This document shows, piece by piece, positions 1 to 64,000 of a stretch of DNA of 64,000 nucleotides. The stretch covers positions 1,302,001 to 1,366,000 of the forward strand of contig NZ_CP035108.1 of the NCBI RefSeq assembly GCF_004087915.1, in the 5' to 3' direction. The notes below the pieces were generated by a model that had not been told where the DNA came from, searched no databases, and saw only the letters and a program-made list of their open reading frames with translations. Each line of letters starts with the position of its first letter. Within the stretch, counting starts at the first letter, position 1. The translations under genes and the position numbers were made by a program. Source of the DNA: Geovibrio thiophilus (GTDB lineage: Bacteria; Chrysiogenota; Deferribacteres; Deferribacterales; Geovibrionaceae).

Positions 1-1
1 T

Positions 2-37
2 CGGAACGAAGTTATTGATAAGAAATCGGAGGTTTAG
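2..37 (+). CDS. Possible 3' end of an upstream gene (partial)
   Basis: An open frame enters from the left edge and reads RNEVIDKKSEV before a TAG stop at 35-37, six bases before the rpoD start. The rpoD ribosome-binding site (GGAGG at 28-32) would lie inside its last codons, as expected for tightly packed genes. In many bacteria dnaG precedes rpoD, but eleven residues are too few to identify it, so no product is claimed. Confidence 0.3.
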   Translation, partial: RNEVIDKKSEV

Positions 38-42
38 GGTAG

Positions 43-1983
43 ATGTCGAAAAAGATTAAGACCCCGGAAGTTAAACAGATTATCGCACTGGGGAAAGAGA
101 AGGGATTTCTCACTTTTGACGAGATAAACGACATCCTTCCGGAAGAGATGAGTTCGGCAGAGTTCATTGACGAAATACTCATGCTTCTGGCTCAGCTTAA
201 GATCGATGTTATAGATTCCAAATCCAAGAACAGCAGCCTTCTTTCCGCAGATGATGAAGATGATGAAGCCGATGAGGATGATGAGGTTCTGTCTGCGCTG
301 AAATCCGGCGTTGAGGACACTATGAGCACGGATGATCCCGTGCGCCTTTACCTTAAGGAGATGGGCAACATTCCGCTTCTTAACAGGGAAGAGGAGATTC
401 AGGTCGCAAGGGAAATAGAAGACGGACAAAGCAAGGTAATCAGAAGCGTTCTGCTTTTCCCCACCACCGCCAAGAAGATCATGGAGATAGCCGAGGCGAT
501 AAATGACGGCTCCATGAGGCTGAAAGACATAGTGGATGTGGACGACGAACTTGACTTTGAATCCGGTGAAATAGACTTTGATGATGCCGAGCACGAAGCT
601 GAAGCAGAGCACGAAGAGGCTGAGGAAGACAGCTTCAGTGACGCTGAAGAGGGCGCCGAGGAAAAAACCGAGGAAGCCGCCCCCCAGAAGACTGTTGCCG
701 AAGCCGTTGAAGAGATAGAGAGAGCCAAAAGCGCGGCAGCGGAAGCTGCCGAAGACAGGGAAGCGCAGATGCGCGCTCAGTTTGTCTGCATTTTTGAGGA
801 TATAACCCAGAAGCTCAAAGAGAACATTGACCTTGCCGCCAGAATCAAGGACGGTTCGATCAATGTGGAAGACATGATCGATGTCAACAGACACAGGCAG
901 TCTACCGTGGATGAAATCACGGAAAAGCTCCTTGAGATCAAGGTCAACTACTCCAAAATATGCCAGATTGCAAACGATATAAGAGAGATGTACTCCAGAG
1001 TCATCGACTCTCAGAGCGATATACGCAAGCTGCTCAAGCTTATGAAGATCACCGCCTCCAAGGACCCTCTTGAGATTACCGATGAGGAGATCACAAAAGC
1101 ATGTGAGGAAACCGGCAAATCCGCCGGAGAGAAAGAGCTTGTCGTCAAAAAATTCTCCAAGGCGCGTGACACTCTTCTTAAGGAATACAAGAAACTCGGC
1201 TGCGACAAACAGGAGCTTGAACTCATATACGAAGGGCTTCTTCTCGGCGAGAGAGAGACAGAGAACGCGAAAAGCAAGCTTATAGAGGCTAACCTGCGTC
1301 TTGTTGTTTCTATCGCCAAAAAATACACAAACAGAGGCTTGCAGTTCCTTGACCTTATTCAGGAAGGGAACATAGGGCTTATGAAGGCTGTTGAGAAGTT
1401 CGAGTATAAACGAGGCTACAAGTTCTCCACATACGCCACGTGGTGGATTCGTCAGGCTATCACAAGGGCAATAGCGGATCAGGCGCGCACCATCCGTATC
1501 CCCGTGCATATGATAGAGACCATAAACAAGATGATGAAGATCACCCGCCAGCTCCAGCAGGATTACGGCAGGGAGCCCACCCCCGAGGAAATATCCAAGA
1601 AGATGGATATACCCGTGGAAAAGATCAAAAAGGTTATGAAGATAGCCAAGGAACCCGTCTCTCTGGAAACGCCCATAGGCGAGGATGAGGACAGCAGCCT
1701 TGGTGACTTTATCGAAGACAAGAGCGCCACAAACCCCGCAGACGAGGTCATGTACCTGAAGCTGCGTGAACATACCAAGCAGATACTCAATACACTGTCA
1801 CAGCGCGAGGCAAACGTTCTCAAGCTGCGTTTCGGCATCGACTGCGAGTCCGACCACACCCTTGAGGAAGTGGGCAAGCAGTTCAGTGTAACCCGTGAGC
1901 GTATCAGGCAGATTGAGGCTAAAGCTTTAAGAAAACTGCGTCATCCTACCAGAAGCAGAATTCTTAAAACTTTTGTAGAATAG
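43..1983 (+). CDS. rpoD: RNA polymerase primary sigma factor RpoD (sigma-70)
   Basis: Housekeeping sigma factor that directs RNA polymerase to -35/-10 promoters. All the expected regions are visible in 646 residues: region 1.1 at the N-terminus, region 1.2 ([11 protein letters not shown], about residue 97), a long acidic non-conserved region (about 165-250, with runs of Asp/Glu), region 2 from about 415 ([12 protein letters not shown], then the -10-reading [10 protein letters not shown] near 463), region 3, and the region 4.2 helix-turn-helix near 605-640 ([18 protein letters not shown]). GGAGG at 28-32 precedes the ATG. The length and the non-conserved insert are typical of RpoD and exclude the shorter RpoS/RpoH types. 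The tRNA gene follows 58 bases after the stop from its own promoter. Confidence 0.98.
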
Positions 1984-1986
1984 CTC

Positions 1987-2015
1987 TTGACAAAGCTTTA
2001 ATATTTAAGTAAAAC
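1987..2015 (+). promoter_or_regulatory. Probable sigma-70 promoter of the tRNA gene
   Basis: A perfect -35 hexamer TTGACA (1987-1992) starts just after the rpoD stop and is followed, after 17 bases, by TAAAAC (2010-2015, 4 of 6 consensus positions). Transcription would begin about 20 bases before the tRNA. The -10 match is modest, so the assignment rests mainly on the -35 and the spacing. Confidence 0.55.
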
Positions 2016-2041
2016 AACCTTCTCGTTTTTAACGGGATAAA

Positions 2042-2115
2042 GGGCCAATAGCTCAGTTGGCTAGAGCCTCCGGCTCATAACCGGGAGGTCCTAGGTTCGA
2101 TTCCTAGTTGGCCCA
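2042..2115 (+). tRNA. tRNA with anticodon CAT (tRNA-Met, elongator type likely)
   Basis: A complete cloverleaf can be folded. The acceptor stem GGGCCAA (2042-2048) pairs with TTGGCCC (2108-2114) with discriminator A at 2115. The D arm is GCTC/GAGC. The anticodon stem TCCGG/CCGGG surrounds loop CTCATAA with anticodon CAT at 2076-2078. The T arm is CCTAG/CTAGG around TTCGATT. The first acceptor pair is G-C, so this is not the initiator tRNA, which has a mismatch there. CCA is not encoded. A CAT anticodon could also belong to the lysidine-modified tRNA-Ile2; sequence alone does not settle this, and tilS is present at 34267. Confidence 0.95.
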
Positions 2116-2134
2116 TTTTTTTCTAAATAAAATT

Positions 2135-3235
2135 ATGAGCAGCAGCATAAAAAACGTAATCGCTTTTCTTGAAAAAAATGCAGTGTGTCAGTCCAGACAG
2201 TATTCTTGGGATAATTCCGGACTGCAAATCTGCCTCAGTCCGGAGACGGAGACCCGAAGGGCAGCTCTGGCGCTGGATCCCAGCGAAGGGGCGATAAACA
2301 AAGCAATTGATGCGGGGTGTGAGTTACTTATTACTCATCACCCCCTTTTTTTTGACAAACTTAAAAGCATAAATTCCTCAAACGCACTGGGGCGCAAAAT
2401 CATAAAAGCGGTTCAGGCAAACCTCAGCATCATTTCATACCACACTTCCGCAGACCTTGCGGACTTCAGTTTAAATGACTATCTGGCAGAAAAACTCGGC
2501 GCGTCAGTAAGAGGCGGTCTCGTGAAGGAAGGGAAGGAAAACTGGTATAAGTTCGCGGTTTTTGTTCCCAAAGGGCATGAGGAAGCGGTGCGTGACGCCA
2601 TAGACAGAGCCGGAGCCGGAATCATCGGCAATTACTCAAAGGTGACATTCAATATTGAAGGTACGGGAACCTTCCTCCCTATGGAGGGCGCAAACCCGTT
2701 CATAGGTAAAAAGGACGAGCTGGAAAGGGTTGAGGAGTTCCGCATCGAAACTGTGGTTACGGCTCCTAATCTCAGCAGGCTCATAGAGGAAGTCAAAAAG
2801 GTTCATCCTTATGAAGAGGTCGCCTACGATGTTTATAAAATGGAAATAGGCACGGAATTTTCTCTCGGCAGGAGCTGCTCCTTCGGGCATGAATTTACTC
2901 TGGGCGAATTTCTGGAAATTGTCAGAACCAAGCTCGGCTGTGAATCGGTTCGCTATAACGGCTTCCCCCTTGACACGAAATTTACCGGTTTCGGCATAAT
3001 AACAGGCAGCGGCGCCTCCATGTGGAAGCAGAGCGGCGTTAAGCTTCTCCTCACGGGGGATATGAAGCACCACGAAGCGCTGGACGCATACGAAGCAGGT
3101 GTGTGCCTTGTGGACGCGGGTCACTTTGAGACAGAGAGATGCTACATGGAGCATCTGGCGGAAAGGATAAACAAAGAATTAGGCATAGAAACAGTAATTA
3201 TTGAAGAGAGTTCTCCAATAAAATATATGAGGTGA
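2135..3235 (+). CDS. NIF3/DUF34-family dinuclear metal protein (YbgI/YqfO type)
   Basis: Member of the NIF3 (DUF34) family, toroidal proteins with a two-metal centre; the family has been linked to GTP cyclohydrolase I-like activity and metal homeostasis but has no settled role. In 366 residues the metal-binding elements are split between the ends: LITHHPLFFDKL (His-His near residues 68-69) and HTSADLADFSLNDYLAEKLG early, then KHHEALDAY and DAGHFETER near the C-terminus. Between them (about 130-250) is the inserted domain found in the longer Gram-positive and deltaproteobacterial versions. The ATG at 2135 is chosen; an in-frame TTG at 2108 lies inside the tRNA acceptor stem and is rejected. 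The stop is 3 bases from the next gene. Confidence 0.9.
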   Translation: MSSSIKNVIAFLEKNAVCQSRQYSWDNSGLQICLSPETETRRAALALDPSEGAINKAIDAGCELLITHHPLFFDKLKSINSSNALGRKIIKAVQANLSIISYHTSADLADFSLNDYLAEKLGASVRGGLVKEGKENWYKFAVFVPKGHEEAVRDAIDRAGAGIIGNYSKVTFNIEGTGTFLPMEGANPFIGKKDELERVEEFRIETVVTAPNLSRLIEEVKKVHPYEEVAYDVYKMEIGTEFSLGRSCSFGHEFTLGEFLEIVRTKLGCESVRYNGFPLDTKFTGFGIITGSGASMWKQSGVKLLLTGDMKHHEALDAYEAGVCLVDAGHFETERCYMEHLAERINKELGIETVIIEESSPIKYMR

Positions 3236-3238
3236 TCA

Positions 3239-3949
3239 ATGCTCCAAGAAGTGGAACAGCTTATTGAACTGCAAAAGCTGGACAACAGAATTGCCGAACT
3301 GGAAACGAAGGTTTCTCAGGTTCCGGGCTTTCTTAAAGATGTGAGGAACGAATTTGAAAGTGTCAGTACCGAGTGCGAAACGGTAAAAACCAAGCATCTG
3401 GCGGACACGGAGGTTCTCAGGAAACTCACAAAAGAATGCGCAGAGAACAAGGCGCTGCTGGACAAGGCGCAGTCAAAACTTCCTAATGTTAAAAACAACA
3501 AGGAATATGAAGCCGTTCTTAAAGAGCTTGATATACTGAAAAAGAACGTCAACGAGGGTGAATACAGGATTCTGGAGCTTCAGGATACGGTGAATGCCTC
3601 ACAGAAAAAGGTTGAGGAGCTTGAGACCAAAGAGATCGAGCTCAAGGCAAGCCTTGAGGAAAAAGAAACACAGAAAAGCGAAGAAGACTCCGAAGCAAAC
3701 ACCGAACTCACCGAGCTCAAAACCAAAAGGGAAGAAGCTCAGACGGTGGTTAAAAAATCAATTATATCCAAATACGAAAGAGTAAGACACGCCAGAAACA
3801 ACCTCGCCATAGTCAGAGTAACCGATGAAATCTGCACAGGATGTTATATCAAAGTTCCCCCCCAGCTTTATGTTGAAGTGAAAAAAGGCAAGGCTCTTCA
3901 CCAGTGTCCCAACTGCCAGCGTTTTCTTTATGCGCTTAATGATGATTAG
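3239..3949 (+). CDS. Coiled-coil protein with C-terminal C4 zinc ribbon (CdsZ/DUF164-like)
   Basis: The first 180 or so residues of 236 are heptad-rich and strongly charged, predicting a long antiparallel coiled coil (KLPNVKNNKEYEAVLKEL is the typical hinge motif). The C-terminus forms a zinc ribbon with Cys199-x2-Cys202 (CTGCYIKVPPQ) and Cys223-x2-Cys226 (CPNC). This layout matches the C4-type zinc-ribbon family, proposed to bind nucleic acid or act in regulation, and often found between a NIF3 protein and RNase H, exactly as here. An AGGTGAT ribosome-binding site overlaps the stop of the preceding gene, so the two are probably co-translated. No enzymatic function is visible. Confidence 0.9.
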   Translation: MLQEVEQLIELQKLDNRIAELETKVSQVPGFLKDVRNEFESVSTECETVKTKHLADTEVLRKLTKECAENKALLDKAQSKLPNVKNNKEYEAVLKELDILKKNVNEGEYRILELQDTVNASQKKVEELETKEIELKASLEEKETQKSEEDSEANTELTELKTKREEAQTVVKKSIISKYERVRHARNNLAIVRVTDEICTGCYIKVPPQLYVEVKKGKALHQCPNCQRFLYALNDD

Positions 3950-3952
3950 TCA

Positions 3953-4357
3953 ATGATGCTTAAGGTTTTTTCCGACGGAGCCTCAAGGGGAAACCCCGGC
4001 GAGGCAGGCTGCGGATTTGTTATTCTGAACGGAGAAGGCGCAGTTCTTGAAGAGGGCTGCCTCTACATAGGTCATGCCACAAACAATGTCGCTGAGTACA
4101 AAGCTGTGCTGGAAGCCGCCCGCAGAGCCAAGTTGATGAATCCCTCCGAGATAAATTTTTATCTGGATTCCGAGCTGATTGTCAAGCAGATGAAAGGCGA
4201 ATACAAGGTGAAGAACGAAACTCTGGGTCTGATACGCCTTGAGCTGATTAAAACCATTCAGGGAACAAAATTTTCTTTTAACCATGTACCGAGAGAGCAG
4301 AACAAACTGGCGGACAGACTTGCGAACAAAGCCATAGATGATAAGGTTATGGCGTAA
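3953..4357 (+). CDS. Ribonuclease HI-type protein
   Basis: Small RNase H-fold nuclease expected to cut RNA in RNA:DNA hybrids. The four catalytic carboxylates are in place in the 134-residue frame: Asp8 (FSDGASRGNPG), Glu48 (NNVAEYKAV), Asp72 (YLDSELIVKQM) and Asp121 (NKLADRLANKAID). The basic protrusion of E. coli RNase HI is absent, as in the short archaeal and Gram-positive type-1 enzymes. Two in-frame ATGs (3953 and 3956) are equally possible starts. It is the last gene of the rpoD-side operon and is followed by a terminator. Confidence 0.9.
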   Translation: MMLKVFSDGASRGNPGEAGCGFVILNGEGAVLEEGCLYIGHATNNVAEYKAVLEAARRAKLMNPSEINFYLDSELIVKQMKGEYKVKNETLGLIRLELIKTIQGTKFSFNHVPREQNKLADRLANKAIDDKVMA

Positions 4358-4456
4358 TTTTATCCGTAATATCAGAATGTTTAATATTTATTGATTTTTT
4401 TTATAATGAGCATATATTAGTTATATGCCGCTGATTGTTCAAACCGGCGGCGGTTT

Positions 4457-4489
4457 AAAAGGCAGAAGTGACGCTTGCTTCTGCCTTTT
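4457..4489. terminator. Bidirectional rho-independent terminator
   Basis: AAAAGGCAGAAG (4457-4468) and CTTCTGCCTTTT (4478-4489) form a perfect 12-bp stem with a 9-base loop. Followed by a T-run on the plus strand and preceded by A's (T's on the minus strand), it can stop transcription from both the RNase H gene and the convergent ABC transporter operon. A second short hairpin AAACC/GGTTT (4441-4455) abuts it. Confidence 0.9.
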
Positions 4490-4494
4490 TGTTT

Positions 4495-5268
4495 TTATGA
4501 CCGGAAGCCGTTGATAAAAGTTCCTAGAAATTGTTTTGTTCTTTCTTCGTCGGGTTCCGCAAATATCTTTTCCGGCTTTCCCTGTTCGACTATTTTCCCT
4601 TCCGCTATGAACACCACTCTGTCCGCAACACGTCTGGCGAAGTCCATTTCATGGGTGACTACTATCATGGTCATGCCTTCTTTTGCCAAGTCCTCCATGG
4701 TCTTGAGAACTTCGCCGACAAGCTCCGGATCAAGGGCTGAGGTTGCTTCGTCAAAAAGCATTATATCAGGCTCCATGGCAAGGGCACGGGCTATTGCCAC
4801 CCTCTGCTTCTGCCCGCCGGAGAGTGTTTTCGGATATGCGTCCCGTTTTTCCAGCATGCCGACCTTTTCCAGAATCTCTTCCGCTGCTTTTTCAGCCTGT
4901 TTTCTGGGCTTTTTCAGCACATGCACCGGAGCCTCAATCACGTTTTCAAGCACTGTCATATGCGGAAAAAGGTTGAACTGCTGAAAAACCATGCCCACCT
5001 TTGTGCGGATGCGGTTTAAATGCCTTTGAAATTCCTTGCGCCGCATTCCTTTGACATTAAGGAGATTCCCCTCAATAAAAATCTCTCCTTCTGTGGGTTC
5101 TTCCAGATAATTTACGCATCTCAGCAGGGTGCTTTTGCCGGAGCCGCTGGGACCTATTACCGCCACAACCTCACTTTTTGCCACACTTATGTCTATGCCT
5201 TGCAGCACTTCATTCTCACCGAAGTATTTATGCAGATTTTGCATCTGCACCATTATCTGTTCCGTCAT
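4495..5268 (-). CDS. Polar amino-acid ABC transporter, ATP-binding protein (GlnQ/HisP family)
   Basis: Cytoplasmic ATPase that powers amino-acid uptake with the permease and binding protein encoded just upstream. In 257 residues: Walker [10 protein letters not shown] (39-47), Q-loop near [14 protein letters not shown], signature [16 protein letters not shown] (about 150-165), Walker B with D-loop [12 protein letters not shown], and switch His in [22 protein letters not shown] lies directly before the ATG at 5268, which decides against the later in-frame ATG at residue 6. The gene ends 6 bases from the terminator stem. The substrate within the polar amino-acid group cannot be read from the ATPase. 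Confidence 0.95.
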
Positions 5269-5282
5269 CCGTGCCCTCCTTT

Positions 5283-5930
5283 TCAGTAAGCCATTCTTTT
5301 TTCCACACGCCCAAGCACGAGGCTTGTCGCCGTGGTGAGCACCGCATACAGGAACGCCGCCATAAGATACATCTCAAACGGCTTGTAGGTTGAGCCTATG
5401 AGCCGCTGGGCGGTGAGTGTGAGCTCAACGAGAGTGATGGTGGACACCAGTGAGGTGTCCTTGATGAGAATAATAAAATTATTCCCCAGCGAAGGCAGAG
5501 CGATACGCATAGCCTGCGGGAGTATTATCCTGCGCATGGCGAGTCTGGATGACATGCCGAGGCTTCGGGAGGCCTCCATCTGTCCTGATGGAACAGATAT
5601 TATGCCGCCCCTTATCGCCTCAGCGTTGTAAGCGCCTATGTTAAGCGCAAGCCCCAGAACCCCTGAGAAAAAAGAGCCCAGATCGATGCCGAGCTGCGGC
5701 AGACCGAAATAAATGAGGAAAAGCTGAACAAGGAGCGGAGTCGAGCGGATGATCCAGATGTAAAAACCCGCCGCGCTTCTCAGAAGAGGATTTTTGGAAA
5801 GTTTGAGAAGCGCGGCTGATATTCCGAAAATGAACCCCAGAATCAGGGCGAATACTGATATTTTCAGTGTCAGAACCGCTCCCTGAAGCAGAAAGGGAAA
5901 GTAATGCACCATTATTCCCCAGTCAAGCAT
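5283..5930 (-). CDS. Polar amino-acid ABC transporter, permease
   Basis: Inner-membrane permease of the HisM/GlnP family, 215 residues, with about five hydrophobic helices. The N-terminal helix pair is followed by an EAA-type loop ([23 protein letters not shown] region, about 105-130) that docks on the ATPase, and [18 protein letters not shown] continues the typical family pattern. It lies 14 bases upstream of the ATPase gene and 29 bases downstream of the binding-protein gene, forming a complete three-gene importer. A GAGGGAG ribosome-binding site precedes the ATG. Only one permease gene is present, so the channel is probably a homodimer. Confidence 0.94.
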
Positions 5931-5959
5931 AAGAGGCTCCCTCAGGTTTCAGGTGTTTA

Positions 5960-6724
5960 TTATCTGGCATCGATGCCCAGCCATTTCATGCTTATTTTTT
6001 CGTACGTGCCGTCGTTCTTCATGTCTGCCAGTGCTTTGTTTACGGCATTTTTCAGTTTCGGGTTGCCCTTGAGCATGGCTATTCCCATTCTTTCCTCATA
6101 AAGCAGCCCGCCTACAAGCTTAAGGGGCGCATTTTTATCTCTTATCGCCATAGCGCCGACTATTTTATCCGTCACAAAAGCATCTATCCTGCCTGTGGCG
6201 GTTTCGAGGATCATATCCGGCACGCCTTTATAAGTTTTTATTTCAGCACCCTTTATGTTTTCCCGCACCCACTGCTCATATGTTGTGCCAAGGGTTACGC
6301 CGATTTTTTTACCGTCCAGATCGGCAGAGGAACCTATGTCAGAGCTGTTTCCGGCGAATATCTGCGCCCCGCTTCTGTAATACGGGTCTGAGAAGTCGAT
6401 TGACTTAAGTCTTTGTTCTGTTATTGCCATGCTTCCGCAGATCAGATCATATTTGGAGGCGATGAGCCCTGCTATTATTCCGTCCCACGCGGTGGTTACA
6501 GGTTTGCCTGTAACGCCGATCCGCTCAGCTACCGCCTTGCCTATTTCCACGTCAAAGCCTGTTACTGTGTTTTTGTCGTCAACAAAATTGAAAGGAGGGT
6601 ACTGACCGGTGAGAGAGAAGGTCAGCTCGCCCTTCTTTTTCACATCATCAAGCCCTTCGGCAAACGACGCAGCGGCGGTGAGGAGCAGCAGCCCCGTAAC
6701 GATAAATGCGGTAAGTTTCTTCAT
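5960..6724 (-). CDS. Periplasmic amino-acid-binding protein (SBP family 3)
   Basis: Secreted solute receptor for the transporter encoded downstream. Residues 1-22 form a signal peptide (basic MKK, hydrophobic core, ASFA cleavage site). The mature protein has the family-3 features: GQYPPFNFVDDK, the TGFDVEIGKAVAERIG motif near 60-75, DLICGSMAITEQR, and the hinge pattern LDGKKIGVTLGTTYE. Total length 254 is normal. AGGAGAAAGCA precedes the ATG. The pattern resembles cystine/glutamine-type receptors, but ligand assignment would need structure or assay. It is the first gene of the operon, consistent with its need for highest expression. Confidence 0.93.
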   Translation of the reverse strand: MKKLTAFIVTGLLLLTAAASFAEGLDDVKKKGELTFSLTGQYPPFNFVDDKNTVTGFDVEIGKAVAERIGVTGKPVTTAWDGIIAGLIASKYDLICGSMAITEQRLKSIDFSDPYYRSGAQIFAGNSSDIGSSADLDGKKIGVTLGTTYEQWVRENIKGAEIKTYKGVPDMILETATGRIDAFVTDKIVGAMAIRDKNAPLKLVGGLLYEERMGIAMLKGNPKLKNAVNKALADMKNDGTYEKISMKWLGIDAR

Positions 6725-6756
6725 TGCTTTCTCCTGATATTTGAATTTGCTTCTGA

Positions 6757-6766
6757 ATCAATTGAT
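6757..6766. promoter_or_regulatory. Perfect 10-bp palindrome in the transporter leader (possible operator)
   Basis: ATCAATTGAT reads the same on both strands and lies between the predicted -10 (6802-6807) and the start codon (6724) of the binding-protein gene. Its position in the untranslated leader would suit an operator. The match may be chance in AT-rich DNA. Confidence 0.3.
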
Positions 6767-6801
6767 GTCTCTATGATTTATATATGAAATATATATACTT
6801 A

Positions 6802-6830
6802 AAGATAACACGCATATGGAGCGTCTTCAA
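6802..6830 (-). promoter_or_regulatory. Probable sigma-70 promoter of the amino-acid transporter operon
   Basis: On the minus strand TTGAAG (-35, 6825-6830) is followed after exactly 17 bases by TATCTT (-10, 6802-6807), preceded by TGT as in an extended -10. Transcription would start about 75 bases before the binding-protein ATG. Confidence 0.5.
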
Positions 6831-6970
6831 TATTAATGTTGCGCAAATTTTAAAAGTGAAGCAGGTTATGAAAAATCTGATTTAATAAAAAAGAATTAAT
6901 ATTTAAAAAAAACGGACGATTTCAATGACAGCGCCATAAGTGTGTTTATGGGCAAGTATGATTACAGGAA

Positions 6971-9772
6971 ATGAATATAAGTGCAGCCAGAGCAGTGCTG
7001 AAGCTTTACAGTCCGTACCTTGCGGGATTTTTTCTTTTCCTTGTTCTTGCAGTGATTTCCTGCTCCGAAGAGGAGCGGATAAAGCTGATTGAAGACAACT
7101 TCACCGACAGTCAGCCAATCTCCGGCGTCGCCGTGGCAGAGCAGGATCAGGGTATAGAGGAAGGGAACAATCTCTTTTTGCAGGGGAACTTTGAACAGGC
7201 CATAGCCAAATATGAGGAAGGTCTGAAAATCAACCGTTCCGTTGCGTTCTATAATATGGGTGTGAGCTATTATCTGCTTGGTGATATTGATAAAAGTGAA
7301 GAATATTTCAGAAAGTCCATTGAAGAAGACCCCAAATTTACCGAAGGGTATATAAACCTTGCCGTCGTTCTTCTTCAAACCGGCAAGCTGGACGAGGCGG
7401 AACTCTACATGGCAGAGCTCCTCAAGGACAGGGCATCGGGCAAGCTTCTTGTGAATATGGCTAATATTTACCTTAGAAAAGGCGAGACCGCACGCGCCAC
7501 GGTTCTGTATGAGGAAGCTCTCAAAAAGGACGGAAAATCAAGGTTTGTCATGTCAAACTACGCCTACTTTCTTCTCAGCATAGGCGAGTTTGAAAGCGGC
7601 ATTAAAATAATAGAGGGTCTGGAATATAAAAATTATACGGACTATTTCAACCTTGGCACCGCTTATTTCAGAACGGACGATTACCGAACTTCCGTTGCCA
7701 ATCTGCATCTGGCAGAAAAATTTAACCCGACCGAAGAGGTTTATGAGCTCCTTGCCAGAAACTTTTACATGCTTAAAAGCTACGCAGAGGAAGCCGCTGC
7801 CCTGAAAAAACTCACCGACATGAATAAGGACAGGGATTACAGGCACAGGTACGCCACAGCGCTTTTCAAAAGCGGGTCACTGAACACCGCCCACGAGGTA
7901 ATGACCGGACTTCTCGCGGAATACCCGCAGGAGACCGCATACTATATAACCGACTACAACATACTTCTTGCCTTGGGCGAGTACAGACAGGCGGGAGAGC
8001 TTATTCTCGCCGGTTTCAGGGCAATTAATGATGACGCTCTGATGTATATGTACGCCAAGCACTCGCTGGTTTATGAAAACAAGGGAGAAGAGGTGCGCAG
8101 GCTTGTGTTTTCCCGCGCCCCGTCACCTTACGTGAGTCTGGCGAGTGCCATGTACCACATATACTCCGGAAGCATGCTTCCCGCGCAGAAGCTTCTGGAT
8201 CAGGTTCCGCCCGAAACAGACAACGATTACTACGTCTACCGTGCCTATATAATGATGAAATACCGAAACTATAACGATGCCATTCGTGTCGGCGACCTCA
8301 TAGACGATTTCAAGCCTGAGTATTTCTGGTATAAAACGGTGAACCTCTGGAACACGAAGAAGCTTACCGAGCTTAAGGTGCACTTAAACGATGCTCTCAC
8401 CCGGGATCTGCGTATAAGCAGGCATCCGCAGATAGCGCTGCATCTTGATCCGGTGCTTGACGACATGAATTTTTCATACAGATTCAACGGGGACTTTGAG
8501 GACATTCTCTCCACCGTGCTTTACCCGCTGCTCATAGAGCCGGACGAGATGCTGAGTTTCGTTGCTCTCGGCTACAAGCTGCTTCAGCAGGATGATAAGC
8601 TTCTCGCCCTTGAGGAGCTGCAAAAATCTGTTCGGTTCTCAGAGGGCATAGCTCAAAACAACAAAGGGGTTACCCTGTTCCTTGCGTATGCCTATCAGGA
8701 TGCCCTGCGTGAATTCACTCAGGCAAACACCCTTCTCGGCAACAATCCGTACACCCTTTACAATATAGGGCTGGTGAACCTCGCCATGGGCAGACCGGAG
8801 CAGGCGGAGAAGTTTTTCGACAATTCCATCCTCCAGAACCGCTACAATTTTCCCGCTTATCTAGCCAAGGCAGTCTGCATGAAGATGAGGGGGGACGCTA
8901 ACGGAGCCTATCAGGAATACAACCTTGTGCGTGACCGCGCGGAGGATGTCAGGGACGACAGGGAGAAGGTTCCCAATATTATCTACTACACCAAATATCT
9001 TGCGGATATGGGTGTCGGTGACTACAGAAGAGTGATAGAGGATATAGGCAAACGCAAGCCGGAAGACGGCTTCCTCAGGGCTCTGCTCACTCTTTCCGAA
9101 TATCTCAGCGGGCAGGGAGCGGACAGGCTGGAAGATCTCAGGAGCGACAGGATTTTCCGCGGAACAAGCCTGCGGGATTTGCTGGCTCTTCTGGAGAACA
9201 AAGAGCCTGTGCAGAATCCGGATACGATCACAGACAGATTTTACAAGTTTATGCGTGCCTATCTTCAGGTTAAAAAGTCTAAACAGCTCACAGGCATCGA
9301 TGATGACGACTATATTAATGATAATGTCATACTCAAGGAGCTTTTCTACTATCAGGTATACATGGGCGACAGCAGAAGGGCGCTTTATTACCTGCAAAGG
9401 CTCAACAATGTGGATTTCAGGTATCCGGAGCTCTACAAGGCTTCGCTTTACTATTTTATATGGCTTGAGGACTTCGTGAACGCCGAGGCGTCTTTCTCCG
9501 CCCTTGAGAATCTGGGTTATCAGGACAGGTATTTCGACTACTATAAAATGCTGTACTTTCTGCTGAACTACCATGACCAGAGGCTGATGAACCATATTAA
9601 CAACTATATGACGAAATACCCCGATGATTTCAGAGGTGCCGCTATAAGGTTGATGGTTGCGCTGAAAAGTGATAATATCCGCATGGTCTACAACGAAATG
9701 GGAGAGCTGGAAGCCAAGAGCGGGAACTTCCTGCTGAAACTCCCGCTGGAGCTCGAAATTGACGGTTTATAG
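6971..9772 (+). CDS. Large TPR-repeat lipoprotein
   Basis: A 933-residue protein of unknown specific role. Residues 17-31 form a hydrophobic signal ending in a lipobox (VIS-Cys31), so the mature protein should be lipid-anchored in the envelope. The rest is almost entirely tetratricopeptide-like helical repeats. Clear TPR units lie near 55-160 (SVAFYNMGVSYYLLGDIDK, then FTEGYINLAVVLLQTGKLDE) and near 560-660 (NNPYTLYNIGLVNLAMGRPE). No catalytic domain is visible. TPR arrays usually act as protein-docking scaffolds, so assembly or secretion roles are possible. The stop overlaps the start of the following membrane-protein gene, suggesting that they work together. Confidence 0.85.
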   Translation: MNISAARAVLKLYSPYLAGFFLFLVLAVISCSEEERIKLIEDNFTDSQPISGVAVAEQDQGIEEGNNLFLQGNFEQAIAKYEEGLKINRSVAFYNMGVSYYLLGDIDKSEEYFRKSIEEDPKFTEGYINLAVVLLQTGKLDEAELYMAELLKDRASGKLLVNMANIYLRKGETARATVLYEEALKKDGKSRFVMSNYAYFLLSIGEFESGIKIIEGLEYKNYTDYFNLGTAYFRTDDYRTSVANLHLAEKFNPTEEVYELLARNFYMLKSYAEEAAALKKLTDMNKDRDYRHRYATALFKSGSLNTAHEVMTGLLAEYPQETAYYITDYNILLALGEYRQAGELILAGFRAINDDALMYMYAKHSLVYENKGEEVRRLVFSRAPSPYVSLASAMYHIYSGSMLPAQKLLDQVPPETDNDYYVYRAYIMMKYRNYNDAIRVGDLIDDFKPEYFWYKTVNLWNTKKLTELKVHLNDALTRDLRISRHPQIALHLDPVLDDMNFSYRFNGDFEDILSTVLYPLLIEPDEMLSFVALGYKLLQQDDKLLALEELQKSVRFSEGIAQNNKGVTLFLAYAYQDALREFTQANTLLGNNPYTLYNIGLVNLAMGRPEQAEKFFDNSILQNRYNFPAYLAKAVCMKMRGDANGAYQEYNLVRDRAEDVRDDREKVPNIIYYTKYLADMGVGDYRRVIEDIGKRKPEDGFLRALLTLSEYLSGQGADRLEDLRSDRIFRGTSLRDLLALLENKEPVQNPDTITDRFYKFMRAYLQVKKSKQLTGIDDDDYINDNVILKELFYYQVYMGDSRRALYYLQRLNNVDFRYPELYKASLYYFIWLEDFVNAEASFSALENLGYQDRYFDYYKMLYFLLNYHDQRLMNHINNYMTKYPDDFRGAAIRLMVALKSDNIRMVYNEMGELEAKSGNFLLKLPLELEIDGL

Positions 9773-10274
9773 AGTCGGAACCTCTGCTGTTGTGCTTTCT
9801 TTTCTTCTGATAGTGTCGTCTGTTATTTTTTCTGTTTCACATGTTTTCAGCGGAATGAACGGGGCAAAATGGGTCATTGCCGCTATTGTGGTCGGTTTTA
9901 CACTGTTCAACTTTATATCGCTGTATTTCAGGCGGCTTGAGGTTGAGGATGATGAGGTGCGCCTCTTCACCGTATACGGCAGAAAATCCATAAAGCTCAG
10001 CGCCCTTGAGGAGATAGGCGTAATACTGCTGAAAATGCGGGCTATCCTTATCCTTTCGGATGCAGAAAAGTTTGTTTTCGTATCATCATATTTCAGAAAT
10101 TTTGCTGAATTTACCGAACTGGTTAAATCGAATGTGAATGCGGAGCTTCAGGGAAATATTGCGAAGCTTGATAATAAGCTCATCAGAAAAAAACAGATAA
10201 CCTTCATGGCTCTGCTTGCCGTGCTGAATATATTTCTTGTGGGTTCAGCGGTTTATAATTTCGTTAATGGCTGA
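9759..10274 (+). CDS. Small membrane protein with PH-like central domain, unknown function
   Basis: 171 residues with two hydrophobic helices at the N-terminus (about 9-30 and 38-55), a soluble beta-rich middle (about 57-135: RRLEVEDDEVRLFTVYGRK then LILSDAEKFVFVSSYF) resembling bacterial PH-like domains, and a final helix at 148-168. TTG at 9759 is used because GGAG lies 8 bases upstream; it overlaps the end of the TPR gene by 14 bases, indicating translational coupling. Its 3' end overlaps the convergent rsmI gene by 30 bases. The PH-like call is by pattern only. Confidence 0.7.
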   Translation: MTVYRVGTSAVVLSFLLIVSSVIFSVSHVFSGMNGAKWVIAAIVVGFTLFNFISLYFRRLEVEDDEVRLFTVYGRKSIKLSALEEIGVILLKMRAILILSDAEKFVFVSSYFRNFAEFTELVKSNVNAELQGNIAKLDNKLIRKKQITFMALLAVLNIFLVGSAVYNFVNG

Positions 10275-11066
10275 GTAGGCTGCGTTTCTTTTAACACCCA
10301 AGGCTTTCAGAACAGTCAGGCAGTCCTTGGCGGACAGCCCCTCCTTTATCAGGGTTTCCGCCAGTTCCCTGAAATCCTCTTTCTCTTCCTTTTCTTCCTC
10401 TCTGCGGTTGTTTACCACCAGAACAAACTCACCCTTCAGCATGAGGGCGTTTATATCCTCTTCGGTGCTTATCAGGAGGGTTTCCTCGTGGAGTTTGCTT
10501 ATCTCCCTGCTGAGTGAGACAGGGACGGGGAAATTATCAATGAGGAGCTTAAGAGTTTCAGCAACCCTGTGAGGGGATTCATAGAAGACAATGAGGCTGT
10601 TTATCGTTTTGAGTTTTTCAATTTCACCCTTCTTTTCAGACAGCTTATGGGGCAAAAAACCGTGAAAGTAGAAATCAGAGGTGTCAAATCCGGAGAGAGT
10701 GAGCGCAGGAACAAACGCAGTCGCCCCGGGCAGAGCCTCAAACTGTATATTCGCTTCACGCAGGGCGGCGCTGAGGTACATTCCCGGGTCTGATATACAG
10801 GGGGAGCCCGCTTCGCTGATAACGGCGATTTTTTTACCCTCGCCGAGCAGTTCCATAACACGGTGAATGGTTTTTTTCTCGTTATCCTTGTGGAATGATT
10901 CGATTTTAACCTTGATTTCAAGGTGGCTGAGAAGTTTAAGAGCTGTTCTGGTGTCTTCGGCGAAGACAATATCCGCCGCGCGCAGGGCGGCAACAGCCCG
11001 TATTGTTATATCGCCCAGATTACCCACGGGTGTGGGGACAAAGCTGAGAAGAGGGTTACTGCTCAT
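10245..11066 (-). CDS. rsmI: 16S rRNA (cytidine-1402-2'-O)-methyltransferase RsmI
   Basis: SAM-dependent methyltransferase of the tetrapyrrole-methylase fold that modifies C1402 in the ribosomal decoding centre. The N-terminal signature VPTPVGNLGDITIRA (about 11-25), the FAEDTRTALKLLSHL motif (about 35-50), ISEAGSPCISDPG (about 84-96) and the late FYESPHRVAETL motif are all present. Length 273 is standard. Its ATG overlaps the stop of the upstream DUF2914 gene by 11 bases, so translation is coupled. Confidence 0.96.
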   Translation of the reverse strand: MSSNPLLSFVPTPVGNLGDITIRAVAALRAADIVFAEDTRTALKLLSHLEIKVKIESFHKDNEKKTIHRVMELLGEGKKIAVISEAGSPCISDPGMYLSAALREANIQFEALPGATAFVPALTLSGFDTSDFYFHGFLPHKLSEKKGEIEKLKTINSLIVFYESPHRVAETLKLLIDNFPVPVSLSREISKLHEETLLISTEEDINALMLKGEFVLVVNNRREEEKEEKEDFRELAETLIKEGLSAKDCLTVLKALGVKRNAAYSAINEIINR

Positions 11067-11442
11067 TAACCTTAAAGTCTACAGAGTCTATAAGCTGACC
11101 GCTCTGGGCGTATATCTCCACTTTCCACTCCCCTGTTTTATCGGGGCTGATGGTTTTGGAGCTGTATGTTCTCCATTTCGGGGAGCCAATGAAGAGCTTG
11201 ACTTCCGCCTCAATGTTTTTTTCATGTATCCAGATGTGGGTTATTTCGGTGGGGTACTCATCCGTCTGGATTTCGGTAAAGCAGTAGATGTCCTGCATGC
11301 CGCCGCCGACGGTGCTCACATTGTCCGCAGGCTCTTTGTTTTCTATGCCTGTGGTCACAACTATTCTGCTGACTTTTGTCTGCGCATGAGCCAGATTCGT
11401 CATAAGTAAAACCGCAAGGAAAACAAGAAACGCCTTTTTCAT
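11056..11442 (-). CDS. Secreted DUF2914-type protein
   Basis: 128 residues with a signal peptide (1-20, ending AHA). The mature domain is a short beta-rich module: SRIVVTTGIENKEP, then a VYCFTEIQ-like strand (IYCFTEIQTDEYPTEITHIW), WRTYSSKTISPDKTGEWKVE, and a last strand LIDSVDFKV. This matches the DUF2914 pattern, a periplasmic or surface domain without assigned activity. GGAG stands 7 bases before the ATG. It sits between trxB and rsmI and overlaps rsmI. There is a single cysteine in the mature part. Confidence 0.75.
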   Translation of the reverse strand: MKKAFLVFLAVLLMTNLAHAQTKVSRIVVTTGIENKEPADNVSTVGGGMQDIYCFTEIQTDEYPTEITHIWIHEKNIEAEVKLFIGSPKWRTYSSKTISPDKTGEWKVEIYAQSGQLIDSVDFKVNEQ

Positions 11443-11458
11443 ATGTCAACTCCGTATA

Positions 11459-12421
11459 TTATTGTTCAAATACTTCGCCGATGTATTTTCCGGCTGCCTT
11501 GGCGGCTACCGAGCCGTCAGCCACTGCCGTTGTGATCTGCCTTAGGGGTTTCCAGCGCACATCGCCTGCGGCAAAAATGCCCGGAACGCTGGTTTCGGTG
11601 GTTTCATCCGCCACTATAAAGCCGCTTTCGTCAAGCTTGATAAGATCTTTGACAAGTTCTGTATCCGCCGTCTGACCTATGAAAACGAAGATGCCCGCTA
11701 CCTCAAGCTCTGATTCTTCGCCTGTTTTCAGGTTTTTCAGAGATACTGAGCTCACTTTCTGGTCGCCGTTCACCGCTGTTACCACAGTATCCCATATGAA
11801 GCTCATTTTTTCATGTTTGAGTGCTCTGTCCTGATATATTTTTGCCGCGCGCAGCTTGTCCCTGCGATGGATTATGGTTACTTTGCTGGCGAATTTCGTA
11901 AGGTACAGACCTTCCTCAACGGCAGAATCGCCGCCGCCGATTACGGCAATTTCCTTGTCTTTGTAGAAGGAGCCGTCACAGGTGGCGCAGAAAGACACAC
12001 CGCGCCCAAAAAATCTGTTTTCACCTGTTACATCAAGCCTTTTCCAGTGTGCGCCGAGACAGAGAATAAGAGCTTTAGCCTTTATCTGAAAGGAGAGGTT
12101 TTTTATTGTAAGGTATTTATAGTCACCCTTAACTTCTATGTTCTGACATTCCGCAGCGCGGATCACAACGCCGAATTTTTCCGCATGGGCGTACATTTTC
12201 TCGCTTAAATCAGCTCCCATGAGCCCTTCAGGAAACCCCGGATAGTTTTCCACAAATTCGGTGGTTGCGACCTGACCGCCGGGGAACTGCTTTTCGAGCA
12301 AAAGGGTACTGAGATTGTCTCTGGCTGCGTACATCGCAGCGGTAAGACCCGCAGGACCCGCGCCGAGAATCACTACGTCATATTCTTCCTTAATATCCTG
12401 AAAGTTGAAAAAGTCCTGCAT
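11459..12421 (-). CDS. trxB: Thioredoxin reductase
   Basis: FAD-dependent enzyme that reduces thioredoxin with NADPH. The FAD-binding motif GAGPAGLTAAMYAARDNL (about 21-38), the redox-active CATCDG (Cys-x2-Cys near 145-148), the nucleotide motif VIGGGDSAVEEGLYL (about 160-174) and the C-terminal FAD motif GIFAAGDVRWKPLRQ are present in 320 residues. AAAGGAG immediately precedes the ATG, which follows the stop of the upstream thioredoxin-fold gene without a gap. The partner thioredoxin is not obvious in the window, because the adjacent thioredoxin-like protein has no cysteines. The nucleotide (NADPH or ferredoxin) is not decided here. Confidence 0.95.
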   Translation of the reverse strand: MQDFFNFQDIKEEYDVVILGAGPAGLTAAMYAARDNLSTLLLEKQFPGGQVATTEFVENYPGFPEGLMGADLSEKMYAHAEKFGVVIRAAECQNIEVKGDYKYLTIKNLSFQIKAKALILCLGAHWKRLDVTGENRFFGRGVSFCATCDGSFYKDKEIAVIGGGDSAVEEGLYLTKFASKVTIIHRRDKLRAAKIYQDRALKHEKMSFIWDTVVTAVNGDQKVSSVSLKNLKTGEESELEVAGIFVFIGQTADTELVKDLIKLDESGFIVADETTETSVPGIFAAGDVRWKPLRQITTAVADGSVAAKAAGKYIGEVFEQ

Positions 12422-12955
12422 TTATACTCCTTTAAGTATGCGAATAATCTTATCCACGGAGGGAACTTTATCTTGGTAAAGTATTGTGTTGTTCCTGTCC
12501 ATCAGAAAAAAATGAGGCCAGCTCCGAACACCGAAGTAGCCTGACAATAGTTCAGTATTACTCAAATAGATGCTATTTTCAAGGATTTTATACTTATTCC
12601 GTCCGAGTAGTTTTTTGACCGATTCGGGCGTCTGCTCAACATCCGTGACCACAATCAGCTTCATGTAGCCTGCCTGCTCAATCAGTTTCAGTTCAGGAAC
12701 CGCCTTCATTATCAGGTTAGGATATATATTGCTGGTGAAGAAGGTTTTTGTGTTGAGGAACACAAGCATGACCGGTATTCCTATTTCATCTGTAGTGAAA
12801 GTTTGCCCTTCAAGGGTCCGAAACTCCAGCTTTTCCGCCTTATAACCTTCCGGCAGAGCTTCATTAAACCTGCTCTGCCAGAGTGTATAGAAGGCAAGGG
12901 CGATTATGCCGAAAACCAGAATACTTTTACCGTCGAAGAAGCGAGCCTTTTTCAA
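12422..12955 (-). CDS. Membrane-anchored thioredoxin-fold protein without cysteines
   Basis: 177 residues: one N-terminal membrane helix (about 11-26) followed by a TlpA/redoxin-like domain. The fold is suggested by LEGQTFTTDEIG, the strand VMLVFLN, and the conserved cis-proline loop SWPHFFLMDRNN near 142-153. At the place where TlpA proteins carry WCxxC the sequence is TKTFFTSN, and the protein has no cysteine anywhere, so it cannot do thiol-disulfide exchange. It is directly followed by trxB with zero intergenic bases. It may be a structural or chaperone-like relative; its function is unknown. Confidence 0.7.
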   Translation of the reverse strand: MKKARFFDGKSILVFGIIALAFYTLWQSRFNEALPEGYKAEKLEFRTLEGQTFTTDEIGIPVMLVFLNTKTFFTSNIYPNLIMKAVPELKLIEQAGYMKLIVVTDVEQTPESVKKLLGRNKYKILENSIYLSNTELLSGYFGVRSWPHFFLMDRNNTILYQDKVPSVDKIIRILKGV

Positions 12956-12957
12956 AT

Positions 12958-13794
12958 CTAACCCCGCATTTTAAGGCTTATGTCGACTCCTGTCGCCTGA
13001 TGGGTGAGGGCGCCTATGGAAACATAGTCCACATCCACGTCTCTGAGCTGTTTCAGAAACTCAAGGGTTACGCCGCCCGATACCTCAATTTTTGCTCTTT
13101 TATCAATGACTCTGACAGCTTCCTGAATTGCCGGAATGTCAAAGTTATCAAGCATTATTATGTCCGCTCCGGCTTCCACTGCCTCTTCAACCTCCTTGAG
13201 GTTACGGGTTTCCACCTCCACCTTTACGGTGGTGGGAATGAACCGGCGAACGTTTTTAACGGCTCCCGTGATGCTGCCCGCAGCGTCCACATGGTTGTCC
13301 TTAAGCATTACGCCGTCGAAGAGACCGAGCCTGTGGTTCCAGCCGCCGCCTGTCTTGACGGCGTATTTCTCTATCCTGCGCCAGCCCGGAGTTGTTTTGC
13401 GGGTGTCGAGTATTTTAATTTTGGAATCTCCCAGAGCTTCAACGTATTTTGCCGTGTTGGTGGCAACCCCTGAAAGCCTCTGGAGGAAGTTAAGCGAAGT
13501 TCTTTCACCCGTGAGAATCGAGCTTGCCGGTCCGGTGACCTGACCGATTATACGGCGTTCCGTAATGCGGTCGCCGTCTTTTACGGAGAACTCCACCTTC
13601 ACTTCGTGATCAAGCATGAAATAAACCTCCTGCGCAACCTTGGTTCCGCAGATGATGCAGTTTTCCTTGGCTATGAAGTTAAAAGTCGCCTGAGATTTGA
13701 AGGACTCAAACGCTCCCGCCGTGAGGTCGCCTGTTCCTATGTCCTCATCGAGGGCAAGCTGTATGAGCCTTCTGGTGTATCCGTTTATCAGCAT
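12958..13794 (-). CDS. nadC: Nicotinate-nucleotide pyrophosphorylase (quinolinate phosphoribosyltransferase)
   Basis: Converts quinolinate and PRPP to nicotinate mononucleotide in de novo NAD synthesis. Signature stretches in 278 residues: EDIGTGDLTAGAF (about 18-30), ERTSLNFLQRLSGVAT (about 97-112), DTRKTTPGWRRIEKYAV (about 128-144), GGGWNHRLGLFDGVMLKDNH and the C-terminal VSGGVTLEFLK. The ATG overlaps the valS stop by 7 bases, so the gene is probably expressed with valS. No nadA or nadB lies nearby. Confidence 0.97.
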   Translation of the reverse strand: MLINGYTRRLIQLALDEDIGTGDLTAGAFESFKSQATFNFIAKENCIICGTKVAQEVYFMLDHEVKVEFSVKDGDRITERRIIGQVTGPASSILTGERTSLNFLQRLSGVATNTAKYVEALGDSKIKILDTRKTTPGWRRIEKYAVKTGGGWNHRLGLFDGVMLKDNHVDAAGSITGAVKNVRRFIPTTVKVEVETRNLKEVEEAVEAGADIIMLDNFDIPAIQEAVRVIDKRAKIEVSGGVTLEFLKQLRDVDVDYVSIGALTHQATGVDISLKMRG

Positions 13795-16409
13795 TGGCTT
13801 TTCAGTCTCCTGAGGTTTTCTTCTATCTTAGCGGCAAGGGTTGAGACCTCTTCAAATTTCTTTTTGTCTTTTTCAATGATCTCAGGTGCAGCATTGGCGA
13901 GATACTTCTCGTTTTTCAGCTTGCCGCCGTACACATTGAGATCTTTTTCCACCGCTTTCTGCTCTTTCTCAAGTTTTTTGATCTCTGCCTCCACATCTAT
14001 AAGACCCTGAAGGGGAACATAGACAGTGAAACTGCCGGCAATGTTCGCTACGGAGTCGGCGGGTTCCGCATCGGTGAAGTCCATGCTCTCAAGCCTTGCG
14101 AGGTTTATTACCCTGTCTTTGGCGTGGGTGAAGAGCTCTTTTGTCTTGGCGCTGTCTGTTTTTACCCATGCCTTAAGCTGCTTGGACATGGAAACATTAT
14201 ATTCGCCCCGCACGTTTCGGATAAGGCTCACAAGCTCAATAACTGCGTCCGTCTCCTCCATTTCCGTCTGCCATGTGAAGTCCGGCTCGGGATAGGTTTC
14301 AGCCATTACTGACTGTCTGCCTGTGAGCATTTTATAGATATACTCCGTCACAAAGGGCATGAACGGATGAAGGATAATCAGAGATTTTTCAAGAACGTAA
14401 GCCGCCACTGCCATTGCGTCCGCTTTGGTCTCCTCATTGTAGATTCTGGGCTTGATGAACTCTATGTACCAGTCGCAGAACTTATGCCAGAAGAAGCTGT
14501 ATATGCTCAGCGCTCCTTCGTTGAAGTCGTATTTCTTGATGGCTTCGGCTGTCTGCTCCGCTGTTTTGCGGAGGTTCATGAGAATCCATTTATCTTCAAT
14601 TTTCAGCCTGTCCGCAGGGGGCAGGGGAGCGCCATCCTCAAAATTCATCATGATGAACCTTGAGGCGTTCCATATCTTGTTCACAAAGTTTCTGTAACCG
14701 TCTATGCGCTCTTCGGACATTTTTATATCACGCCCCTGAGCGGCAAACGCGGCGAGAGTGAAGCGGAAGGAATCCGCTCCGAATTTATCTATCATCACCA
14801 AGGGATCTATTACGTTCCCCTTTGATTTGCTCATTTTCTGCCCGTGCTGATCACGCACGAGGGCATGGAGATAAACCTCTTTAAAAGGCTTTTCATCCAT
14901 GAACTTATACCCGTCCATTATCATCCTTGCCACCCAGAAGAACAGGATGTCGAACCCTGTAACAAGGCAGGAGGTAGGGTAGAATTTTTCCAGTGTTTTG
15001 GTTTTTTCCGGCCAGCCCATGGTTGAAAAAGGCCAGAGGGCGGAGGAGAACCATGTATCCAGAACGTCAGGATCCTGAGTGAGGCTGGCGCTGCCGCATT
15101 TCGGGCATGTGTCGGGGTCTTCCGTCTCTACTATAATCTCTCCGCATCCTGCGCAGTACCACGCGGGAATTCTGTGCCCCCACCATATCTGGCGGCTGAT
15201 GCACCAGTCACGGATGTTGTACATCCATTCGTAGTATGTGTTTTTCCATGATTCGGGGTAGATTTTAATGTCGCCCGTTTCCACGCCCTCAATGGCTTTT
15301 TCCGCCAGAGGCTTTATCTTCACGAACCACTGTTTGGAGATTGTGGGTTCAACAATTGTAGTGCATCTCTGGCAGTGACCGACGCTGTGCATGTGAGCAT
15401 CTTTTTTTACGAAGAGACCGAGCCTGTCCAGCTCATCAATGACCTGCTTTCTGGCGACGAACCTGTCCAGCCCTGCGAACTGCCCGCCGTTGGCGTTTAT
15501 TTTGCCGCTTTCGTCCATTACCTTGACAGCAGGAAGGTCATGCCTTCTGCCTATTTCAAAGTCGTTGGGATCGTGAGCGGGGGTAACTTTCAGGCAGCCT
15601 GTTCCCATTTCCATATCAACGTATTCATCGCCGATTACGGGTATCTCACGGTTCATCAGGGGCAGGATAACGGTTTTGCCTATGAGGTGTCTGTATCTTT
15701 CATCTTCCGGATGAACGGCAACTGCTGTATCACCCAGCATTGTTTCAGGTCTGGTTGTGGCTACTGTGAGTTTTATATCGCTGTCTTTGACAGGGTAAAG
15801 GATCTGATAGAAGGCGCCTTCGGTGTCTTCGTGCTCAACCTCAAGGTCGCTGAGGGCGGTATGGCATCTGGGGCACCAGTTTACAATATAGTCCGAGCGG
15901 TAGATCAGCCCTTCCTTATACAGAGTCACAAATACCTTGCGGACTGCGGCGCTGAGCCCTTCGTCCATTGTGAAGCGCTCACGCTCCCAGTCGCAGGAAC
16001 AGCCGAGGCGTTTAAGCTGGTTTATGATTGTTCCGCCTGATTCCGTACGCCATTTCCATACTCTTTCTATGAAAGCGTCACGCCCGAGGGCGTGCCTGTC
16101 TGTTCCTTCGGCAGCGAGCTGTTTTTCCACCACATTCTGTGTGGCGATCCCTGCGTGATCCGTTCCGGGCATCCATAGGGCTTCAAAACCCGCAAGACGG
16201 TGATAGCGGATGAGAATATCCTGCAAAGTATTGTTCAGCGCATGCCCCATGTGAAGCGAGCCTGTGACGTTTGGCGGAGGTATTACTATGGAATAGGCGG
16301 GTTTTCCGGAATTTTCATTCGCATGAAACCTGTTATCCTTTATCCATTCCGCGTAAATGTCTGCTTCAAATTCCTTCGGGTCGATTCGCGTGGGTATTTC
16401 TTTCGGCAT
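13788..16409 (-). CDS. valS: Valyl-tRNA synthetase
   Basis: Class I synthetase charging tRNA-Val, 873 residues. HIGH motif in PPPNVTGSLHMGHALNN (about 44-60), editing (CP1) domain with TTRPETMLGDTAVAVHP, a zinc-type CAGC...CPKC element near 410-435, KMSKS motif in GQKMSKSKGNVIDP (about 528-541), and the C-terminal ValS coiled-coil arm (about 800-873, rich in Lys/Glu), which is specific to ValS rather than IleS or LeuS. GGAGCTGAGAATA precedes the ATG at 16409. Confidence 0.98.
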   Translation of the reverse strand: MPKEIPTRIDPKEFEADIYAEWIKDNRFHANENSGKPAYSIVIPPPNVTGSLHMGHALNNTLQDILIRYHRLAGFEALWMPGTDHAGIATQNVVEKQLAAEGTDRHALGRDAFIERVWKWRTESGGTIINQLKRLGCSCDWERERFTMDEGLSAAVRKVFVTLYKEGLIYRSDYIVNWCPRCHTALSDLEVEHEDTEGAFYQILYPVKDSDIKLTVATTRPETMLGDTAVAVHPEDERYRHLIGKTVILPLMNREIPVIGDEYVDMEMGTGCLKVTPAHDPNDFEIGRRHDLPAVKVMDESGKINANGGQFAGLDRFVARKQVIDELDRLGLFVKKDAHMHSVGHCQRCTTIVEPTISKQWFVKIKPLAEKAIEGVETGDIKIYPESWKNTYYEWMYNIRDWCISRQIWWGHRIPAWYCAGCGEIIVETEDPDTCPKCGSASLTQDPDVLDTWFSSALWPFSTMGWPEKTKTLEKFYPTSCLVTGFDILFFWVARMIMDGYKFMDEKPFKEVYLHALVRDQHGQKMSKSKGNVIDPLVMIDKFGADSFRFTLAAFAAQGRDIKMSEERIDGYRNFVNKIWNASRFIMMNFEDGAPLPPADRLKIEDKWILMNLRKTAEQTAEAIKKYDFNEGALSIYSFFWHKFCDWYIEFIKPRIYNEETKADAMAVAAYVLEKSLIILHPFMPFVTEYIYKMLTGRQSVMAETYPEPDFTWQTEMEETDAVIELVSLIRNVRGEYNVSMSKQLKAWVKTDSAKTKELFTHAKDRVINLARLESMDFTDAEPADSVANIAGSFTVYVPLQGLIDVEAEIKKLEKEQKAVEKDLNVYGGKLKNEKYLANAAPEIIEKDKKKFEEVSTLAAKIEENLRRLKSQC

Positions 16410-16427
16410 TATTCTCAGCTCCGTATA

Positions 16428-16712
16428 TTATGAAAATTTTGATTTATCAATTTCTCTGTCTATAGCTGTGTTGACCTTGGCGTTTATGTCCGCCATGAGC
16501 TTTTCCAGCGCTTTCAGTCTTCTTTTGTTCAATGCTTTTTCATCGTCTGATAATGCCTCATCGTCGAGTATCCGGTAAGTGTGCTCAATCTCCTGAATAA
16601 TCAGGTTCAGATCCTCCAGACCGTTTTTAACGATGAGTATTTTGTTTACATCCTCTTCAGAGAGGTTTCCGGATCTGTTAATGCGGGTACCCTTTGGGTT
16701 TGTCATCGTCAT
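16428..16712 (-). CDS. Small acidic-basic helical protein, unknown
   Basis: 94 residues, unrecognised. It is highly charged and mostly helical (NLSEEDVNKILIVKNGLEDL, then EKALNKRRLKALEKLMADIN), has no cysteine and no membrane segment, and may form a coiled coil. It starts 35 bases inside the upstream zinc-ribbon gene in another frame, without a strong ribosome-binding site, implying translational coupling. A second ATG two codons later is possible. Its length and charge fit an accessory or regulatory protein. Confidence 0.55.
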   Translation of the reverse strand: MTMTNPKGTRINRSGNLSEEDVNKILIVKNGLEDLNLIIQEIEHTYRILDDEALSDDEKALNKRRLKALEKLMADINAKVNTAIDREIDKSKFS

Positions 16713-16911
16713 CTATCAGCGCGTCAAGATCATCAGGGGTTATGCTGTCCCACTCAAGCTCGCCTTCCGGAATTATGCGGTCGAAAAGCTCGCCGCAGAA
16801 CTGGCATTCGTAATGATATATAGTCCATATCATGTTGTCTATGGCGACTTCTGTCGGCTCAAGCTCTTCAAGTTTCTGGTCCCCGCAGTAGGGGCAGTAT
16901 TTGGGTATCAT
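16678..16911 (-). CDS. Small zinc-ribbon protein, unknown function
   Basis: 77 residues with CPYCG at 6-10 and CQFCG near 36-40, a two-knuckle zinc ribbon, followed by an acidic tail (about 50-71, many Asp). AAGGAATAGAT stands before the ATG. It lies between tsaE and the small helical gene, overlapping the latter by 35 bases. No enzyme motif is present; a structural metal-binding adaptor is the most that can be said. Confidence 0.65.
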   Translation of the reverse strand: MIPKYCPYCGDQKLEELEPTEVAIDNMIWTIYHYECQFCGELFDRIIPEGELEWDSITPDDLDALIDDDDKPKGYPH

Positions 16912-16913
16912 AT

Positions 16914-17330
16914 CTATTCCTTTATTAGCAGCTCTCTCTTATCGCCGCCGAGATTTTTTATATCAATTATTACAAAACTTTCAAGCTCATCTTCCAGCTT
17001 GAACTTTTCCGCCCACTCAATAAACTTGGTCGCCTTTTCATCCATGGTTTCAAAAAAGCCGATTGTTTCCAGTTCCTCAAAGTGGTTGAGCCTGTAAAGG
17101 TCAAAGTGAAGAATATCCGTTTCGCCTCTGTATCTCTGCATCAGGGTAAAAGTGGGGCTTGAGCCCTCCTCTCTGCAACCGGAGGCTTGTGCGAACGCTT
17201 TTACGAAGGTTGTTTTGCCCGCCCCCAGATTTCCGTTGAGGAGAACAGTCTTTCCTGTGAGCTCGTTTATAAGGCTTTTTGCCGTTTCTGCGGTTTCTTC
17301 GGGGGATGATGTGCTAATCTTCAAGTTCAC
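16914..17330 (-). CDS. tsaE: tRNA threonylcarbamoyladenosine biosynthesis ATPase TsaE
   Basis: P-loop protein needed with TsaB/TsaD for t6A37 modification of ANN-decoding tRNAs. Walker A LNGNLGAGKTTFVKA (about 32-46), then SPTFTLMQRYRG (about 58-69) and the LYRLNHFEELETIGF motif (about 78-92), all characteristic of TsaE. Length 138 is normal. The start overlaps the end of nnrDE by 17 bases. The tsaB and tsaD partners are outside the window. Confidence 0.95.
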   Translation of the reverse strand: MNLKISTSSPEETAETAKSLINELTGKTVLLNGNLGAGKTTFVKAFAQASGCREEGSSPTFTLMQRYRGETDILHFDLYRLNHFEELETIGFFETMDEKATKFIEWAEKFKLEDELESFVIIDIKNLGGDKRELLIKE

Positions 17331-18822
17331 CTATCACCGCTCCGATTTCGTTTATCACATCCGTGGTCATAACGCTTCTTTCGCTACTGCCTTCGGATGC
17401 TCTGCGGGCAGCGGCGCCGAGGATGTAGCAGCCTAGAACAGCCGCCTCCGCCGGTTCGTATCCTTGGGAAATGAAGCCTGTTATCAGCCCAGTCAGGCAG
17501 TCTCCGCTGCCGCCTTTGGCGAGTGCGGGGGAGCCGCTTATATTTATGAAGGTCATTCTTTCGGGAGTCGCTATTATCGTATCTGCGCTTTTCAGCACAA
17601 GCACAATACCGTACTGAGCGGCGAATGTGCGGGCGAGGTTCAGCCTGTCTGCCTGAACTTCCTCAACGGAAAGCCCTGTCATGCGGGCAAATTCTCCTAT
17701 GTGCGGTGTCAGCACCGCATGTCCTTTGAGTGTCTGGAGCGTTTCCTTGTCAAGGTGATACAGCCCGTCCGCATCGATCACGGCAGGAAGTGTGCTTTTG
17801 GACAGTATCTCACGGACGAATGCGCCCGTGCCGTCCTTTCTTCCTATTCCGGGTCCGATGGCGAGAGCGCTTTTTCCTTCGAGGAAATCTGCCGCTTCCT
17901 CCGCTCCTTCGGCTTTGAAGTGGTCTTCTATCCCCACGGGGAAGCTCATTATCTCAAGGGCTCCGACCTCCGCTGTGTAGTTCAGTCCTGCCGGTATCAT
18001 GCAGGTTACAAGCCCTGCGCCCGCCGCGGAGCAGGAGATTGACGCCATAACGGCGGCGCCTGTTTTTCCTGCGGAACCTCCGGCGATCACCGCGTGTCCG
18101 TAGGTTCCCTTGTGGGAGTCGGTTTCACGTTTGCTCAGACGGGGAAGGAGAGCTTCGGTAACAAGATAAAGCCTGTCTGCCACGGCTTCCACATTGAAAT
18201 CAGGTATGGATATGTCTGTCACAGCCACTTCGCCGCAGAATTTTTTGGCGGGGTACATACAGTGGGGTATTTTCGGGCGGCAGAATGTCACTGTGGCGTC
18301 AGCGTCAACGCATATGCCGTTTACATTATGGGAACTGCCGGAAAGCCCGCTTGGTATATCTATTGAAAGCACGAAGTTTGATGTTTCGTTGATTGATTCG
18401 ATAAGTTCGGCGTAAAAGCCTGTGACTTCGCCTTTGAATCCTGTGCCGAAGATGGCGTCAACTGTTATGTCGTATGAATCGAAAAGGGGAGCCTCATCCT
18501 CAAGCTCTATAACGCTTACGGGGAATTTCAGCAGAATATCGTAGTTCAGCTTTGCGTCGCCTTTGAGTTTTTCAGGCTGACAGACAAATACATCTACAAT
18601 GCAGCCAGCATTCGCCAGACGTCGGGCGAGGGCGAAGCCGTCTCCGCCGTTGTTGCCGGAGCCCGCGGCTATGGCTATCCTGTCCTTGGGGATCTCAAGG
18701 GAGCTGATGTAGTCAAAAACGGCAGCAGCGGCATTTTCCATCAATACGGCAGAGGGAATCCCCGTTTCCTGAATGGTGAGTCTGTCCGCCTCAGACATGG
18801 AGGCGGAATTAAGAATTTCCAT
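17314..18822 (-). CDS. nnrD: Bifunctional NAD(P)H-hydrate epimerase / ADP-dependent dehydratase
   Basis: Repairs damaged NAD(P)H hydrates. Of 502 residues the first 215 or so form the YjeF-N epimerase (AGSGNNGGDGFALARRL near 53-69, and VDAIFGTGFKGEV near 127-139). The rest is the ribokinase-like dehydratase (SHKGTYGHAVIAGGSAGKTG near 236-255, VLTPHIGEFARMTG near 372-385, and the catalytic GSGDCLTGLITGF near 437-449). The fused arrangement (NnrE plus NnrD) is usual in bacteria. It sits between a Trm112-like gene and tsaE, a frequent neighbour. Confidence 0.96.
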   Translation of the reverse strand: MEILNSASMSEADRLTIQETGIPSAVLMENAAAAVFDYISSLEIPKDRIAIAAGSGNNGGDGFALARRLANAGCIVDVFVCQPEKLKGDAKLNYDILLKFPVSVIELEDEAPLFDSYDITVDAIFGTGFKGEVTGFYAELIESINETSNFVLSIDIPSGLSGSSHNVNGICVDADATVTFCRPKIPHCMYPAKKFCGEVAVTDISIPDFNVEAVADRLYLVTEALLPRLSKRETDSHKGTYGHAVIAGGSAGKTGAAVMASISCSAAGAGLVTCMIPAGLNYTAEVGALEIMSFPVGIEDHFKAEGAEEAADFLEGKSALAIGPGIGRKDGTGAFVREILSKSTLPAVIDADGLYHLDKETLQTLKGHAVLTPHIGEFARMTGLSVEEVQADRLNLARTFAAQYGIVLVLKSADTIIATPERMTFINISGSPALAKGGSGDCLTGLITGFISQGYEPAEAAVLGCYILGAAARRASEGSSERSVMTTDVINEIGAVIGELED

Positions 18823-18824
18823 GA

Positions 18825-19010
18825 TTAATACTCTTCCGTGTTTTCAACCTGCTTGGCTTCGTCAATAAGCATAACGGGAATGTCGTCCTTTATCTCGTAA
18901 ACGAGCCTGCATGCGTCACAGACTATCGCTTTGCCGTTTTTGGATACTCTCACGCCTGTTTTGCATTTGGGGCATGCCAGCACTTCTATAAGTTCGGGTT
19001 TTAAAGCCAT
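18825..19010 (-). CDS. Trm112-like zinc-ribbon protein
   Basis: 61 residues with the Trm112/YcaR pattern: ELIEVLACPKCKTGVRV (CxxC), then VCDACRLVYEIKDDIPVML. Eukaryotic and archaeal relatives activate methyltransferases; bacterial members are small, partner-dependent and poorly studied. GGAG lies 7 bases before the ATG. It heads the operon that runs down to tsaE and probably on to valS. Confidence 0.88.
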   Translation of the reverse strand: MALKPELIEVLACPKCKTGVRVSKNGKAIVCDACRLVYEIKDDIPVMLIDEAKQVENTEEY

Positions 19011-19096
19011 TTTTGCGCTCCGGATACAGTTTGAGTTAATGTAAGATATTATAGCAACAAATACAAGAAGGGAAATTGATTGAAGATGATACAGTT

Positions 19097-19182
19097 AAAT
19101 ACTAATAAATACTAAATTAGTAGATGTTTATTGTTAGTCATTTATGTGGTTATTTGTTTTACTGTAGTTTTTAAATACTAAT
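19097..19182. repeat. Short direct repeats AAATACTAAT (three copies)
   Basis: AAATACTAAT at 19097-19106 is followed without a gap by AAATACTAAA at 19107-19116, and repeats exactly at 19173-19182. An inverted copy, ATTAGTATTT, is at 19327-19336, next to the radical-SAM start. Ten-base spacing of the first two copies equals about one helical turn, as for binding sites of a DNA-binding protein. Confidence 0.55.
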
Positions 19183-19309
19183 AGCTTCTCAGCTTTTCGA
19201 CTAAATTATCCTGCGGGATAAAAACATATATTTTCCCAATTTTGAGTTTATTTGTAAATTATAAATCTTTTCAAAGTAAAAGATTGGTATATAGTCAAAT
19301 ATTGTATTG

Positions 19310-19315
19310 TATAAT
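19310..19315 (+). promoter_or_regulatory. Probable -10 element of the radical-SAM/cls operon
   Basis: A perfect TATAAT preceded by TG lies 29 bases before the ATG. The best -35-like hexamer, TTGGTA at 19284-19289, is 20 bases away, longer than usual, so the -35 is uncertain. Confidence 0.4.
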
Positions 19316-19343
19316 TATTATGGGGAATTAGTATTTGGGGAAA

Positions 19344-20252
19344 ATGATGACAGATAATCTGTACCTCGATCTGAATACCTATCTCCGCCGCCGTTTCGGA
19401 CGGAAGGTGTGGAAAGTTCCCGTGGATGCGGGCTTCACATGCCCCAACAGGGACGGAACCAAGGGGCATTCAGGGTGCATTTACTGCAACAATGAATCCT
19501 TCTCCGGCGCATCGGCGGGCGGGATTACGGAGCAGGTGAAGAAGCGCATTGAGGCGCTTAAACGCAGGAACATCAACGCTTATATTATATATTTTCAATC
19601 ATACTCAAATACTTACGGCACTATTGATGAGATAAGGACAAAAATTGAAAGTGCCCTCATTGAAGACGGCATAGTGTCTGTTCATATAGGAACCCGCCCC
19701 GACACCGTGGACGATGAAAAGCTGGATTATCTGGCGGAATTAAACAAAAAATACGAAGTGGTTGTTGAGTATGGTCTGCAATCCTCAAACCCTGAGACAC
19801 TGCGCATAATAAACCGCGGACACACGGCGGAGGATTTCGCCGATGCGGTGCGGAAGACCGCTGCAAGGGGAATAAAGTCCTGCGCTCACATCATCCTTGG
19901 TCTGCCTAACGATACAAAAGCAGACATGCTGGAAACAGTGCGTTTTGCCGCAGCCTGCGGGGTGCATTCCGTAAAGTTCCACCATCTTCACATAGTGAAG
20001 GATACGGAGCTTGAAAATATTTATAATCAGGGTAAAATCAAGGTTATGGACGTGCGTGAATATGCGGATGTTCTGGCGGAGTGCATTGCTCTTCTGCCGG
20101 AGGAGACTGTCATCGCGCGTCTCATGGGGGATGCCGCAGGGGATACGCTGATTGCGCCTAAGTGGGAAATCTCCAAGAATGAGTTTATTAATCTTCTCAA
20201 AAGCGTAATGCGTGAAAAGGGACTGCGTCAGGGAGATTCATTCGGGAAATGA
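19344..20252 (+). CDS. Radical SAM protein, TIGR01212 (YhcC-like) family
   Basis: About 302 residues. The cluster-binding motif has the family's distinctive form: FTCPNRDGTKGHSGCIYCNN (cysteines near 28, 41 and 44), followed by SFSGASAGGITEQ and the Tyr-rich FQSYSNTYG. The central VEYGLQSSNPETLRIINRGH and LGLPNDTKADMLETV are typical. The family's reaction is not established, though tRNA-related or oxidative chemistry has been suggested. The ATG at 19344 (or 19347) follows GGGG; the upstream TTG at 19335 is less likely. The stop overlaps the cls start as ATGA. Confidence 0.88.
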   Translation: MMTDNLYLDLNTYLRRRFGRKVWKVPVDAGFTCPNRDGTKGHSGCIYCNNESFSGASAGGITEQVKKRIEALKRRNINAYIIYFQSYSNTYGTIDEIRTKIESALIEDGIVSVHIGTRPDTVDDEKLDYLAELNKKYEVVVEYGLQSSNPETLRIINRGHTAEDFADAVRKTAARGIKSCAHIILGLPNDTKADMLETVRFAAACGVHSVKFHHLHIVKDTELENIYNQGKIKVMDVREYADVLAECIALLPEETVIARLMGDAAGDTLIAPKWEISKNEFINLLKSVMREKGLRQGDSFGK

Positions 20253-21658
20253 CCGCATATTTTGATTTATTTTTTCAGCATCTGGGGGAAGTTATTTCGC
20301 TTATACTTGTCCTTGTGATTCTCTCCGGCAGGAGGGAGGCGAGGGCAAACTTCTCATGGCTTATGGTGGTGGTGCTGTTTCCGTTCATAGGCGCCGTGAT
20401 GTACATCCTTCTCGGTAACCCGAGGCTGAAAAGGATGCTGGAGAAGAAGTTTAAATCATACCGTTCCATAGACCTTAAAAAATACGTTAAGCATGATGAA
20501 GAGTTTGACAAAAGCGGGCTTGGCGCTCTTGTGGAAAAAATAACCGGCGTTGTGCCCCACATGTGCAGCAATCTGAAGCTTATCATAGGCGGCGGTGAGA
20601 AATACTCCCTTCTCGGCGAGGATATAGGCTCGGCAGAAAAGTATGTTCTCATGGAATATTACGTTTTCAGAAACGATTTTGCGGGGAAGTTTTTTGCGGA
20701 TCTTCTCATGGAAACCGCTGAGAGAGGCGTGAAGGTTTACCTGCTTGTGGACGGCTTCGGCTCCTTCGGCTTCACTCTGAGCGGGACATACAGAAGGCTT
20801 AAGAAGAGCAAAGTGAATATCGCCGTGTTCCATCCCCCTTTCGGGTTTAAGACAGTTTCGAGGATGAATTTCCGCAACCACCGCAAGATAGCTATAATCG
20901 ACGGCAGAGTATGCTACACAGGCGGAATGAACATTGGCAAAGAGTATATGGGCGGGTTTTTCGGCAACAGAAAATGGTTCGACGCTCATCTCTCCTTCGG
21001 AGGCGATGCGGTTTACCCTGTGGAAGAGGTTTTCGCTGAGGACTGGCTTTTCGCCACCGGAGAAAGCATAGAGGAACTCATAAAAAGCGCTCAGGTGGAG
21101 CGTGGAGGGGATACCACGGTTCAGGTTGTGCCGTCCGGTCCGCATATGCCCCGTCCGCTGATATACAGCACGCTTTTCAGCACGCTGAACAGGGCGAGGA
21201 AATCGGTTGTGATCGTTACTCCTTACCTTGTGCCGGATCAGCCCGTAATCGAAACACTGAAAAATATCAGCCGTCAGGGGATAGATGTCACGGTAATTCT
21301 CCCCGGCAAAAACAATCAGCCCCTTGCCGCTGCCGCCGGGCGTTCTTATTATGAAGAGCTTATAGAAAACGGCGTGAGGATACACGAGACAAAAGGCATA
21401 ATGCTTCATGCCAAGATTGTTGTTATAGATGATTATTTTGTGATCACAGGCTCATCCAACATGGACGGCAGGAGCTTCAAGATAAACTTCGAGCTTAATA
21501 TAGTGGCTTATTCCGGCGCGTTTGCCGAGGATGTGGAGAAGCTTGTCCGTTATTACCTCAATCATTCGGAGGAGGTTGAACTTAAGGCAGTGAAAGCCCG
21601 TCCCTTCGCAGTGAGGGTGTTTGAGGGTGTGTGCCGCACTCTGGGACCTGTTCTTTAG
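20249..21658 (+). CDS. cls: Cardiolipin synthase (phospholipase D family)
   Basis: Inner-membrane enzyme condensing two phosphatidylglycerols into cardiolipin. Two N-terminal membrane helices (about 10-27 and 35-55, with the family motif WLMVVVLFPFIGAVMYILLG), then two HKD catalytic motifs: NHRKIAIIDGRVCYTGG (about 210-226) and HAKIVVIDDYFVITGSSN (about 388-405). Length 469 fits the ClsA/Bacillus type. It overlaps the radical-SAM gene by 4 bases, and its stop overlaps the convergent EAL gene's stop by 4 bases. Confidence 0.94.
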   Translation: MTAYFDLFFQHLGEVISLILVLVILSGRREARANFSWLMVVVLFPFIGAVMYILLGNPRLKRMLEKKFKSYRSIDLKKYVKHDEEFDKSGLGALVEKITGVVPHMCSNLKLIIGGGEKYSLLGEDIGSAEKYVLMEYYVFRNDFAGKFFADLLMETAERGVKVYLLVDGFGSFGFTLSGTYRRLKKSKVNIAVFHPPFGFKTVSRMNFRNHRKIAIIDGRVCYTGGMNIGKEYMGGFFGNRKWFDAHLSFGGDAVYPVEEVFAEDWLFATGESIEELIKSAQVERGGDTTVQVVPSGPHMPRPLIYSTLFSTLNRARKSVVIVTPYLVPDQPVIETLKNISRQGIDVTVILPGKNNQPLAAAAGRSYYEELIENGVRIHETKGIMLHAKIVVIDDYFVITGSSNMDGRSFKINFELNIVAYSGAFAEDVEKLVRYYLNHSEEVELKAVKARPFAVRVFEGVCRTLGPVL

Positions 21659-22905
21659 ACCTGAATATCCAGCTTCTGCTCTATGAAGTCTATGCAGACG
21701 ATGTAGTTTTTCGCTCCTGCGTTTGTGCGAAAGGACGCGGTGCGGCAGAGCTGACCGGAGGCGAGGGATATATACGGATTGGTGTAGAACCTCTCAAGCC
21801 CTAGGTGGCTTATGTAGTAATAGTAATCTTTGAGGGAATGATCATCCAGCTCCTCAGCCGGTCTGAAAAAATGGTTCTGTTTCAGTGATTTCTTGCCGCA
21901 GCCGCAGATTGTGGGTCCGATCTGTGTTCCGCTTGAGTCAAGGAGGTAGATGCACTGCACGGAATCGTTACCGTTTGCGGTTTCCTGAAACTCCTGAAAA
22001 AAGTCTTTTATTGTCAGTTTGTTGAGCCTGCGCTCAACCTCTTCGATTATCTTCTGGTTTTCCTTATGCTTCTCTTTATTTTCATTTATGGATGTTTCGA
22101 TATTTTTTTTGATTTTATCTGCGCAGGTAAGCACCCTGTTGATGCAGCCTTCCACAGCGATTTCGTCAAATTCGCCGGGTCTTGCGAAGTAAAAGCCCTG
22201 ATAAAGGTCTATGCCCATTTCATAGCAGGTGAAGATGTCCTCTTCCTCCTCAAGTCCTTCTGCGAGGGTAAGTGAGCCGATTGTCTTTGCGAGCTCTATG
22301 ATCGATTTTATTATGGAGCGCTGGTAGTAGCTCTTGCTGACATTATTTACGAGGCAGCGGTCAATTTTGATTATGTCCGGCTTGGTGATCACAAGTCTGT
22401 TGAGGTTTGAGTGCAGCGCTCCGAAGTCATCCAGAGCGACAAAGAAGCCCAGCTCACGGTATTTTTCGATAACTTCAATTAGCTTGGCGTTGTTTTCCAC
22501 TGCGGATTCAACAATCTCCATCGCGATGTTGCCGTAATTTATGCCTTCGGTATCGGCGTATATTTTGGTGCGCATCTGGAGTTCGCAGTCCTGATTGAGA
22601 ACGGAGGTGTTCAGATTCAGAAACAGCACTATATCTCTATGGTTTTTAATTTTTCTGTAGTTTTTTATGGCTGTTCTGCGGCAGAGCCTGTCCAGCTCTA
22701 TTGTAACTCCGGCTTCATCTGCGGCTTCAAAAAGGAGATTAGGGGGAATCATGCTGTCATTTGCGGGATCGCAGCCTCTGGTGAGTGCTTCCAGACCGAC
22801 TATCCTTTTTCGTTTGAGGCTGATTATGGGCTGAAAGGCTGTTATTACGGACTCTTTTGCCAGTATTTCTTTTATATCAAAGTTCAAATGACTCACCATG
22901 CTCAC
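21655..22905 (-). CDS. EAL-domain cyclic-di-GMP phosphodiesterase, copy 1
   Basis: 416 residues: an EAL domain (about 15-260) and a C-terminal sensor-like domain (about 315-416). Metal- and substrate-binding elements are retained: GLEALTRG, LFLNLN, AMEIVE, LDDFGALHSNL, IIKIDR, LAEGLE and QGFYFARP, so it is probably active in degrading c-di-GMP. The tail (LLDSSGTQIGP, YTNPYISLASGQLCRTASF) resembles the PAS/Cache-like C-terminus of YkuI. The GTG at 22905 overlaps the stop of copy 2; an ATG at 22899 is an alternative. No membrane helix is seen. Confidence 0.85.
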   Translation of the reverse strand: MSMVSHLNFDIKEILAKESVITAFQPIISLKRKRIVGLEALTRGCDPANDSMIPPNLLFEAADEAGVTIELDRLCRRTAIKNYRKIKNHRDIVLFLNLNTSVLNQDCELQMRTKIYADTEGINYGNIAMEIVESAVENNAKLIEVIEKYRELGFFVALDDFGALHSNLNRLVITKPDIIKIDRCLVNNVSKSYYQRSIIKSIIELAKTIGSLTLAEGLEEEEDIFTCYEMGIDLYQGFYFARPGEFDEIAVEGCINRVLTCADKIKKNIETSINENKEKHKENQKIIEEVERRLNKLTIKDFFQEFQETANGNDSVQCIYLLDSSGTQIGPTICGCGKKSLKQNHFFRPAEELDDHSLKDYYYYISHLGLERFYTNPYISLASGQLCRTASFRTNAGAKNYIVCIDFIEQKLDIQV

Positions 22906-24158
22906 AGCGAACTGCTTTTATTAAAGTTCATGTTTGCGGCTATCTCCACAAAGTCTATGCAGACAACCTCCTCTTTTCCGCCGCGCAGGTATCTGGAGGA
23001 CATTGTTCTGCACAGCCTGCCGGACAGTATAGACATGAACGGGTCAGTATAAAACTTTTTTATATCAAGACGCATCAGAAAATAATAATAATCTTTCAGT
23101 GAATGATCCATATTTTCCGTGTCGGGCCAGTAAAGTCTGTGGAATCCGTTTTTGGAAACACAGTTTACGCTCACTGCCTGAGCAGTCTGCATGCCTTCAC
23201 TGTCCAGAATACATATTTTTTCTATTTCCTGATGTTTGTCTACAACTTCCTGCAAAAAATCTACTCCCGCGGATGAACCGGACGCGCGTATTTCATCCAC
23301 AAGCCTGTCCAAAATTGCTTCAAAATGCTTATGCTGCTGCTGTTTTCTGGTTATGATGCCGTTGAGGTGAAGCTTGATGCTTTTTGAGATTTTCTCAATC
23401 TCCTCATTGCAGCTTTCCTTTATTCTGCTGAGATTTGACATGGGCTCGCTGAAATAAAAGCCCTGAAAGAGGTCTACCCCGAGTTCATAGCATTTGATGA
23501 TGTCTTCTTCGGTTTCAAGTCCTTCTGCGAGGGTGAGTGAGCCTATCTTGCGGGAGAGCTCAATTATGGAGCGGACTATTGACTGCTGGTAGTAATCGTT
23601 GTTCATGTTCGCTATCAGCGAGCGGTCTATCTTTATGATGTTCGGTTTAGATTTTACTATCCGGTCAAGGTTGGAGTGATAGGCTCCGAAGTCGTCCAGA
23701 GTGACAAAGAAACCGTAATCCTTGTGTTTGTTTACAAAATGGACGAGGTTTTCGTTCTTCTCGACCCGGGATTCGACTATCTCTATAGCGATCATGCTGC
23801 AATCTATCCCCGCCTCATCCGCGAAGGATTTCGTCCACGACTTTCCGTTTATCTCGATCATGTCCAGTATGGAGGCATCAAGATTTATGAAGAGGATAAG
23901 CTCTTCGCTCTCGGCAAATTCCCGGAAATTCTGGAGTGCTTTCTTTCGGCAGAGTCTGTCCAGCTCCACCAGACAGTTGTTTTCCTTGGCGGATTCAAAC
24001 ATGGCTGAAGGGGGTATAATAGTCCCGCAGACAGGCGTGACGCCTCTGCTGAGCGCTTCTATACCCACAACCCGTTTTTCCTTAAGGCTGATAATTGGCT
24101 GAAAGTGCGTTATGACGCTCTCTTTCTCTATAATTTCCCGAATATTGAAACTGTTCAC
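22902..24158 (-). CDS. EAL-domain cyclic-di-GMP phosphodiesterase, copy 2
   Basis: Paralogue of the downstream gene with the same two-domain build (418 residues). The EAL core is kept: GIEALSRG, LFINLDAS, AIEIVESRVE, LDDFGAYHSNL, IIKIDRS, LAEGLETEED and QGFYFSEP. The C-terminal part, with ILDSEGMQ, DHSLKDYYYFLMRL and YTDPFMSILSGRLCRTMS, parallels copy 1, so the pair arose by tandem duplication of the whole gene. The start is GTG at 24158 with a weak ribosome-binding site. The two genes overlap by 4 bases and should be co-translated. Confidence 0.85.
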   Translation of the reverse strand: MNSFNIREIIEKESVITHFQPIISLKEKRVVGIEALSRGVTPVCGTIIPPSAMFESAKENNCLVELDRLCRKKALQNFREFAESEELILFINLDASILDMIEINGKSWTKSFADEAGIDCSMIAIEIVESRVEKNENLVHFVNKHKDYGFFVTLDDFGAYHSNLDRIVKSKPNIIKIDRSLIANMNNDYYQQSIVRSIIELSRKIGSLTLAEGLETEEDIIKCYELGVDLFQGFYFSEPMSNLSRIKESCNEEIEKISKSIKLHLNGIITRKQQQHKHFEAILDRLVDEIRASGSSAGVDFLQEVVDKHQEIEKICILDSEGMQTAQAVSVNCVSKNGFHRLYWPDTENMDHSLKDYYYFLMRLDIKKFYTDPFMSILSGRLCRTMSSRYLRGGKEEVVCIDFVEIAANMNFNKSSSL

Positions 24159-24265
24159 CGAGCACCGTAAAAGACTACATATAAATTAGTAGACAGAATA
24201 TTGTATTTGTAACTCATTTTGCAAGAAGTAATTTTTCGTTAGCCTGCGTATAAGGCACTGCCTTC

Positions 24266-25783
24266 TCAAAGGAAGATGAAGAAAGCCACCTGAATCAGAC
24301 CGAACAGGAACCCGAGCACGAAGCCGAGCCTGTTTATCCATTTGAACTGATCCTTCATAAAGTCAAATAGAATGTCCTCAACTTCATACAGGTTCAGTGT
24401 ATTTATCTTTTTCTCCACTATTCCCGGAAGATCCACAGCGCGCACAAGTCCGGGAACATTTTTCTCCAGAAGAATATTTATCTCCTCCAGAAGCTTATTT
24501 TTTACAGCGAGAAAAGATTTCTTCGGCATGCCGTCATAGAGGTTTGCCGCGCGTATTCCCTTGAGGATTTTGTATATGGCATGCGGCAGTGTGCTTTTCA
24601 GCACGCCGGAACCGGCGAGTCTTGTTATGAGTGCCGATGCTGTTTCCCCGTTTTTGAGGTCTATGCCTATCATCTTCGCTGCGGAGCCTATTGTTGCCCC
24701 GCGTTCCGTGAGCATGCCGCAGGCTGCCTTGGATATGCTTTCTGCGAATCCGTCGGAGGAAAGATATTTCTGAATGCGGGTGATATAGTCGCCTCTTACC
24801 TCGTATATGGTTTCAAAGCCTATCCTGCCTGCATGTGCGTAAAGGGGTTTATGGAGAAAGTCGTCTATTTTGCCTTTTATTCCGTTTGATATGCGGCGCT
24901 TCATGACGGGGTCGCCTTTTATCCCGCTTATCAGCTTGGGCAGGTGCTCCTGCACAAGGTCGTTTATGGTGTCCTCGTTCAGAAACATATTGAGAAAGCC
25001 GAGCTTAATCTGATCCAGCCCGCCGCCGCTGAACATTCCGTCCTTGAGGCTTGTGAGTCTTTCCGCAACTTTTTTTCGGGATTCATCGTCCTCGAACAGC
25101 CTGTCCAGAATATCCAGAGCTCTGTCAGTGAGAAAATCGGATATTTTGCCTGTGGATTCATTGAGCTTGTCCGGCAGGAGATCCGAGAAGGATTTTCCTG
25201 AGAGAACAAGGTTGTTCAGCCTGTTTGAGAGCTCATTTATAACAGCGGGCTGCCATTTTCCTTCGGTGAAAACTTTTTTGAGGACAGGCTCAAGCCCTCC
25301 GTCAGGCAGAAGAGTGCTGATTTCAGTGTCCGCCAGACGCTCAAGCATGGGTGCCGATATGGACGCCAGAGCCTCGCTGAGGCTGTTCAGGGTTGCTTCA
25401 TCCGCCAGAAGGTCGGTGAGCTTCTTTATAACCGTCTCCTCATGGAGACCGATTTTTTCCAATATATCGCTTATGCTTCCGTGGTCTGTTCTGAGGAATT
25501 TCTCAAGCTCTTTTTCGATTGTGGCGGATATGGCGTTCTGGACATTTTCGGATTTGACCGCCTTTGCGATCTCCTCCTCTCCGATGAGCTTTTCGCCCAC
25601 CATTATGCCTATTTTGGAAGCGAGCTTGGATCGGTTGCGGGGAATTACGCCTATCCAGCCGAAGGAGTACCATCTCCGTCTGTGGGGGCGGAAGAGCATT
25701 TTGATGGCAAGCCAGTTAGTAACATAACCCACTAAGCCTGTTATAAACGGAGTGGCTATGAGGTTAATTGTTTGCGGCTGCAA
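24266..25783 (-). CDS. DUF445 family membrane protein
   Basis: 505 residues. The N-terminus has the family signature TPFITGLVGYVTNWLAIKML, a membrane helix followed by the PHRRR region and WIGVIPRNRSKLASKIG; a second helix closes the C-terminus (LGFVLGFLFGLIQVAFFIFL). The middle is a long helical stalk with repeated short amphipathic blocks. Members are conserved envelope proteins of unknown biochemical role. The start is TTG at 25783, supported by GGGAGGG about 8 bases upstream; it overlaps the ppx/gppA gene by 20 bases. Confidence 0.85.
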   Translation of the reverse strand: MQPQTINLIATPFITGLVGYVTNWLAIKMLFRPHRRRWYSFGWIGVIPRNRSKLASKIGIMVGEKLIGEEEIAKAVKSENVQNAISATIEKELEKFLRTDHGSISDILEKIGLHEETVIKKLTDLLADEATLNSLSEALASISAPMLERLADTEISTLLPDGGLEPVLKKVFTEGKWQPAVINELSNRLNNLVLSGKSFSDLLPDKLNESTGKISDFLTDRALDILDRLFEDDESRKKVAERLTSLKDGMFSGGGLDQIKLGFLNMFLNEDTINDLVQEHLPKLISGIKGDPVMKRRISNGIKGKIDDFLHKPLYAHAGRIGFETIYEVRGDYITRIQKYLSSDGFAESISKAACGMLTERGATIGSAAKMIGIDLKNGETASALITRLAGSGVLKSTLPHAIYKILKGIRAANLYDGMPKKSFLAVKNKLLEEINILLEKNVPGLVRAVDLPGIVEKKINTLNLYEVEDILFDFMKDQFKWINRLGFVLGFLFGLIQVAFFIFL

Positions 25784-26678
25784 CAGCGAGACCCTCCCTT
25801 AAACCGAAGTCTGAAACAGTGAGTGTTTCCATTCCCGTCATGCACATAAGCTCCAGCGTGATAAGGGTTCCGGGTATCAGGAGATCCTCCCGCCCTTTCT
25901 CCATGCCGGGAAGAAGAAGCCTCTCCTCCGCCGTGAGTGAACATAACTCAATGAATATTTGTTCTATCCTCGATTTTTTCAAGGGGTAACCGTTTATTTT
26001 TTTCCAGTCATATTCTTTCATTTTGAGATCAATGGCGGCTAGGGTCGTGGGTGTGCCCGCACTGCCGATCAAAAGCTCGGGCTGAAAGTCCATTTCTCTT
26101 TTTACATCGTTGAGGATCGTAAAAAGCGGTATGCGTATTCTGTCCATGTGCTCTTCTATGCAGGGTTCACGGAAATTGTAGGAGTCCGCCATTTTTACCA
26201 CACCGAGAGGGATGCTCATAACTTTTACCGGCACATTCGGCTCAGTGTATATGAATTCGGTGGAGCCTCCGCCTATGTCGAAGATAAGGGTTCTGCGTCC
26301 GCCAGTTTCAATTCCGGACTGAACCCCGGCAAGCTCCAGCGCCGCTTCGGTTTCGCCGTCAATCACATTTACGGATATGCCTATCTCCTTTGCGGGAATG
26401 AGCAGATCCTCCCTGTTGGAGCACTCTCGCACTGCGCTGGTGGCAACGGCTGTGAGCTTCGCCGCCTTATGCTCTTCCGCTGCTTTTGCGAATTTCTGTA
26501 AGGCTATAAGTGTTTTCAGGACAGATTCCTCAGAGATCCTTCCTGTATTCTTAATCCCGTTACCGAGCCTCGTTATTATTCTGTCGGAATGGATTACCTC
26601 AGTAAGCACTCCGTGTTGAATCTCTGCTATAATAAGCCTTACGGCGTTTGAGCCTATGTCTATGGCGGCTACTCTCAT
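25764..26678 (-). CDS. Ppx/GppA family phosphatase
   Basis: Exopolyphosphatase or pppGpp phosphohydrolase family, ASKHA fold. The phosphate-1 loop AIDIGSNAVRLIIAEI (about 5-20), the phosphate-2 loop LIFDIGGGSTEFIY (about 133-146) and the middle GNGIKNTGRISEESV block (about 43-57) are clear. At 304 residues it is the short form without the C-terminal HD domain, so polyphosphate versus pppGpp preference is undecided. GGGAGCAGAA precedes the ATG, which overlaps the mltG stop. Confidence 0.93.
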   Translation of the reverse strand: MRVAAIDIGSNAVRLIIAEIQHGVLTEVIHSDRIITRLGNGIKNTGRISEESVLKTLIALQKFAKAAEEHKAAKLTAVATSAVRECSNREDLLIPAKEIGISVNVIDGETEAALELAGVQSGIETGGRRTLIFDIGGGSTEFIYTEPNVPVKVMSIPLGVVKMADSYNFREPCIEEHMDRIRIPLFTILNDVKREMDFQPELLIGSAGTPTTLAAIDLKMKEYDWKKINGYPLKKSRIEQIFIELCSLTAEERLLLPGMEKGREDLLIPGTLITLELMCMTGMETLTVSDFGLREGLAVAAANN

Positions 26679-27691
26679 TTCTGCTCCCGTCTTATCTGAT
26701 GCAGATAAACCTGCCTGCGGTGTTCATCGTATGTTTTTGTGAAAACGTGGGTTCCGTCCTGCTTTGCCACAAAGAAAAGATAATCCGTGACAGCGGGGTA
26801 AGCCGCCGCTTCCAGTGACTGTCTGTCGGGGTTTGAGATGGGGGTGGGGGGAAGTCCTCTTATCATATACGTGTTGTATGGGTTTTCACCGTCTCTTATG
26901 TCTTCCTTGCGTATGTTTCCGTCAAACTCGGCGTATTTTCCGTAAATTATCGTCGGGTCTGCCTGAAGACGCATTCGCTTTTTCAGCCTGTTGTAGAAGA
27001 CTGATGCCACGGTTTGCGCTTCTTCGTCTATGTAGGTTTCCTTCTGAACTATGGAGGCGAGTGTCAGAGCCTGATAAAAGCTTAAGCCCTTTTCCTCAGC
27101 TCTTTCGGTGAAGTCCTCCGGCAGATTGTTCAGGAAGTTGGCGTACATGGTGCGTATAATGTAGTCTGCCTTGGTGTAGGGCGGAAAAAAGTATGTATCG
27201 GGGTAGAGAAACCCCTCTATAGTGGGGGCAGAGATTCCTGTGAGCCTGAATATGAACTCGTCATCCAGAGCGGTTTTCAGAAAATCGTCAATACCGATTA
27301 TGTTGCTCTTTTCAAGTACCGAGGCTATGTCATGTATGTTGTAGCCTTCAGGGATGGTTATCTTAAGGGTGGACTGTGTTCCTTTGAAAATATTCTCCAG
27401 ATAATCGCTGAGAAGCATGTTTTCGGCACGGTAGTAGCCGTATTTAATCCGCCTGTCCGCCTTTTTTACATGAATGAGGTATCCCCTGAAATAGGGCGGG
27501 GTGTTCAGATGGGTGAACACCCTGTCGTAAAACTGATTGAAGGTTCCGTTCTTCGGCAGGTCAAGCTCAAGGGTTACTTCCGTTGTTTCCAGAAATTTTT
27601 CGGATTTTACAATCCATACACCCAAAACCGCGGTGACCGCAAAGGCTATAACGGCTGTAATTACAACGGCGGCGATGATTTTTTTTACCAT
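26675..27691 (-). CDS. mltG: Endolytic murein transglycosylase MltG
   Basis: Cuts nascent peptidoglycan strands, setting glycan length. 338 residues with one N-terminal membrane anchor (about 5-30), a LysM-like segment (KITIPEGYNIHDIASVL), and the YceG catalytic domain: EGFLYPDTYFFPP (about 157-169), the catalytic Glu in ASIVQKETYIDEEAQTVASV (about 212-231), LQADPTIIYG, and the closing NTYMIRGLPPTPISNPDRQS. It lies 4 bases after the carA stop and overlaps the ppx/gppA start. Confidence 0.96.
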   Translation of the reverse strand: MVKKIIAAVVITAVIAFAVTAVLGVWIVKSEKFLETTEVTLELDLPKNGTFNQFYDRVFTHLNTPPYFRGYLIHVKKADRRIKYGYYRAENMLLSDYLENIFKGTQSTLKITIPEGYNIHDIASVLEKSNIIGIDDFLKTALDDEFIFRLTGISAPTIEGFLYPDTYFFPPYTKADYIIRTMYANFLNNLPEDFTERAEEKGLSFYQALTLASIVQKETYIDEEAQTVASVFYNRLKKRMRLQADPTIIYGKYAEFDGNIRKEDIRDGENPYNTYMIRGLPPTPISNPDRQSLEAAAYPAVTDYLFFVAKQDGTHVFTKTYDEHRRQVYLHQIRREQK

Positions 27692-27695
27692 CGCC

Positions 27696-28817
27696 TTACG
27701 CCTTGCTCTCCTCTATCATATCCGTGAACCTTTTGAAAAGGTATGTAGCGTCGTGCGGTCCGGGACCGTTTTCCGGATGGTACTGAACGGCGAATATCGG
27801 ATATTTTTTATGTTTCAGACCTTCAACGGTTTTATCGTTTAGGTTCATGTGCGTTACTTCAACCTGATCTCCGAGGCTGTCTATATCAACGGCGAAGCAG
27901 TGGTTCTGGGCGGTTATTTCCACCCTGCCTGTCTCGCTGTCCATAACAGGCTGGTTGCCGCCGTGGTGACCGAATTTCAGCTTGTATGTCTTTCCGCCGA
28001 GGGCAAGTCCGAGGATCTGGTTGCCGAGGCATATGCCGAACATAGGGTATTTGCCTATGAGCTGTCTTGTAAGCTCTATGCCGTACGTAACCGCTTCGGG
28101 GTCGCCGGGACCGTTGGAAAGGAAGACTCCGTCAGGCTTGAGGGCGTCTATCTCTTCAATTTTAGCAGTGGCGGGAACAACCGTAACCTTGCAGCCGAGA
28201 TCAGCCATGTTGCGGAGAATGTTTCTTTTTATGCCGAAGTCAATGGCAGCAATGTGGTATTTGGGATTTTCAAGCGTGCCGTAGCCGGTGCCCAGCTGCC
28301 AGCCTGTCTGTGTCCATTCATAGGGGACTTTACAGGTTACTTCCTTCACAAGGTCTTTGCCGACGATGGTCTGGATAGCCGCCGCCTGTTTTCTGAGCGC
28401 CTCAGTGTCCTCCGTCTGAGTGGATATGACGGCGTTCATGGAGCCTCTCTCCCTTATGTGGCGGACAAGCTTTCTCGTATCTATGTCTTCAATGCCGATT
28501 ACGCCGTGTTTTTTGAGGAAATCACCCAGACTGCCGTTTGATCTGTAGTTGGAGTGCACTCTGCTGTGCTCTTTTACTATAAACGCAGAGAGGTAAGGGC
28601 GGTATGCCTCGAAGTCTTCTTCATTAACGCCGTAGTTGCCTATCAGCGGGTAAGTCATAGCCACCATCTGCCCGTAGTAGGAGGGATCTGTGAGTATTTC
28701 CTGATAACCTGTTATAGAGGTGTTGAAAACCACTTCACCTTCAGACGTTCCGTCCGCTCCGAAACTTTTTCCTTCAAACACAGTGCCGTCTTCCAGCACA
28801 AGAAAAGCCTTGTTCAT
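27696..28817 (-). CDS. carA: Carbamoyl-phosphate synthase small subunit
   Basis: Glutaminase subunit supplying ammonia to CarB for carbamoyl phosphate (pyrimidine and arginine synthesis). The N-terminal domain has FNTSITGYQEILTDPSYYGQ (about 31-50). The class I amidotransferase domain has the nucleophile Cys in PMFGICLGNQILGLALGG (about 257-274) and the His-Glu pair in FAVQYHPENGPGP (about 343-355). Length 373 is standard. AAGAGGTATTA precedes the ATG. carB is not in the window, so the subunits are encoded apart. Confidence 0.97.
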   Translation of the reverse strand: MNKAFLVLEDGTVFEGKSFGADGTSEGEVVFNTSITGYQEILTDPSYYGQMVAMTYPLIGNYGVNEEDFEAYRPYLSAFIVKEHSRVHSNYRSNGSLGDFLKKHGVIGIEDIDTRKLVRHIRERGSMNAVISTQTEDTEALRKQAAAIQTIVGKDLVKEVTCKVPYEWTQTGWQLGTGYGTLENPKYHIAAIDFGIKRNILRNMADLGCKVTVVPATAKIEEIDALKPDGVFLSNGPGDPEAVTYGIELTRQLIGKYPMFGICLGNQILGLALGGKTYKLKFGHHGGNQPVMDSETGRVEITAQNHCFAVDIDSLGDQVEVTHMNLNDKTVEGLKHKKYPIFAVQYHPENGPGPHDATYLFKRFTDMIEESKA

Positions 28818-28863
28818 TAATACCTCTTATATATAACAAAAATCCGTACATCCTGTCGTATAT

Positions 28864-28892
28864 GATATATTGTTTTTACTGTCTTTATTCAA
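28864..28892 (-). promoter_or_regulatory. Probable sigma-70 promoter of carA
   Basis: On the minus strand TTGAAT (28887-28892) and TATATC (28864-28869) are separated by 17 bases. The start site would be about 40 bases before the carA ATG. Confidence 0.5.
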
Positions 28893-28911
28893 ATCTTTGC
28901 TGCTGCTTTCA

Positions 28912-29004
28912 GGCACATGGATGTGCCGCCCGCCGTGCGCAGCGAAGCCTTGCCTAGCAAGGCGCGAGCGTGTATGCAAAAAACACAGGATGTAGTTTTT
29001 TGCA
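28912..29004 (+). repeat. Dispersed hairpin-core-hairpin repeat, single copy
   Basis: Three inverted repeats in a row. Left: GGCACAT/ATGTGCC (28912-28918, 28921-28927). Core, 28930-28973: CCGCCGTGCGCAGCGAAGCC, then a GCCTTG/CAAGGC stem (28947-28952, 28958-28963) and GCGAGCGTGT. Right: a perfect 10-bp TGCAAAAAAC/GTTTTTTGCA (28975-28984, 28995-29004). The 44-bp core matches the tandem copies at 61725 and 61831 except for the loop and one base, while the flanking hairpins differ. It lies between the htrA stop and the carA promoter. Confidence 0.85.
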
Positions 29005-29012
29005 TTGTAAGA

Positions 29013-30368
29013 TCAAGGGTTCAGCTTGATCTGCAAGAGTCTGCCGTCCCTGTACACCGTGAGGATGAACGGCTTATCCTGATTATCCTCAATCAGCCGA
29101 CTGAGCTGTTCTAGGTTGTCAAGCTCCGTTCCGTTAAGGGCAACAACTATGTCGCCGACGGTGATATACTTGGTACCCTCACTTTTTGCCACGGTAAGAT
29201 AACCATCTTTCTCGCTCACTGCAATACCGTATTTAGTATCCAGATGTATTAATCCGAAATCTGAGGGTCTCTCAGTGAGGACAAGCCTCCCTTTAAAGGT
29301 TCCGTCAGCCCTTTTTATGCCTATTTCAACGGATGAATCGGGGGGATAGCTGCGGAGGATGTGGTACATTACCTCTTCACTGTTTATGGGCACGCCCCCG
29401 ACCTCAACGACTTCATCTCCGGCTTTAAGACCTATCTCTTCGGCATTGGAGCCTTTTTCAACGGATTCTATGACGGGCATCATGTCCTCACCTTTGGCGG
29501 TGTCCTTAACGGTGAAGCCTACATGTCCGCGGCGGAGCTTTCCGCTTTTCATTATCTCCGGCAGAACTCTCTTTATTGTGTCCATAGGAATCGAAAAGCC
29601 TATCCCCTGCGCCTGACGGTGTATGGCGGTGTTTATGCCTATCACCTCGCCGTTTATATTAATCAGCGGACCGCCTGAGTTGCCGGGGTTTATGAGTGCG
29701 TCAGTCTGTATGAATACGCTGTAGTTATTTCCGATATTCATCATCCTTGCCGTGGCGCTGATTACTCCGGTGGTGACTGAGCTGCTGAGTCCGTATGGAT
29801 TGCCTATGGCAATTATCGGTTCACCCAACATAATATCTGAGCTTGTGCCGAGCGCCGCCGCCGGAAATTTCTTTGTTTGATCTTTAATTTTCAGTATCGC
29901 AAGGTCTATGGATTCGTCGCCGCCCACAAACTCCGCTTCGTAATTGGCGTTGTCGCGGGTGATAACAAAAATAGTTGTGGCGTCTTTTACCACATGGAAG
30001 TTGGTAACCACCGTTCCGTCCTCACGGATCATAACGCCCGAGCCAAGACTCTGGGTTTTGTAGCTGCGTTTGCGCAGTCCGAAGAAATCGTCAAAAAACG
30101 GGTCGTTGAAGAACGGGCTGACATTTGTTTCCACGGTTTTTTCCGTGCGGATGTTCACCACGCTGTCTTCAATTTTGCGTATTGCAAGAACAGTAGGCGT
30201 GACCCTGCTGGATTCAGAGGCGTCCGGCTGATGCTCGGGATGCACAGGGGCGATCGTCTCAGCTTTCGGCTGCTGTTCACCGCTCTGCGCGGGTTTTTCC
30301 TGCTTTGCCGCTCCGCAGCTTACACTGAGGATAAGAACTATGATGACTGCTGATAATTTTCTGAACAT
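29013..30368 (-). CDS. HtrA/DegP-type periplasmic serine protease
   Basis: Envelope quality-control protease, 451 residues. A short hydrophobic N-terminus ends in VSCG, so it is probably a lipoprotein. The trypsin-like domain carries the triad His in TNFHVVKDA (about 121), Asp in ESIDLAILKI (about 151) and Ser in NPGNSGGPL (about 229). Two PDZ domains follow (about 275-360 and 375-450). The loop FDDFFGLRK is typical of the Do family. GGAGAGTTAA precedes the ATG, and an extended -10-like TGATAGAAT lies about 20 bases upstream (30390-30398). The repeat element begins 8 bases beyond the stop. Confidence 0.94.
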   Translation of the reverse strand: MFRKLSAVIIVLILSVSCGAAKQEKPAQSGEQQPKAETIAPVHPEHQPDASESSRVTPTVLAIRKIEDSVVNIRTEKTVETNVSPFFNDPFFDDFFGLRKRSYKTQSLGSGVMIREDGTVVTNFHVVKDATTIFVITRDNANYEAEFVGGDESIDLAILKIKDQTKKFPAAALGTSSDIMLGEPIIAIGNPYGLSSSVTTGVISATARMMNIGNNYSVFIQTDALINPGNSGGPLININGEVIGINTAIHRQAQGIGFSIPMDTIKRVLPEIMKSGKLRRGHVGFTVKDTAKGEDMMPVIESVEKGSNAEEIGLKAGDEVVEVGGVPINSEEVMYHILRSYPPDSSVEIGIKRADGTFKGRLVLTERPSDFGLIHLDTKYGIAVSEKDGYLTVAKSEGTKYITVGDIVVALNGTELDNLEQLSRLIEDNQDKPFILTVYRDGRLLQIKLNP

Positions 30369-30479
30369 TTAACTCTCCGACGGGTAGAAATTCTATCAGA
30401 AAATGGACGCATAAAAAAGATGTTTTGTTCGGTTTTTTAAGCATATTGACTTTTATATTCCGTATGCCTCACCATGAGG

Positions 30480-30767
30480 TCAGAGGAGTACAAATTTTAC
30501 TGTATCGCTCCCTGTATCATCGCAGTCCGCACACATGACATGCGCATCATCACCTTTTTTGCGGCATATGCGGCAGTAAAGATAAATAATTATAAAACTG
30601 CGCTTAACAGGGCAGGAACAATACCCGCGTAGATTTCCTTTCAGCGGTTCACCCATTGCAACCGGATCAGCCAGAATCATGTCGATTTTGTTTTGAATAA
30701 TCTTTCTTATGGATTGATGTTTTTTCAGACTTTTAATAAAAGCTTCTTCAAAAAGAACCTGATTCAT
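30480..30767 (-). pseudogene. RelE/ParE-type toxin, apparently truncated by an in-frame TGA
   Basis: 95-residue open frame of a RelE/YafQ-like mRNA interferase (FIKSLKKHQSIRKIIQNKI, LKGNLRGYCSCPVKRSFIII). A Cys-rich insert, CRIC...CADC, belongs to a subgroup with a possible zinc knuckle. The frame stops at TGA (30480-30482) after VKFVLL. If that TGA were one base different (GGA, Gly), the frame would continue as PHGEAYGI to a TAA at 30453-30455, giving the GxH...Y ending usual in this family. The toxin therefore looks truncated and may be inactive. The antitoxin gene overlaps it by 4 bases and is intact. Confidence 0.7.
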
Positions 30768-31021
30768 CTGCCGAACACTTCATCATAGGATTGCCAGCGG
30801 GCTTTTCCTGCTCTCAGCTTTTCCTGAACTTCTTCAAAGGCTTCGGCAAACGCAGGGTCAGCCAGTATGCGTTCGGTGGTCTCTCCGTCCTTTCTGCGCT
30901 TAACAGTCAGAAAATACTGGGTTATTATATCTGAAACCGTAGTGCGGTTTTCGCTTGCGAAATCCTTGGCAAAGTCGGCAATATCCTGATCAATACTGAT
31001 ATTGAGTCTGGTTTTGTGCAT
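30764..31021 (-). CDS. Antitoxin (DUF6364-like, ribbon-helix-helix N-terminus)
   Basis: 85 residues. The start TRLNISIDQDIADFAKDFA followed by NRTTVSDIITQYF fits a short ribbon-helix-helix DNA-binding domain; the charged C-terminal half (about 45-85) would bind the toxin. CGGAGGAACAAT precedes the ATG. It is the first gene of a two-gene operon with the toxin, the usual antitoxin-first order, and probably represses its own promoter at 31045-31073. Confidence 0.8.
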   Translation of the reverse strand: MHKTRLNISIDQDIADFAKDFASENRTTVSDIITQYFLTVKRRKDGETTERILADPAFAEAFEEVQEKLRAGKARWQSYDEVFGR

Positions 31022-31044
31022 ATTGTTCCTCCGTTTATGTGTAT

Positions 31045-31073
31045 ATTATGCGCATGACAGGTGCAGGATGCAA
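31045..31073 (-). promoter_or_regulatory. Promoter and possible operator of the toxin-antitoxin operon
   Basis: Minus-strand TTGCAT (31068-31073) and CATAAT (31045-31050) are spaced by 17 bases. An 8-bp palindrome ATGCGCAT (31048-31055) overlaps the -10, a natural place for antitoxin binding. Confidence 0.6.
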
Positions 31074-31138
31074 GTATTTTTAAAGAAATAAAAGTTTATA
31101 CTTCCGCCGCTGTGTGATATAAATTTTCCTGTGATGAT

Positions 31139-32950
31139 ATGACGATAAAAAATTACTTTGAAGATGAAGACTTTCTGCCGTCGGTGCTGAGCGGCTACAG
31201 ACCGAGAAAACAGCAGGCGGAGATAGCTGACTTCATCCATAAATCAATGAGCGGTCATGTTCCGGCTGTGGTCGAGGCGCCCACAGGTTCCGGCAAGACT
31301 CTGTCATACCTTATTCCCGCCCTTGAGCTTGAGCGGAAGGTGATAATATCTACCAAGACAAAGCAGCTCATGCTCCAAATCCTGAACAAGGATATTCCCA
31401 TAGCTTCCAAGCTTTTCGGACATTCCCCCGCGGTGTATTACCTCAAGGGACGGCGGAACTACTTCTGCCATGAGCGGTTCTTCCGCCTCATTTATCCCAG
31501 CTCCAGCTTTTATCCGGACGCTGTGAAATGGTTTGAGGGAATAGCCGAAAACTATGTGATAGAGATACCCTTCGGCATGTTCGGCGGCGAGGTCATAGAA
31601 AAAATGACCGCAGACAGCTATCAGTGTACGGGCAGTTCATGCCAGTTTTTTGCCCACTGCTCATTCTACAGGGCGAAGGAAGCTGCGAACGCATCGGACG
31701 TGATAGTCACCAACCATCATCTTCTCGCAAGCGATATAGCTATGAAAAGCAAAAGCGAGTTCGGCGCGGTGTTCGACTTCGCCGAGCATGTGATATTCGA
31801 TGAGGCTCATGCCCTGCCGGATATTTATCCGCTGTTCGCCGGAAGCGATATAAATCTTCGCAGCTTCATGTCGCTGATACGTGAGAACAAAACGCACTTC
31901 TCCCCGAAGGATGCGGAGACAGCGACAGGAGCATACAACACTCTCCTTGCCGGAGTGCGGGAGAGCCGCATGCTCCTTGAGCAGATGAAGGGCGATGTGG
32001 ACAGATACCTTGAAACTGTTTTCAGAATTATAGAAGACAAAACCGAAAAAGAGATAAAAGATCCCTTCACCAAGCTGAAAGCAGCCCTTGTTCCCATACG
32101 GGGCGAGGAGGAGGGTGTGAGGATCTGCGAAGCGGGAGCGGGCTCTTTCACCGTGAAGTTTATTCCGCTTACCGCGGGCGATAATTTCAGGGAAGGACTG
32201 AAAGGAACCTGCATTTCGCCTCTGTTCATAAGCGCCACGCTCACAGCGGGGGACAGCTTCGGTTATTTCCTTTCCGAGCTGGGCTACGACCCGAGCGAGG
32301 TTAACGCACTTAAGACAGGCGCAGTTTTCGACTACGAGACCAGAGGGCGGATCTACGTTCCCAAAGGCTTATGGAATGATAAGAACGCCGACGGCATATA
32401 CACTGCCCTTGCTTCCCGCCTTGAGGGTTCAATGCTTGTTATCTGTAACAGCACGAGAAGGATGGAGGAGCTTGCCGCTCTTTTTGAAACTGCGCTTCCC
32501 TATAAAAAAGTGTTCATACAGGGAAATGTGGATGTGAGCGACCGTGAGCTTGAAACAGGCGGGATCTTCATCGGCTGCAACATCTTCCGTGAAGGAGTGG
32601 ACTTCGCTCACACGGGGCTTAAGTGCGTTGTGCTGGACAAGCTCCCTTTTGAATATCCCGATGATGCCTTTCTTAAGCAGAAATCCGAGAAGGTTAAAAG
32701 TAACGGCGGCAATCCTTTTATGGATTTTTTCCTTCCCCGTGCGGTGATTTATTTCAAGCAGGCGGTGGGCAGACTCTTTCGCCATGAGGATGATATGGGG
32801 CTCTGGGTAGTTCTGGATGACCGCCTGTTAACTAAAAATTATGGAAAGTCCTTTATGGATGTGCTAAAAAATGTACACAGGGTACGCACGCTCAGCGAAG
32901 CCCTGAGCTTTCTGGAGGTTTGCGATGGAAAGGATCAGGCTGGATTATAA
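31139..32950 (+). CDS. DinG/XPD-type iron-sulfur DNA helicase
   Basis: Superfamily 2 helicase, 603 residues, ATP-driven 5'-3' unwinding. Motif I APTGSGKTLSYLIPA (about 44-58), four cysteines for a 4Fe-4S cluster (NYFCHE near 112, then YQCTGSSCQFFAHC near 161-174), DEAH box VIFDEAHALP (about 219-228), and C-terminal motifs EGVDFAHTGLKCVVLDKLPF and QAVGRLFRHEDDMG. No nuclease domain is attached. A divergent start with the TA operon leaves about 117 bases for both promoters. Its end overlaps pgi by 26 bases. Confidence 0.92.
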   Translation: MTIKNYFEDEDFLPSVLSGYRPRKQQAEIADFIHKSMSGHVPAVVEAPTGSGKTLSYLIPALELERKVIISTKTKQLMLQILNKDIPIASKLFGHSPAVYYLKGRRNYFCHERFFRLIYPSSSFYPDAVKWFEGIAENYVIEIPFGMFGGEVIEKMTADSYQCTGSSCQFFAHCSFYRAKEAANASDVIVTNHHLLASDIAMKSKSEFGAVFDFAEHVIFDEAHALPDIYPLFAGSDINLRSFMSLIRENKTHFSPKDAETATGAYNTLLAGVRESRMLLEQMKGDVDRYLETVFRIIEDKTEKEIKDPFTKLKAALVPIRGEEEGVRICEAGAGSFTVKFIPLTAGDNFREGLKGTCISPLFISATLTAGDSFGYFLSELGYDPSEVNALKTGAVFDYETRGRIYVPKGLWNDKNADGIYTALASRLEGSMLVICNSTRRMEELAALFETALPYKKVFIQGNVDVSDRELETGGIFIGCNIFREGVDFAHTGLKCVVLDKLPFEYPDDAFLKQKSEKVKSNGGNPFMDFFLPRAVIYFKQAVGRLFRHEDDMGLWVVLDDRLLTKNYGKSFMDVLKNVHRVRTLSEALSFLEVCDGKDQAGL

Positions 32951-34283
32951 CTATGTCTCGTCAGCTTTTATAAAAGGCGGCATGGGCGAGACTGACTTCG
33001 AGCAGTACAAGGAGAAGGCCAGACTCGGTCTTTCCAGACTGATTGATCTTGTAAACTCAGGGAGCATCGGTTTTCCAAACCTCAAGGGGCAGAACACGGT
33101 AGCCATGAAAAGCTTCGCCAAGGAGATTAAAGGCTCCGTGAACGACTTCATAGTGGCGGGCATAGGCGGTTCATCCCTCGGACTTGAGACGCTGTGCGAC
33201 GCTCTGCTCCCCTTCGGGTACAACTCCCTCTCCTACGGAGAAAGGGGCAGCAAGCCGAGAATCTGGGTGGCGGACAATGTCGACCCTTCAAAAGTCGCCT
33301 CTATCATGAACACCTGCGAACCGGACGATACCTTTATCTGCGTCATATCAAAATCAGGCAGCACGGTGGAGACAGCGGCGAATTTCAACATCCTTTACGA
33401 GTGGCTGAAAAGCAATGTCAAGGACATATCCAAAAAAGTTGTGGTAATCACCGATCCAGATAAAGGGATTATGCGGTCAATAGCAACGGAGAAAAAGTTC
33501 CGTGCCTTTGATGTACCTTCAAACGTAGGCGGAAGATACTCTGTCCTCAGCCCTGTGGGGCTTCTTCCCGCTGCGGTGCTCGGTATGGATATAGACAGGC
33601 TTATCAAGGGCGGAGCGTCCATTACCTCGGATAATTACGAGATGATCCTCGTTCTCGCCTCCATATACATGTACTACATGGACAACGGGCGCAACATGAA
33701 TGTTATGATGCCCTACAGCTCAAGGCTTAAGTCGTTTTCGGCTTGGTTCTGCCAGCTTTGGGGCGAAAGCCTCGGCAAAAGGTATGACCGCAGCGGGAAA
33801 GAGGTCTTCTTCGGCTCCACTCCTGTTCCGTCCGTGGGCGTAATCGATCAGCATTCCCTTGTTCAGCTTTTTAAGGAAGGTCCCTCGGATAAGCTTGTTA
33901 CCTTCATAGAAGTGCTTAACCACGAAAGCGACAAAACACTGAAATCATCCTTCCCTGCTTATGATTACTTAAACGGACACACCATGGGCGAGCTCTGCAA
34001 TGTTGAGCTTAAGGCAACGGAAGCCGCGCTGAAAAACACCGGCAAGCCTTCGCTTAAGCTTATCATTGATGTGCTTGATGAATATACTCTAGGTCAGCTT
34101 TTCATGCTTTATCAGTATGTTGTGCCTGTGATCGGTCTCGCCCACGATATAGACCCCTTCGACCAGCCCGGCGTTGAGGAGGGTAAGGAATATGCTTACG
34201 GACTCCTCGGGCGGGACGGTTTTGAGGAGAAGAAAAAGGCATTTACGGAAATTTACCGCAAACAGAATGATTTTATCCTTTGA
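32925..34283 (+). CDS. pgi: Glucose-6-phosphate isomerase
   Basis: Interconverts glucose 6-phosphate and fructose 6-phosphate. 452 residues, the shorter form. Two SIS modules are visible: VAGIGGSSLGLETLCDAL (about 75-92) and VISKSGSTVETAANFN (about 139-154). The phosphate/substrate region VGGRYSVLSPVGLLPAA (about 200-216), the catalytic Glu in QLWGESLGKR (about 285), and the late Lys region follow. GGAGG sits 6 bases before the ATG inside the helicase gene. The 3' end overlaps tilS. Confidence 0.96.
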   Translation: MERIRLDYNYVSSAFIKGGMGETDFEQYKEKARLGLSRLIDLVNSGSIGFPNLKGQNTVAMKSFAKEIKGSVNDFIVAGIGGSSLGLETLCDALLPFGYNSLSYGERGSKPRIWVADNVDPSKVASIMNTCEPDDTFICVISKSGSTVETAANFNILYEWLKSNVKDISKKVVVITDPDKGIMRSIATEKKFRAFDVPSNVGGRYSVLSPVGLLPAAVLGMDIDRLIKGGASITSDNYEMILVLASIYMYYMDNGRNMNVMMPYSSRLKSFSAWFCQLWGESLGKRYDRSGKEVFFGSTPVPSVGVIDQHSLVQLFKEGPSDKLVTFIEVLNHESDKTLKSSFPAYDYLNGHTMGELCNVELKATEAALKNTGKPSLKLIIDVLDEYTLGQLFMLYQYVVPVIGLAHDIDPFDQPGVEEGKEYAYGLLGRDGFEEKKKAFTEIYRKQNDFIL

Positions 34284-35502
34284 CAGATACATGGAAGAAA
34301 GCGCCGGAAGCATGGCGGGCAGGAAGGTTCTTGCCGCTTTTTCCGGCGGAAAGGATTCATGCGCTCTTCTCCACTGGCTTCATATCAATGCGGAAAGATT
34401 GAGAATCAGCTTCGAGGCTTGTCATGTCAATCACATGATAAGAGGCGAAAACGCTGATCGTGATGAGGAATTCAGCCGCTTATTCTGTGAAAGACGGGGC
34501 ATAGCCTTCCGCTCAGAGAAAAGGAATGTTCCCGAACTCGCTGCGGCGCAGGGGCAGGGGCTTGAGCACGCAGCAAGAAAGCTCCGTTATGATGCGCTGG
34601 AAGAGGTTGCCGAAAGGGAAGGGTATGAACTGATACTCACCGCCCACACCAAGGACGATATGGCGGAAACCTTTTTCATCAGGGTTTTTCAGGGCGCATC
34701 ACCTTATTCTCTCGGAGGGATAAGGCTCACAAGGGGCAGCATATACCGTCCCATGCTGAAAATTTCCACGGAAGATGTTCTGGAATATATAGAAAAACAC
34801 GGCATAGAGACAACATTTGACGAAACGAATCTTGAACACTCATACCTGCGCAATTGGGTTCGGAGCGGGATAATCGGTGAAATAAAGCGGTATAATCCCG
34901 TGTTTCTGGATAAGGTTATACAGCTTATGGAGCAGTCAGCCGAGCTTGATTCTGAGACGGAAAAACGTCTCGGCGGTGTTTACCGCTGCGAGAACGGGGT
35001 CTGTATCATGGAAACTGACAGGCTCCTTGCCCTGACTCCTCTTGAGCAGGCATGGGTCATCCGCCGTGTGCTTTCCGGTTTCTTCCGCGCGGAGAAAAGG
35101 CATGTGGATAATGTACTTGCACTGGCTTCAGAGGGTGAGTCCGTAAGGATCGACCTGCCGGAAGGGTTCAACGCTGAATGCTCATATGGCAGGCTTAGGG
35201 TGTTTCACTCGGATCTTCTTAAGCCTGTGGAAGTCTTTAAAGCGGCGGGAGAGAAGAGACTGACGGCAGGCGGCAGGGTGCTTGAATTTTCAGGTGCTCT
35301 TGAGCAGGCGGAACTTACTGTCCGCACCAGAAGGAACGGAGACAGGATAGGCAGTAAAAAACTTAAAGATATTTTTATAAACAGTAAAACTGAACTTTTT
35401 GACAGAGACAGAGCTCTTATTGCGGAGAAAGACGGTAAAATTATCTGGACTGAAAGAGTTTTTCAGAACCCGGACATTCTTTTCCCAAAAGACAGCGGAT
35501 GA
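34267..35502 (+). CDS. tilS: tRNA(Ile)-lysidine synthase
   Basis: Adds lysine to C34 of tRNA-Ile2 (CAT) so that it reads AUA. PP-loop motif AFSGGKDSCALLHWL (about 18-32), then CHVNHMIRGENADRDEEF (about 56-73), the HAARKLRYDALEEVA pattern, LTAHTKDDMAETFFIRVFQG (about 126-145) and the NLEHSYLRNWVRSGII block typical of TilS. Length 411 includes the C-terminal TilS domain (about 345-405). ATG at 34267 is chosen; it overlaps pgi by 17 bases. The longer frame beginning at 34174 would lie wholly inside pgi coding sequence and is rejected. Confidence 0.94.
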   Translation: MILSFDRYMEESAGSMAGRKVLAAFSGGKDSCALLHWLHINAERLRISFEACHVNHMIRGENADRDEEFSRLFCERRGIAFRSEKRNVPELAAAQGQGLEHAARKLRYDALEEVAEREGYELILTAHTKDDMAETFFIRVFQGASPYSLGGIRLTRGSIYRPMLKISTEDVLEYIEKHGIETTFDETNLEHSYLRNWVRSGIIGEIKRYNPVFLDKVIQLMEQSAELDSETEKRLGGVYRCENGVCIMETDRLLALTPLEQAWVIRRVLSGFFRAEKRHVDNVLALASEGESVRIDLPEGFNAECSYGRLRVFHSDLLKPVEVFKAAGEKRLTAGGRVLEFSGALEQAELTVRTRRNGDRIGSKKLKDIFINSKTELFDRDRALIAEKDGKIIWTERVFQNPDILFPKDSG

Positions 35503-35638
35503 TTAGGCAATTACTATTAACGGATTATTTTTGTTTGACTTTATCCTTTCCGTTGACTAAAAAAGTATTTTTTCCTGAAAAGTTCCAGTGTCCTTAAATC
35601 TGTTTTTGTGTATATTTATGGACGGTTGCGGAGGGTTC

Positions 35639-36172
35639 GTGAACAGGCATACACTTGCAGACTACATATCAGAAGAGAGTATAAGCGAAAAAGTCGCTGA
35701 GCTGGCAGAAAAAATCAACAATGACTTCGCGGGCAGAGATCTCCTTGTCGTGGGCGTTCTCAAGGGCTCGTTCATCTTTATGGCGGATTTGGTGAGGAAG
35801 CTTGATAAGCCTGTAGTTGAAACAGCGTTCATAACAGTGTCCAGCTACAAGGGCGCCAGCACCAAGTCCAGCGGCTCTGTGCAGCTTGTCTGTGATATTG
35901 ATAAACCTTTGAAAGATAAATGTGTTCTTCTTGTGGAAGATATTGTGGACACAGGCTATACTATAAATTATCTTACAAAGATGCTCAAGGTGCGTGACCC
36001 CGATTATGTCGGCGTGTGTACGCTTCTGGACAAGCCCTCAAGGCGTATAATGGACTTCACGCCCGATTACATAGGCTTTTCCATTCCTGACAAGTTCGTT
36101 GTCGGTTACGGACTTGATTATGACGGCAGATACAGAAACCTAGCGGACGTAAGGGTGGTTGAGTTTCAGTAA
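35639..36172 (+). CDS. hpt: Hypoxanthine phosphoribosyltransferase
   Basis: Purine salvage enzyme making IMP/GMP from PRPP. The PRPP-binding loop VLLVEDIVDTGYTINYL (about 99-115), the N-terminal VVGVLKGSFIFMADLVR (about 37-53, flexible-loop side), VSSYKGASTKSSG (about 69-81), and the C-terminal YGLDYDGRYRNL are diagnostic. The GTG at 35639, after GGAGGG, gives 177 residues, the normal size; an ATG at 35618 would add seven. It stands alone after a 136-base AT-rich gap. The ftsH neighbour is a common bacterial pairing (tilS-hpt-ftsH). Confidence 0.95.
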   Translation: MNRHTLADYISEESISEKVAELAEKINNDFAGRDLLVVGVLKGSFIFMADLVRKLDKPVVETAFITVSSYKGASTKSSGSVQLVCDIDKPLKDKCVLLVEDIVDTGYTINYLTKMLKVRDPDYVGVCTLLDKPSRRIMDFTPDYIGFSIPDKFVVGYGLDYDGRYRNLADVRVVEFQ

Positions 36173-36202
36173 AGATTTGATAATATTGTATTATATATCA
36201 CT

Positions 36203-36240
36203 TTGAATCAGCGGATTCAAGAATTAGCTGCGATACGCAG
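36203..36240. promoter_or_regulatory. Two inverted repeats in the ftsH leader
   Basis: TTGAATC/GATTCAA (36203-36209, 36214-36220) with a 4-base loop, followed by CTGCG/CGCAG (36228-36232, 36236-36240) with a 3-base loop, lie 37-74 bases upstream of the ftsH ATG. They could be a binding site or RNA hairpins. No clear -35/-10 pair could be fixed here. Confidence 0.4.
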
Positions 36241-36276
36241 TGAAAAAATTTGGTTAAAGTATAATTCGGAGGAGAA

Positions 36277-38184
36277 ATGAACAACAACCTCTATAAAAAT
36301 ATGGCTCTCTGGCTTGTTATAGCATTCATCATGGTGTTTCTGTTTAACATTATTTCAGGAACGCAGGGAGTCATCAAAAACATATCATACTCGGAGTTTC
36401 TTCAATCCGTTCAGAAGGGCGAAGTCGAATCCGTTATTATTAAGCAGGAAAAGCTTAACGGGCAGTACATGGACGGAACCCAGTTTGAGAGCTATGCTCC
36501 GAATGATCCAGAGCTCGTGAAGATGCTTGTTGAGAACAAGGTTAAGATAACTGCCCGTCCTCCCGACAAGAGCCCGTGGTATATGCAGGTTCTTATCTCA
36601 TGGCTGCCTATGATACTGCTTATCGGTGTGTGGATTTTCTTCATGCGTCAGATGCAGGGCGGCGGAGGCGGGGGCAAGGCGTTCAGCTTCGGCAAAAGCA
36701 AGGCGAAACTTCTTACTCAGGATCAGCAGAAGGTTACGTTCAAGGATGTAGCCGGTATTGAAGAAGCGAAGGAAGAGCTTGAGGAAATTATAGAATTTCT
36801 CAAGGATCCCCATAAATTCCAGAAACTCGGCGGTAAAATTCCCAAGGGCGTGCTCCTCGTGGGACCTCCCGGAACAGGTAAAACCCTGTTGGCGAAGGCT
36901 GTAGCGGGCGAAGCCGGAGTTAACTTCTTCAGCATAAGCGGCTCGGACTTTGTTGAAATGTTCGTGGGCGTGGGTGCATCCCGTGTGCGTGACCTTTTTG
37001 ATCAGGGCAAAAAACATGCGCCCTGCATTATATTCGTGGATGAGATAGACGCAGTCGGACGTCACAGGGGCGCAGGTCTCGGCGGCGGACACGATGAAAG
37101 GGAGCAGACCCTTAACCAGCTTCTTGTTGAAATGGACGGCTTTGAGTCCAATGAGGGAGTAATCCTGATTGCCGCCACAAACAGACCCGATGTACTTGAC
37201 CCCGCTCTGCTCAGACCCGGCAGGTTCGACAGACAGGTGGTAGTCCCCAGACCGGACATGAACGGAAGATTTGAGATACTCAAAGTGCACACCAGCAAAA
37301 TCCCCCTTGATCCGGATGTGGAGCTTGAAACAGTTGCTAAGGGAACTCCCGGTTTCGCCGGTGCGGAACTCGCCAACCTTGTTAACGAAGCCGCTCTCCT
37401 TGCAGCCAGACGTAACAAGGACAAGGTCGACATGAAGGACATTGAGGATTCAAAAGATAAAGTAACCATGGGCAAGGAAAGACGCAGCATGGTTATAAAG
37501 GACTCCGAAAAAGAGAACACCGCATATCACGAAGCAGGACACGCTATCGTCGCGAAGCTTGTTCCCGGTGCGGACCCTGTCCACAAGGTAAGCATTATCC
37601 CCAGAGGAATGGCGCTCGGTGTTACCCAGCAGCTTCCTGAGGATGACAGGCATATGTACACCAAAGAGTTTATGGAAGGCATGCTTGCCGTTCTCATGGC
37701 GGGAAGATGCGCCGAAGAGGTCATATACGGCAGACTGAGCACAGGCGCCGGAAACGACATTGAACGTGCCACGGACATTGCCCGTAAAATGGTTTGCGCA
37801 TGGGGAATGAGCGAAAAGATGGGACCCCTTGCCTTCGGCAGGAAGGACGAGCAGGTGTTTCTAGGACGTGATTTCGGACACACCAAAGACTACAGCGAAT
37901 CAACGGCTGTTATGATCGATGAGGAAGTAAAACGCTTCGTGCTCACCGGTTATAACAACGCAAAGGATATACTTAAAAACAACATGGGGCTGCTGCACGC
38001 TGTCACAAGACTTCTCCTTGAAAAAGAAACCATCGACGGACATGAAATAGATGCTCTGCTGGCAAAGATAGAATCAGGCGAAATAGACGCCTCCCTGCTC
38101 CAGCCCATCGAAAGAAAAAGCGAAGCAAAAGCTGAATCCGCCGAAGTTAAGGAAGGGGAAGAAGCGCAAGTTGAGACTGTTTGA
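36277..38184 (+). CDS. ftsH: ATP-dependent zinc metalloprotease FtsH
   Basis: Membrane-bound AAA+ protease degrading misfolded membrane and short-lived proteins. 635 residues: membrane helices near 8-25 and 108-125 enclosing a periplasmic domain, a Gly-rich linker, Walker [15 protein letters not shown] (about 194-207), Walker [12 protein letters not shown] (about 250-260), second region of homology [20 protein letters not shown], and the zinc site HEAGH (about 417-421). The C-terminus is acidic and Glu-rich. GGAGGAGAA precedes the ATG. It heads a seven-gene operon running to acpS. Confidence 0.98.
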
Positions 38185-39361
38185 GGTAACGCCCGAGAAA
38201 GATCGGATAATCTATGAGCTGAAAAAAGTAGGGGTAGACCCCTACGCCCTGAGAATGGCGGACAAGGCAGTTGCCAGAGCCGTTAAAATATGCGGGCTCA
38301 CGCCCGCTCAGGGAAACATTATAAAGCAGGAGTCTCTTGCTTGCGGTATAGATGCCGCCGTGTGCAGAGGCACCGTAAACTGTGCGGTGGAAAGAACTGA
38401 TGTTCTTATCATCGGAACCGAAAGAGGGCTGAAAGCACTGTCCGAAAGACTTGCCGTTCAGCCCTTTAATTTGCCTGAAACAGGCATAGCCTTAAAATCA
38501 TTTCTCACAAAATCAAAAAAACGGTCATTCTTTTCCCGCGGAAGGGAATTTTCACTGGAAAAACCTCTCGTTATGGGTATTTTTAATGTGACTCCGGATT
38601 CCTTCAGCGACGGCGGCATGCTTGCAAACGAAGAGAGGGTGAAGGCGAAGCTCGCCTTATTTGCCTCTCAGGGTGCGGATATAACCGACATAGGCGGTGA
38701 ATCCACAAGACCCGGATCTGATGCTGTTTCCCTTGAGGAGGAGCTGGCTAGAATTCTTCCCGCCGTTAAGCTTGCTAAGGAAATGGATCTTTTTGTATCC
38801 GTGGACACTTATAAAAGCAAAACAGCGCTAAAGGCTCTTGAAAAAGGAGCCGATATGATAAATGATATAAGCGGTCTTACCTTTGACAGCGATATGGCAA
38901 AAGTCTGTGCCGATTTCGGCGCCGCTGTCTGCCTGATGCACATCAAAGGCGAGCCGAAAAGCATGCAGGAAGCGCCCTCATACGCTAACCTGCTGGAAGA
39001 GGTTAAAAGCTTCCTTTACGATTCGGCGGATGCCGCGGTTAAAGCGGGCGTAAGGGAGGATTCGATAATTCTTGATCCGGGGTTCGGATTCGGAAAGACT
39101 TTGAAGGATAATCACGTTATCCTTAAATATCTGGAGGAATTCACCTCAATGGGTTTTCCGCTCCTTGCGGGGATGTCCAGAAAATCCATGATTGGCGGCA
39201 TAACCGGAAAGCCGCCGCAGGAGAGGCTTATCGGAACAAAATCCCTTGAGGCGGTCGCTGTTTTCAAGGGGGCTGACATTATCCGTTCCCACGATGTGGC
39301 GGAAACCGCCGAGATGATTAAGGTGGTTGATTATTTAAGAAAGGCAGGGTGTGATGCCTGA
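38171..39361 (+). CDS. folP: Dihydropteroate synthase with N-terminal extension
   Basis: Folate-pathway enzyme joining pterin pyrophosphate and p-aminobenzoate. The TIM-barrel core begins near residue 136: [67 protein letters not shown] and [11 protein letters not shown]. The first 130 residues are an extra domain ([35 protein letters not shown]) seen in FolP of various anaerobes, of unknown use. The TTG at 38171 overlaps ftsH by 14 bases; no better start keeps the extension intact. Confidence 0.93.
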
Positions 39362-40127
39362 ATTTTTGAAATTTGTAACGCTTATTGACCTTTTGGACAT
39401 GACTATTATCGCCGTTGTGGTGTACAGGATTCTTCTGCTCATAAAGGGCACAAGAGCCATACAGATGATTCTGGGCGTTCTTCTGCTCATTGTTATTGCC
39501 TTTGCTTCCAAATACTTAGGGCTTAAAACCACAAGCTGGGTTCTAAGCAACTTCACAGGTTATCTTTTCATAATTCTTGTTGTTCTCTTTCAGCCTGAAA
39601 TCAGGAGGGCGCTGGCTGTCTTCGGTGAAACTAGGATGCTGGGCTCCGGCGGCAAATCGACACTGAAAGTTCTGGATGAAATAGTTAAGGCTGCGAGCAT
39701 TCTCGCCAACAGGCAGATAGGCGCGCTTATCGTCATAGAGGGCAATACTGACCTTGAACATTATCTCGAAACGGGCGAGACGCTTAAGAGCCTTGTAACA
39801 AAGGATATACTGATAAGCATATTCATTCCCTACTCACCGCTCCATGATGGCGCTGTGATAATCAAGGACGGTGAAATTCTCAAAGCAGGGTGCATACTCC
39901 CCCTGAGCAAAAAGGTTGATATAGGCAAAAACTACGGAACCCGCCACAGGGCTGCGATAGGGATCACTGAGGAAACGGACGCGGTCAGCGTGACCGTCAG
40001 CGAGGAGAAAGGCTCCATAACTGTAGCTCACAAAGGTGTGCTGAGTGAGGAGCTTGATGCGGAAATGCTGAGGATCAGGCTGAAAGAACTCTTTGAAATT
40101 GACAAAAGAGGGGCTAAGAAAAAATGA
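39354..40127 (+). CDS. cdaA: Diadenylate cyclase CdaA
   Basis: Makes cyclic di-AMP from two ATP. Three N-terminal membrane helices (about 5-80) precede the DAC domain, with the catalytic DGA in YSPLHDGAVIIKDG (near 168) and the RHR motif in GTRHRAAIGITEETDAV (near 199). Length 257 fits CdaA, not the DisA type. ATG at 39354 is preferred to the GTG at 39351; it overlaps folP by 8 bases. The next genes encode its known partners CdaR and GlmM, confirming the assignment. Confidence 0.96.
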   Translation: MPEFLKFVTLIDLLDMTIIAVVVYRILLLIKGTRAIQMILGVLLLIVIAFASKYLGLKTTSWVLSNFTGYLFIILVVLFQPEIRRALAVFGETRMLGSGGKSTLKVLDEIVKAASILANRQIGALIVIEGNTDLEHYLETGETLKSLVTKDILISIFIPYSPLHDGAVIIKDGEILKAGCILPLSKKVDIGKNYGTRHRAAIGITEETDAVSVTVSEEKGSITVAHKGVLSEELDAEMLRIRLKELFEIDKRGAKKK

Positions 40128-41029
40128 AAAACCTTCATTTGAAAATACTTTCAGTTGTTATAGCCGTTTCTCTCTGGTTCGGACTGGTAAGCGGAGAGTA
40201 TCAGGAGTTCAACGTGTATGCTCCCGTCAGGCTTAAAAACATGCAGGGTGAGCTTGTCGCCGTTTCCGCCGATACCCATGTGAATGTCACAGCGAAAACT
40301 CCCAGAGGACTCATGCGTGCTCTGGATTACAATGCCGTGACGGTAGAGATCGATGTTTCCGCTCTCGGTTACGGTGATACGTACCACAGACTTACACCAG
40401 AGGAGATCAAGCTCCCGTCAGGTGTTGAGCTTGTGCGTGTGGAGCCGGAAGGCATAAACATCACCGTGGATAAGCTTGTAAAAAAATCCACCAAGGTCGT
40501 CCCCACCTTCATAGGCGAGCCGCACCCGGGATTTAAGGTAGGCAGTGTTACTGTCTATCCCGAATATGTGGAAATTCAGGGAGCGACAAAGAAACTCGCC
40601 GGAATAAACTCCATAGAAACAAAGCCCGTTAACCTCTCCTCCAAAAAGGAGGGGCTGACCTACAGCATAGGTATAAAGGAGACCGACGGAGTTCTCACTT
40701 CAACTCCTGAACAGGTTGAAGTCTATGTAAGCTTTAAGGAAAACGTAATGGAGGACACCATCGACAATGTGTCCTTAATAGCGGTAAACCTGAACGATAA
40801 CCTCACCGCTGTGATAAACGACATAGTCTCCGTCAGGGTGAAGGGTCGTAAGGATCTGCTCACACCCGAGAATATCGAAAAGAAAATCAAGTTCTACGTT
40901 GATCTTGAAAATATAGACAAGCCGGGCAGACACACGCTCAAGGTGCATTCAAGCAAAGCCGAGGGGTATCAGGTACTCAAAATAACCCCGAATAAGGTAA
41001 GGATTAGGCTCGAACGGAAAGGTGAATAA
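40124..41029 (+). CDS. cdaR: YbbR-domain protein CdaR (CdaA regulator)
   Basis: Regulatory partner of the diadenylate cyclase. One N-terminal membrane helix (about 4-22), then about three YbbR repeats facing the extracytoplasmic side (LKNMQGELVAVSADTHVNVT; VSALGYGDTYHRLTPEEIKL; and the VEPEGINITVDKLVKKSTKV joint). 301 residues. The start overlaps the cdaA stop (ATGA). CdaR in Gram-positives tunes CdaA together with GlmM; here the three genes are contiguous, so the same arrangement is inferred. Confidence 0.93.
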   Translation: MKNLHLKILSVVIAVSLWFGLVSGEYQEFNVYAPVRLKNMQGELVAVSADTHVNVTAKTPRGLMRALDYNAVTVEIDVSALGYGDTYHRLTPEEIKLPSGVELVRVEPEGINITVDKLVKKSTKVVPTFIGEPHPGFKVGSVTVYPEYVEIQGATKKLAGINSIETKPVNLSSKKEGLTYSIGIKETDGVLTSTPEQVEVYVSFKENVMEDTIDNVSLIAVNLNDNLTAVINDIVSVRVKGRKDLLTPENIEKKIKFYVDLENIDKPGRHTLKVHSSKAEGYQVLKITPNKVRIRLERKGE

Positions 41030-41031
41030 AG

Positions 41032-42390
41032 GTGAGAAAGTACTTCGGAACCGACGGGATCAGGGGAAAGGCAAACGTATTTCCCATGACGGCTTCATTC
41101 GCGCTGCGTCTTGGTCAGGCGGCAGCACAGCAGTTTAAAAACGGAAAGAAAACCCACCGTATTGTTGTGGGAAAGGATACTCGTGTTTCAGGCTATATGT
41201 TTGAAAACGCTCTCGTTGCGGGCATATGCTCCATGGGTGTGGACGCTGTGCAGGTGGGCGTTATCCCCACCCCCGCCATAGCCTTTATCACCCGCAGTCT
41301 CAGGGCTGACGCCGGGGTTGTAATATCAGCTTCCCACAATCCATATTATGATAACGGAATCAAGTTTTTTTCCTCCGAAGGGCTTAAGCTGCCCGATGAG
41401 GTGGAGCTTGCCATAGAGCAGAAAACCGACAGCATGGTTCACGGAGGAGAGGTTTCCATCTCCGCCGAGAACATAGGCAAGGCATACAGGATAGACACTG
41501 CGGTCGGGCGTTATGTTGAGTTTGTGAAAAGCAGTCTGGACAAGGATCTTGATCTTATGGGGATGAAGATTGTCATGGACTGCGCCCACGGCTCCGCCTA
41601 CAGGGTTGCGCCTATGGCGATGATGGAGCTCGGCGCGAATGTCACCACCATAGGCGTTGAACCGAACGGAACAAACATAAACGACGGAGTGGGCTCTGTT
41701 CATCCCGAAAAAAGCGCTGAACTGGTGAAAAAACAGGGCGCGGATGTGGGCATCTCATTTGACGGTGACGCCGACAGGGTGATCTTCGTTGATGAAAAAG
41801 GCGAGGTTGTGGACGGCGACATAATCATGGGCATATGCGCCCGCCAGATGAAGCTGGAAGGCAGACTCAGCAGGGATACGCTGGTCGCTACAGTGATGAG
41901 CAACTACGGCTTTGAAAAATCCATGAACGGCATAGGGATAAATATTGAACGCTGCGCAGTGGGGGACAGGTATGTTCTCGCCAAGATGCTTGAAGGCGGC
42001 TATAACATAGGCGGAGAGCAGAGCGGACACATGATCTTCTCCGATTACAACACCACGGGCGACGGCATGATAAGCGCCATCCAGCTTCTCAAGGTTATGC
42101 GCAGAACAGGCAAGCCATTAAGCGAGCTCAAGCAGTTTATTGAGCTTTTTCCGCAGGTGCTGATCAACGAAAAGGTTGAAAAAAAGATCCCGCTGGATGA
42201 ACTCACAGTGACATCAGCGCTTATAAAGTCGGTTGAGGAAAAGCTGAAGGGCAGGGGGCGTGTGCTTGTGCGCTACTCCGGCACGGAAAACAAGATAAGG
42301 GTTATGACCGAAGGCTACGATCATGATGAAATAACCTCAATGGCGCGGGACATAACCGATACAATAGTTAAAGAGATAGGTAAGAAGTGA
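41032..42390 (+). CDS. glmM: Phosphoglucosamine mutase GlmM
   Basis: Converts glucosamine 6-phosphate to glucosamine 1-phosphate for cell-wall and LPS precursors. The catalytic phosphoserine is Ser101 in [16 protein letters not shown]; the metal loop is [11 protein letters not shown] (about 243-253); [12 protein letters not shown] (about 327-338) and the phosphate-binding [12 protein letters not shown] (about 411-422) follow. 452 residues. The start is GTG at 41032, two bases after the cdaR stop, with AAAGG upstream. GlmM also restrains CdaA in some bacteria. Confidence 0.97.
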
Positions 42391-43124
42391 TGGTAAAACT
42401 CGGTGTAAATATAGACCACGTGGCAACGGTGAGACAGGCGAGAAGAGGTCATGAGCCCGATCCCGTTCAGGCTGCTGTTCTGGCGGAACTTGGCGGGGCG
42501 GACGGCATAACCGTTCATCTCAGGGAGGACAGAAGGCACATCAATGAGCGTGACGTAATGCTCCTTCGTGAGACGATCAATATCCCTTTGAATCTTGAAA
42601 TGGCTTGCAGTGAGGAGATAATTCAGATAGCTCTCGCAGTGATGCCCGAAACCTGCACTCTGGTGCCTGAAAAGCGTGAGGAGCTCACCACTGAGGGCGG
42701 GCTTGATGTTATATCCAACTACGATATGGTTAAGTACACCGTGGAGCAGCTCATGAACGCGGGAATAGCCGTGAGCGTATTCATAGACCCCGACAACAGA
42801 CAGATAGCGAAAGCCTGCGAAACCGGCGCAAAATATATTGAACTCCACACCGGCAGTTATGCCGAAGCTAAGGGCATGCAGCAGAGAGGCGAGCTTGCCA
42901 AGCTTTCCACAGCGGCGGATTTCGCCCTTGAGACAGGCTTCATAGTGAACGCCGGCCACGGACTGAACTATAAAAATGTCGGCGAGGTTGTCACTCTCCG
43001 AGGGATGCACGAGGTCAATATCGGGCATTCGATCATCGCCAGAAGCATATTCACCGGACTCACTCAGGCGGTGAAGGACATGCGGGAAGCCATGGACAGG
43101 GCTGCGCTCCATGCTGGGCTGTGA
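42390..43124 (+). CDS. pdxJ: Pyridoxine 5'-phosphate synthase
   Basis: Condenses 1-deoxyxylulose 5-phosphate with amino-acetone phosphate in vitamin B6 synthesis. The start [17 protein letters not shown] is diagnostic, followed by [16 protein letters not shown] (about 32-48), [11 protein letters not shown] (about 66-76), [18 protein letters not shown] (about 90-107) and GHGLNYKNV near 191-199. About 244 residues. ATG at 42390 overlaps the glmM stop by one base (TGATG); the GTG three bases earlier is the alternative. The pdxJ-acpS pair is a common bacterial unit. Confidence 0.97.
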
Positions 43125-43458
43125 CATTGTCGAGCTTTACAGAATTAAAGCGGCTTACGTGCGCTTCGGACAGAGGTTTCTGGATAAGATACTCTCAGAG
43201 CGGGAGCAGGCTGTTTTTCATAAAAGAAACAAAAACGGGATAAATTTCCTTGCCGGACGTTTCGCCGCGAAGGAATCCGTTTCAAAATCCCTCAAAACCG
43301 GAATGCGTGGAATAGGCTTTTCCGACATTGAGGTTCTGCCCGTCCGCGGCGGCGCCCCCGAGGTCTATGTCAAAGGCGTTAAGCGTCCGGATATTGAGGT
43401 TTCCATATCCCACGGCAAGGATTATGCCATTGCTGTCAGTATGATGAGGCAGGGCTGA
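43111..43458 (+). CDS. acpS: Holo-[acyl-carrier-protein] synthase
   Basis: Transfers 4'-phosphopantetheine from CoA to acyl carrier protein. 115 residues with the metal Asp in [10 protein letters not shown] (near residue 4) and Glu in [12 protein letters not shown] (about 50-61), and the closing [12 protein letters not shown] (about 98-109). It overlaps pdxJ by 14 bases. It is the last gene of the ftsH operon; 149 bases follow before kdsB. Confidence 0.95.
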
Positions 43459-43508
43459 GCCCCTTCCGCTATTAAAATCGTTTACAGATAAATAACAAAA
43501 GTTATTGT

Positions 43509-43524
43509 GCGGCATTGTTTTTGC
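43509..43524 (+). promoter_or_regulatory. Sigma-54-like -24/-12 element upstream of kdsB
   Basis: CGGCAT (GG at 43511-43512), then TGTTT, then TTGC (43521-43524) gives the GG-to-GC spacing of ten bases typical of RpoN promoters. The -24 box deviates at two positions. It lies next to a good sigma-70 promoter, so it may be coincidental; the operon itself encodes rpoN. Confidence 0.3.
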
Positions 43525-43527
43525 TTG

Positions 43528-43556
43528 TTGAAAAACTTTGCCGTTCATACTATTAT
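43528..43556 (+). promoter_or_regulatory. Sigma-70 promoter of the kdsB-ptsI operon
   Basis: TTGAAA (43528-43533), a 17-base spacer and TATTAT (43551-43556) make a near-consensus promoter about 50 bases before the kdsB ATG. No other strong promoter is seen until pgsA, so it may serve most of the 14-kb run. Confidence 0.65.
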
Positions 43557-43607
43557 GTAATGTTTTGAGTGCAAATAAAGTTTGAAGATGCTTAAGGTCA
43601 GGTTTTT

Positions 43608-45957
<2,350 letters not shown>

Positions 45958-45958
45958 A

Positions 45959-46924
45959 TTGGATATTCTTGAAGCGGGCAAAAAGACCCTTGATGTTGAG
46001 ATAGATGCCCTTCACAGAGTGAAGGATGCTCTCGGCGCCGGATTTGTGGACGCGGTTGAGCTTATTTTCTCATGCAGAGGACGTGTTGTAGTTACCGGAA
46101 TGGGTAAATCCGGTCACATAGGCAAGAAAATCGCCGCCACCTTCGCCAGCACAGGCACTCCCGCTCTGTTCCTCCATCCGGCGGAAGGAGTTCACGGAGA
46201 CTTGGGCATGCTTGTGAAGGGGGATGTGATGATAGCTCTCTCCAACAGCGGCGAGACGAAGGAGATTCTTGAGATTCTCCCTGTTATAAAGAGATTCAGC
46301 ATTCCGCTTATCTGCATAGTGGGCAAGACAAATTCGATGCTCGCCAAAAAGAGCGACTGCGTTCTGGACGCATCCGTTGAGAAGGAGGCATGCCCCCTGA
46401 ACCTTGCGCCGACAGCCAGCACAACCGCTGCGCTTGCCATGGGCGACGCTCTGGCTGTTGCCCTCCTTGAAAAGAGAGGCTTCAAAAAGGAGGATTTCGC
46501 GATCTTCCATCCGTCGGGCTCACTGGGCAAGCAGCTTCTCCTGAAGGTGGCGGATGTATACAATACAGGCGAGGCGCTGCCTGTGGTTAAAGAAGGCACT
46601 CCGGTTTCCGATGCCGTTTTTGTCATAAGCTCCAAAGGCTTCGGCTGCACAACGGTAATTGACGGGCAGGGCGCGCTGAAAGGCATACTCACCGACGGCG
46701 ACTTAAGACGGGCTATGGAAAAGCACAGGGACAAGGTTTTTTCCATGAAAGTTGAGGAGGTCTGCACCAAGACTCCGAAGACAATTCCGGATGACGCCCT
46801 TGCCGCCAAGGCGCTTTCCGTTATGGAGACTTACTCCATAACATCGCTCATCACTGTTGATTCACAGGGCGTACCCACGGGAATAATCCATCTTCATGAC
46901 CTGCTGAGAGCGGGGCTTGCATGA
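45959..46924 (+). CDS. kdsD: Arabinose-5-phosphate isomerase (KdsD/KpsF family)
   Basis: Makes arabinose 5-phosphate, the KDO precursor. 321 residues: SIS sugar isomerase domain (VVVTGMGKSGHIGKKIAAT near 42-60, GDVMIALSNSGETKEIL near 88-104, LNLAPTASTTAALAMGDALA near 145-164), then two CBS domains (about 205-320; GILTDGDLRRAMEKH, GIIHLHDLLRAGL). TTG at 45959 is the start, after GAGGGGG; there is no ATG nearby that keeps the N-terminal helix. It overlaps kdsC by 4 bases. Confidence 0.95.
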   Translation: MDILEAGKKTLDVEIDALHRVKDALGAGFVDAVELIFSCRGRVVVTGMGKSGHIGKKIAATFASTGTPALFLHPAEGVHGDLGMLVKGDVMIALSNSGETKEILEILPVIKRFSIPLICIVGKTNSMLAKKSDCVLDASVEKEACPLNLAPTASTTAALAMGDALAVALLEKRGFKKEDFAIFHPSGSLGKQLLLKVADVYNTGEALPVVKEGTPVSDAVFVISSKGFGCTTVIDGQGALKGILTDGDLRRAMEKHRDKVFSMKVEEVCTKTPKTIPDDALAAKALSVMETYSITSLITVDSQGVPTGIIHLHDLLRAGLA

Positions 46925-47418
46925 AGAAAGACATAAAGGTCCTCTTCCTCGATGTCGACGGTGTAATGACCGACGGCAAAATCATTTACAATGAAAGAGG
47001 GGAGGAAACTAAACATTTTAACGTCCACGATGGTCTTGGTATTAAGCTCGCTATGCGTGCGGGGCTTGAGATTATCATAATCTCCGGCAGAAAGTCCGTT
47101 GTCACCGATTACAGGGCGGCGGAGCTGGGCATAGAGGCGCACACGGGCATAGCGGACAAGGCTGCCCTCTACAGAGAGATCAGGGACGCTAAAGGTTACG
47201 CTGACTGCAACTGCGCAGCCATAGGCGATGATATAAACGACATAGGCATGCTGAGAGCGGCGGGTACCTCCGCCACTGTTGCGGACGCGCCGGAATATGT
47301 AAAGAGCGAAGCGGACTACATCACCTTTGCCAAAGGCGGAGAGGGTGCGGTCAGGGAGTTTATAGAATATATACTGAAAAAATGCGGAACATGGGAAGAC
47401 GTTTTAAGATCATATTAG
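46921..47418 (+). CDS. kdsC: KDO-8-phosphate phosphatase KdsC
   Basis: HAD-superfamily C0 phosphatase, 165 residues. Motif I LFLDVDGVMTDGKI (Asp near 11 and 13), motif II IIISGRKS, GIADKAALYREI, and motif III CAAIGDDINDIGML. Absence of a cap domain and tetrameric C0 type fit KdsC. The start overlaps the kdsD stop (ATGA), and its end overlaps lptC by 37 bases. kdsA (the synthase) is not in this window. Confidence 0.95.
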   Translation: MKKDIKVLFLDVDGVMTDGKIIYNERGEETKHFNVHDGLGIKLAMRAGLEIIIISGRKSVVTDYRAAELGIEAHTGIADKAALYREIRDAKGYADCNCAAIGDDINDIGMLRAAGTSATVADAPEYVKSEADYITFAKGGEGAVREFIEYILKKCGTWEDVLRSY

Positions 47419-47924
47419 CCGCCGCGGGCGGAGTTGTTCTCCTGTTAGCTCTCTTCTCCTGCTCCGGCAGCGATAAGAGGGTGAAGGGCTATGTGCCGCC
47501 CTCAAACGTTTTTGAGATAACGGATTTTGAAATGCTCACCGGCAGGGAAGGGGCAAACTACCGCCTTACCGCCGTTAAAGCGTCATTCAACAGGATAGAA
47601 AATATAGCCGAACTCACCGATATTACAGTCGAGTTTGAAGACGGTGAGGAAAAGATAACCGCCAGAGCCGACAGAGGATATTATCTACAGAACCGTTATC
47701 TGGTCGCTGAGGGTAATATCAGGGGCAAAACAGACGATCTCAGCTTTGAAACCTCTGAAAGCGGCATAATGAATTATGATTTTGAAAGCTACACAGGAAC
47801 CATTGAGAACGATGTCGTCTGCATGCAGGGCTCTAACACTATCAGAGCGGACAGGGCGGAAATGGACTTTAAAACTAAAATTACGGAGTTTAAAGGCAAT
47901 GTATCGATTAGTTATTTTATGTAG
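47382..47924 (+). CDS. lptC: LPS export protein LptC
   Basis: Periplasmic bridge component with one N-terminal membrane anchor (about 8-27). The anchor ends in FSCSGS, so a lipoprotein form is possible but not typical. The rest is a beta-jellyroll of about 150 residues (LTAVKASFNRIENIAELTDI, ITARADRGYYLQNRYLVAEG, FKTKITEFKGNVSISYFM). 180 residues. ATG at 47382 or 47391 are both plausible; both are inside kdsC. It overlaps lptA by 26 bases. Identity relies on the fold pattern and the lptA-lptB neighbours. Confidence 0.85.
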   Translation: MRNMGRRFKIILAAAGGVVLLLALFSCSGSDKRVKGYVPPSNVFEITDFEMLTGREGANYRLTAVKASFNRIENIAELTDITVEFEDGEEKITARADRGYYLQNRYLVAEGNIRGKTDDLSFETSESGIMNYDFESYTGTIENDVVCMQGSNTIRADRAEMDFKTKITEFKGNVSISYFM

Positions 47925-48372
47925 CGTTATTCTGCTTGCCGCTTTTTCGGCATATGCGGTCGAAGGCTTTAATATGGGTTCTTCCGGTCCTATTCATATA
48001 GAAATGGATAATATGACCGTGCTTAAAGATAAAAATATCCTCAGAGGCAATGTATTCGTTAAGCGGGGTGTGCTTGAGGCTCGTTCCGAGGAGCTTGACG
48101 TCTATCTTAAAGGCAGTAAGGATGTCGAGAAGCTTATCTTCAAGGGCAATGTAAGGATAAACAAAGAGGACATGCGCGCGATCTCCGACAGGGCAGAGTT
48201 TTATGTCACGGAAGACAGAGCTGTGCTCAGCGGTTCAGTGAGAGTCTGGCAGGGGATCAACTACCTTGAGGGCGAAACCGTAACCATAAACAATAAGACC
48301 GGCGAAGCGAAGGTATTCAGAGGAAAAGATAAACGGGTAAAAATCATACTCAACCCCGAGGAAGGTAAATAG
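47899..48372 (+). CDS. lptA: LPS transport periplasmic protein LptA
   Basis: Forms the periplasmic beta-jellyroll bridge carrying LPS to the outer membrane. 157 residues with a signal peptide (1-20, ending AYA). The OstA-like core shows IHIEMDNMTVLKDKNILRGN, RGVLEARSEELDVYLKG, DMRAISDRAEFYVTEDRAVL and YLEGETVTINNKTGEAKV. ATG at 47899 starts exactly at the signal peptide; a longer frame reaching back to 47776 lies inside lptC and is rejected. Confidence 0.93.
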   Translation: MYRLVILCSVILLAAFSAYAVEGFNMGSSGPIHIEMDNMTVLKDKNILRGNVFVKRGVLEARSEELDVYLKGSKDVEKLIFKGNVRINKEDMRAISDRAEFYVTEDRAVLSGSVRVWQGINYLEGETVTINNKTGEAKVFRGKDKRVKIILNPEEGK

Positions 48373-48373
48373 A

Positions 48374-49093
48374 TTGGGACTTTCTGCGGAAAACCTGCGT
48401 AAGGTTTATAAAAAGCGTGCCGTTGTGGACGGAATCTCGCTTAAGGTTTCCAAAGGCGAGGTAGTGGGGCTTCTCGGTCCGAACGGAGCCGGGAAAACCA
48501 CCACCTTCTACATGCTCACCGGCATAGTCAAGCCGGACGGCGGAAGTGTGCACCTCAACGGCAAGGACATAACAAGAAGCCCCATACACGAGCGCAGCAG
48601 GGCGGGCATAGGCTATCTTCCGCAGGAACCTTCTGTTTTCAGAAAGCTCAGTGTTTATGAAAACATATACGCAGCGCTTGAACTGAAAAACAGTGATAAA
48701 TCTCTGATAAAAGAGACAACAGAAAGACTGATCCGCGAGTTCGGGCTTGAGAAAGTGCGGGATTCGCAGGGCTATTCCCTTTCCGGAGGAGAGAGAAGAA
48801 GGGTGGAGATAGCGCGCTGCATATCCGCTGAACCCGATGTTATAATGCTTGATGAGCCTTTTTCGGGTATAGATCCTATATCCGTATCGGATATACAGAA
48901 GATGATTTTTGCTCTGAAGGAGATGGGTCTCGGCGTTCTGATAACTGATCACAACGTGCGTGAGACTCTTAAGATAACCGACAGGGCTTATATTGTAGCG
49001 GACGGAAAAATACTCTGCCACGGCTCCCCACAGGAGATTGTGAACAATGAAGAGGTTATCAGCCGCTACCTTGGTGAGGGCTTTGAAATCTGA
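48374..49093 (+). CDS. lptB: LPS export ABC transporter ATP-binding protein LptB
   Basis: Cytoplasmic ATPase that drives LPS extraction with LptF/LptG. Walker A GPNGAGKTTTFYMLTG (about 36-51), the LptB-typical YLPQEPSVFRKLSVYENIYAAL, signature YSLSGGERRRVEIARCI, Walker B IMLDEPFSGIDPISV, and switch His in ITDHNVRETL. 239 residues. TTG at 48374 is the start; it directly follows lptA. lptF/lptG are elsewhere. Confidence 0.97.
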   Translation: MGLSAENLRKVYKKRAVVDGISLKVSKGEVVGLLGPNGAGKTTTFYMLTGIVKPDGGSVHLNGKDITRSPIHERSRAGIGYLPQEPSVFRKLSVYENIYAALELKNSDKSLIKETTERLIREFGLEKVRDSQGYSLSGGERRRVEIARCISAEPDVIMLDEPFSGIDPISVSDIQKMIFALKEMGLGVLITDHNVRETLKITDRAYIVADGKILCHGSPQEIVNNEEVISRYLGEGFEI

Positions 49094-50499
49094 TGGTATC
49101 CGGAAAGCTTAATATCGGTCTTCAGACAAAACTTTCACAGAAGCTTCTGATCACTCCTCAGATGAAGCAGTCTCTGAACATCCTTCAGATGCCTATTACC
49201 GAACTGGTGCAGGAGCTTAACACATATCTTGAGGAAAACCCCGTGCTTGAGGAGATTCAGGAAGGGGAGGAAAAATCCGCTGAGGAGCTTAAGAACGAGG
49301 AAAACTTCGAGGATGATCTCCTTAAGGTTGACTGGGATGAGCTTTACCGTGATAACGAGGAGCTCCAGTATAATCCGTCAAGCGATGAAGGCTACGATTT
49401 TGAAAAATTCATCGGCAGAACGGACAACCTCTGTGACCACCTGATGTTTCAGCTTAAGATCATGGGACTGGGAACGGAAGCGGAGAATATAGGCGAATAC
49501 ATTATAGGGAACCTGTCCGAGGACGGTTTTTTCAGGCTGCCCTGTTCGGAGGTCGCCGAGCATTTCGGCTGTCCGGAGAAACAGGTTGAGGCTGTTTTGG
49601 AGATCATCAAGGGGTTTGAGCCTTCTGGAATAGCCAGCTCAAACCTGCGTGAATGTATCTGCCGCCAGCTTGAGGATTTCGGAACGGAAGAAGTTTATAT
49701 GGAGCTTGTCGCCGAACTCCTTGAAAACTACGAAGAAGAACTGATAAACTTTAAGTATGCCGATATAATGAAGAGTATCGGCATCGAACAGGACACTTTT
49801 GAGTATCTCCTTTTTTTAATAAGAAAGACAGACCCCAAACCCGGGCTTTCTTTTCAGAAAGGGGAGAACAGACATGTTACCCCCGATGTGTACATAGCCC
49901 GTAAGGGCGATGATTTTGACGTTGTCCTCAATGAGGACGGAATGCCCTCACTGCGCACAAGCGCCTACTACATGCGCCTGCTGAAAAGCGCCAATGTGGA
50001 TGAAAAAGCGAAGGCGTACCTTGAGGAGAAGATTAAAGGCGCCGTATGGCTGATAAAAAGCCTTAACAAGCGCCAGAAAGCCATATACCGTGTGGTGAAG
50101 GCGATAATCGATGCGCAGAAGCCGTTCTTTCTCGGTTCGGTGAGGCATCTCAGCCCGCTGAAGCTGAAAGACATTGCGGAGGTCACCGAGCTTCACGAAT
50201 CCACAGTGAGCAGAGTTACTTCCGGCAAGTACGCCATGACGGAGCACGGGGTCATGGAGCTGAAGTCCTTCTTCGTGAAAGGGCTGGACACGGCAGACGG
50301 CGACATGTCCACCGACAGGGTGAAGGATATGATTAAAGGGATCATTGATGAAGAGCCCGCTGACAGTCCCCACAGCGATCAGAAAATTGTGGAAATTTTG
50401 CAGAAAAAAGGTATAAAAATTGCACGGCGAACCGTTGCGAAATATAGAGATGAGTTAAATATACCCACCAAATCTCAGAGAAAAAAAACCGGGAGGTAG
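49093..50499 (+). CDS. rpoN: RNA polymerase sigma-54 factor
   Basis: Alternative sigma for enhancer-dependent promoters. 468 residues: activator-interacting region I at the start (LGLQTKLSQKLLITPQ-type, here IGLQTKLSQKLLITPQMKQS), an acidic region II (about 45-105), the core-binding domain (about 115-300), the HTH LKDIAEVTELHESTVSRVTS (about 358-377), and the C-terminal RpoN box ARRTVAKYRDELNIP (about 445-459). The ATG overlaps the lptB stop by one base. lptB-rpoN-hpf-ptsN is a widely conserved order. Confidence 0.98.
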   Translation: MVSGKLNIGLQTKLSQKLLITPQMKQSLNILQMPITELVQELNTYLEENPVLEEIQEGEEKSAEELKNEENFEDDLLKVDWDELYRDNEELQYNPSSDEGYDFEKFIGRTDNLCDHLMFQLKIMGLGTEAENIGEYIIGNLSEDGFFRLPCSEVAEHFGCPEKQVEAVLEIIKGFEPSGIASSNLRECICRQLEDFGTEEVYMELVAELLENYEEELINFKYADIMKSIGIEQDTFEYLLFLIRKTDPKPGLSFQKGENRHVTPDVYIARKGDDFDVVLNEDGMPSLRTSAYYMRLLKSANVDEKAKAYLEEKIKGAVWLIKSLNKRQKAIYRVVKAIIDAQKPFFLGSVRHLSPLKLKDIAEVTELHESTVSRVTSGKYAMTEHGVMELKSFFVKGLDTADGDMSTDRVKDMIKGIIDEEPADSPHSDQKIVEILQKKGIKIARRTVAKYRDELNIPTKSQRKKTGR

Positions 50500-50500
50500 C

Positions 50501-51034
50501 ATGAACGTCCAGATTACTGCAAGAAACATTGAAATTACGGATGCAATAAGAAGCTACGCAGAAAAGAAAGTAGCCAAACTCGAAAAATACTTCGATCACA
50601 TTACCGAAGCAAACGTTCTTCTGGAGGTTCAGAAAAATCTTCATATAGTGGAAGTGCTTATCACTGCAAAAGGCGTGTTTATGAAAGGGCTGGAGAAGTC
50701 CGAGGATCTTTACGCGTCCATAGACCTCTCGGTGGATAAGATAGAAAAGCAGCTTATAAAATATAAAGAAAAACTGAAAAGCAAAAAGCTTATGGATAAA
50801 GAGTTCAGGGCTCCCCTCAAGCTTAATGTTCTTGATGTTGACAGCTTTGACAGTAACGAGCCCCGTGTGGTTGTCTCCAAGGACATGCCGGTAAAACCCA
50901 TGGATGTTGAAGAAGCCGTTATGCAGATGGATCTCCTGAACAAGACCTTTTTTGTTTTCCGCAACGCTGAAAGCGGTGAACTGAGTGTTGTCTACAGAAG
51001 GGACGACGGCAATATCGGTCTGATAGACTCCTAG
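50501..51034 (+). CDS. hpf: Ribosome hibernation-promoting factor, long form
   Basis: Binds the 30S decoding region and dimerises ribosomes in stationary phase. 177 residues: S30AE N-terminal domain (VQITARNIEITDAIRSYAEKK, then NVLLEVQKNLHIVEVLI and DLYASIDLSVDKIEKQLIK), a linker, and the dimerising C-terminal domain (about 120-177; PMDVEEAVMQMDLLNKTFFV, SGELSVVYRRDDGNIGLI), which marks the long form. GGGAGGTAGC precedes the ATG. Confidence 0.95.
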   Translation: MNVQITARNIEITDAIRSYAEKKVAKLEKYFDHITEANVLLEVQKNLHIVEVLITAKGVFMKGLEKSEDLYASIDLSVDKIEKQLIKYKEKLKSKKLMDKEFRAPLKLNVLDVDSFDSNEPRVVVSKDMPVKPMDVEEAVMQMDLLNKTFFVFRNAESGELSVVYRRDDGNIGLIDS

Positions 51035-51043
51035 GCATATTTG

Positions 51044-51499
51044 ATGAATCTTTCCGATTACATAGACGGGGAGAGGGTAATCCTCTCCCTTTCTTCTCAG
51101 GATAAGGATTCCGCAATCAGAGAAATGGTGAGCTTTCTGGACGGAAAGAATGCCCTTAGCGATGCGGAATCGGCTCTTAAGGCACTTTTTGAAAGAGAAA
51201 AGCTCGGAAGCACAGGGGTAGGGGAGGAGATAGCCATCCCCCACGCCAAGCTTGCCATTGACGATCTTGTAATGCTTATGGCTTTCAGCGAAGGCTTGCC
51301 CTTTCAGTCCGCTGACGGTAAAGATGTGAAGATACTCTTTCTCGTTCTCGCTCCGGAAAAGCAGATGAACCTCCACCTGAAAACGCTGGCGAAAATCAGC
51401 AGACTGGTGAAAGCCACCGATTTCAGGGACAGGGTGCTCGGGGCGAAAAGCGCTCAAGAGGTCTGCCTCATTCTCCGTGAAGAGGAACAGAAGCTTTAA
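51044..51499 (+). CDS. ptsN: PTS EIIA-type protein (nitrogen PTS, PtsN)
   Basis: EIIA-Ntr-like phosphocarrier, 151 residues. The phospho-His is in EIAIPHAKLAIDDLVML (near residue 67), following GSTGVGEE. The core ISRLVKATDFRDRVL is typical. It lies between hpf and hprK, as in many Gram-negatives, where it signals nitrogen/carbon status instead of transporting sugar. ATG at 51044 is preferred to the TTG at 51041. Its phosphate would come from the HPr/EI pair encoded at the end of the same operon. Confidence 0.92.
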   Translation: MNLSDYIDGERVILSLSSQDKDSAIREMVSFLDGKNALSDAESALKALFEREKLGSTGVGEEIAIPHAKLAIDDLVMLMAFSEGLPFQSADGKDVKILFLVLAPEKQMNLHLKTLAKISRLVKATDFRDRVLGAKSAQEVCLILREEEQKL

Positions 51500-51525
51500 G
51501 AGGATATAATTCCGGATGGATCTGC

Positions 51526-52527
51526 ATGGATAAAATGCCTGTTTCCGATCTGCTTTCTGCCGGAGCAAAGCACATAGGGCTCAGGCTCCTCCACGGCAAA
51601 AAGCAGACTCACGAACACTTCATAACCAGCCACCGCATTCAAAAGCCCGGGCTGGCTCTGGCTGGTTTTACCGAATACCTCCACGAGGGTCGGATACAGA
51701 TTCTCGGCAATACTGAAATAACCTATCTCTGGACACTGCCGCCGAAGCAGCGAAAAGCCGCGGCGGATAACCTTATGCAGCATGAAATCTGCTGCTTCAT
51801 CGTTACTAAAAACTTAAAAATACCGAAAGAGTTCCTCGCCGCAGTGCAGGAATGCGGTGTACCGCTGTTTAAGACCAAGCTTCTCAGCTCCAAGGCAATA
51901 GAGCTCATAACCGATTTCCTTGAGGAAAGATTAGCGCCGGAAACAAATGTCCACGGGGTTCTTATGGATGTTTACGGAATAGGCGTGCTTATCATGGGCA
52001 GAAGCGGCATAGGCAAGAGCGAGTGCGCCGTGGAGCTTGTCAAACGGGGGCACAGGCTCGTTGCGGACGATATTGTCACCATAAAGAAGCGTTACGACAC
52101 CCTTGTGGGCATGAGCAACGACATACTCCGTCACCATATTGAAGTCCGCGGGCTGGGCATACTCAACATAAAAGACATGTTCGGCGTGACTGCTATCCGC
52201 ATGCGCAAAAAGATTGAGCTTGTGATAGAGTTTGTGGACTGGGATCAGGTGGGAAGCTGCGACCGCATAGGGCTTGAAAAGAAATTCTATGAAACCCTCG
52301 ATATAAAAACACCCATGACGGTTCTGCCCATAACTGCGGGAAGAAATATGGCGGTGATTGTCGAAGTGGCGGCGAGAAACCAGCTTCTTAAGGTTATGGG
52401 ATATGATTCCGCCAAGGATTTTTCGGATAATCTGCTCAATAAAATGAACCCTAAAAGAAAAAAGAATGGCGCCGCTGCCGGCGATATATTATCCTTTAAG
52501 AATATTCCTAAAAAGGGGGAAGAGTAG
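51526..52527 (+). CDS. hprK: HPr kinase/phosphorylase
   Basis: Phosphorylates or dephosphorylates the regulatory Ser of HPr. 333 residues: N-terminal domain (1 to about 130) and kinase domain with the catalytic His in VHGVLMDVYGIGVLI (about 142), P-loop MGRSGIGKSECAVEL (about 154-168), LVADDIVTIK, and the HprK signature EVRGLGILNIKDMFG (about 206-220). The target Ser48 is present in the HPr encoded at 55625. The start overlaps nothing; a 26-base gap separates it from ptsN. It overlaps rapZ by one base. Confidence 0.95.
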   Translation: MDKMPVSDLLSAGAKHIGLRLLHGKKQTHEHFITSHRIQKPGLALAGFTEYLHEGRIQILGNTEITYLWTLPPKQRKAAADNLMQHEICCFIVTKNLKIPKEFLAAVQECGVPLFKTKLLSSKAIELITDFLEERLAPETNVHGVLMDVYGIGVLIMGRSGIGKSECAVELVKRGHRLVADDIVTIKKRYDTLVGMSNDILRHHIEVRGLGILNIKDMFGVTAIRMRKKIELVIEFVDWDQVGSCDRIGLEKKFYETLDIKTPMTVLPITAGRNMAVIVEVAARNQLLKVMGYDSAKDFSDNLLNKMNPKRKKNGAAAGDILSFKNIPKKGEE

Positions 52528-53378
52528 TGCAGAGAGTTTCTCTGGTTGTTCTGACCGGACTTTCCGGCGCGGGTAAGTCGCGTGCGGCGGATGTTCTGGA
52601 AGATCTCGGCTATTACACAGTGGACAATTTTCCTCCTCAGCTTCTTGAAAAATTCCTTGAGCTTATCTTTAATTTTAACATGGATGTTTCCAAGGTTGCC
52701 CTTGTAATAGACATACGCAGCAGAAACAGCGTTAAGGCTTCCGAGGTTATTTCGCTCCTTAAAAACAATTACGGGGCAAAGGTGCTTTTCATAGAGGCGG
52801 ACAACGCAACGCTTATCAAACGCTACAAAGAGACAAGACGCACCCATCCGCTGGGCTCAAATCTGCCCGAAGCGATTGACACCGAGAGGGAAAGTCTCAG
52901 GGAGATAAGGGAAACAGCGGATATTGTCATAGATACCTCACGCAAAACAGTGCATGAGCTTGCCCGTCAGGTGGAGTCCTACTTCATGGACGATGATTCC
53001 GCGCAGCTCAGCATAACTGTTCAGTCCTTCGGTTTTAAATACGGTGTGCCTGAGGATTCCGACCTGCTTTTTGATGTCCGTTTCCTGAAAAACCCTCACT
53101 TCGAGGATGACCTCAGGGAAAAGACAGGACGGGAAAAAGTGGTTCAGGATTATGTGTTTTCAGATGAAAAAACTGGAATTTATATTGAAAAAATTAAAGA
53201 TATGCTGAATTTTCTCATTCCAAACTATCTTACAGAAGGAAAAAGATTCTTAACCGTATCAGTAGGGTGCACAGGCGGTAAACACAGATCCGTGGCTATT
53301 GCCGAAAATCTATCGAAATATCTGAAAGAAACGACTAAATTTAAAATTATAACTAAGCACAGAGATATGGACAGGTGA
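52527..53378 (+). CDS. rapZ: RapZ/YvcJ-type nucleotide-binding protein
   Basis: P-loop protein; in E. coli RapZ guides RNase E to the sRNA GlmZ and senses glucosamine 6-phosphate, while in Bacillus YvcJ has a less defined role. 283 residues with Walker A TGLSGAGKSRAADVLEDLGY (about 10-29), VDNFPPQLLEKF, the RRTHPL motif near 110, and the C-terminal VGCTGGKHRSVAIAENL (about 246-262) that binds the ligand. GTG start at 52527. Whether the small-RNA role holds here is unknown; the link to glmM in this window is suggestive. Confidence 0.94.
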   Translation: MQRVSLVVLTGLSGAGKSRAADVLEDLGYYTVDNFPPQLLEKFLELIFNFNMDVSKVALVIDIRSRNSVKASEVISLLKNNYGAKVLFIEADNATLIKRYKETRRTHPLGSNLPEAIDTERESLREIRETADIVIDTSRKTVHELARQVESYFMDDDSAQLSITVQSFGFKYGVPEDSDLLFDVRFLKNPHFEDDLREKTGREKVVQDYVFSDEKTGIYIEKIKDMLNFLIPNYLTEGKRFLTVSVGCTGGKHRSVAIAENLSKYLKETTKFKIITKHRDMDR

Positions 53379-53383
53379 CAATG

Positions 53384-53788
53384 ATGGTCGGAATAGTTCT
53401 TGTAACACACGGCAGGTTCGGTGAAGAGCTTAAAAAAAGCGCGGAAATGATTTTGGGCTCTCAGGAAGGTGTTGAGACGATTTCCATGGAGTACGGTTCC
53501 TCTCTGGCGGATGTAGCCGATGAAATAGAAAAAATGATCGCCAGATATGAGGATTCGGGCGCCATAGTGTTCACCGATATGTTCGGCGGCAGCCCCTCCA
53601 ATGTGGCTATGGCTTATCTCGGCTCAAAAAATGTCGAGGTGGTTTCGGGCGTTAATCTCCCCATGCTTATCAAGGCTCTGGGGCTGAGACGCGAGAATAA
53701 ATCGATCAGGGTAATGTGCAACGAATGCGCGGATTCCGCGAGACAGAGCATAATCGTTGCCGGAGAGCTTTTAAAAGAGACATCATGA
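53384..53788 (+). CDS. PTS mannose-family EIIA
   Basis: Cytoplasmic phosphocarrier of a mannose-class (IIA-IIB-IIC-IID) sugar uptake system. About 134 residues; the phospho-His is in VTHGRFGEELKKSAEM (near residue 9), with FTDMFGGSPSNVAM (about 65-78) and SGVNLPMLIKAL (about 87-98) typical of EIIA-Man. The domain is free-standing, not fused to IIB as in E. coli ManX. ATG at 53384 sits 6 bases after AGGTG; 53381 is also possible. It overlaps neither neighbour but is 5 bases from rapZ. Confidence 0.92.
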   Translation: MVGIVLVTHGRFGEELKKSAEMILGSQEGVETISMEYGSSLADVADEIEKMIARYEDSGAIVFTDMFGGSPSNVAMAYLGSKNVEVVSGVNLPMLIKALGLRRENKSIRVMCNECADSARQSIIVAGELLKETS

Positions 53789-54276
53789 AGAAAATAATTT
53801 TTCGTGTTGATGACAGACTTATACACGGTCAGGTGATTGAAGGCTGGGTCAAGTATTACAAAATCCACCGGATTATGGTTGTCAGCGACCGCATAGCCGG
53901 AGACAGCCTTCAGCGCATGATTTATCAGAGTGCGCTCCCTTCGGGCTGCACCCTTGAGATTATGAATGTGGAACAGTTCATCTCTTCATTTGAAAAACTG
54001 AAAGCTGTGAAGGACTACACCCTCGTTCTCATGGAATCGGTGGAGGATCTGGCACGCTGTACCGACTTAATAGACAATGATGTTTATGTGAATATAGGCT
54101 GCGTCGCCTGTCGTGAGCACAAGGTGGAGGTCTCCAACACCGTGTTTCTCGATCTGGACGAGATTGAGCAGGTCTGTTCCATCCGTGACACGGTGGAAGT
54201 GTATATTCACAAGGTTCCTTGGGAACCAAGCGTTGAAATAAGAAACTTTTCAAAACTCCTGAAAGGCGGGTTATGA
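53785..54276 (+). CDS. PTS mannose/sorbose-family EIIB
   Basis: Receives phosphate from EIIA and passes it to the sugar. 163 residues. The phospho-His is in RVDDRLIHGQVIEGWV (about residue 15), followed by VVSDRIAGDSLQRMIYQ and the NIGCVACREH loop. ATG at 53785 overlaps the EIIA stop (ATGA). A longer frame beginning at 53716 lies inside EIIA and is rejected. With IIC and IID it completes the translocator. Confidence 0.93.
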   Translation: MKKIIFRVDDRLIHGQVIEGWVKYYKIHRIMVVSDRIAGDSLQRMIYQSALPSGCTLEIMNVEQFISSFEKLKAVKDYTLVLMESVEDLARCTDLIDNDVYVNIGCVACREHKVEVSNTVFLDLDEIEQVCSIRDTVEVYIHKVPWEPSVEIRNFSKLLKGGL

Positions 54277-54929
54277 CCCAACAGATTCTGCTGTTAGCGT
54301 TTTCGGGGATAATCACTGTGGACAGAGCCGCAGGCTTCAACACTATGGTATCCCGCCCTCTTGTTGTGTCCGTGATCATAGGTATGATATTCGGAACGGT
54401 GGAGTTGTGCTTTCTTGGCGGGTTGATCTTTGAAATAATCGGACTGGTGGATGTTCCTGTAGGCACAAGGATTTCCAGAGACGACAGCTTCGGGGCATAC
54501 GCTTTTTCTCTCGTTTTGTCCTACCACGCCGTGACGGGGATGAGCAGCTTTATCCTTGCTCTGATGCTTGTTATAGTGTTTACATACCCTGTTACAATGT
54601 CGCTGCATATATGCAGAAAGCTCAACAAGAGACTTTATCTCAGAGAGCTTGGCATGGGGGATAAATTCAACGCCTCCAAGCTGGTTAGGCTGGGGCTTCT
54701 GTTTCACTTCGGACAGGGGGTTATGGTTTATAATCTCGCCTTTGTTGTTATCTACACACTTTACCAGTGGTTTGCCTCGTATCTTCCCGGTAATGACAAC
54801 TTTATCCCCTATGTAATTTTTACAATCATATTCCTCTCGGGCTTTCTGCTCCGCTTTCTTTCCGGCAACAGTTATGTGAAATACCTGCTGTTTCTCGGCG
54901 GGATTCTGGTCGGCTGGGCGGTCTTATGA
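54273..54929 (+). CDS. PTS mannose-family EIIC membrane component
   Basis: Inner-membrane channel half of the mannose-class PTS. 218 residues with five or six hydrophobic helices; the N-terminus LAFSGIITVDRAAGFNTMVSR and the glycine-rich GTVELCFLGGLIFEIIGL follow the ManY pattern. It is about 40 residues shorter than E. coli ManY (about 260). It overlaps IIB and IID by 4 bases each. Confidence 0.85.
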   Translation: MTQQILLLAFSGIITVDRAAGFNTMVSRPLVVSVIIGMIFGTVELCFLGGLIFEIIGLVDVPVGTRISRDDSFGAYAFSLVLSYHAVTGMSSFILALMLVIVFTYPVTMSLHICRKLNKRLYLRELGMGDKFNASKLVRLGLLFHFGQGVMVYNLAFVVIYTLYQWFASYLPGNDNFIPYVIFTIIFLSGFLLRFLSGNSYVKYLLFLGGILVGWAVL

Positions 54930-55624
54930 AAAGTCTGGTTACTCTTTTCAAAAGTCTTTTTTACCATGCCGGACTTAACCACGAAAATATGCAGGGGACA
55001 GGCTTCTATTACCTGCTGAAAGACGCGGCAAAACGCAACGGTATGGAGATTGACGAAAAATGTCTTGAAAGCCAGCGCAAATATTTTAATACTCATCCGT
55101 TTCTGGTAAACTTCATTCTCGGCATGTGGCTGACGGAATATAAAAACGGTTCGGATCCGGAGACTTTCAAAAAGGCGTATTCCTCCGCTTTCGGTGCACT
55201 GGGCGACAGCTTCTTCTGGCATTCTCTGCGTCCGTTTTCTTTTGTATTCGCCGCTATCACGGGTACATTTGATCCGTTTCTGGGAGTAATGGTTTACCTG
55301 CTTACTTTCAATCTGTTCCACCTTACATTTCTTTTCACGGGCTACAGCCTCGGCATGGAGCTGGGGCGTGATGTAATAGTGTGGTTCAACCGTATAGGCT
55401 TCAATAAGTGGCCTGAACATTTTGATCTTATAAGCGTCTTTTTTTTAGGCGTTTTTCTTTCGTATATGTTTAAAACCGGCGCTGAAATAAGCGTGGATAT
55501 TTTCTTTATTGCCGCCGGCTATCTCGCTATGGGGCTTATTCTGGCAAAAAAGCTGGATATAACCCTAGGGCTCATGATCAATCTGATTCTGAGCGGCATA
55601 ATATTTTTTCAATTGGGAGTCTAA
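54926..55624 (+). CDS. PTS mannose-family EIID membrane component
   Basis: Partner of EIIC. 232 residues. The IID signature elements FNTHPFLVNFILGMW (about 51-65) and GALGDSFFWHSLRPF (about 89-103) are clear, with QGTGFYYLLKDAA near the start. Three or four helices follow. The protein is shorter than typical IID (about 270-285), mainly in the loop after the HPF motif. The start overlaps IIC (ATGA), and the HPr gene begins one base after its stop. Confidence 0.88.
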   Translation: MKSLVTLFKSLFYHAGLNHENMQGTGFYYLLKDAAKRNGMEIDEKCLESQRKYFNTHPFLVNFILGMWLTEYKNGSDPETFKKAYSSAFGALGDSFFWHSLRPFSFVFAAITGTFDPFLGVMVYLLTFNLFHLTFLFTGYSLGMELGRDVIVWFNRIGFNKWPEHFDLISVFFLGVFLSYMFKTGAEISVDIFFIAAGYLAMGLILAKKLDITLGLMINLILSGIIFFQLGV

Positions 55625-55900
55625 ATGCAGTTACTTAACAAAAAGCTGGAAATTGTAAATGAACTCGGACTGCATGCCAGAGCGGCAGCGAACCTTGTTA
55701 AGGTTGCGGAGAAGTTTTCCTGCGATATTAAAGTGAAGAAGGACGGCTTTGAGGTAAACGGAAAAAGCATCATGGGGCTTATGATGCTTGCGGCGCAGAA
55801 GGGCAGCTTTATCGAGATCATCGCAAACGGCACCGACGCTGACGAAGCGGTATGCGCCATTGAGAATCTTGTCGCAGACAGGTTCGGTGAGGGGAAATGA
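55625..55900 (+). CDS. ptsH: Phosphocarrier protein HPr
   Basis: Central phosphocarrier between EI and the EIIA proteins. 91 residues with the active His17 in ELGLHARAAANLVK and the regulatory Ser48 in VNGKSIMGLMML, both conserved, so it can be a substrate of EI and of HprK. The C-terminus ends in an Asp/Glu-rich helix. It overlaps ptsI by 4 bases. Confidence 0.96.
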   Translation: MQLLNKKLEIVNELGLHARAAANLVKVAEKFSCDIKVKKDGFEVNGKSIMGLMMLAAQKGSFIEIIANGTDADEAVCAIENLVADRFGEGK

Positions 55901-57639
55901 AGATCTACAAGGGCATAGGCTCGTCCGAAGGGGTATCCATAGGCAAATGTTACCTCCTTGACCGCCTGAAGGTCAGCTTTCAGAAACGCAGGATAGAGCC
56001 GCACGAGACAGACGGCGAATGCGCGCGGCTTGACTCAGCCGTGGCTGACGCTACCGCTTATATTGAAAAAGTGCGTGAAATGGGCAAGGACAGCTATTCC
56101 GAAAGCCATTCCATGATTTTCGACGTTTACCTGATGCTCCTTCGCGATGAAATGCTCATCGGCAAAAGCAAAGAGCTTGTCAGGAACAGTCTGGTAAATG
56201 CCGAACAGGCTCTGCACTCAACTGGAAGAGAACTCAGCAGAGTTTTTCAGCGTGCTGACGATGAATATCTCCGTGAGCGGGGGAACGATGTTGTCCACAT
56301 AGTGCAGAAGCTCATGCGCTTTCTCACAGGTGAAGGGTACGACATTCTTGAACAGGTTGAGGAAAATTCCGTGGTTGTTTCCCACGACCTTTCCCCGTCT
56401 GACACTACGCATATTCTCAAGAAAAAAATAAAGGGATTCGCCACGGATCTGGGCAGCAAGATCTCCCATACCTCAATCCTTGCCCGCTCTCTCGGACTGC
56501 CCGCCGTTGTCGGGCTTGAGGACATATCAAAGGTTGCCGAAAGCGGCGATATAATCATCCTAGACGGCTTTGAAGGGGTGGTGATAATCGACCCTGACGC
56601 CGAAACCCTTGAAAAATACACTGTAAAGGAAAAACGCTACCGTGATTACATCACCTCTCTTGAAAATCTCCGTGATACAGAGGTCCGCACTGCTGACGGA
56701 GTGGATGTCTACCTCTATTCAAATGTTGAGCTTAATGACGAAATCCATCTTTCCAACCTGAACAACGCCTCCGGTGTGGGACTTTACAGAACGGAGTATA
56801 TCTATCTCCAGCACGGGGACGTTTCAGAGGAGCAGCAGTTTCAGATATTGAAAGAGGCCGTGGAGCTCAACGGGGGGAAGCCGACAACTATCAGGACATT
56901 TGATCTCGGCGGGGAAAAGCTCTCCGAGGAGATGCCCCACCCGAAGGAGCAGAACCCTGTAATGGGGCTGCGCGCCGTGCGTTATTCCCTCCGTTTCAGG
57001 GAATTTTTTATCAGGCAGCTCAGGGCGATTCTGCGTGCCTCAGTGTACGGAGAGATAAAGATAATGTTCCCCATGATCTCCGGTCTGCACGAATACCGCA
57101 AGGTGCGTGAGGTTTACGAATCAGCCAAAAAATCACTCAGAGCCGAAGGCGTGCCGTTTGCGGAGAATATAAAGCTCGGCATAATGGTTGAACTTCCCTC
57201 CATAGCCATAATCAGCGGTCTGATAGCCCGTGAGGTGGATTTCATGAGTGTGGGCACCAATGACCTCATCCAGTACACCCTCGGAATAGACCGCAACAAC
57301 GAATACGTGGCTTATTTGTATAAGCCTGCGCATCCGGCTATACTCACTCTTCTGAACACGATAATAACCGCCGCCAGAAAAGAGGGGATAGACTGCTCTG
57401 TCTGCGGCGAGATAGCCGGCGAACCGAGATATATTCCTATACTCTTGGGACTGGGCTACAGACAGCTCAGCATGAGCCCCGCCCATATACTCAGGGCTAA
57501 GAAGCTGATTAAGCAGCTTAAGGCTCATGACTGCGAGCATCTCGTGGCTGATCTTATGAAGTGCGATACCTCTATATTGGCGGAAGAGAAGGTCACCTCC
57601 TTTGTCGAAAGGCAGGGAGAGGGTATTTTCTTCTCCTGA
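55897..57639 (+). CDS. ptsI: PTS enzyme I (phosphoenolpyruvate-protein phosphotransferase)
   Basis: Starts the phosphorelay from phosphoenolpyruvate. 580 residues: HPr-binding helices (about 20-145), phospho-His in GSKISHTSILARSLGLPAVVG (about 186-207), the PEP-binding barrel with GVGLYRTEYIYL (about 291), FDLGGEKL and PVMGLRAVRYSL, FPMISGLHEY, and the closing VSVGTNDLIQYTLGIDRNN-type motif (about 452-470) with Cys in CSVCGEIAGEP. It is the last gene of the 14-kb operon, 71 bases before pgsA. Confidence 0.97.
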   Translation: MKIYKGIGSSEGVSIGKCYLLDRLKVSFQKRRIEPHETDGECARLDSAVADATAYIEKVREMGKDSYSESHSMIFDVYLMLLRDEMLIGKSKELVRNSLVNAEQALHSTGRELSRVFQRADDEYLRERGNDVVHIVQKLMRFLTGEGYDILEQVEENSVVVSHDLSPSDTTHILKKKIKGFATDLGSKISHTSILARSLGLPAVVGLEDISKVAESGDIIILDGFEGVVIIDPDAETLEKYTVKEKRYRDYITSLENLRDTEVRTADGVDVYLYSNVELNDEIHLSNLNNASGVGLYRTEYIYLQHGDVSEEQQFQILKEAVELNGGKPTTIRTFDLGGEKLSEEMPHPKEQNPVMGLRAVRYSLRFREFFIRQLRAILRASVYGEIKIMFPMISGLHEYRKVREVYESAKKSLRAEGVPFAENIKLGIMVELPSIAIISGLIAREVDFMSVGTNDLIQYTLGIDRNNEYVAYLYKPAHPAILTLLNTIITAARKEGIDCSVCGEIAGEPRYIPILLGLGYRQLSMSPAHILRAKKLIKQLKAHDCEHLVADLMKCDTSILAEEKVTSFVERQGEGIFFS

Positions 57640-57648
57640 AAAATTGGT

Positions 57649-57676
57649 TTGTAAAAAACACCTGAACGTATATAAT
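57649..57676 (+). promoter_or_regulatory. Sigma-70 promoter of the pgsA-rib operon
   Basis: TTGTAA (57649-57654) and a perfect TATAAT (57671-57676) with a 16-base spacer lie 34 bases upstream of the pgsA ATG. No FMN riboswitch is seen in this leader or elsewhere before the rib genes. Confidence 0.6.
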
Positions 57677-57709
57677 TCACCCTGTTACTAAAAAATAACG
57701 GAAGTTTTT

Positions 57710-58279
57710 ATGAATAAAGCCCAGCGTGAGCTGAACCCCGCTAACCTTCTTACGGCACTGAGAATTATCTCAGTTCCTGTTTTTCTCGCTTTTCTCTATT
57801 TTGATAAGCCGCTGCTGAACGTGATCGCATGCGCGGTGTATACTGTTTTCGCCGCGACTGACTATGTGGACGGCTACATAGCCAGAAAATACAACATGGT
57901 TACTGACCTCGGTAAAATCCTTGATCCTGTGGCGGATAAGATTTTTGTCGCAGCCACCATGATCGCTCTCGTAGAGATGGGCAGGCTTGAGGGCTTCATA
58001 CTGATGATAATCCTCACCCGTGATTTTGCCGTGGGCGCTCTGCGTAACCTCGCAGCCAGCAAAGGGATTATAATAGCCGCGGGCGGCGCCGGAAAATGGA
58101 AAACAGGCTTCCAGATGACAGGTGTGGGCTGTATCATATTCAAAAACAGTCTTTTCGGCTTGAACGTGCATCTCGTGGGAACAATACTGGTCTATATATC
58201 ACTGATATTCTCGCTGTATTCAGCATGGGAATATTTCAGAGGTTATTACAAACCGTCTGATGAAAAAAGTAAGCCTTAG
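57710..58279 (+). CDS. pgsA: CDP-diacylglycerol-glycerol-3-phosphate 3-phosphatidyltransferase
   Basis: Committed step to phosphatidylglycerol. 189 residues, four or five helices, with the CDP-alcohol phosphotransferase motif DYVDGYIARKYNMVTDLGKI running into LDPVADK (about 49-75), which has all the Asp positions. The N-terminal NPANLLTALRIISVPVF is typical of PgsA. GGAAG precedes the ATG. It overlaps the DUF362 gene by 20 bases. Its product is the substrate of cardiolipin synthase (20249). Confidence 0.95.
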   Translation: MNKAQRELNPANLLTALRIISVPVFLAFLYFDKPLLNVIACAVYTVFAATDYVDGYIARKYNMVTDLGKILDPVADKIFVAATMIALVEMGRLEGFILMIILTRDFAVGALRNLAASKGIIIAAGGAGKWKTGFQMTGVGCIIFKNSLFGLNVHLVGTILVYISLIFSLYSAWEYFRGYYKPSDEKSKP

Positions 58280-59342
58280 CACGGCAGCGGAGTATTCCGA
58301 CCCCGCCGTTCTTTCATTTATCGATTCATTTTTCTCCCTCCATGCAGGAAGGCTGGCGGAGGCGGGAAAAGTTCTGCTCAAACCGAATCTTCTCCTTGCG
58401 GCACCGCCTGAAAGAGGAATCACCACGCACCCGCTTTTTGCTGATGCCGTGATAACCGCTCTGCGTAAATACACAAGGGCGGATCTTTTTCTCGGTGACA
58501 GCCCGGGAGCGAACTTCGGCAAATATGAAACTGTCCTGAAAAAGACGGGCATGACTGAAATATGTGAAAAACACAGCATAAGGACAGTCCGCATGGAGGC
58601 TTCCGCTCCGAGGATGAAAAACGGGCGTGTTTATGCCACCGCTGCCGATGAGGCTGATATAATAATAAATATAGCCAAGCTCAAAACCCACTCCCTCACA
58701 GGGCTGACACTGTGCGTAAAGAACATGTTCGGGCTTGTTCCCGGCAGCGCCAAGGTCGGTTACCACAGGGAGCATCCGGATGATAAGGAACTGGCTTATA
58801 ATATTTACGATTTCTTTTCGATGTTTGAAGGGAAGATTATGAATCTCCTTGACGGCATAACAGCCCATGAAGGCGACGGTCCCTCAAGGGGCAGACCTGT
58901 TCATCTGGGGCTTATGGCTGCATCAGACGATGCCGTGGCGCTGGACGCGGCTGTGACCCGTCTTCTGGGGTTTGATGAGGACTTCTGTCTTACCACCCTT
59001 GGCGCCAAGCGGGCAGGCTACGACACGTCAGATATTCAGGCGGATTTGCCGGAGGGTATATTCAGGGTGAAAATACCTGTTTCCAAGAAGGTTCCCGTGC
59101 TGCCTGAGTTTATTAAGTCGTGGGTATCTGACAGAGTGTTTGTTAAGCCTTTCATTATAACGGAAAAATGTATAAAATGCCGTCTGTGCGTAACAAGCTG
59201 TCCGGTGGAGGTGATTCGCACGGACGGGGAATTTTTCATAGAAACAGATAAATGTATAGAATGCTTCTGCTGTCACGAGGTCTGCGAATCGGACGCTGTG
59301 GGCATGAAGCGTTCACTTCTTCATAAGGTGTTTGTAAAATGA
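58260..59342 (+). CDS. DUF362 protein with C-terminal 2x[4Fe-4S] ferredoxin domain
   Basis: 360 residues. The DUF362 part (1 to about 290) has VLLKPNLLLAAPPERGITTHP, FLGDSPGANFGKY and the NIAKLKTHSLTGLTLCVKN-type motif (about 138-157). The C-terminus holds two cluster sites: Cys304, 307, 310, 314 and Cys332, 335, 338, 342, with an extra Cys337. The family's reaction is not established; an electron-transfer role is inferred from the clusters. It is wedged between pgsA and plsY with overlaps on both sides. Confidence 0.88.
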   Translation: MKKVSLSTAAEYSDPAVLSFIDSFFSLHAGRLAEAGKVLLKPNLLLAAPPERGITTHPLFADAVITALRKYTRADLFLGDSPGANFGKYETVLKKTGMTEICEKHSIRTVRMEASAPRMKNGRVYATAADEADIIINIAKLKTHSLTGLTLCVKNMFGLVPGSAKVGYHREHPDDKELAYNIYDFFSMFEGKIMNLLDGITAHEGDGPSRGRPVHLGLMAASDDAVALDAAVTRLLGFDEDFCLTTLGAKRAGYDTSDIQADLPEGIFRVKIPVSKKVPVLPEFIKSWVSDRVFVKPFIITEKCIKCRLCVTSCPVEVIRTDGEFFIETDKCIECFCCHEVCESDAVGMKRSLLHKVFVK

Positions 59343-59929
59343 AATTTGTTTTACTTATTATTTGTTATCTCATCGGCTCCATCCCCACCGGCTATCTTTT
59401 GGTGAAGAAGGTGAAGGGTATAGACATCAGAACGGTCGGCAGCGGAAACGTGGGCGCTACTAACGCCGCCAGAATCCTTGGCAAATGGGGCTTTGCCGCT
59501 GTTTTTGCCGTAGATATGCTCAAGGGCTTCATCCCCGTGTGGATCACGGGCATGCTTTATCCGGATGTTGTGCTTATCGCCGCGGTGCTTGTGGTTCTGG
59601 GGCATACATACACCGTATTTCTCAACTTCAAGGGCGGAAAAGGCGTGGCGACAGCCGTGGGTGTTTTTCTCGCTCTGGCTCCGATTCCTCTGGGCGTGGC
59701 GGCGGTGGCTTTCGGCGTGGTGATTTACATTTCCCGCATGGTGTCCTTAAGCTCCATCACAGCTGCGGCAGTGCTCGCCGCTTCTGTTGTTCTCATGGAC
59801 ACGGAAGTATCTTTGAAAATATTTACAGTGGTTATCGCCGCTTTTGTGATCTATAAACACAGAACAAACATCAGCAGAATTATGAAAGGCGAGGAAAGCA
59901 GAATTGAGTTTAAGCGTAAATCCTCTTGA
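59339..59929 (+). CDS. plsY: Glycerol-3-phosphate acyltransferase PlsY
   Basis: Inner-membrane enzyme using acyl-phosphate to acylate glycerol 3-phosphate, the first step of phospholipid synthesis. 196 residues, about five helices. Motif 1 GSIPTGYLLVKKVKGIDIR (about 13-31), the SGNVGATNAARILG loop (about 36-49), and motif 3 NFKGGKGVATAVG (about 98-110) are intact. The ATGA overlap with the DUF362 gene and the 26-base overlap with ribD show dense packing. Confidence 0.95.
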   Translation: MKFVLLIICYLIGSIPTGYLLVKKVKGIDIRTVGSGNVGATNAARILGKWGFAAVFAVDMLKGFIPVWITGMLYPDVVLIAAVLVVLGHTYTVFLNFKGGKGVATAVGVFLALAPIPLGVAAVAFGVVIYISRMVSLSSITAAAVLAASVVLMDTEVSLKIFTVVIAAFVIYKHRTNISRIMKGEESRIEFKRKSS

Positions 59930-61061
59930 TATAATGGATGAGTGCGCCTCTCTCGCTCTGGCGGGAAAGGGCTTTACGAAGACCAACCCGATAGTCGGCG
60001 CCGTCATTGTCAGGGACGGAAAAATAATCGGACGCGGCTGGCACACTGAATACGGCAAGGCACACGCCGAAGTCATGGCGATTGCCGATGCCGGAGAAGT
60101 GCGCGGTGCGGATCTGTATGTTACACTCGAGCCTTGCAGCCATCACGGTAAAACGCCTCCCTGCGTCAATAAAATCATTGAAACAGGGATAAAACGTGTC
60201 TTTGTGGGTGTTGTGGATCCGAATCCGGTAAATGCCGGAAACGGTCTTGATATTCTCATGGAGCACGGGGTTGAGGTTTTTCTCGGTTACCGTGAAGAGC
60301 TATGCGCGGCGCTCATTGAGGATTTTACAAAACGCATTCTTATCGGTCTGCCTTATTATTCGCTGAAAACAGCCACATCCATAGACGGCAAGCTCGCCAC
60401 CAGAACAAAAGACTCCAAATGGATCTCATCTTCTTCATCAAGGGCCTATGCCCATTATCTCCGGAGTGTTTCCGACGCTGTGCTGGTTGGGGTGAATACA
60501 GTGATAAAGGACGATCCGCAGCTTACAGTGAGAGATGTTCATTCCGAAAACGATCCCTATAAAATAGTGCTGGATCCTCACGGCAGAATGCCCGAAGGGA
60601 GCAAACTAGAGGAAAACCCCGATAAGCTTATTTATGTGACTGAGAAGGGCGCAGAAACCTCCGCTTCCTCCCGACTGCGTGCTAAAGGCGCTAATGTGCT
60701 TGGGATTTCCTGCATCAACGGGAGTCTTGACCTGCGTGAGCTTTCAGGAAAACTTATTGAAATGAAAATAATGAACATACTTATCGAAGGCGGCGGGGAG
60801 ACTGCGGGCTCTTTTTTTGATGCGGATCTTGTGGATAAAGGCTATTTTGTCATAGCGCCGAAAATAATCGGCGGGCGTGATGCTGTTATGACCGTAACCG
60901 GAAAAGGTGTCGAACTTGTCAGCGGCGCAAAAGAGATGCTGGAGACGGACATAAGACACTTTGAAAACGATATACTCATCAGCGGACGCTTTGCGGACTA
61001 CCGCAGGCATGTGCTGGATTTAACCGAAAAACTGAGGAACAGATGTTCACGGGGATTATAG
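59904..61061 (+). CDS. ribD: Bifunctional riboflavin deaminase/reductase RibD
   Basis: Deaminates and then reduces the pyrimidine intermediate of riboflavin synthesis. 385 residues: deaminase domain with the zinc site HAEVMAIADAG (about 52-62) and LEPCSHHGKTPPC (about 76-88); reductase domain from about 150 (LKTATSIDGKLATRTKDSKW, LRSVSDAVLVGVNTVIKDDP, NILIEGGGETAGSFFDADLV). TTG at 59904 is favoured by GAGGAAAG upstream; an ATG at 59934 would remove ten residues. It overlaps ribE by 19 bases. Confidence 0.95.
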   Translation: MSLSVNPLDIMDECASLALAGKGFTKTNPIVGAVIVRDGKIIGRGWHTEYGKAHAEVMAIADAGEVRGADLYVTLEPCSHHGKTPPCVNKIIETGIKRVFVGVVDPNPVNAGNGLDILMEHGVEVFLGYREELCAALIEDFTKRILIGLPYYSLKTATSIDGKLATRTKDSKWISSSSSRAYAHYLRSVSDAVLVGVNTVIKDDPQLTVRDVHSENDPYKIVLDPHGRMPEGSKLEENPDKLIYVTEKGAETSASSRLRAKGANVLGISCINGSLDLRELSGKLIEMKIMNILIEGGGETAGSFFDADLVDKGYFVIAPKIIGGRDAVMTVTGKGVELVSGAKEMLETDIRHFENDILISGRFADYRRHVLDLTEKLRNRCSRGL

Positions 61062-61666
61062 AGGAAACAGGGAAGATCGATGCCCTGAACATAAAAGGAA
61101 ATTCCGCCGTAATCAGAATCAGGTGCTCTAAGGTGCTTGACGGCTCGAAAATCGGCGATTCCATAGCGGTAAACGGTGTATGCCTCACCGCGACTGAGAT
61201 CGATGGCGGCAGCTTCAGTGCGGATATATCGTATGAAACGCTGAAACGCACTTCTCTGGCGGGGGTCTCCGCCGGAACCCGTGTTAATCTTGAGCGGGCA
61301 CTCACTCTTTCCACCCGTCTCGGCGGGCATATAGTCAGCGGACATGTGGACGGGCTCGGAACAGTGGATTCAGTGACTCCGAAAGGTGATTCCTATGTGC
61401 TGCGGATAAGGTTCCCCGAAGCGATGGATAAATATATAGCCGAAAAGGGCTCCGTTTCCGTGGACGGGATAAGCCTTACTGTAGCGTGGGTTAACGGGCT
61501 TACGTTTGATGTGGCGGTGATTCCGCACACCTTTAAGGAGACTGTCCTCTCTGATAAACGAAGGGGCGACAAAGTAAACCTTGAAGCGGACGTTATAGCA
61601 CGCTATCTTGAGAAGCTGATGAAAAAAGAAGCCAAAGGAATAACTTCGCTTTTGGATATGCTGTAA
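61043..61666 (+). CDS. ribE: Riboflavin synthase alpha subunit
   Basis: Dismutates lumazine to riboflavin. 207 residues with two lumazine-binding repeats: MFTGIIEETGKI and GDSIAVNGVCLTATEI (first, 1-95), then GGHIVSGHVDGLGTVDSV and GSVSVDGISLTVAWVNGLTF (second, 97-190). This duplicated form excludes the archaeal type. It overlaps ribD; after it the repeat elements separate it from ribBA by 262 bases. Confidence 0.97.
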   Translation: MFTGIIEETGKIDALNIKGNSAVIRIRCSKVLDGSKIGDSIAVNGVCLTATEIDGGSFSADISYETLKRTSLAGVSAGTRVNLERALTLSTRLGGHIVSGHVDGLGTVDSVTPKGDSYVLRIRFPEAMDKYIAEKGSVSVDGISLTVAWVNGLTFDVAVIPHTFKETVLSDKRRGDKVNLEADVIARYLEKLMKKEAKGITSLLDML

Positions 61667-61681
61667 AATAAAGATTACCAA

Positions 61682-61787
61682 GGCAAACACGAACAATAAA
61701 ATAGAGATTTCCATGGAAGGAAATCCGCCGTGCGGAGCGAAGCCTTGTTTGACAAGGCGCGAGCGTGTGGTGAGTGTTTCCATGGAC
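61682..61787 (+). repeat. Tandem 106-bp repeat unit, copy 1 (hairpin-core-hairpin element)
   Basis: The unit contains a left hairpin ATTTCC/GGAAAT (61707-61712, 61719-61724), the 44-bp core (61725-61768; CCGCCGTGCGGAGCGAAGCC, the GCCTTG/CAAGGC stem at 61742-61747 and 61753-61758, GCGAGCGTGT), and a right hairpin GTGTTT/AAACAC (61774-61779, 61791-61796, running into copy 2). TTTCCATGGA occurs twice (61708, 61777). It is the same core as at 28930. Confidence 0.9.
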
Positions 61788-61893
61788 GGCAAACACGAAC
61801 AATAGAATAGAGATTTCCATGGAAGGAAATCCGCCGTGCGGAGCGAAGCCTTGTTTGACAAGGCGCGAGCGTGTGGTGAGTGTTTCCATGGAC
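61788..61893 (+). repeat. Tandem 106-bp repeat unit, copy 2
   Basis: By base comparison it differs from copy 1 at one position only (A at 61699, G at 61805), so the duplication is recent. The core is at 61831-61874 with the same stem and loop. No open frame in it has ribosome-binding support. Confidence 0.92.
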
Positions 61894-61912
61894 GGCAAAC
61901 ACGAACAATAAA
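61894..61912 (+). repeat. Partial third repeat unit
   Basis: The first 19 bases of the unit (GGCAAACACGAACAATAAA) recur, then the sequence changes to the ribBA leader. This supplies the AAACAC arm that closes the last right-hand hairpin. Confidence 0.85.
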
Positions 61913-61928
61913 GTCTCAGGTGCTGAAA

Positions 61929-63143
61929 ATGAAATATAAAAACTTAGCTACAATAGACGCGGCTATTGAAGATCTCAAACAGGGTAAAATGATTATCCTT
62001 GTGGATGATGAGGACAGGGAGAACGAAGGCGACCTTGTTCTGGCTGCGGAATATGTGACTCCGGAAGCCATAAACTTTATGGCGAAATTCGGACGCGGGC
62101 TCATCTGCCTCGCCATGACAGAAGACCGCTGCGACAGACTGGGGCTTAACCTTATGGTGGGCGGTGACGGCAATACAGCCCGTTTCGGAACGGCGTTCAC
62201 CGTGTCAATCGAAGCGAAGGAAGGCTTAACCACAGGTATTTCCGCTTTCGACAGGTCACACACTGTAAAAGTCGCAATAGATGATAAGTCCACATCAAAA
62301 GACCTCGCCAGACCCGGTCATGTTTTCCCTCTGAGGGCAAGGCAGGGGGGCGTGCTTGTCCGTGCCGGACAGACGGAAGGCTCCGTTGACCTGATGAAGG
62401 CGGCTGGACTTAAGCCCGCAGGCGTGATCTGCGAGATAATGAACGATGACGGCACAATGGCAAGAATGCCTCAGCTTGACGAATTTGCCGGAGTACACGG
62501 ACTTAAGATAATCACTATAGCCGATCTCATATCATACAGAATGGAGCACGAAAAGCTTATCGAAGAAACAAATGTCGCAAGGCTTCCCACCCATGCCGGC
62601 GAATTTAATATTCTCGGCTTCAGGAGCGTTGCCGACGGTCAGGAGGCGGTTGTCCTTATGAAAGGGGATGTAACCACCGATGAGCCCGTGCTCGTGCGTG
62701 TGCATTCACAGTGCCTTACTGGGGATGTTTTCGGCTCCAGAAGATGCGACTGCGCCTCACAGCTTCATGAGGCTATGGATCTTGTGGAAGAAAAAGGGCG
62801 CGGCGTTGTTCTCTACCTGTTTCAGGAAGGACGGGGGATAGGCATCCTTAACAAAATCAACGCTTACCATCTTCAGGATGAAGGGCTTGACACCATAGAG
62901 GCAAATATTCATCTGGGCTTCAATGAAGATTTGCGTGACTACGGTTTCGGCGCACAGATTCTCAGACATCTGGGAATCAAGGAGATCCGTCTGATCACCA
63001 ACAATCCCAAGAAGATGCGCTGCCTCTCCGGTTACGGGCTTGAAGTGGTGGAAAGGGTGGGCACCCACAGCGACCTCAACCCCGAAAACGAAAAATATCT
63101 GTTTACTAAAAAGGATAAAATGGGGCATAAACTGGATTTGTGA
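61929..63143 (+). CDS. ribBA: Bifunctional DHBP synthase / GTP cyclohydrolase II (RibBA)
   Basis: Supplies both starting arms of riboflavin synthesis. 404 residues: RibB domain (1 to about 205; ILVDDEDRENEGDLVLAAEY, RHTVKVAI-type FDRSHTVKVAIDD, RPGHVFPLRA, HTEGSVDLMKAAG-like QTEGSVDLMKAAGLKPAGV), RibA domain (about 210-404; VHSQCLTGDVFGSRRCDC with the zinc cysteines, FQEGRGIGILNKINAY, IRLITNNPKKM). The real start is ATG 61929; an in-frame ATG at 61836 lies in the repeat and would add 31 unrelated residues. Confidence 0.96.
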   Translation: MKYKNLATIDAAIEDLKQGKMIILVDDEDRENEGDLVLAAEYVTPEAINFMAKFGRGLICLAMTEDRCDRLGLNLMVGGDGNTARFGTAFTVSIEAKEGLTTGISAFDRSHTVKVAIDDKSTSKDLARPGHVFPLRARQGGVLVRAGQTEGSVDLMKAAGLKPAGVICEIMNDDGTMARMPQLDEFAGVHGLKIITIADLISYRMEHEKLIEETNVARLPTHAGEFNILGFRSVADGQEAVVLMKGDVTTDEPVLVRVHSQCLTGDVFGSRRCDCASQLHEAMDLVEEKGRGVVLYLFQEGRGIGILNKINAYHLQDEGLDTIEANIHLGFNEDLRDYGFGAQILRHLGIKEIRLITNNPKKMRCLSGYGLEVVERVGTHSDLNPENEKYLFTKKDKMGHKLDL

Positions 63144-63144
63144 T

Positions 63145-63160
63145 GCCGTGCGGAGCGAAG
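63145..63160 (+). repeat. Truncated repeat core
   Basis: GCCGTGCGGAGCGAAG, two bases after the ribBA stop, matches positions 3-18 of the 44-bp core exactly, after which the sequence diverges before the hairpin. It is a decayed or partial copy in the ribBA-ribH gap. Confidence 0.7.
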
Positions 63161-63223
63161 AGTCTCATATTTTGCAACGTTTGAATTTAGAATAAAATAT
63201 AATTAACATCTAAGGAGTTCCCT

Positions 63224-63697
63224 ATGATCAAACCGATAGAAGGAAAATATGACGGCAAAGGATTAAAATTTGCCATAGTCGCTTCCCGTTTCAATGATTT
63301 CATCACTCAGGCGCTCATAGGCGGCGCTGTTGACGCTCTTGTGAGGCACAACACAGCCGAAAGCGACATTGCTGTGTTCAAAGTTCCCGGCGCTTTTGAG
63401 ATCCCCTTTGTGGCTCAGAAGCTTGCGCTCACCAAAAAGTATGACGCTGTTATCACTCTCGGAGCTGTTATCAGGGGCGCTACGCCTCATTTTGACTTTG
63501 TTGCGGCAGAAGTTTCCAAGGGTGTTGCCAAGGTTTCTCTTGATACGGGTGTGCCTGTTATCTTCGGTGTACTTACGACAGATACCATAGAGCAGGCTGT
63601 GGAAAGAGCCGGAACAAAAAGCGGCAACAAAGGCGCTGACTGTGCCATGGGAGCCCTTGAGCTTGTTAATCTCATAAAGGACAACCAACTTGGCTGA
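63224..63697 (+). CDS. ribH: 6,7-dimethyl-8-ribityllumazine synthase
   Basis: Makes lumazine, the substrate of RibE. 157 residues with the substrate-binding [20 protein letters not shown] (about 15-34), [17 protein letters not shown] (about 52-68), [16 protein letters not shown] (about 80-95), [21 protein letters not shown] (about 109-129) and the C-terminal [23 protein letters not shown] precedes the ATG. It overlaps nusB by 8 bases, the usual ribH-nusB pair. Confidence 0.97.
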
Positions 63698-64000
63698 TAA
63701 ATCAGGACGTACAAAGGCGCGCGAATACGCATTTCAGATGATGTACCGCTACAGCATGACAGGCGAAGCCCCCACTCAGATACCGCTGACCTTCTGGCAG
63801 CCTCTGGGAATAATCGAAACCGATGTGAAGGAATTTGCCGAGTCCTTGTTCCGCGGTGCCGCCTCAAAAGCGGCGGACAGCGACGCCATGATTGTAAAAT
63901 TTCTCAAAAACGGCTGGACATTCGATCGCATGGGCGAAATAGAGAAGAACATAATGCGTGTCGCCATGTTTGAGCTTCTGGACGGCAAATCCCCGTATTT
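63690..64000 (+). CDS. nusB: Transcription antitermination factor NusB (partial, runs off the window)
   Basis: The frame begins with TTG at 63690, overlapping the end of ribH, and stays open to the edge (103 codons). [20 protein letters not shown] at the start is the NusB RNA-binding N-terminus, and the helix [20 protein letters not shown] (about residues 73-92) matches the conserved C-terminal half. NusB binds boxA with S10 in rRNA antitermination. The 3' end is outside the window. Confidence 0.9.

Follow-up and report, generated by a model that had tools for sequence, protein, structure and literature searches.

A CxxC-free, membrane-anchored protein of predicted TlpA/ResA-type fold beside trxB in Geovibrio thiophilus and other Deferribacterales

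The gene and its predicted fold

The gene at 12422..12955 on the minus strand of the Geovibrio thiophilus window (the whole stretch of 64,000 nucleotides that was analysed) encodes a 177-residue membrane protein predicted to be a variant of the TlpA/ResA kind without the CxxC motif. This confirms an observation made earlier in a sequence-only reading; the tie to the thioredoxin system is interesting but unproven. The TlpA and ResA proteins are defined by CxxC, and here a family that has long been without it has kept the fold, the anchor, the groove and a link to thioredoxin genes. This suggests that selection in the bacterial envelope can act on a substrate-binding face by itself and raises the question of a non-catalytic adaptor of the thioredoxin system at the membrane, for which the trxB and trxA neighbours, the invariant residues and an orthologue with a lone cysteine are direct handles. 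Searches of the open-access literature turned up no account of the family.

The gene was delimited as an ORF and by its predicted fold. It starts with TTG, 2 nt past the stop of nadC (12958..13794, minus strand; quinolinate phosphoribosyltransferase), which lies directly upstream, and comprises neither cysteine codons nor in-frame stops, the latter ruling out selenocysteine as a replacement for cysteine. Its TAA stop (12422-12424) abuts the ATG (12419-12421) of trxB (11459..12421, minus strand), a thioredoxin reductase gene with FAD/NAD domains by Pfam and, judging by its sequence, a CATC motif, which is the sole TrxB match in the window genome at E <= 1e-10. Read along the minus strand, the genes are valS, nadC, the 177-residue gene, trxB, one for a DUF2914 protein and one of the rsmI type. 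The conserved neighbour at 13788..16409 (minus strand) is presumably valS, and the gene at 10245..11066 (minus strand), with a tetrapyrrole-methylase fold by its sequence, is likewise taken to be of the rsmI type. The DUF2914 gene (11056..11442, minus strand), downstream of trxB, encodes a signal-like N-terminus.

Taken alone, the window protein matched no Pfam family above the cut-off, and its top NCBIfam match, ResA (E 0.003), was far below it; kinship to known families was visible only with the family profile. Searched against PDB sequences, this profile found pneumococcal Etrx2 as the best match (3.3e-7) and also ResA (1.4e-4), and 30 of the 33 family members matched AhpC-TSA (Pfam) at E <= 0.1. 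The AlphaFold (AF2) model, obtained with the 33-row alignment as input (pLDDT 88.2, pTM 0.82), comprises one helix at residues 9-29 (12869..12931, minus strand), taken as an N-terminal transmembrane helix, and then an alpha/beta order like that of TlpA, including the extra N-terminal strands of the TlpA/ResA type. With this model Foldseek retrieved 638 PDB chains at E <= 0.001, Bacillus ResA 4nmu being the top one (4.6e-8), and VIA-align gave Z 15.5 (rmsd 2.4, 134 aligned) against the Bacteroides thioredoxin domain 4grf and Z 15.3 against 3kcm. The closest structural matches are TlpA/ResA/DsbE-type domains, with ResA and CcmG types among the fold relatives, and the protein is therefore predicted, on the model, to have a TlpA/ResA-type thioredoxin fold. 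The sequence-only reading had recognised the membrane anchor, the TlpA strand order and the proline loop, and had named a structure unlike thioredoxin as the result that would speak against it; the predicted structure is thioredoxin-like.

Loss of the CxxC motif

None of the 34 orthologues contains CxxC (33 aligned, 2 partial), and 29 of the 34 proteins are, as called, free of cysteine altogether. Four orthologues of a single genus (L008, L009, L012 and L013) present a Cys-Cys pair at residues 3-4 (MKCC or MRCC), in a short N-terminal tail predicted to be cytoplasmic. The exception within the domain is L033 (genome G014), where a lone cysteine at residue 87 (CPRY) falls exactly at the first CxxC position, possibly a relic of the lost active site. 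The register was obtained by aligning 33 members with six CxxC-containing relatives in three MAFFT modes. In the window protein, residues P79-N80-L81-I82 (12710..12721, minus strand) stand in place of the CxxC of TlpA and ResA, in the same register in the three MAFFT modes and in the HMMER alignment. The column of the first cysteine is occupied by N in 12 members, P in 7, S in 7, T in 5, D in 1 and C in 1, and that of the second by Y in 26, I in 4, L in 2 and F in 1. A peroxidatic cysteine like that of the peroxiredoxins (AhpC-TSA) is also absent, the window protein having no cysteine.

The proline loop, W146-P147-H148 in the window protein (12512..12520, minus strand), was recognised by its conservation in the family alignment: the proline, a putative cis-proline opposite the active site, is present in 33/33 members, an aromatic residue precedes it in 33/33 and a histidine follows it in 31/33. 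K163 is invariant in the family, and R29 and N31, at the outer end of the transmembrane helix, are invariant in all 32 rows that reach them. The family also differs from its CxxC relatives by an insertion of variable length before helix 1.

A search of 384 relatives matched 53 genomes outside the phylum, from which 12 stretches were fetched; 11 of these matches contain CxxC and the twelfth a single cysteine, so CxxC is probably the ancestral state. The loss is old, to judge from these sequences, and probably started from a CxxC ancestor and preceded the diversification of the order Deferribacterales. The absence of redox cysteines that had been read in the window protein thus holds for the motif across the order. 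As the fold is kept while both the cysteine loss and the linkage to trxB are conserved through the order, the non-catalytic role put forward in the same reading is supported.

Distribution and evolutionary constraint

Orthologues were identified in 34 of the 45 Deferribacterales genomes searched, two of them partial at a contig end or gap (G043 and G022). The raw profile tally was 37 of 50 genomes, made up of these 34 orthologues and weak matches in G019, G028 and G048. The G019 and G028 matches fall in cysteine-containing, peroxiredoxin-like genes and were rejected as orthologues, while that in G048 is a diverged, trxA-linked relative from another class. Other candidates were also set aside: a second profile match in G040 lies inside a long, unrelated-looking ORF; a 1568-residue match in G030 belongs to a locus (L035) unmatched by any query protein at E <= 1e-3, the 177-residue protein included; and a fusion suggested by a 601-residue open frame in G022 comes from a frame that crosses a stretch of N. 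The gene was not found in the other 11 genomes of the order (G012, G013, G015, G019, G020, G021, G026, G028, G031, G032 and G044), of which G044 is only 57% complete. A search for related loci with the single window protein gave no relative. The same search with the family alignment gave 19 loci, all in Deferribacterales genera or uncultured relatives, the named genera including Denitrovibrio, Seleniivibrio and Mucispirillum.

The dN/dS of the 177-residue gene was 0.057-0.081 in three congeneric pairs, which are already far apart at synonymous sites (dS 0.77-0.96 for this gene). Among its neighbours in congeners, the values were 0.017-0.022 for trxB, 0.024-0.040 for nadC and 0.072-0.083 for the DUF2914 gene. 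The latter, similar in dN/dS to the 177-residue gene, is located downstream of trxB in many loci, not in all. Of the pairs with G003, one gave 0.183, and saturation of synonymous sites left the other two without a defined value. The 177-residue gene is under purifying selection, somewhat looser than that on the trxB and nadC enzymes. Homologues with CxxC had been named beforehand as a sign that the window copy is simply degenerating; none was identified among the 34 orthologues (2 partial), dN/dS is 0.06-0.08, and on these sequence comparisons the window copy is not degenerating.

Genomic context

The contact between stop and start seen in the window, from which a tight linkage to trxB had been proposed, is kept in the order: trxB follows the gene at -1 to +9 nt in 33 of the 33 loci that could be judged, that is, where the contig continues. 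Most loci preserve the order valS, trxB, rsmI, and many also contain nadC and DUF2914. The nadC gene is directly upstream in the 12 loci that belong to the family of the window genome; in the f3, f7 and f8 loci examined a small ORF separates the two, and the stretches of the f6 loci, G014 and G022 yielded no nadC. Of the two neighbours, trxB is the more strictly retained.

Genomes without the gene show the same block. In four f2 genomes nadC, an 88-residue ORF, trxB and rsmI lie together; G013 and G020 contain nadC, a small ORF, trxB and rsmI, with a gap of ~150 nt, plus DUF2914; and G028 contains valS, trxB and rsmI. The linkage evidence is thus weaker than it appears, because the valS...rsmI block is itself an old synteny. 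Moreover, nine of the 11 genomes in which the gene was not found have trxB, the exceptions being G015 and G044, where no TrxB was found either. As trxB is mostly present where the gene was not found, trxB does not need the 177-residue protein.

A conserved ORF of 86-88 residues (..IEDMEKAKRLARTIITDIVLYN..) was identified between nadC and the 177-residue gene or trxB in 12 of the 50 genomes of the phylum (L011, L017, L019, L023, L025, L030 and L045-L050). It has no Pfam match above the cut-off and was not found in the window genome.

Candidate relatives beside trxA

The weak match in G048 led to a diverged CxxC-free protein in three genomes of another class of the same phylum, G047, G048 and G049 (L103:5131-5613, L104:5159-5635 and L105:5090-5557). 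In 3/3 its gene lies directly downstream, on the same strand, of a thioredoxin gene encoding WCAPC, with a spacing of -4 to ~+116 nt according to which start is taken. A prepilin-peptidase-like gene (function read from the sequence) comes next. The adjacent trxA is the only match per genome at E <= 1e-15. The three proteins share two invariant cysteines, not arranged as CxxC, and may not be non-redox.

These three proteins are probably akin to the window family. Compared by hhalign, the window family gave 94.4% over 66 columns with one of their sequences and 96.1% over 142 columns, proline included, with the trio, while a control with the CxxC TlpA-like protein of the window genome itself gave 1.5%. 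In the reverse search with the G048 protein, 13 of the 18 rows outside its class were the 177-residue family (E 1.1e-4 to 0.055), these matches covering only residues 10-74 of the 156 of the query, its N-terminal half. The kinship signal is mostly in the transmembrane helix and its flank, and without them hhalign gave 11.2%, with a score of 23.7 against a maximum of 23.1 in 100 column shuffles. A tree of the soluble domain (14 of the 33 family members, the trio and 13 others) placed the family on one side of a branch (support 100/100), and a single clade of family plus trio was neither supported nor rejected (AU p 0.49). The trio was also among the 12 query rows of the 384-relative search, so its matches in that search are not independent. 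The trio model, built from three sequences only, also has a thioredoxin-like fold and reached pLDDT 81.6 and pTM 0.68, the five models spanning pLDDT 70.1-81.6; its top Foldseek match was Aquifex 3me7 (3.0e-7), and VIA gave Z 12.8, rmsd 2.2 and 110 aligned, with ResA 4nmu among the tied rows.

If the kinship holds, the family's link is with trxB in one class and with trxA in the other. This probable relative beside trxA is a stronger argument for a thioredoxin connection than the linkage to trxB.

Possible roles

In 32 of the 32 readable N-termini there are more K and R before the transmembrane helix than in the next 15 residues (means 4.5 and 1.6), and by the positive-inside rule the domain is predicted to be periplasmic. 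TrxB, in whose sequence no export signal was seen, would be cytoplasmic. A membrane domain of the CcdA/DsbD type was identified in 50 of the 50 genomes of the phylum, and its co-occurrence with the gene therefore discriminates nothing. The window genome contains a ccm-type cluster beside a CcdA-like gene (L136:1866-7392, gene names read from the sequence) and, elsewhere, a ResB-type gene (L137).

The reading favoured here, held tentatively and at somewhat less than an even chance, is that of a protein without catalytic activity that serves in the periplasm for binding or as an adaptor, within the branch that passes thiol-reducing power outward (TrxB-TrxA-CcdA). A relay from TrxB through TrxA and CcdA to an extracytoplasmic thioredoxin, linking the two sides of the membrane, is modelled for pneumococcal Etrx in an excerpt of PMC3914529. 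On the simplest account the family would descend from a membrane-anchored periplasmic acceptor of such a relay that lost its cysteines, and would now act without electron transfer and be kept for binding, since conservation extends to the groove residues and not to the catalytic ones. The groove, formed by the cis-proline, the preceding aromatic residue, the following histidine and the invariant K163, might bind periplasmic clients or a redox partner and present them to the CcdA-fed reductant, and co-expression with trxB might match the amount of protein to the supply of reducing power. A broader claim is rather unlikely: that this unnamed, redox-dead, membrane-anchored thioredoxin-fold family belongs structurally to the thioredoxin system throughout the phylum, trxB-linked in one class and trxA-linked in the other. 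Without catalysis of its own, it would bind clients in the periplasm or act there as a docking module of the outward relay, as a bacterial counterpart to the PDI domains that bind substrates non-catalytically.

Other explanations have to be weighed against the adaptor. The gene could be a passenger of its operon, encoding a conserved non-redox envelope protein (a holdase, or an assembly factor for cytochrome c or the envelope) with no thioredoxin tie, in an old valS-nadC-trxB-rsmI block that is rarely rearranged. The kept order of this block agrees with such an origin, as do the predicted periplasmic domain and the trxB genes of genomes without the gene, six of which stand in this block; however, the f6 loci keep the gene with trxB where nadC was not found beside it, and the probable relative in another class adjoins trxA. 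A passenger is well short of an even chance and still a serious possibility. The sequence-only reading had proposed a partner or scaffold role, and a direct one, with the protein as a membrane anchor recruiting TrxB, did not hold up as well: the genes abut or nearly abut in all the judgeable loci and a basic N-terminal tail of ~10-18 residues, predicted to be cytoplasmic, could bind a cytoplasmic protein, but that tail is short and poorly conserved and TrxB is present in most genomes without the gene. As the folded domain is predicted to be periplasmic, away from TrxB, a direct scaffold is very unlikely.

A factor for c-type cytochrome maturation, which would stand in for CcmG or ResA and bind apocytochrome or parts of the heme lyase but carry out no redox chemistry, is suggested by the ResA and CcmG types among the closest fold relatives, and no CcmG-like ORF was seen in the fetched stretch of the ccm-like cluster. 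It is nevertheless quite unlikely, given that four of four f2 genomes have ResB without the gene, that five of five f7 and f8 genomes have the gene without a ResB match, and that the window genome has a separate CxxC TlpA-like lipoprotein (read from the sequence; Pfam). A link to cytochrome c system II was rejected, the presence of ResB not tracking that of the gene. Finally, the loss of CxxC and the single first-position cysteine of one orthologue could be taken as signs of a functionless, degenerating remnant of a redox TlpA, an extremely unlikely explanation in view of the low dN/dS between congeners, the retention of the gene in 34 of 45 genomes and the kept proline, H148 and K163.

Comparison with known thioredoxin-fold systems

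The closest likeness is to the TlpA/ResA/CcmG oxidoreductases, with which the family shares an N-terminal membrane anchor with the domain predicted to lie outside (helix 9-29 and the positive-inside rule), a thioredoxin fold of the AhpC-TSA/TlpA type and a conserved proline loop. TlpA-like proteins are described in an excerpt of PMC8945050 as having a CXXC-containing Trx domain, and TlpA, ResA and CcmG have this motif, whereas it is present in 0/33 aligned members here, L033 with its lone cysteine included; the first position is mostly N, P, S or T, the second mostly Tyr, and the insertion before helix 1 is variable. Pneumococcal Etrx1 and Etrx2, the top PDB sequence matches of the family profile, also have a membrane-attached extracytoplasmic domain. 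They are CxxC lipoproteins and acceptors of the CcdA relay, according to the same excerpt of PMC3914529, whereas the family has a transmembrane helix and lacks the redox cysteines through which electrons from CcdA would pass.

The chaperedoxins CnoX/YbbN have a thioredoxin-fold domain that binds clients, and the E. coli form has SXXC in place of CXXC; CnoX has in addition a TPR domain and works with GroEL/DnaK (excerpt of PMC11241051). The 177 residues of the window protein, by comparison, hold one transmembrane helix and one thioredoxin domain, with no TPR domain and no cysteine.

Helper roles for a thioredoxin fold without CxxC are represented by HyaE and HupG, soluble hydrogenase chaperones tied to hydrogenase operons. 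This family was not among the Pfam matches of the 33 members at E <= 0.1, where a missing weak match says little. Calsequestrin and ERp27, eukaryotic and without a bacterial membrane anchor, share with the family here a thioredoxin fold without CxxC, in the case of calsequestrin, or without catalysis, in that of ERp27. The use of the fold without CxxC by calsequestrin is described in an excerpt of PMC7949104, and an excerpt of PMC2757866 lists the HyaE/HupG family and cites, in a reference title, ERp27 as a non-catalytic member of the PDI family.

Follow-up and report, generated by a model that had tools for sequence, protein, structure and literature searches.

The window, a stretch of 64,000 nucleotides from Geovibrio thiophilus (whose genome is a single contig of 2,997,552 bases), carries three copies of an intergenic element in which a conserved core is bracketed by a hairpin on either side (Table 1). 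Copy 1 sits between carA and a gene for a trypsin-like protease with PDZ domains and is antisense to both. Copies 2 and 3 lie in sense orientation between the stop codon of the riboflavin synthase gene and ribBA, at 61.7-61.9 kb, and are a 106-bp tandem duplication, so that the window holds two independent sites rather than three. A relic of a right hairpin, in reverse orientation, is present in the carA leader; a congener (G021) has a reverse-oriented element at this position.

Table 1. Element copies, their parts and the neighbouring genes in the window
Feature	Detail	Position	Strand
carA	carbamoyl-phosphate synthase small chain	27696..28817	-
Right-hairpin relic	CGACAGGATGTACGGAT; ACAGGATGTA; reverse-oriented, in carA leader	28836..28865	-
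Copy 1, left hairpin	GGCAC-AUGGAU-GUGCC (CANGGANG loop)	28912..28927	+
Copy 1, conserved core	central helix GCCTTG (28947-28952)/CAAGGC (28958-28963)	28930..28973	+
Copy 1, right hairpin	ATGCAAAAAAC-ACAGGATGTA-GTTTTTTGCAT, CsrB-type CAGGAUG loop	28974..29005	+
Protease gene	trypsin-like protease with PDZ domains	29013..30368	-
Riboflavin synthase gene	lumazine-binding domains	61043..61666	+
Copy 2, left hairpin	GATTTCC-ATGGAA-GGAAATC	61706..61725	+
Copy 2, conserved core		61725..61768	+
Copy 2, right hairpin	GTGTTT-CCATGGACGGC-AAACAC	61774..61796	+
Copy 3, left hairpin	repeats copy 2 in tandem (unit of 106 bp)	61812..61831	+
Copy 3, conserved core		61831..61874	+
Copy 3, right hairpin		61880..61902	+
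ribBA	DHBP synthase / GTP cyclohydrolase II	61929..63143	+

The core of copy 1 is 89% identical to those of copies 2 and 3, with the differences confined to the central loop and one base, and the flanking inverted repeats are present, both as an earlier note on this DNA had described. The note had considered a structured RNA or a protein-recognised DNA element more likely than chance. Chance can be ruled out, as the core pattern with up to three mismatches has an expectation of 0.00 in the window. It had also taken the flanking arms to be unrelated in sequence. This holds for the stems, which differ between copies, but not for the loops, which share a conserved GGA on the same strand (ACATGGATGT, ACAGGATGT, CCATGGAAGG and CCATGGACGG).

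Genome-wide the core pattern, again allowing up to three mismatches, gave 89 matches, compared to none for a reversed-pattern control. Covariance model R1, derived from an alignment of 31 elements, returned at least 150 copies among the matches listed in a search of the G. thiophilus genome, and identified 217 copies at 91 loci, one to seven per cluster, in the stretches around the matches. The latter number is a lower bound, as only these stretches were examined and sites beyond them exist (for example G000:C1:267243-267742 and 2814944-2815216). At least 82 copies are present in each of two congeneric species. The left hairpin could be detected in 214 of 259 distinct copies and the right hairpin in 257; a handful of copies, or flanking hairpins mostly absent, would have refuted the earlier proposal of a structured element, and neither was the case. 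Tandem arrays are common, and their period varies by site from about 91 to 234 nt, so each array must have expanded in place with its own flanks. Where the period is about 91-96 nt the later copies have no left hairpin, the right hairpin of the preceding copy substituting for it. Matches to the core pattern in Mycolicibacter, Reyranella and Muribaculaceae had no covariance-model match and were regarded as chance.

The element is ~95 nt long and consists of a left hairpin, a GC-rich core with a central hairpin, and a right hairpin. RNAalifold predicted 28 pairs, with compensatory changes in 19. Across the left hairpin and core helices 99.0% of stem cells are paired and 11 pairs have changed on both sides, giving a covariation score of 0.374 compared to 0.100 in shuffled alignments and at most 0.093 in slid versions. 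Covariation above both controls was our criterion for a structured RNA, and the earlier inference of a fold kept under a changing sequence is strongly supported. All of the signal sits in the left helix and the central helix. The outer core helices proposed by RNAalifold (CGUGC/GCGUG and GC/GC) are almost invariant, and for this reason are neither supported nor excluded and remain unproven. The imperfect stem pairs on the GGA strand comprise 47 G.U against 25 A.C (p=0.013), which modestly favours selection acting on the RNA of that strand. The core itself would be either a spacer or the site of a second protein, a question that is not resolved.

To read the loops without reference to their sequence, left hairpins were chosen by base pairing alone (122 distinct, the 106 of even length being tabulated). 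The loop that emerged from this selection was C-A-N-G-G-A-N-G, with an information content of 1.65, 1.54, 0.34, 1.33, 1.69, 1.71, 0.32 and 1.79 bits at the successive positions, while the outer stem columns were nearly random, falling to 0.05 bits. The left hairpin presents a CANGGANG hexaloop, and CANGGANG is the published binding motif of Rsm/CsrA (RsmE) (PMC6849547); because the consensus matches this motif we read the loops as CsrA-type sites. The right loop is either CAGGA(U/C/A)G (CAGGANG) or CANGGANG, the hairpins falling into two loop classes, ACAGGAUGU(A/G) and CCANGGANGG(N), and ANGGA or CAGGA is found in the loop of 150 of the 173 distinct right hairpins. The repeat of E. coli CsrB is CAGGA(U/A/C)G, and SELEX gave RUACARGGAUGU (PMC7652899). 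The element stems, at 6-13 bp, exceed those of typical SELEX hairpins. In copies with two GGA loops both are on the same strand, and the element meets the criterion for a CsrB/RsmZ-type RNA of several GGA-loop hairpins with the CsrA consensus.

A similar arrangement is seen in other genera of the Deferribacterota. Weak model matches there, when read directly, contain a CANGGANG hairpin, a GC-rich core with a hairpin of its own and a second CANGGANG hairpin, with cores that have diverged; what the genera have in common is thus the hairpin pair, not the core. Exact occurrences of TTCCANGGANGGAA number 78 in G. thiophilus and 108 in G023, a genome of another genus, and 0-5 in most others, compared to none for the reversed sequence in these two genomes and in nearly all the rest.

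The G. thiophilus genome contains one csrA gene, which stands in a flgL-fliW-csrA operon (FliW and CsrA were assigned by Pfam match, flgL was named from sequence reading); csrA is single-copy in all 12 genomes of the family that were searched. The encoded CsrA aligns over the whole RNA-binding region with RsmE and CsrA proteins whose structures have been solved, among them that of the RsmE-RNA entry 2jpp. Some relatives have csrA yet few or no elements, so CsrA control does not depend on the element. The presence of fliW is reportedly anti-correlated with the system that produces dedicated CsrA-antagonist small RNAs (PMC7652899). Just beyond the 3' end of csrA, on the opposite strand, we observed a degenerate element-like sequence (L071 1337-1431, +) whose hairpin has no clean ANGGA loop.

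We consider the element most probably to be a high-copy, lineage-specific structured RNA that binds CsrA and is likely to buffer or titrate it, with both binding and transcription being inferred. The copies would for the most part be transcribed within ordinary mRNAs, in 3' UTRs or between cistrons, and each may hold CsrA at both hairpins, possibly with one dimer bridging the two. Jointly they could soak up CsrA from many dispersed sites, much as CsrB does, and so determine together with FliW how much CsrA stays free. Several points count against this reading. There are no expression or binding data, copy 1 is antisense, and the GGA-to-GGA distance within a single copy, ~65 nt, is at the edge of the published range for CsrA bridging of 10-63 nt (PMC7652899). 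The length of the stems, the relatives with csrA but few or no elements, and two features of placement given below, the lack of terminator enrichment and the confounding of the sense bias with replication strand, also weigh against it.

The placement of the copies, analysed with genes called by a custom codon-usage caller, bears on how they might be used. Clusters between co-directional genes are in sense in 60 of 78 cases and antisense in 18 (p=2e-6), and 36 clusters lie between convergent genes compared to nine between divergent genes (p=7e-5). Gene 3' ends are preferred, many copies beginning 0-20 nt past a same-strand stop codon, too close to the gene for a promoter of their own to fit in between. 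Intrinsic terminators are not enriched downstream of the element. The main alternative, possible if unlikely, is that each copy is a cis-acting CsrA site that mainly regulates the mRNA carrying it, through 3'-end stability or, if the right hairpin is near the ribosome-binding site, through translation of the next gene in the operon, with titration a by-product. The sense bias speaks for such a role, as do the six copies of Denitrovibrio sp. BM701 (G019): five of them start 4-28 nt past a same-strand stop codon, and at least one (L135) ends at the AAGGAG of the next gene. However, the genes upstream have varied functions (judged from their sequences, without annotation by a tool), the number of copies per site varies freely among species, and at the many sites between convergent genes there is no downstream gene to control.

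The strand of the element also follows the replication half; with the split placed where the fit is best, near 1.65 Mb, this holds for 63 of 91 clusters. With the terminus split set post hoc, the sense to antisense ratio is 30:7 for leading-strand genes and 8:7 for lagging-strand genes. As the sense bias vanishes for the latter, transcription sense and replication strand are inseparable here, which weakens the view that transcription alone accounts for the strand bias.

Comparison with congeners revealed extensive turnover. At the carA site all three have an element with identical loops and stems changed on both sides, the right stem being AAAAAAC/GTTTTTT in G. thiophilus and AAACCGG/CCGATTT in G021. 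The rib site has two copies in G. thiophilus, one in G021 and only a remnant left hairpin in a further congener, G022. Approximately 14 of 43 element loci in the relative 'Deferribacterales bacterium Deferri_01' share both flanks with a G. thiophilus locus. Similarity at 13 sites shared by these two genomes, compared to unrelated sites, was 0.68 against 0.64 for the left stem and 0.57 against 0.57 for the central stem; the right hairpin retains some memory of its site (0.73 against 0.60). At the 13 shared sites orthologous stems are nearly as divergent as paralogous ones, and the flanking DNA is about 75-90% identical. One possibility is that the complete turnover of stems occurs by conversion between copies through the core.

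The gain and loss of sites between species, the wholesale replacement of stems at shared sites and the link to the replication half would suit a selfish or DNA-level repeat of the REP, MITE or ERIC kind, which is dispersed, intergenic, tandemly amplified and palindromic as the element is. Its hairpins would act in single-stranded DNA at replication or transposition, and the match to CsrA sites would be secondary. We regard this second alternative as improbable, because the loop bases are kept exactly as CsrA requires while the stems are free, G.U exceeds A.C in the imperfect pairs, several sites are common to congeneric species, and other genera keep the hairpin pair around a different core. 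In addition PF01797 (Y1_Tnp/RAYT) is absent from the genome, with E. coli as a positive control, and on this ground identity with REP/RAYT elements was rejected. The earlier note had offered structured RNA and REP- or MITE-like DNA side by side; a structured RNA bound by a protein is favoured by the CsrA-consensus loops and the G.U excess, and a REP-like element is not supported, given the missing transposase gene. MITE-like spread is neither shown nor excluded; at the two window loci, the only ones to which this applies, no clean empty site with a target-site duplication was found. It is very doubtful that some RNA-binding protein besides CsrA recognises the GGA hairpins. Binding data are lacking, and the conservation of the core hints at one or more additional partners; both loop classes, however, fit the CsrA/RsmE and CsrB motifs even at the two unconstrained N positions, and the genome has a canonical csrA.

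Returning to an RNA that binds CsrA, a wider proposal can be made, which we put forward only tentatively. The element may constitute a genome-wide distributed CsrA buffer, in which hundreds of CsrA-binding cassettes, multiplied by copying and by the growth of arrays, have come to occupy the 3' UTRs of ordinary genes and thereby couple free CsrA to overall mRNA output. Such a buffer would have arisen in a FliW lineage and been expanded independently, around different cores, in two or more genera of the Deferribacterota. If true, some 400 CsrA-type hairpins in one fliW-carrying genome would amount to a previously undescribed way of controlling a global regulator, and would provide a concrete function for a dispersed palindromic repeat, a class that is usually without an assigned one.

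CsrB/CsrC and RsmX/Y/Z are known in Gammaproteobacteria. Like the element, they have many GGA-loop hairpins that match CsrA sites, form arrays of such sites and are presumed to sequester CsrA. In contrast, they are encoded by dedicated small RNA genes, of which there are one to a few, whereas the element is scattered over at least 91 sites, most of which follow ordinary genes; it further differs in the conserved core between its hairpins, in belonging to a fliW-carrying genome and in having no Rfam match. To our knowledge no CsrB-like RNAs are known in this fliW-carrying lineage. In the Rfam search of the window only tRNAs reached the gathering score and no Csr/Rsm family was found, and the same was true of six element loci, where the other matches at E<=10 were scattered and none was Csr/Rsm. 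TwoAYGGAY (RF01731) and Bacillaceae-1 (RF01690) have CsrA-type GGA-loop hairpins and are proposed CsrA-binding RNAs outside Gammaproteobacteria, in Firmicutes (PMC4333381). The taxa reported for them are Clostridiales, gamma-Proteobacteria and gut, and Bacillaceae, and they are not described there as a high-copy dispersed repeat. TwoAYGGAY gave no match in the G. thiophilus genome at E<=1, but neither did the control genomes, so the sensitivity of this search is unproven.

Antagonism of CsrA by part of an mRNA is also found in the titrating leaders of Campylobacter flaA and Salmonella fim, and in flaA two CANGGANG-type hexaloops lie side by side, with FliW again a partner (PMC4894983). These are single 5' leaders, however, whereas the element is present in hundreds of copies, mainly behind genes. 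REP, BIME and ERIC sequences are likewise dispersed, intergenic, clustered and near gene 3' ends; the element differs from them in the absence of a RAYT gene, in its sequence-specific RNA-type loops and in stems that are free to vary. The literature that we searched held no report of such elements in Deferribacteres, nor of any high-copy dispersed CsrA-type element. Taken with the lack of an Rfam match, this leads us to rate the element as a new form of CsrA-type RNA element. What is new is the high copy number and the dispersal, known CsrA-antagonist RNAs being single loci or a few dedicated small RNAs.

We also observed in G023 a mass-expanded CANGGANG-hairpin repeat of ~131 nt (L221, L224 and L227), which has a different core with two hairpins. 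At one of these loci (L221 1-1290) the CsrA-hairpin elements adjoin a CRISPR-like array of ~21 repeats of TTTCTAAGCTGCCTGTGCGGCAGTGAAC at 60-nt spacing.
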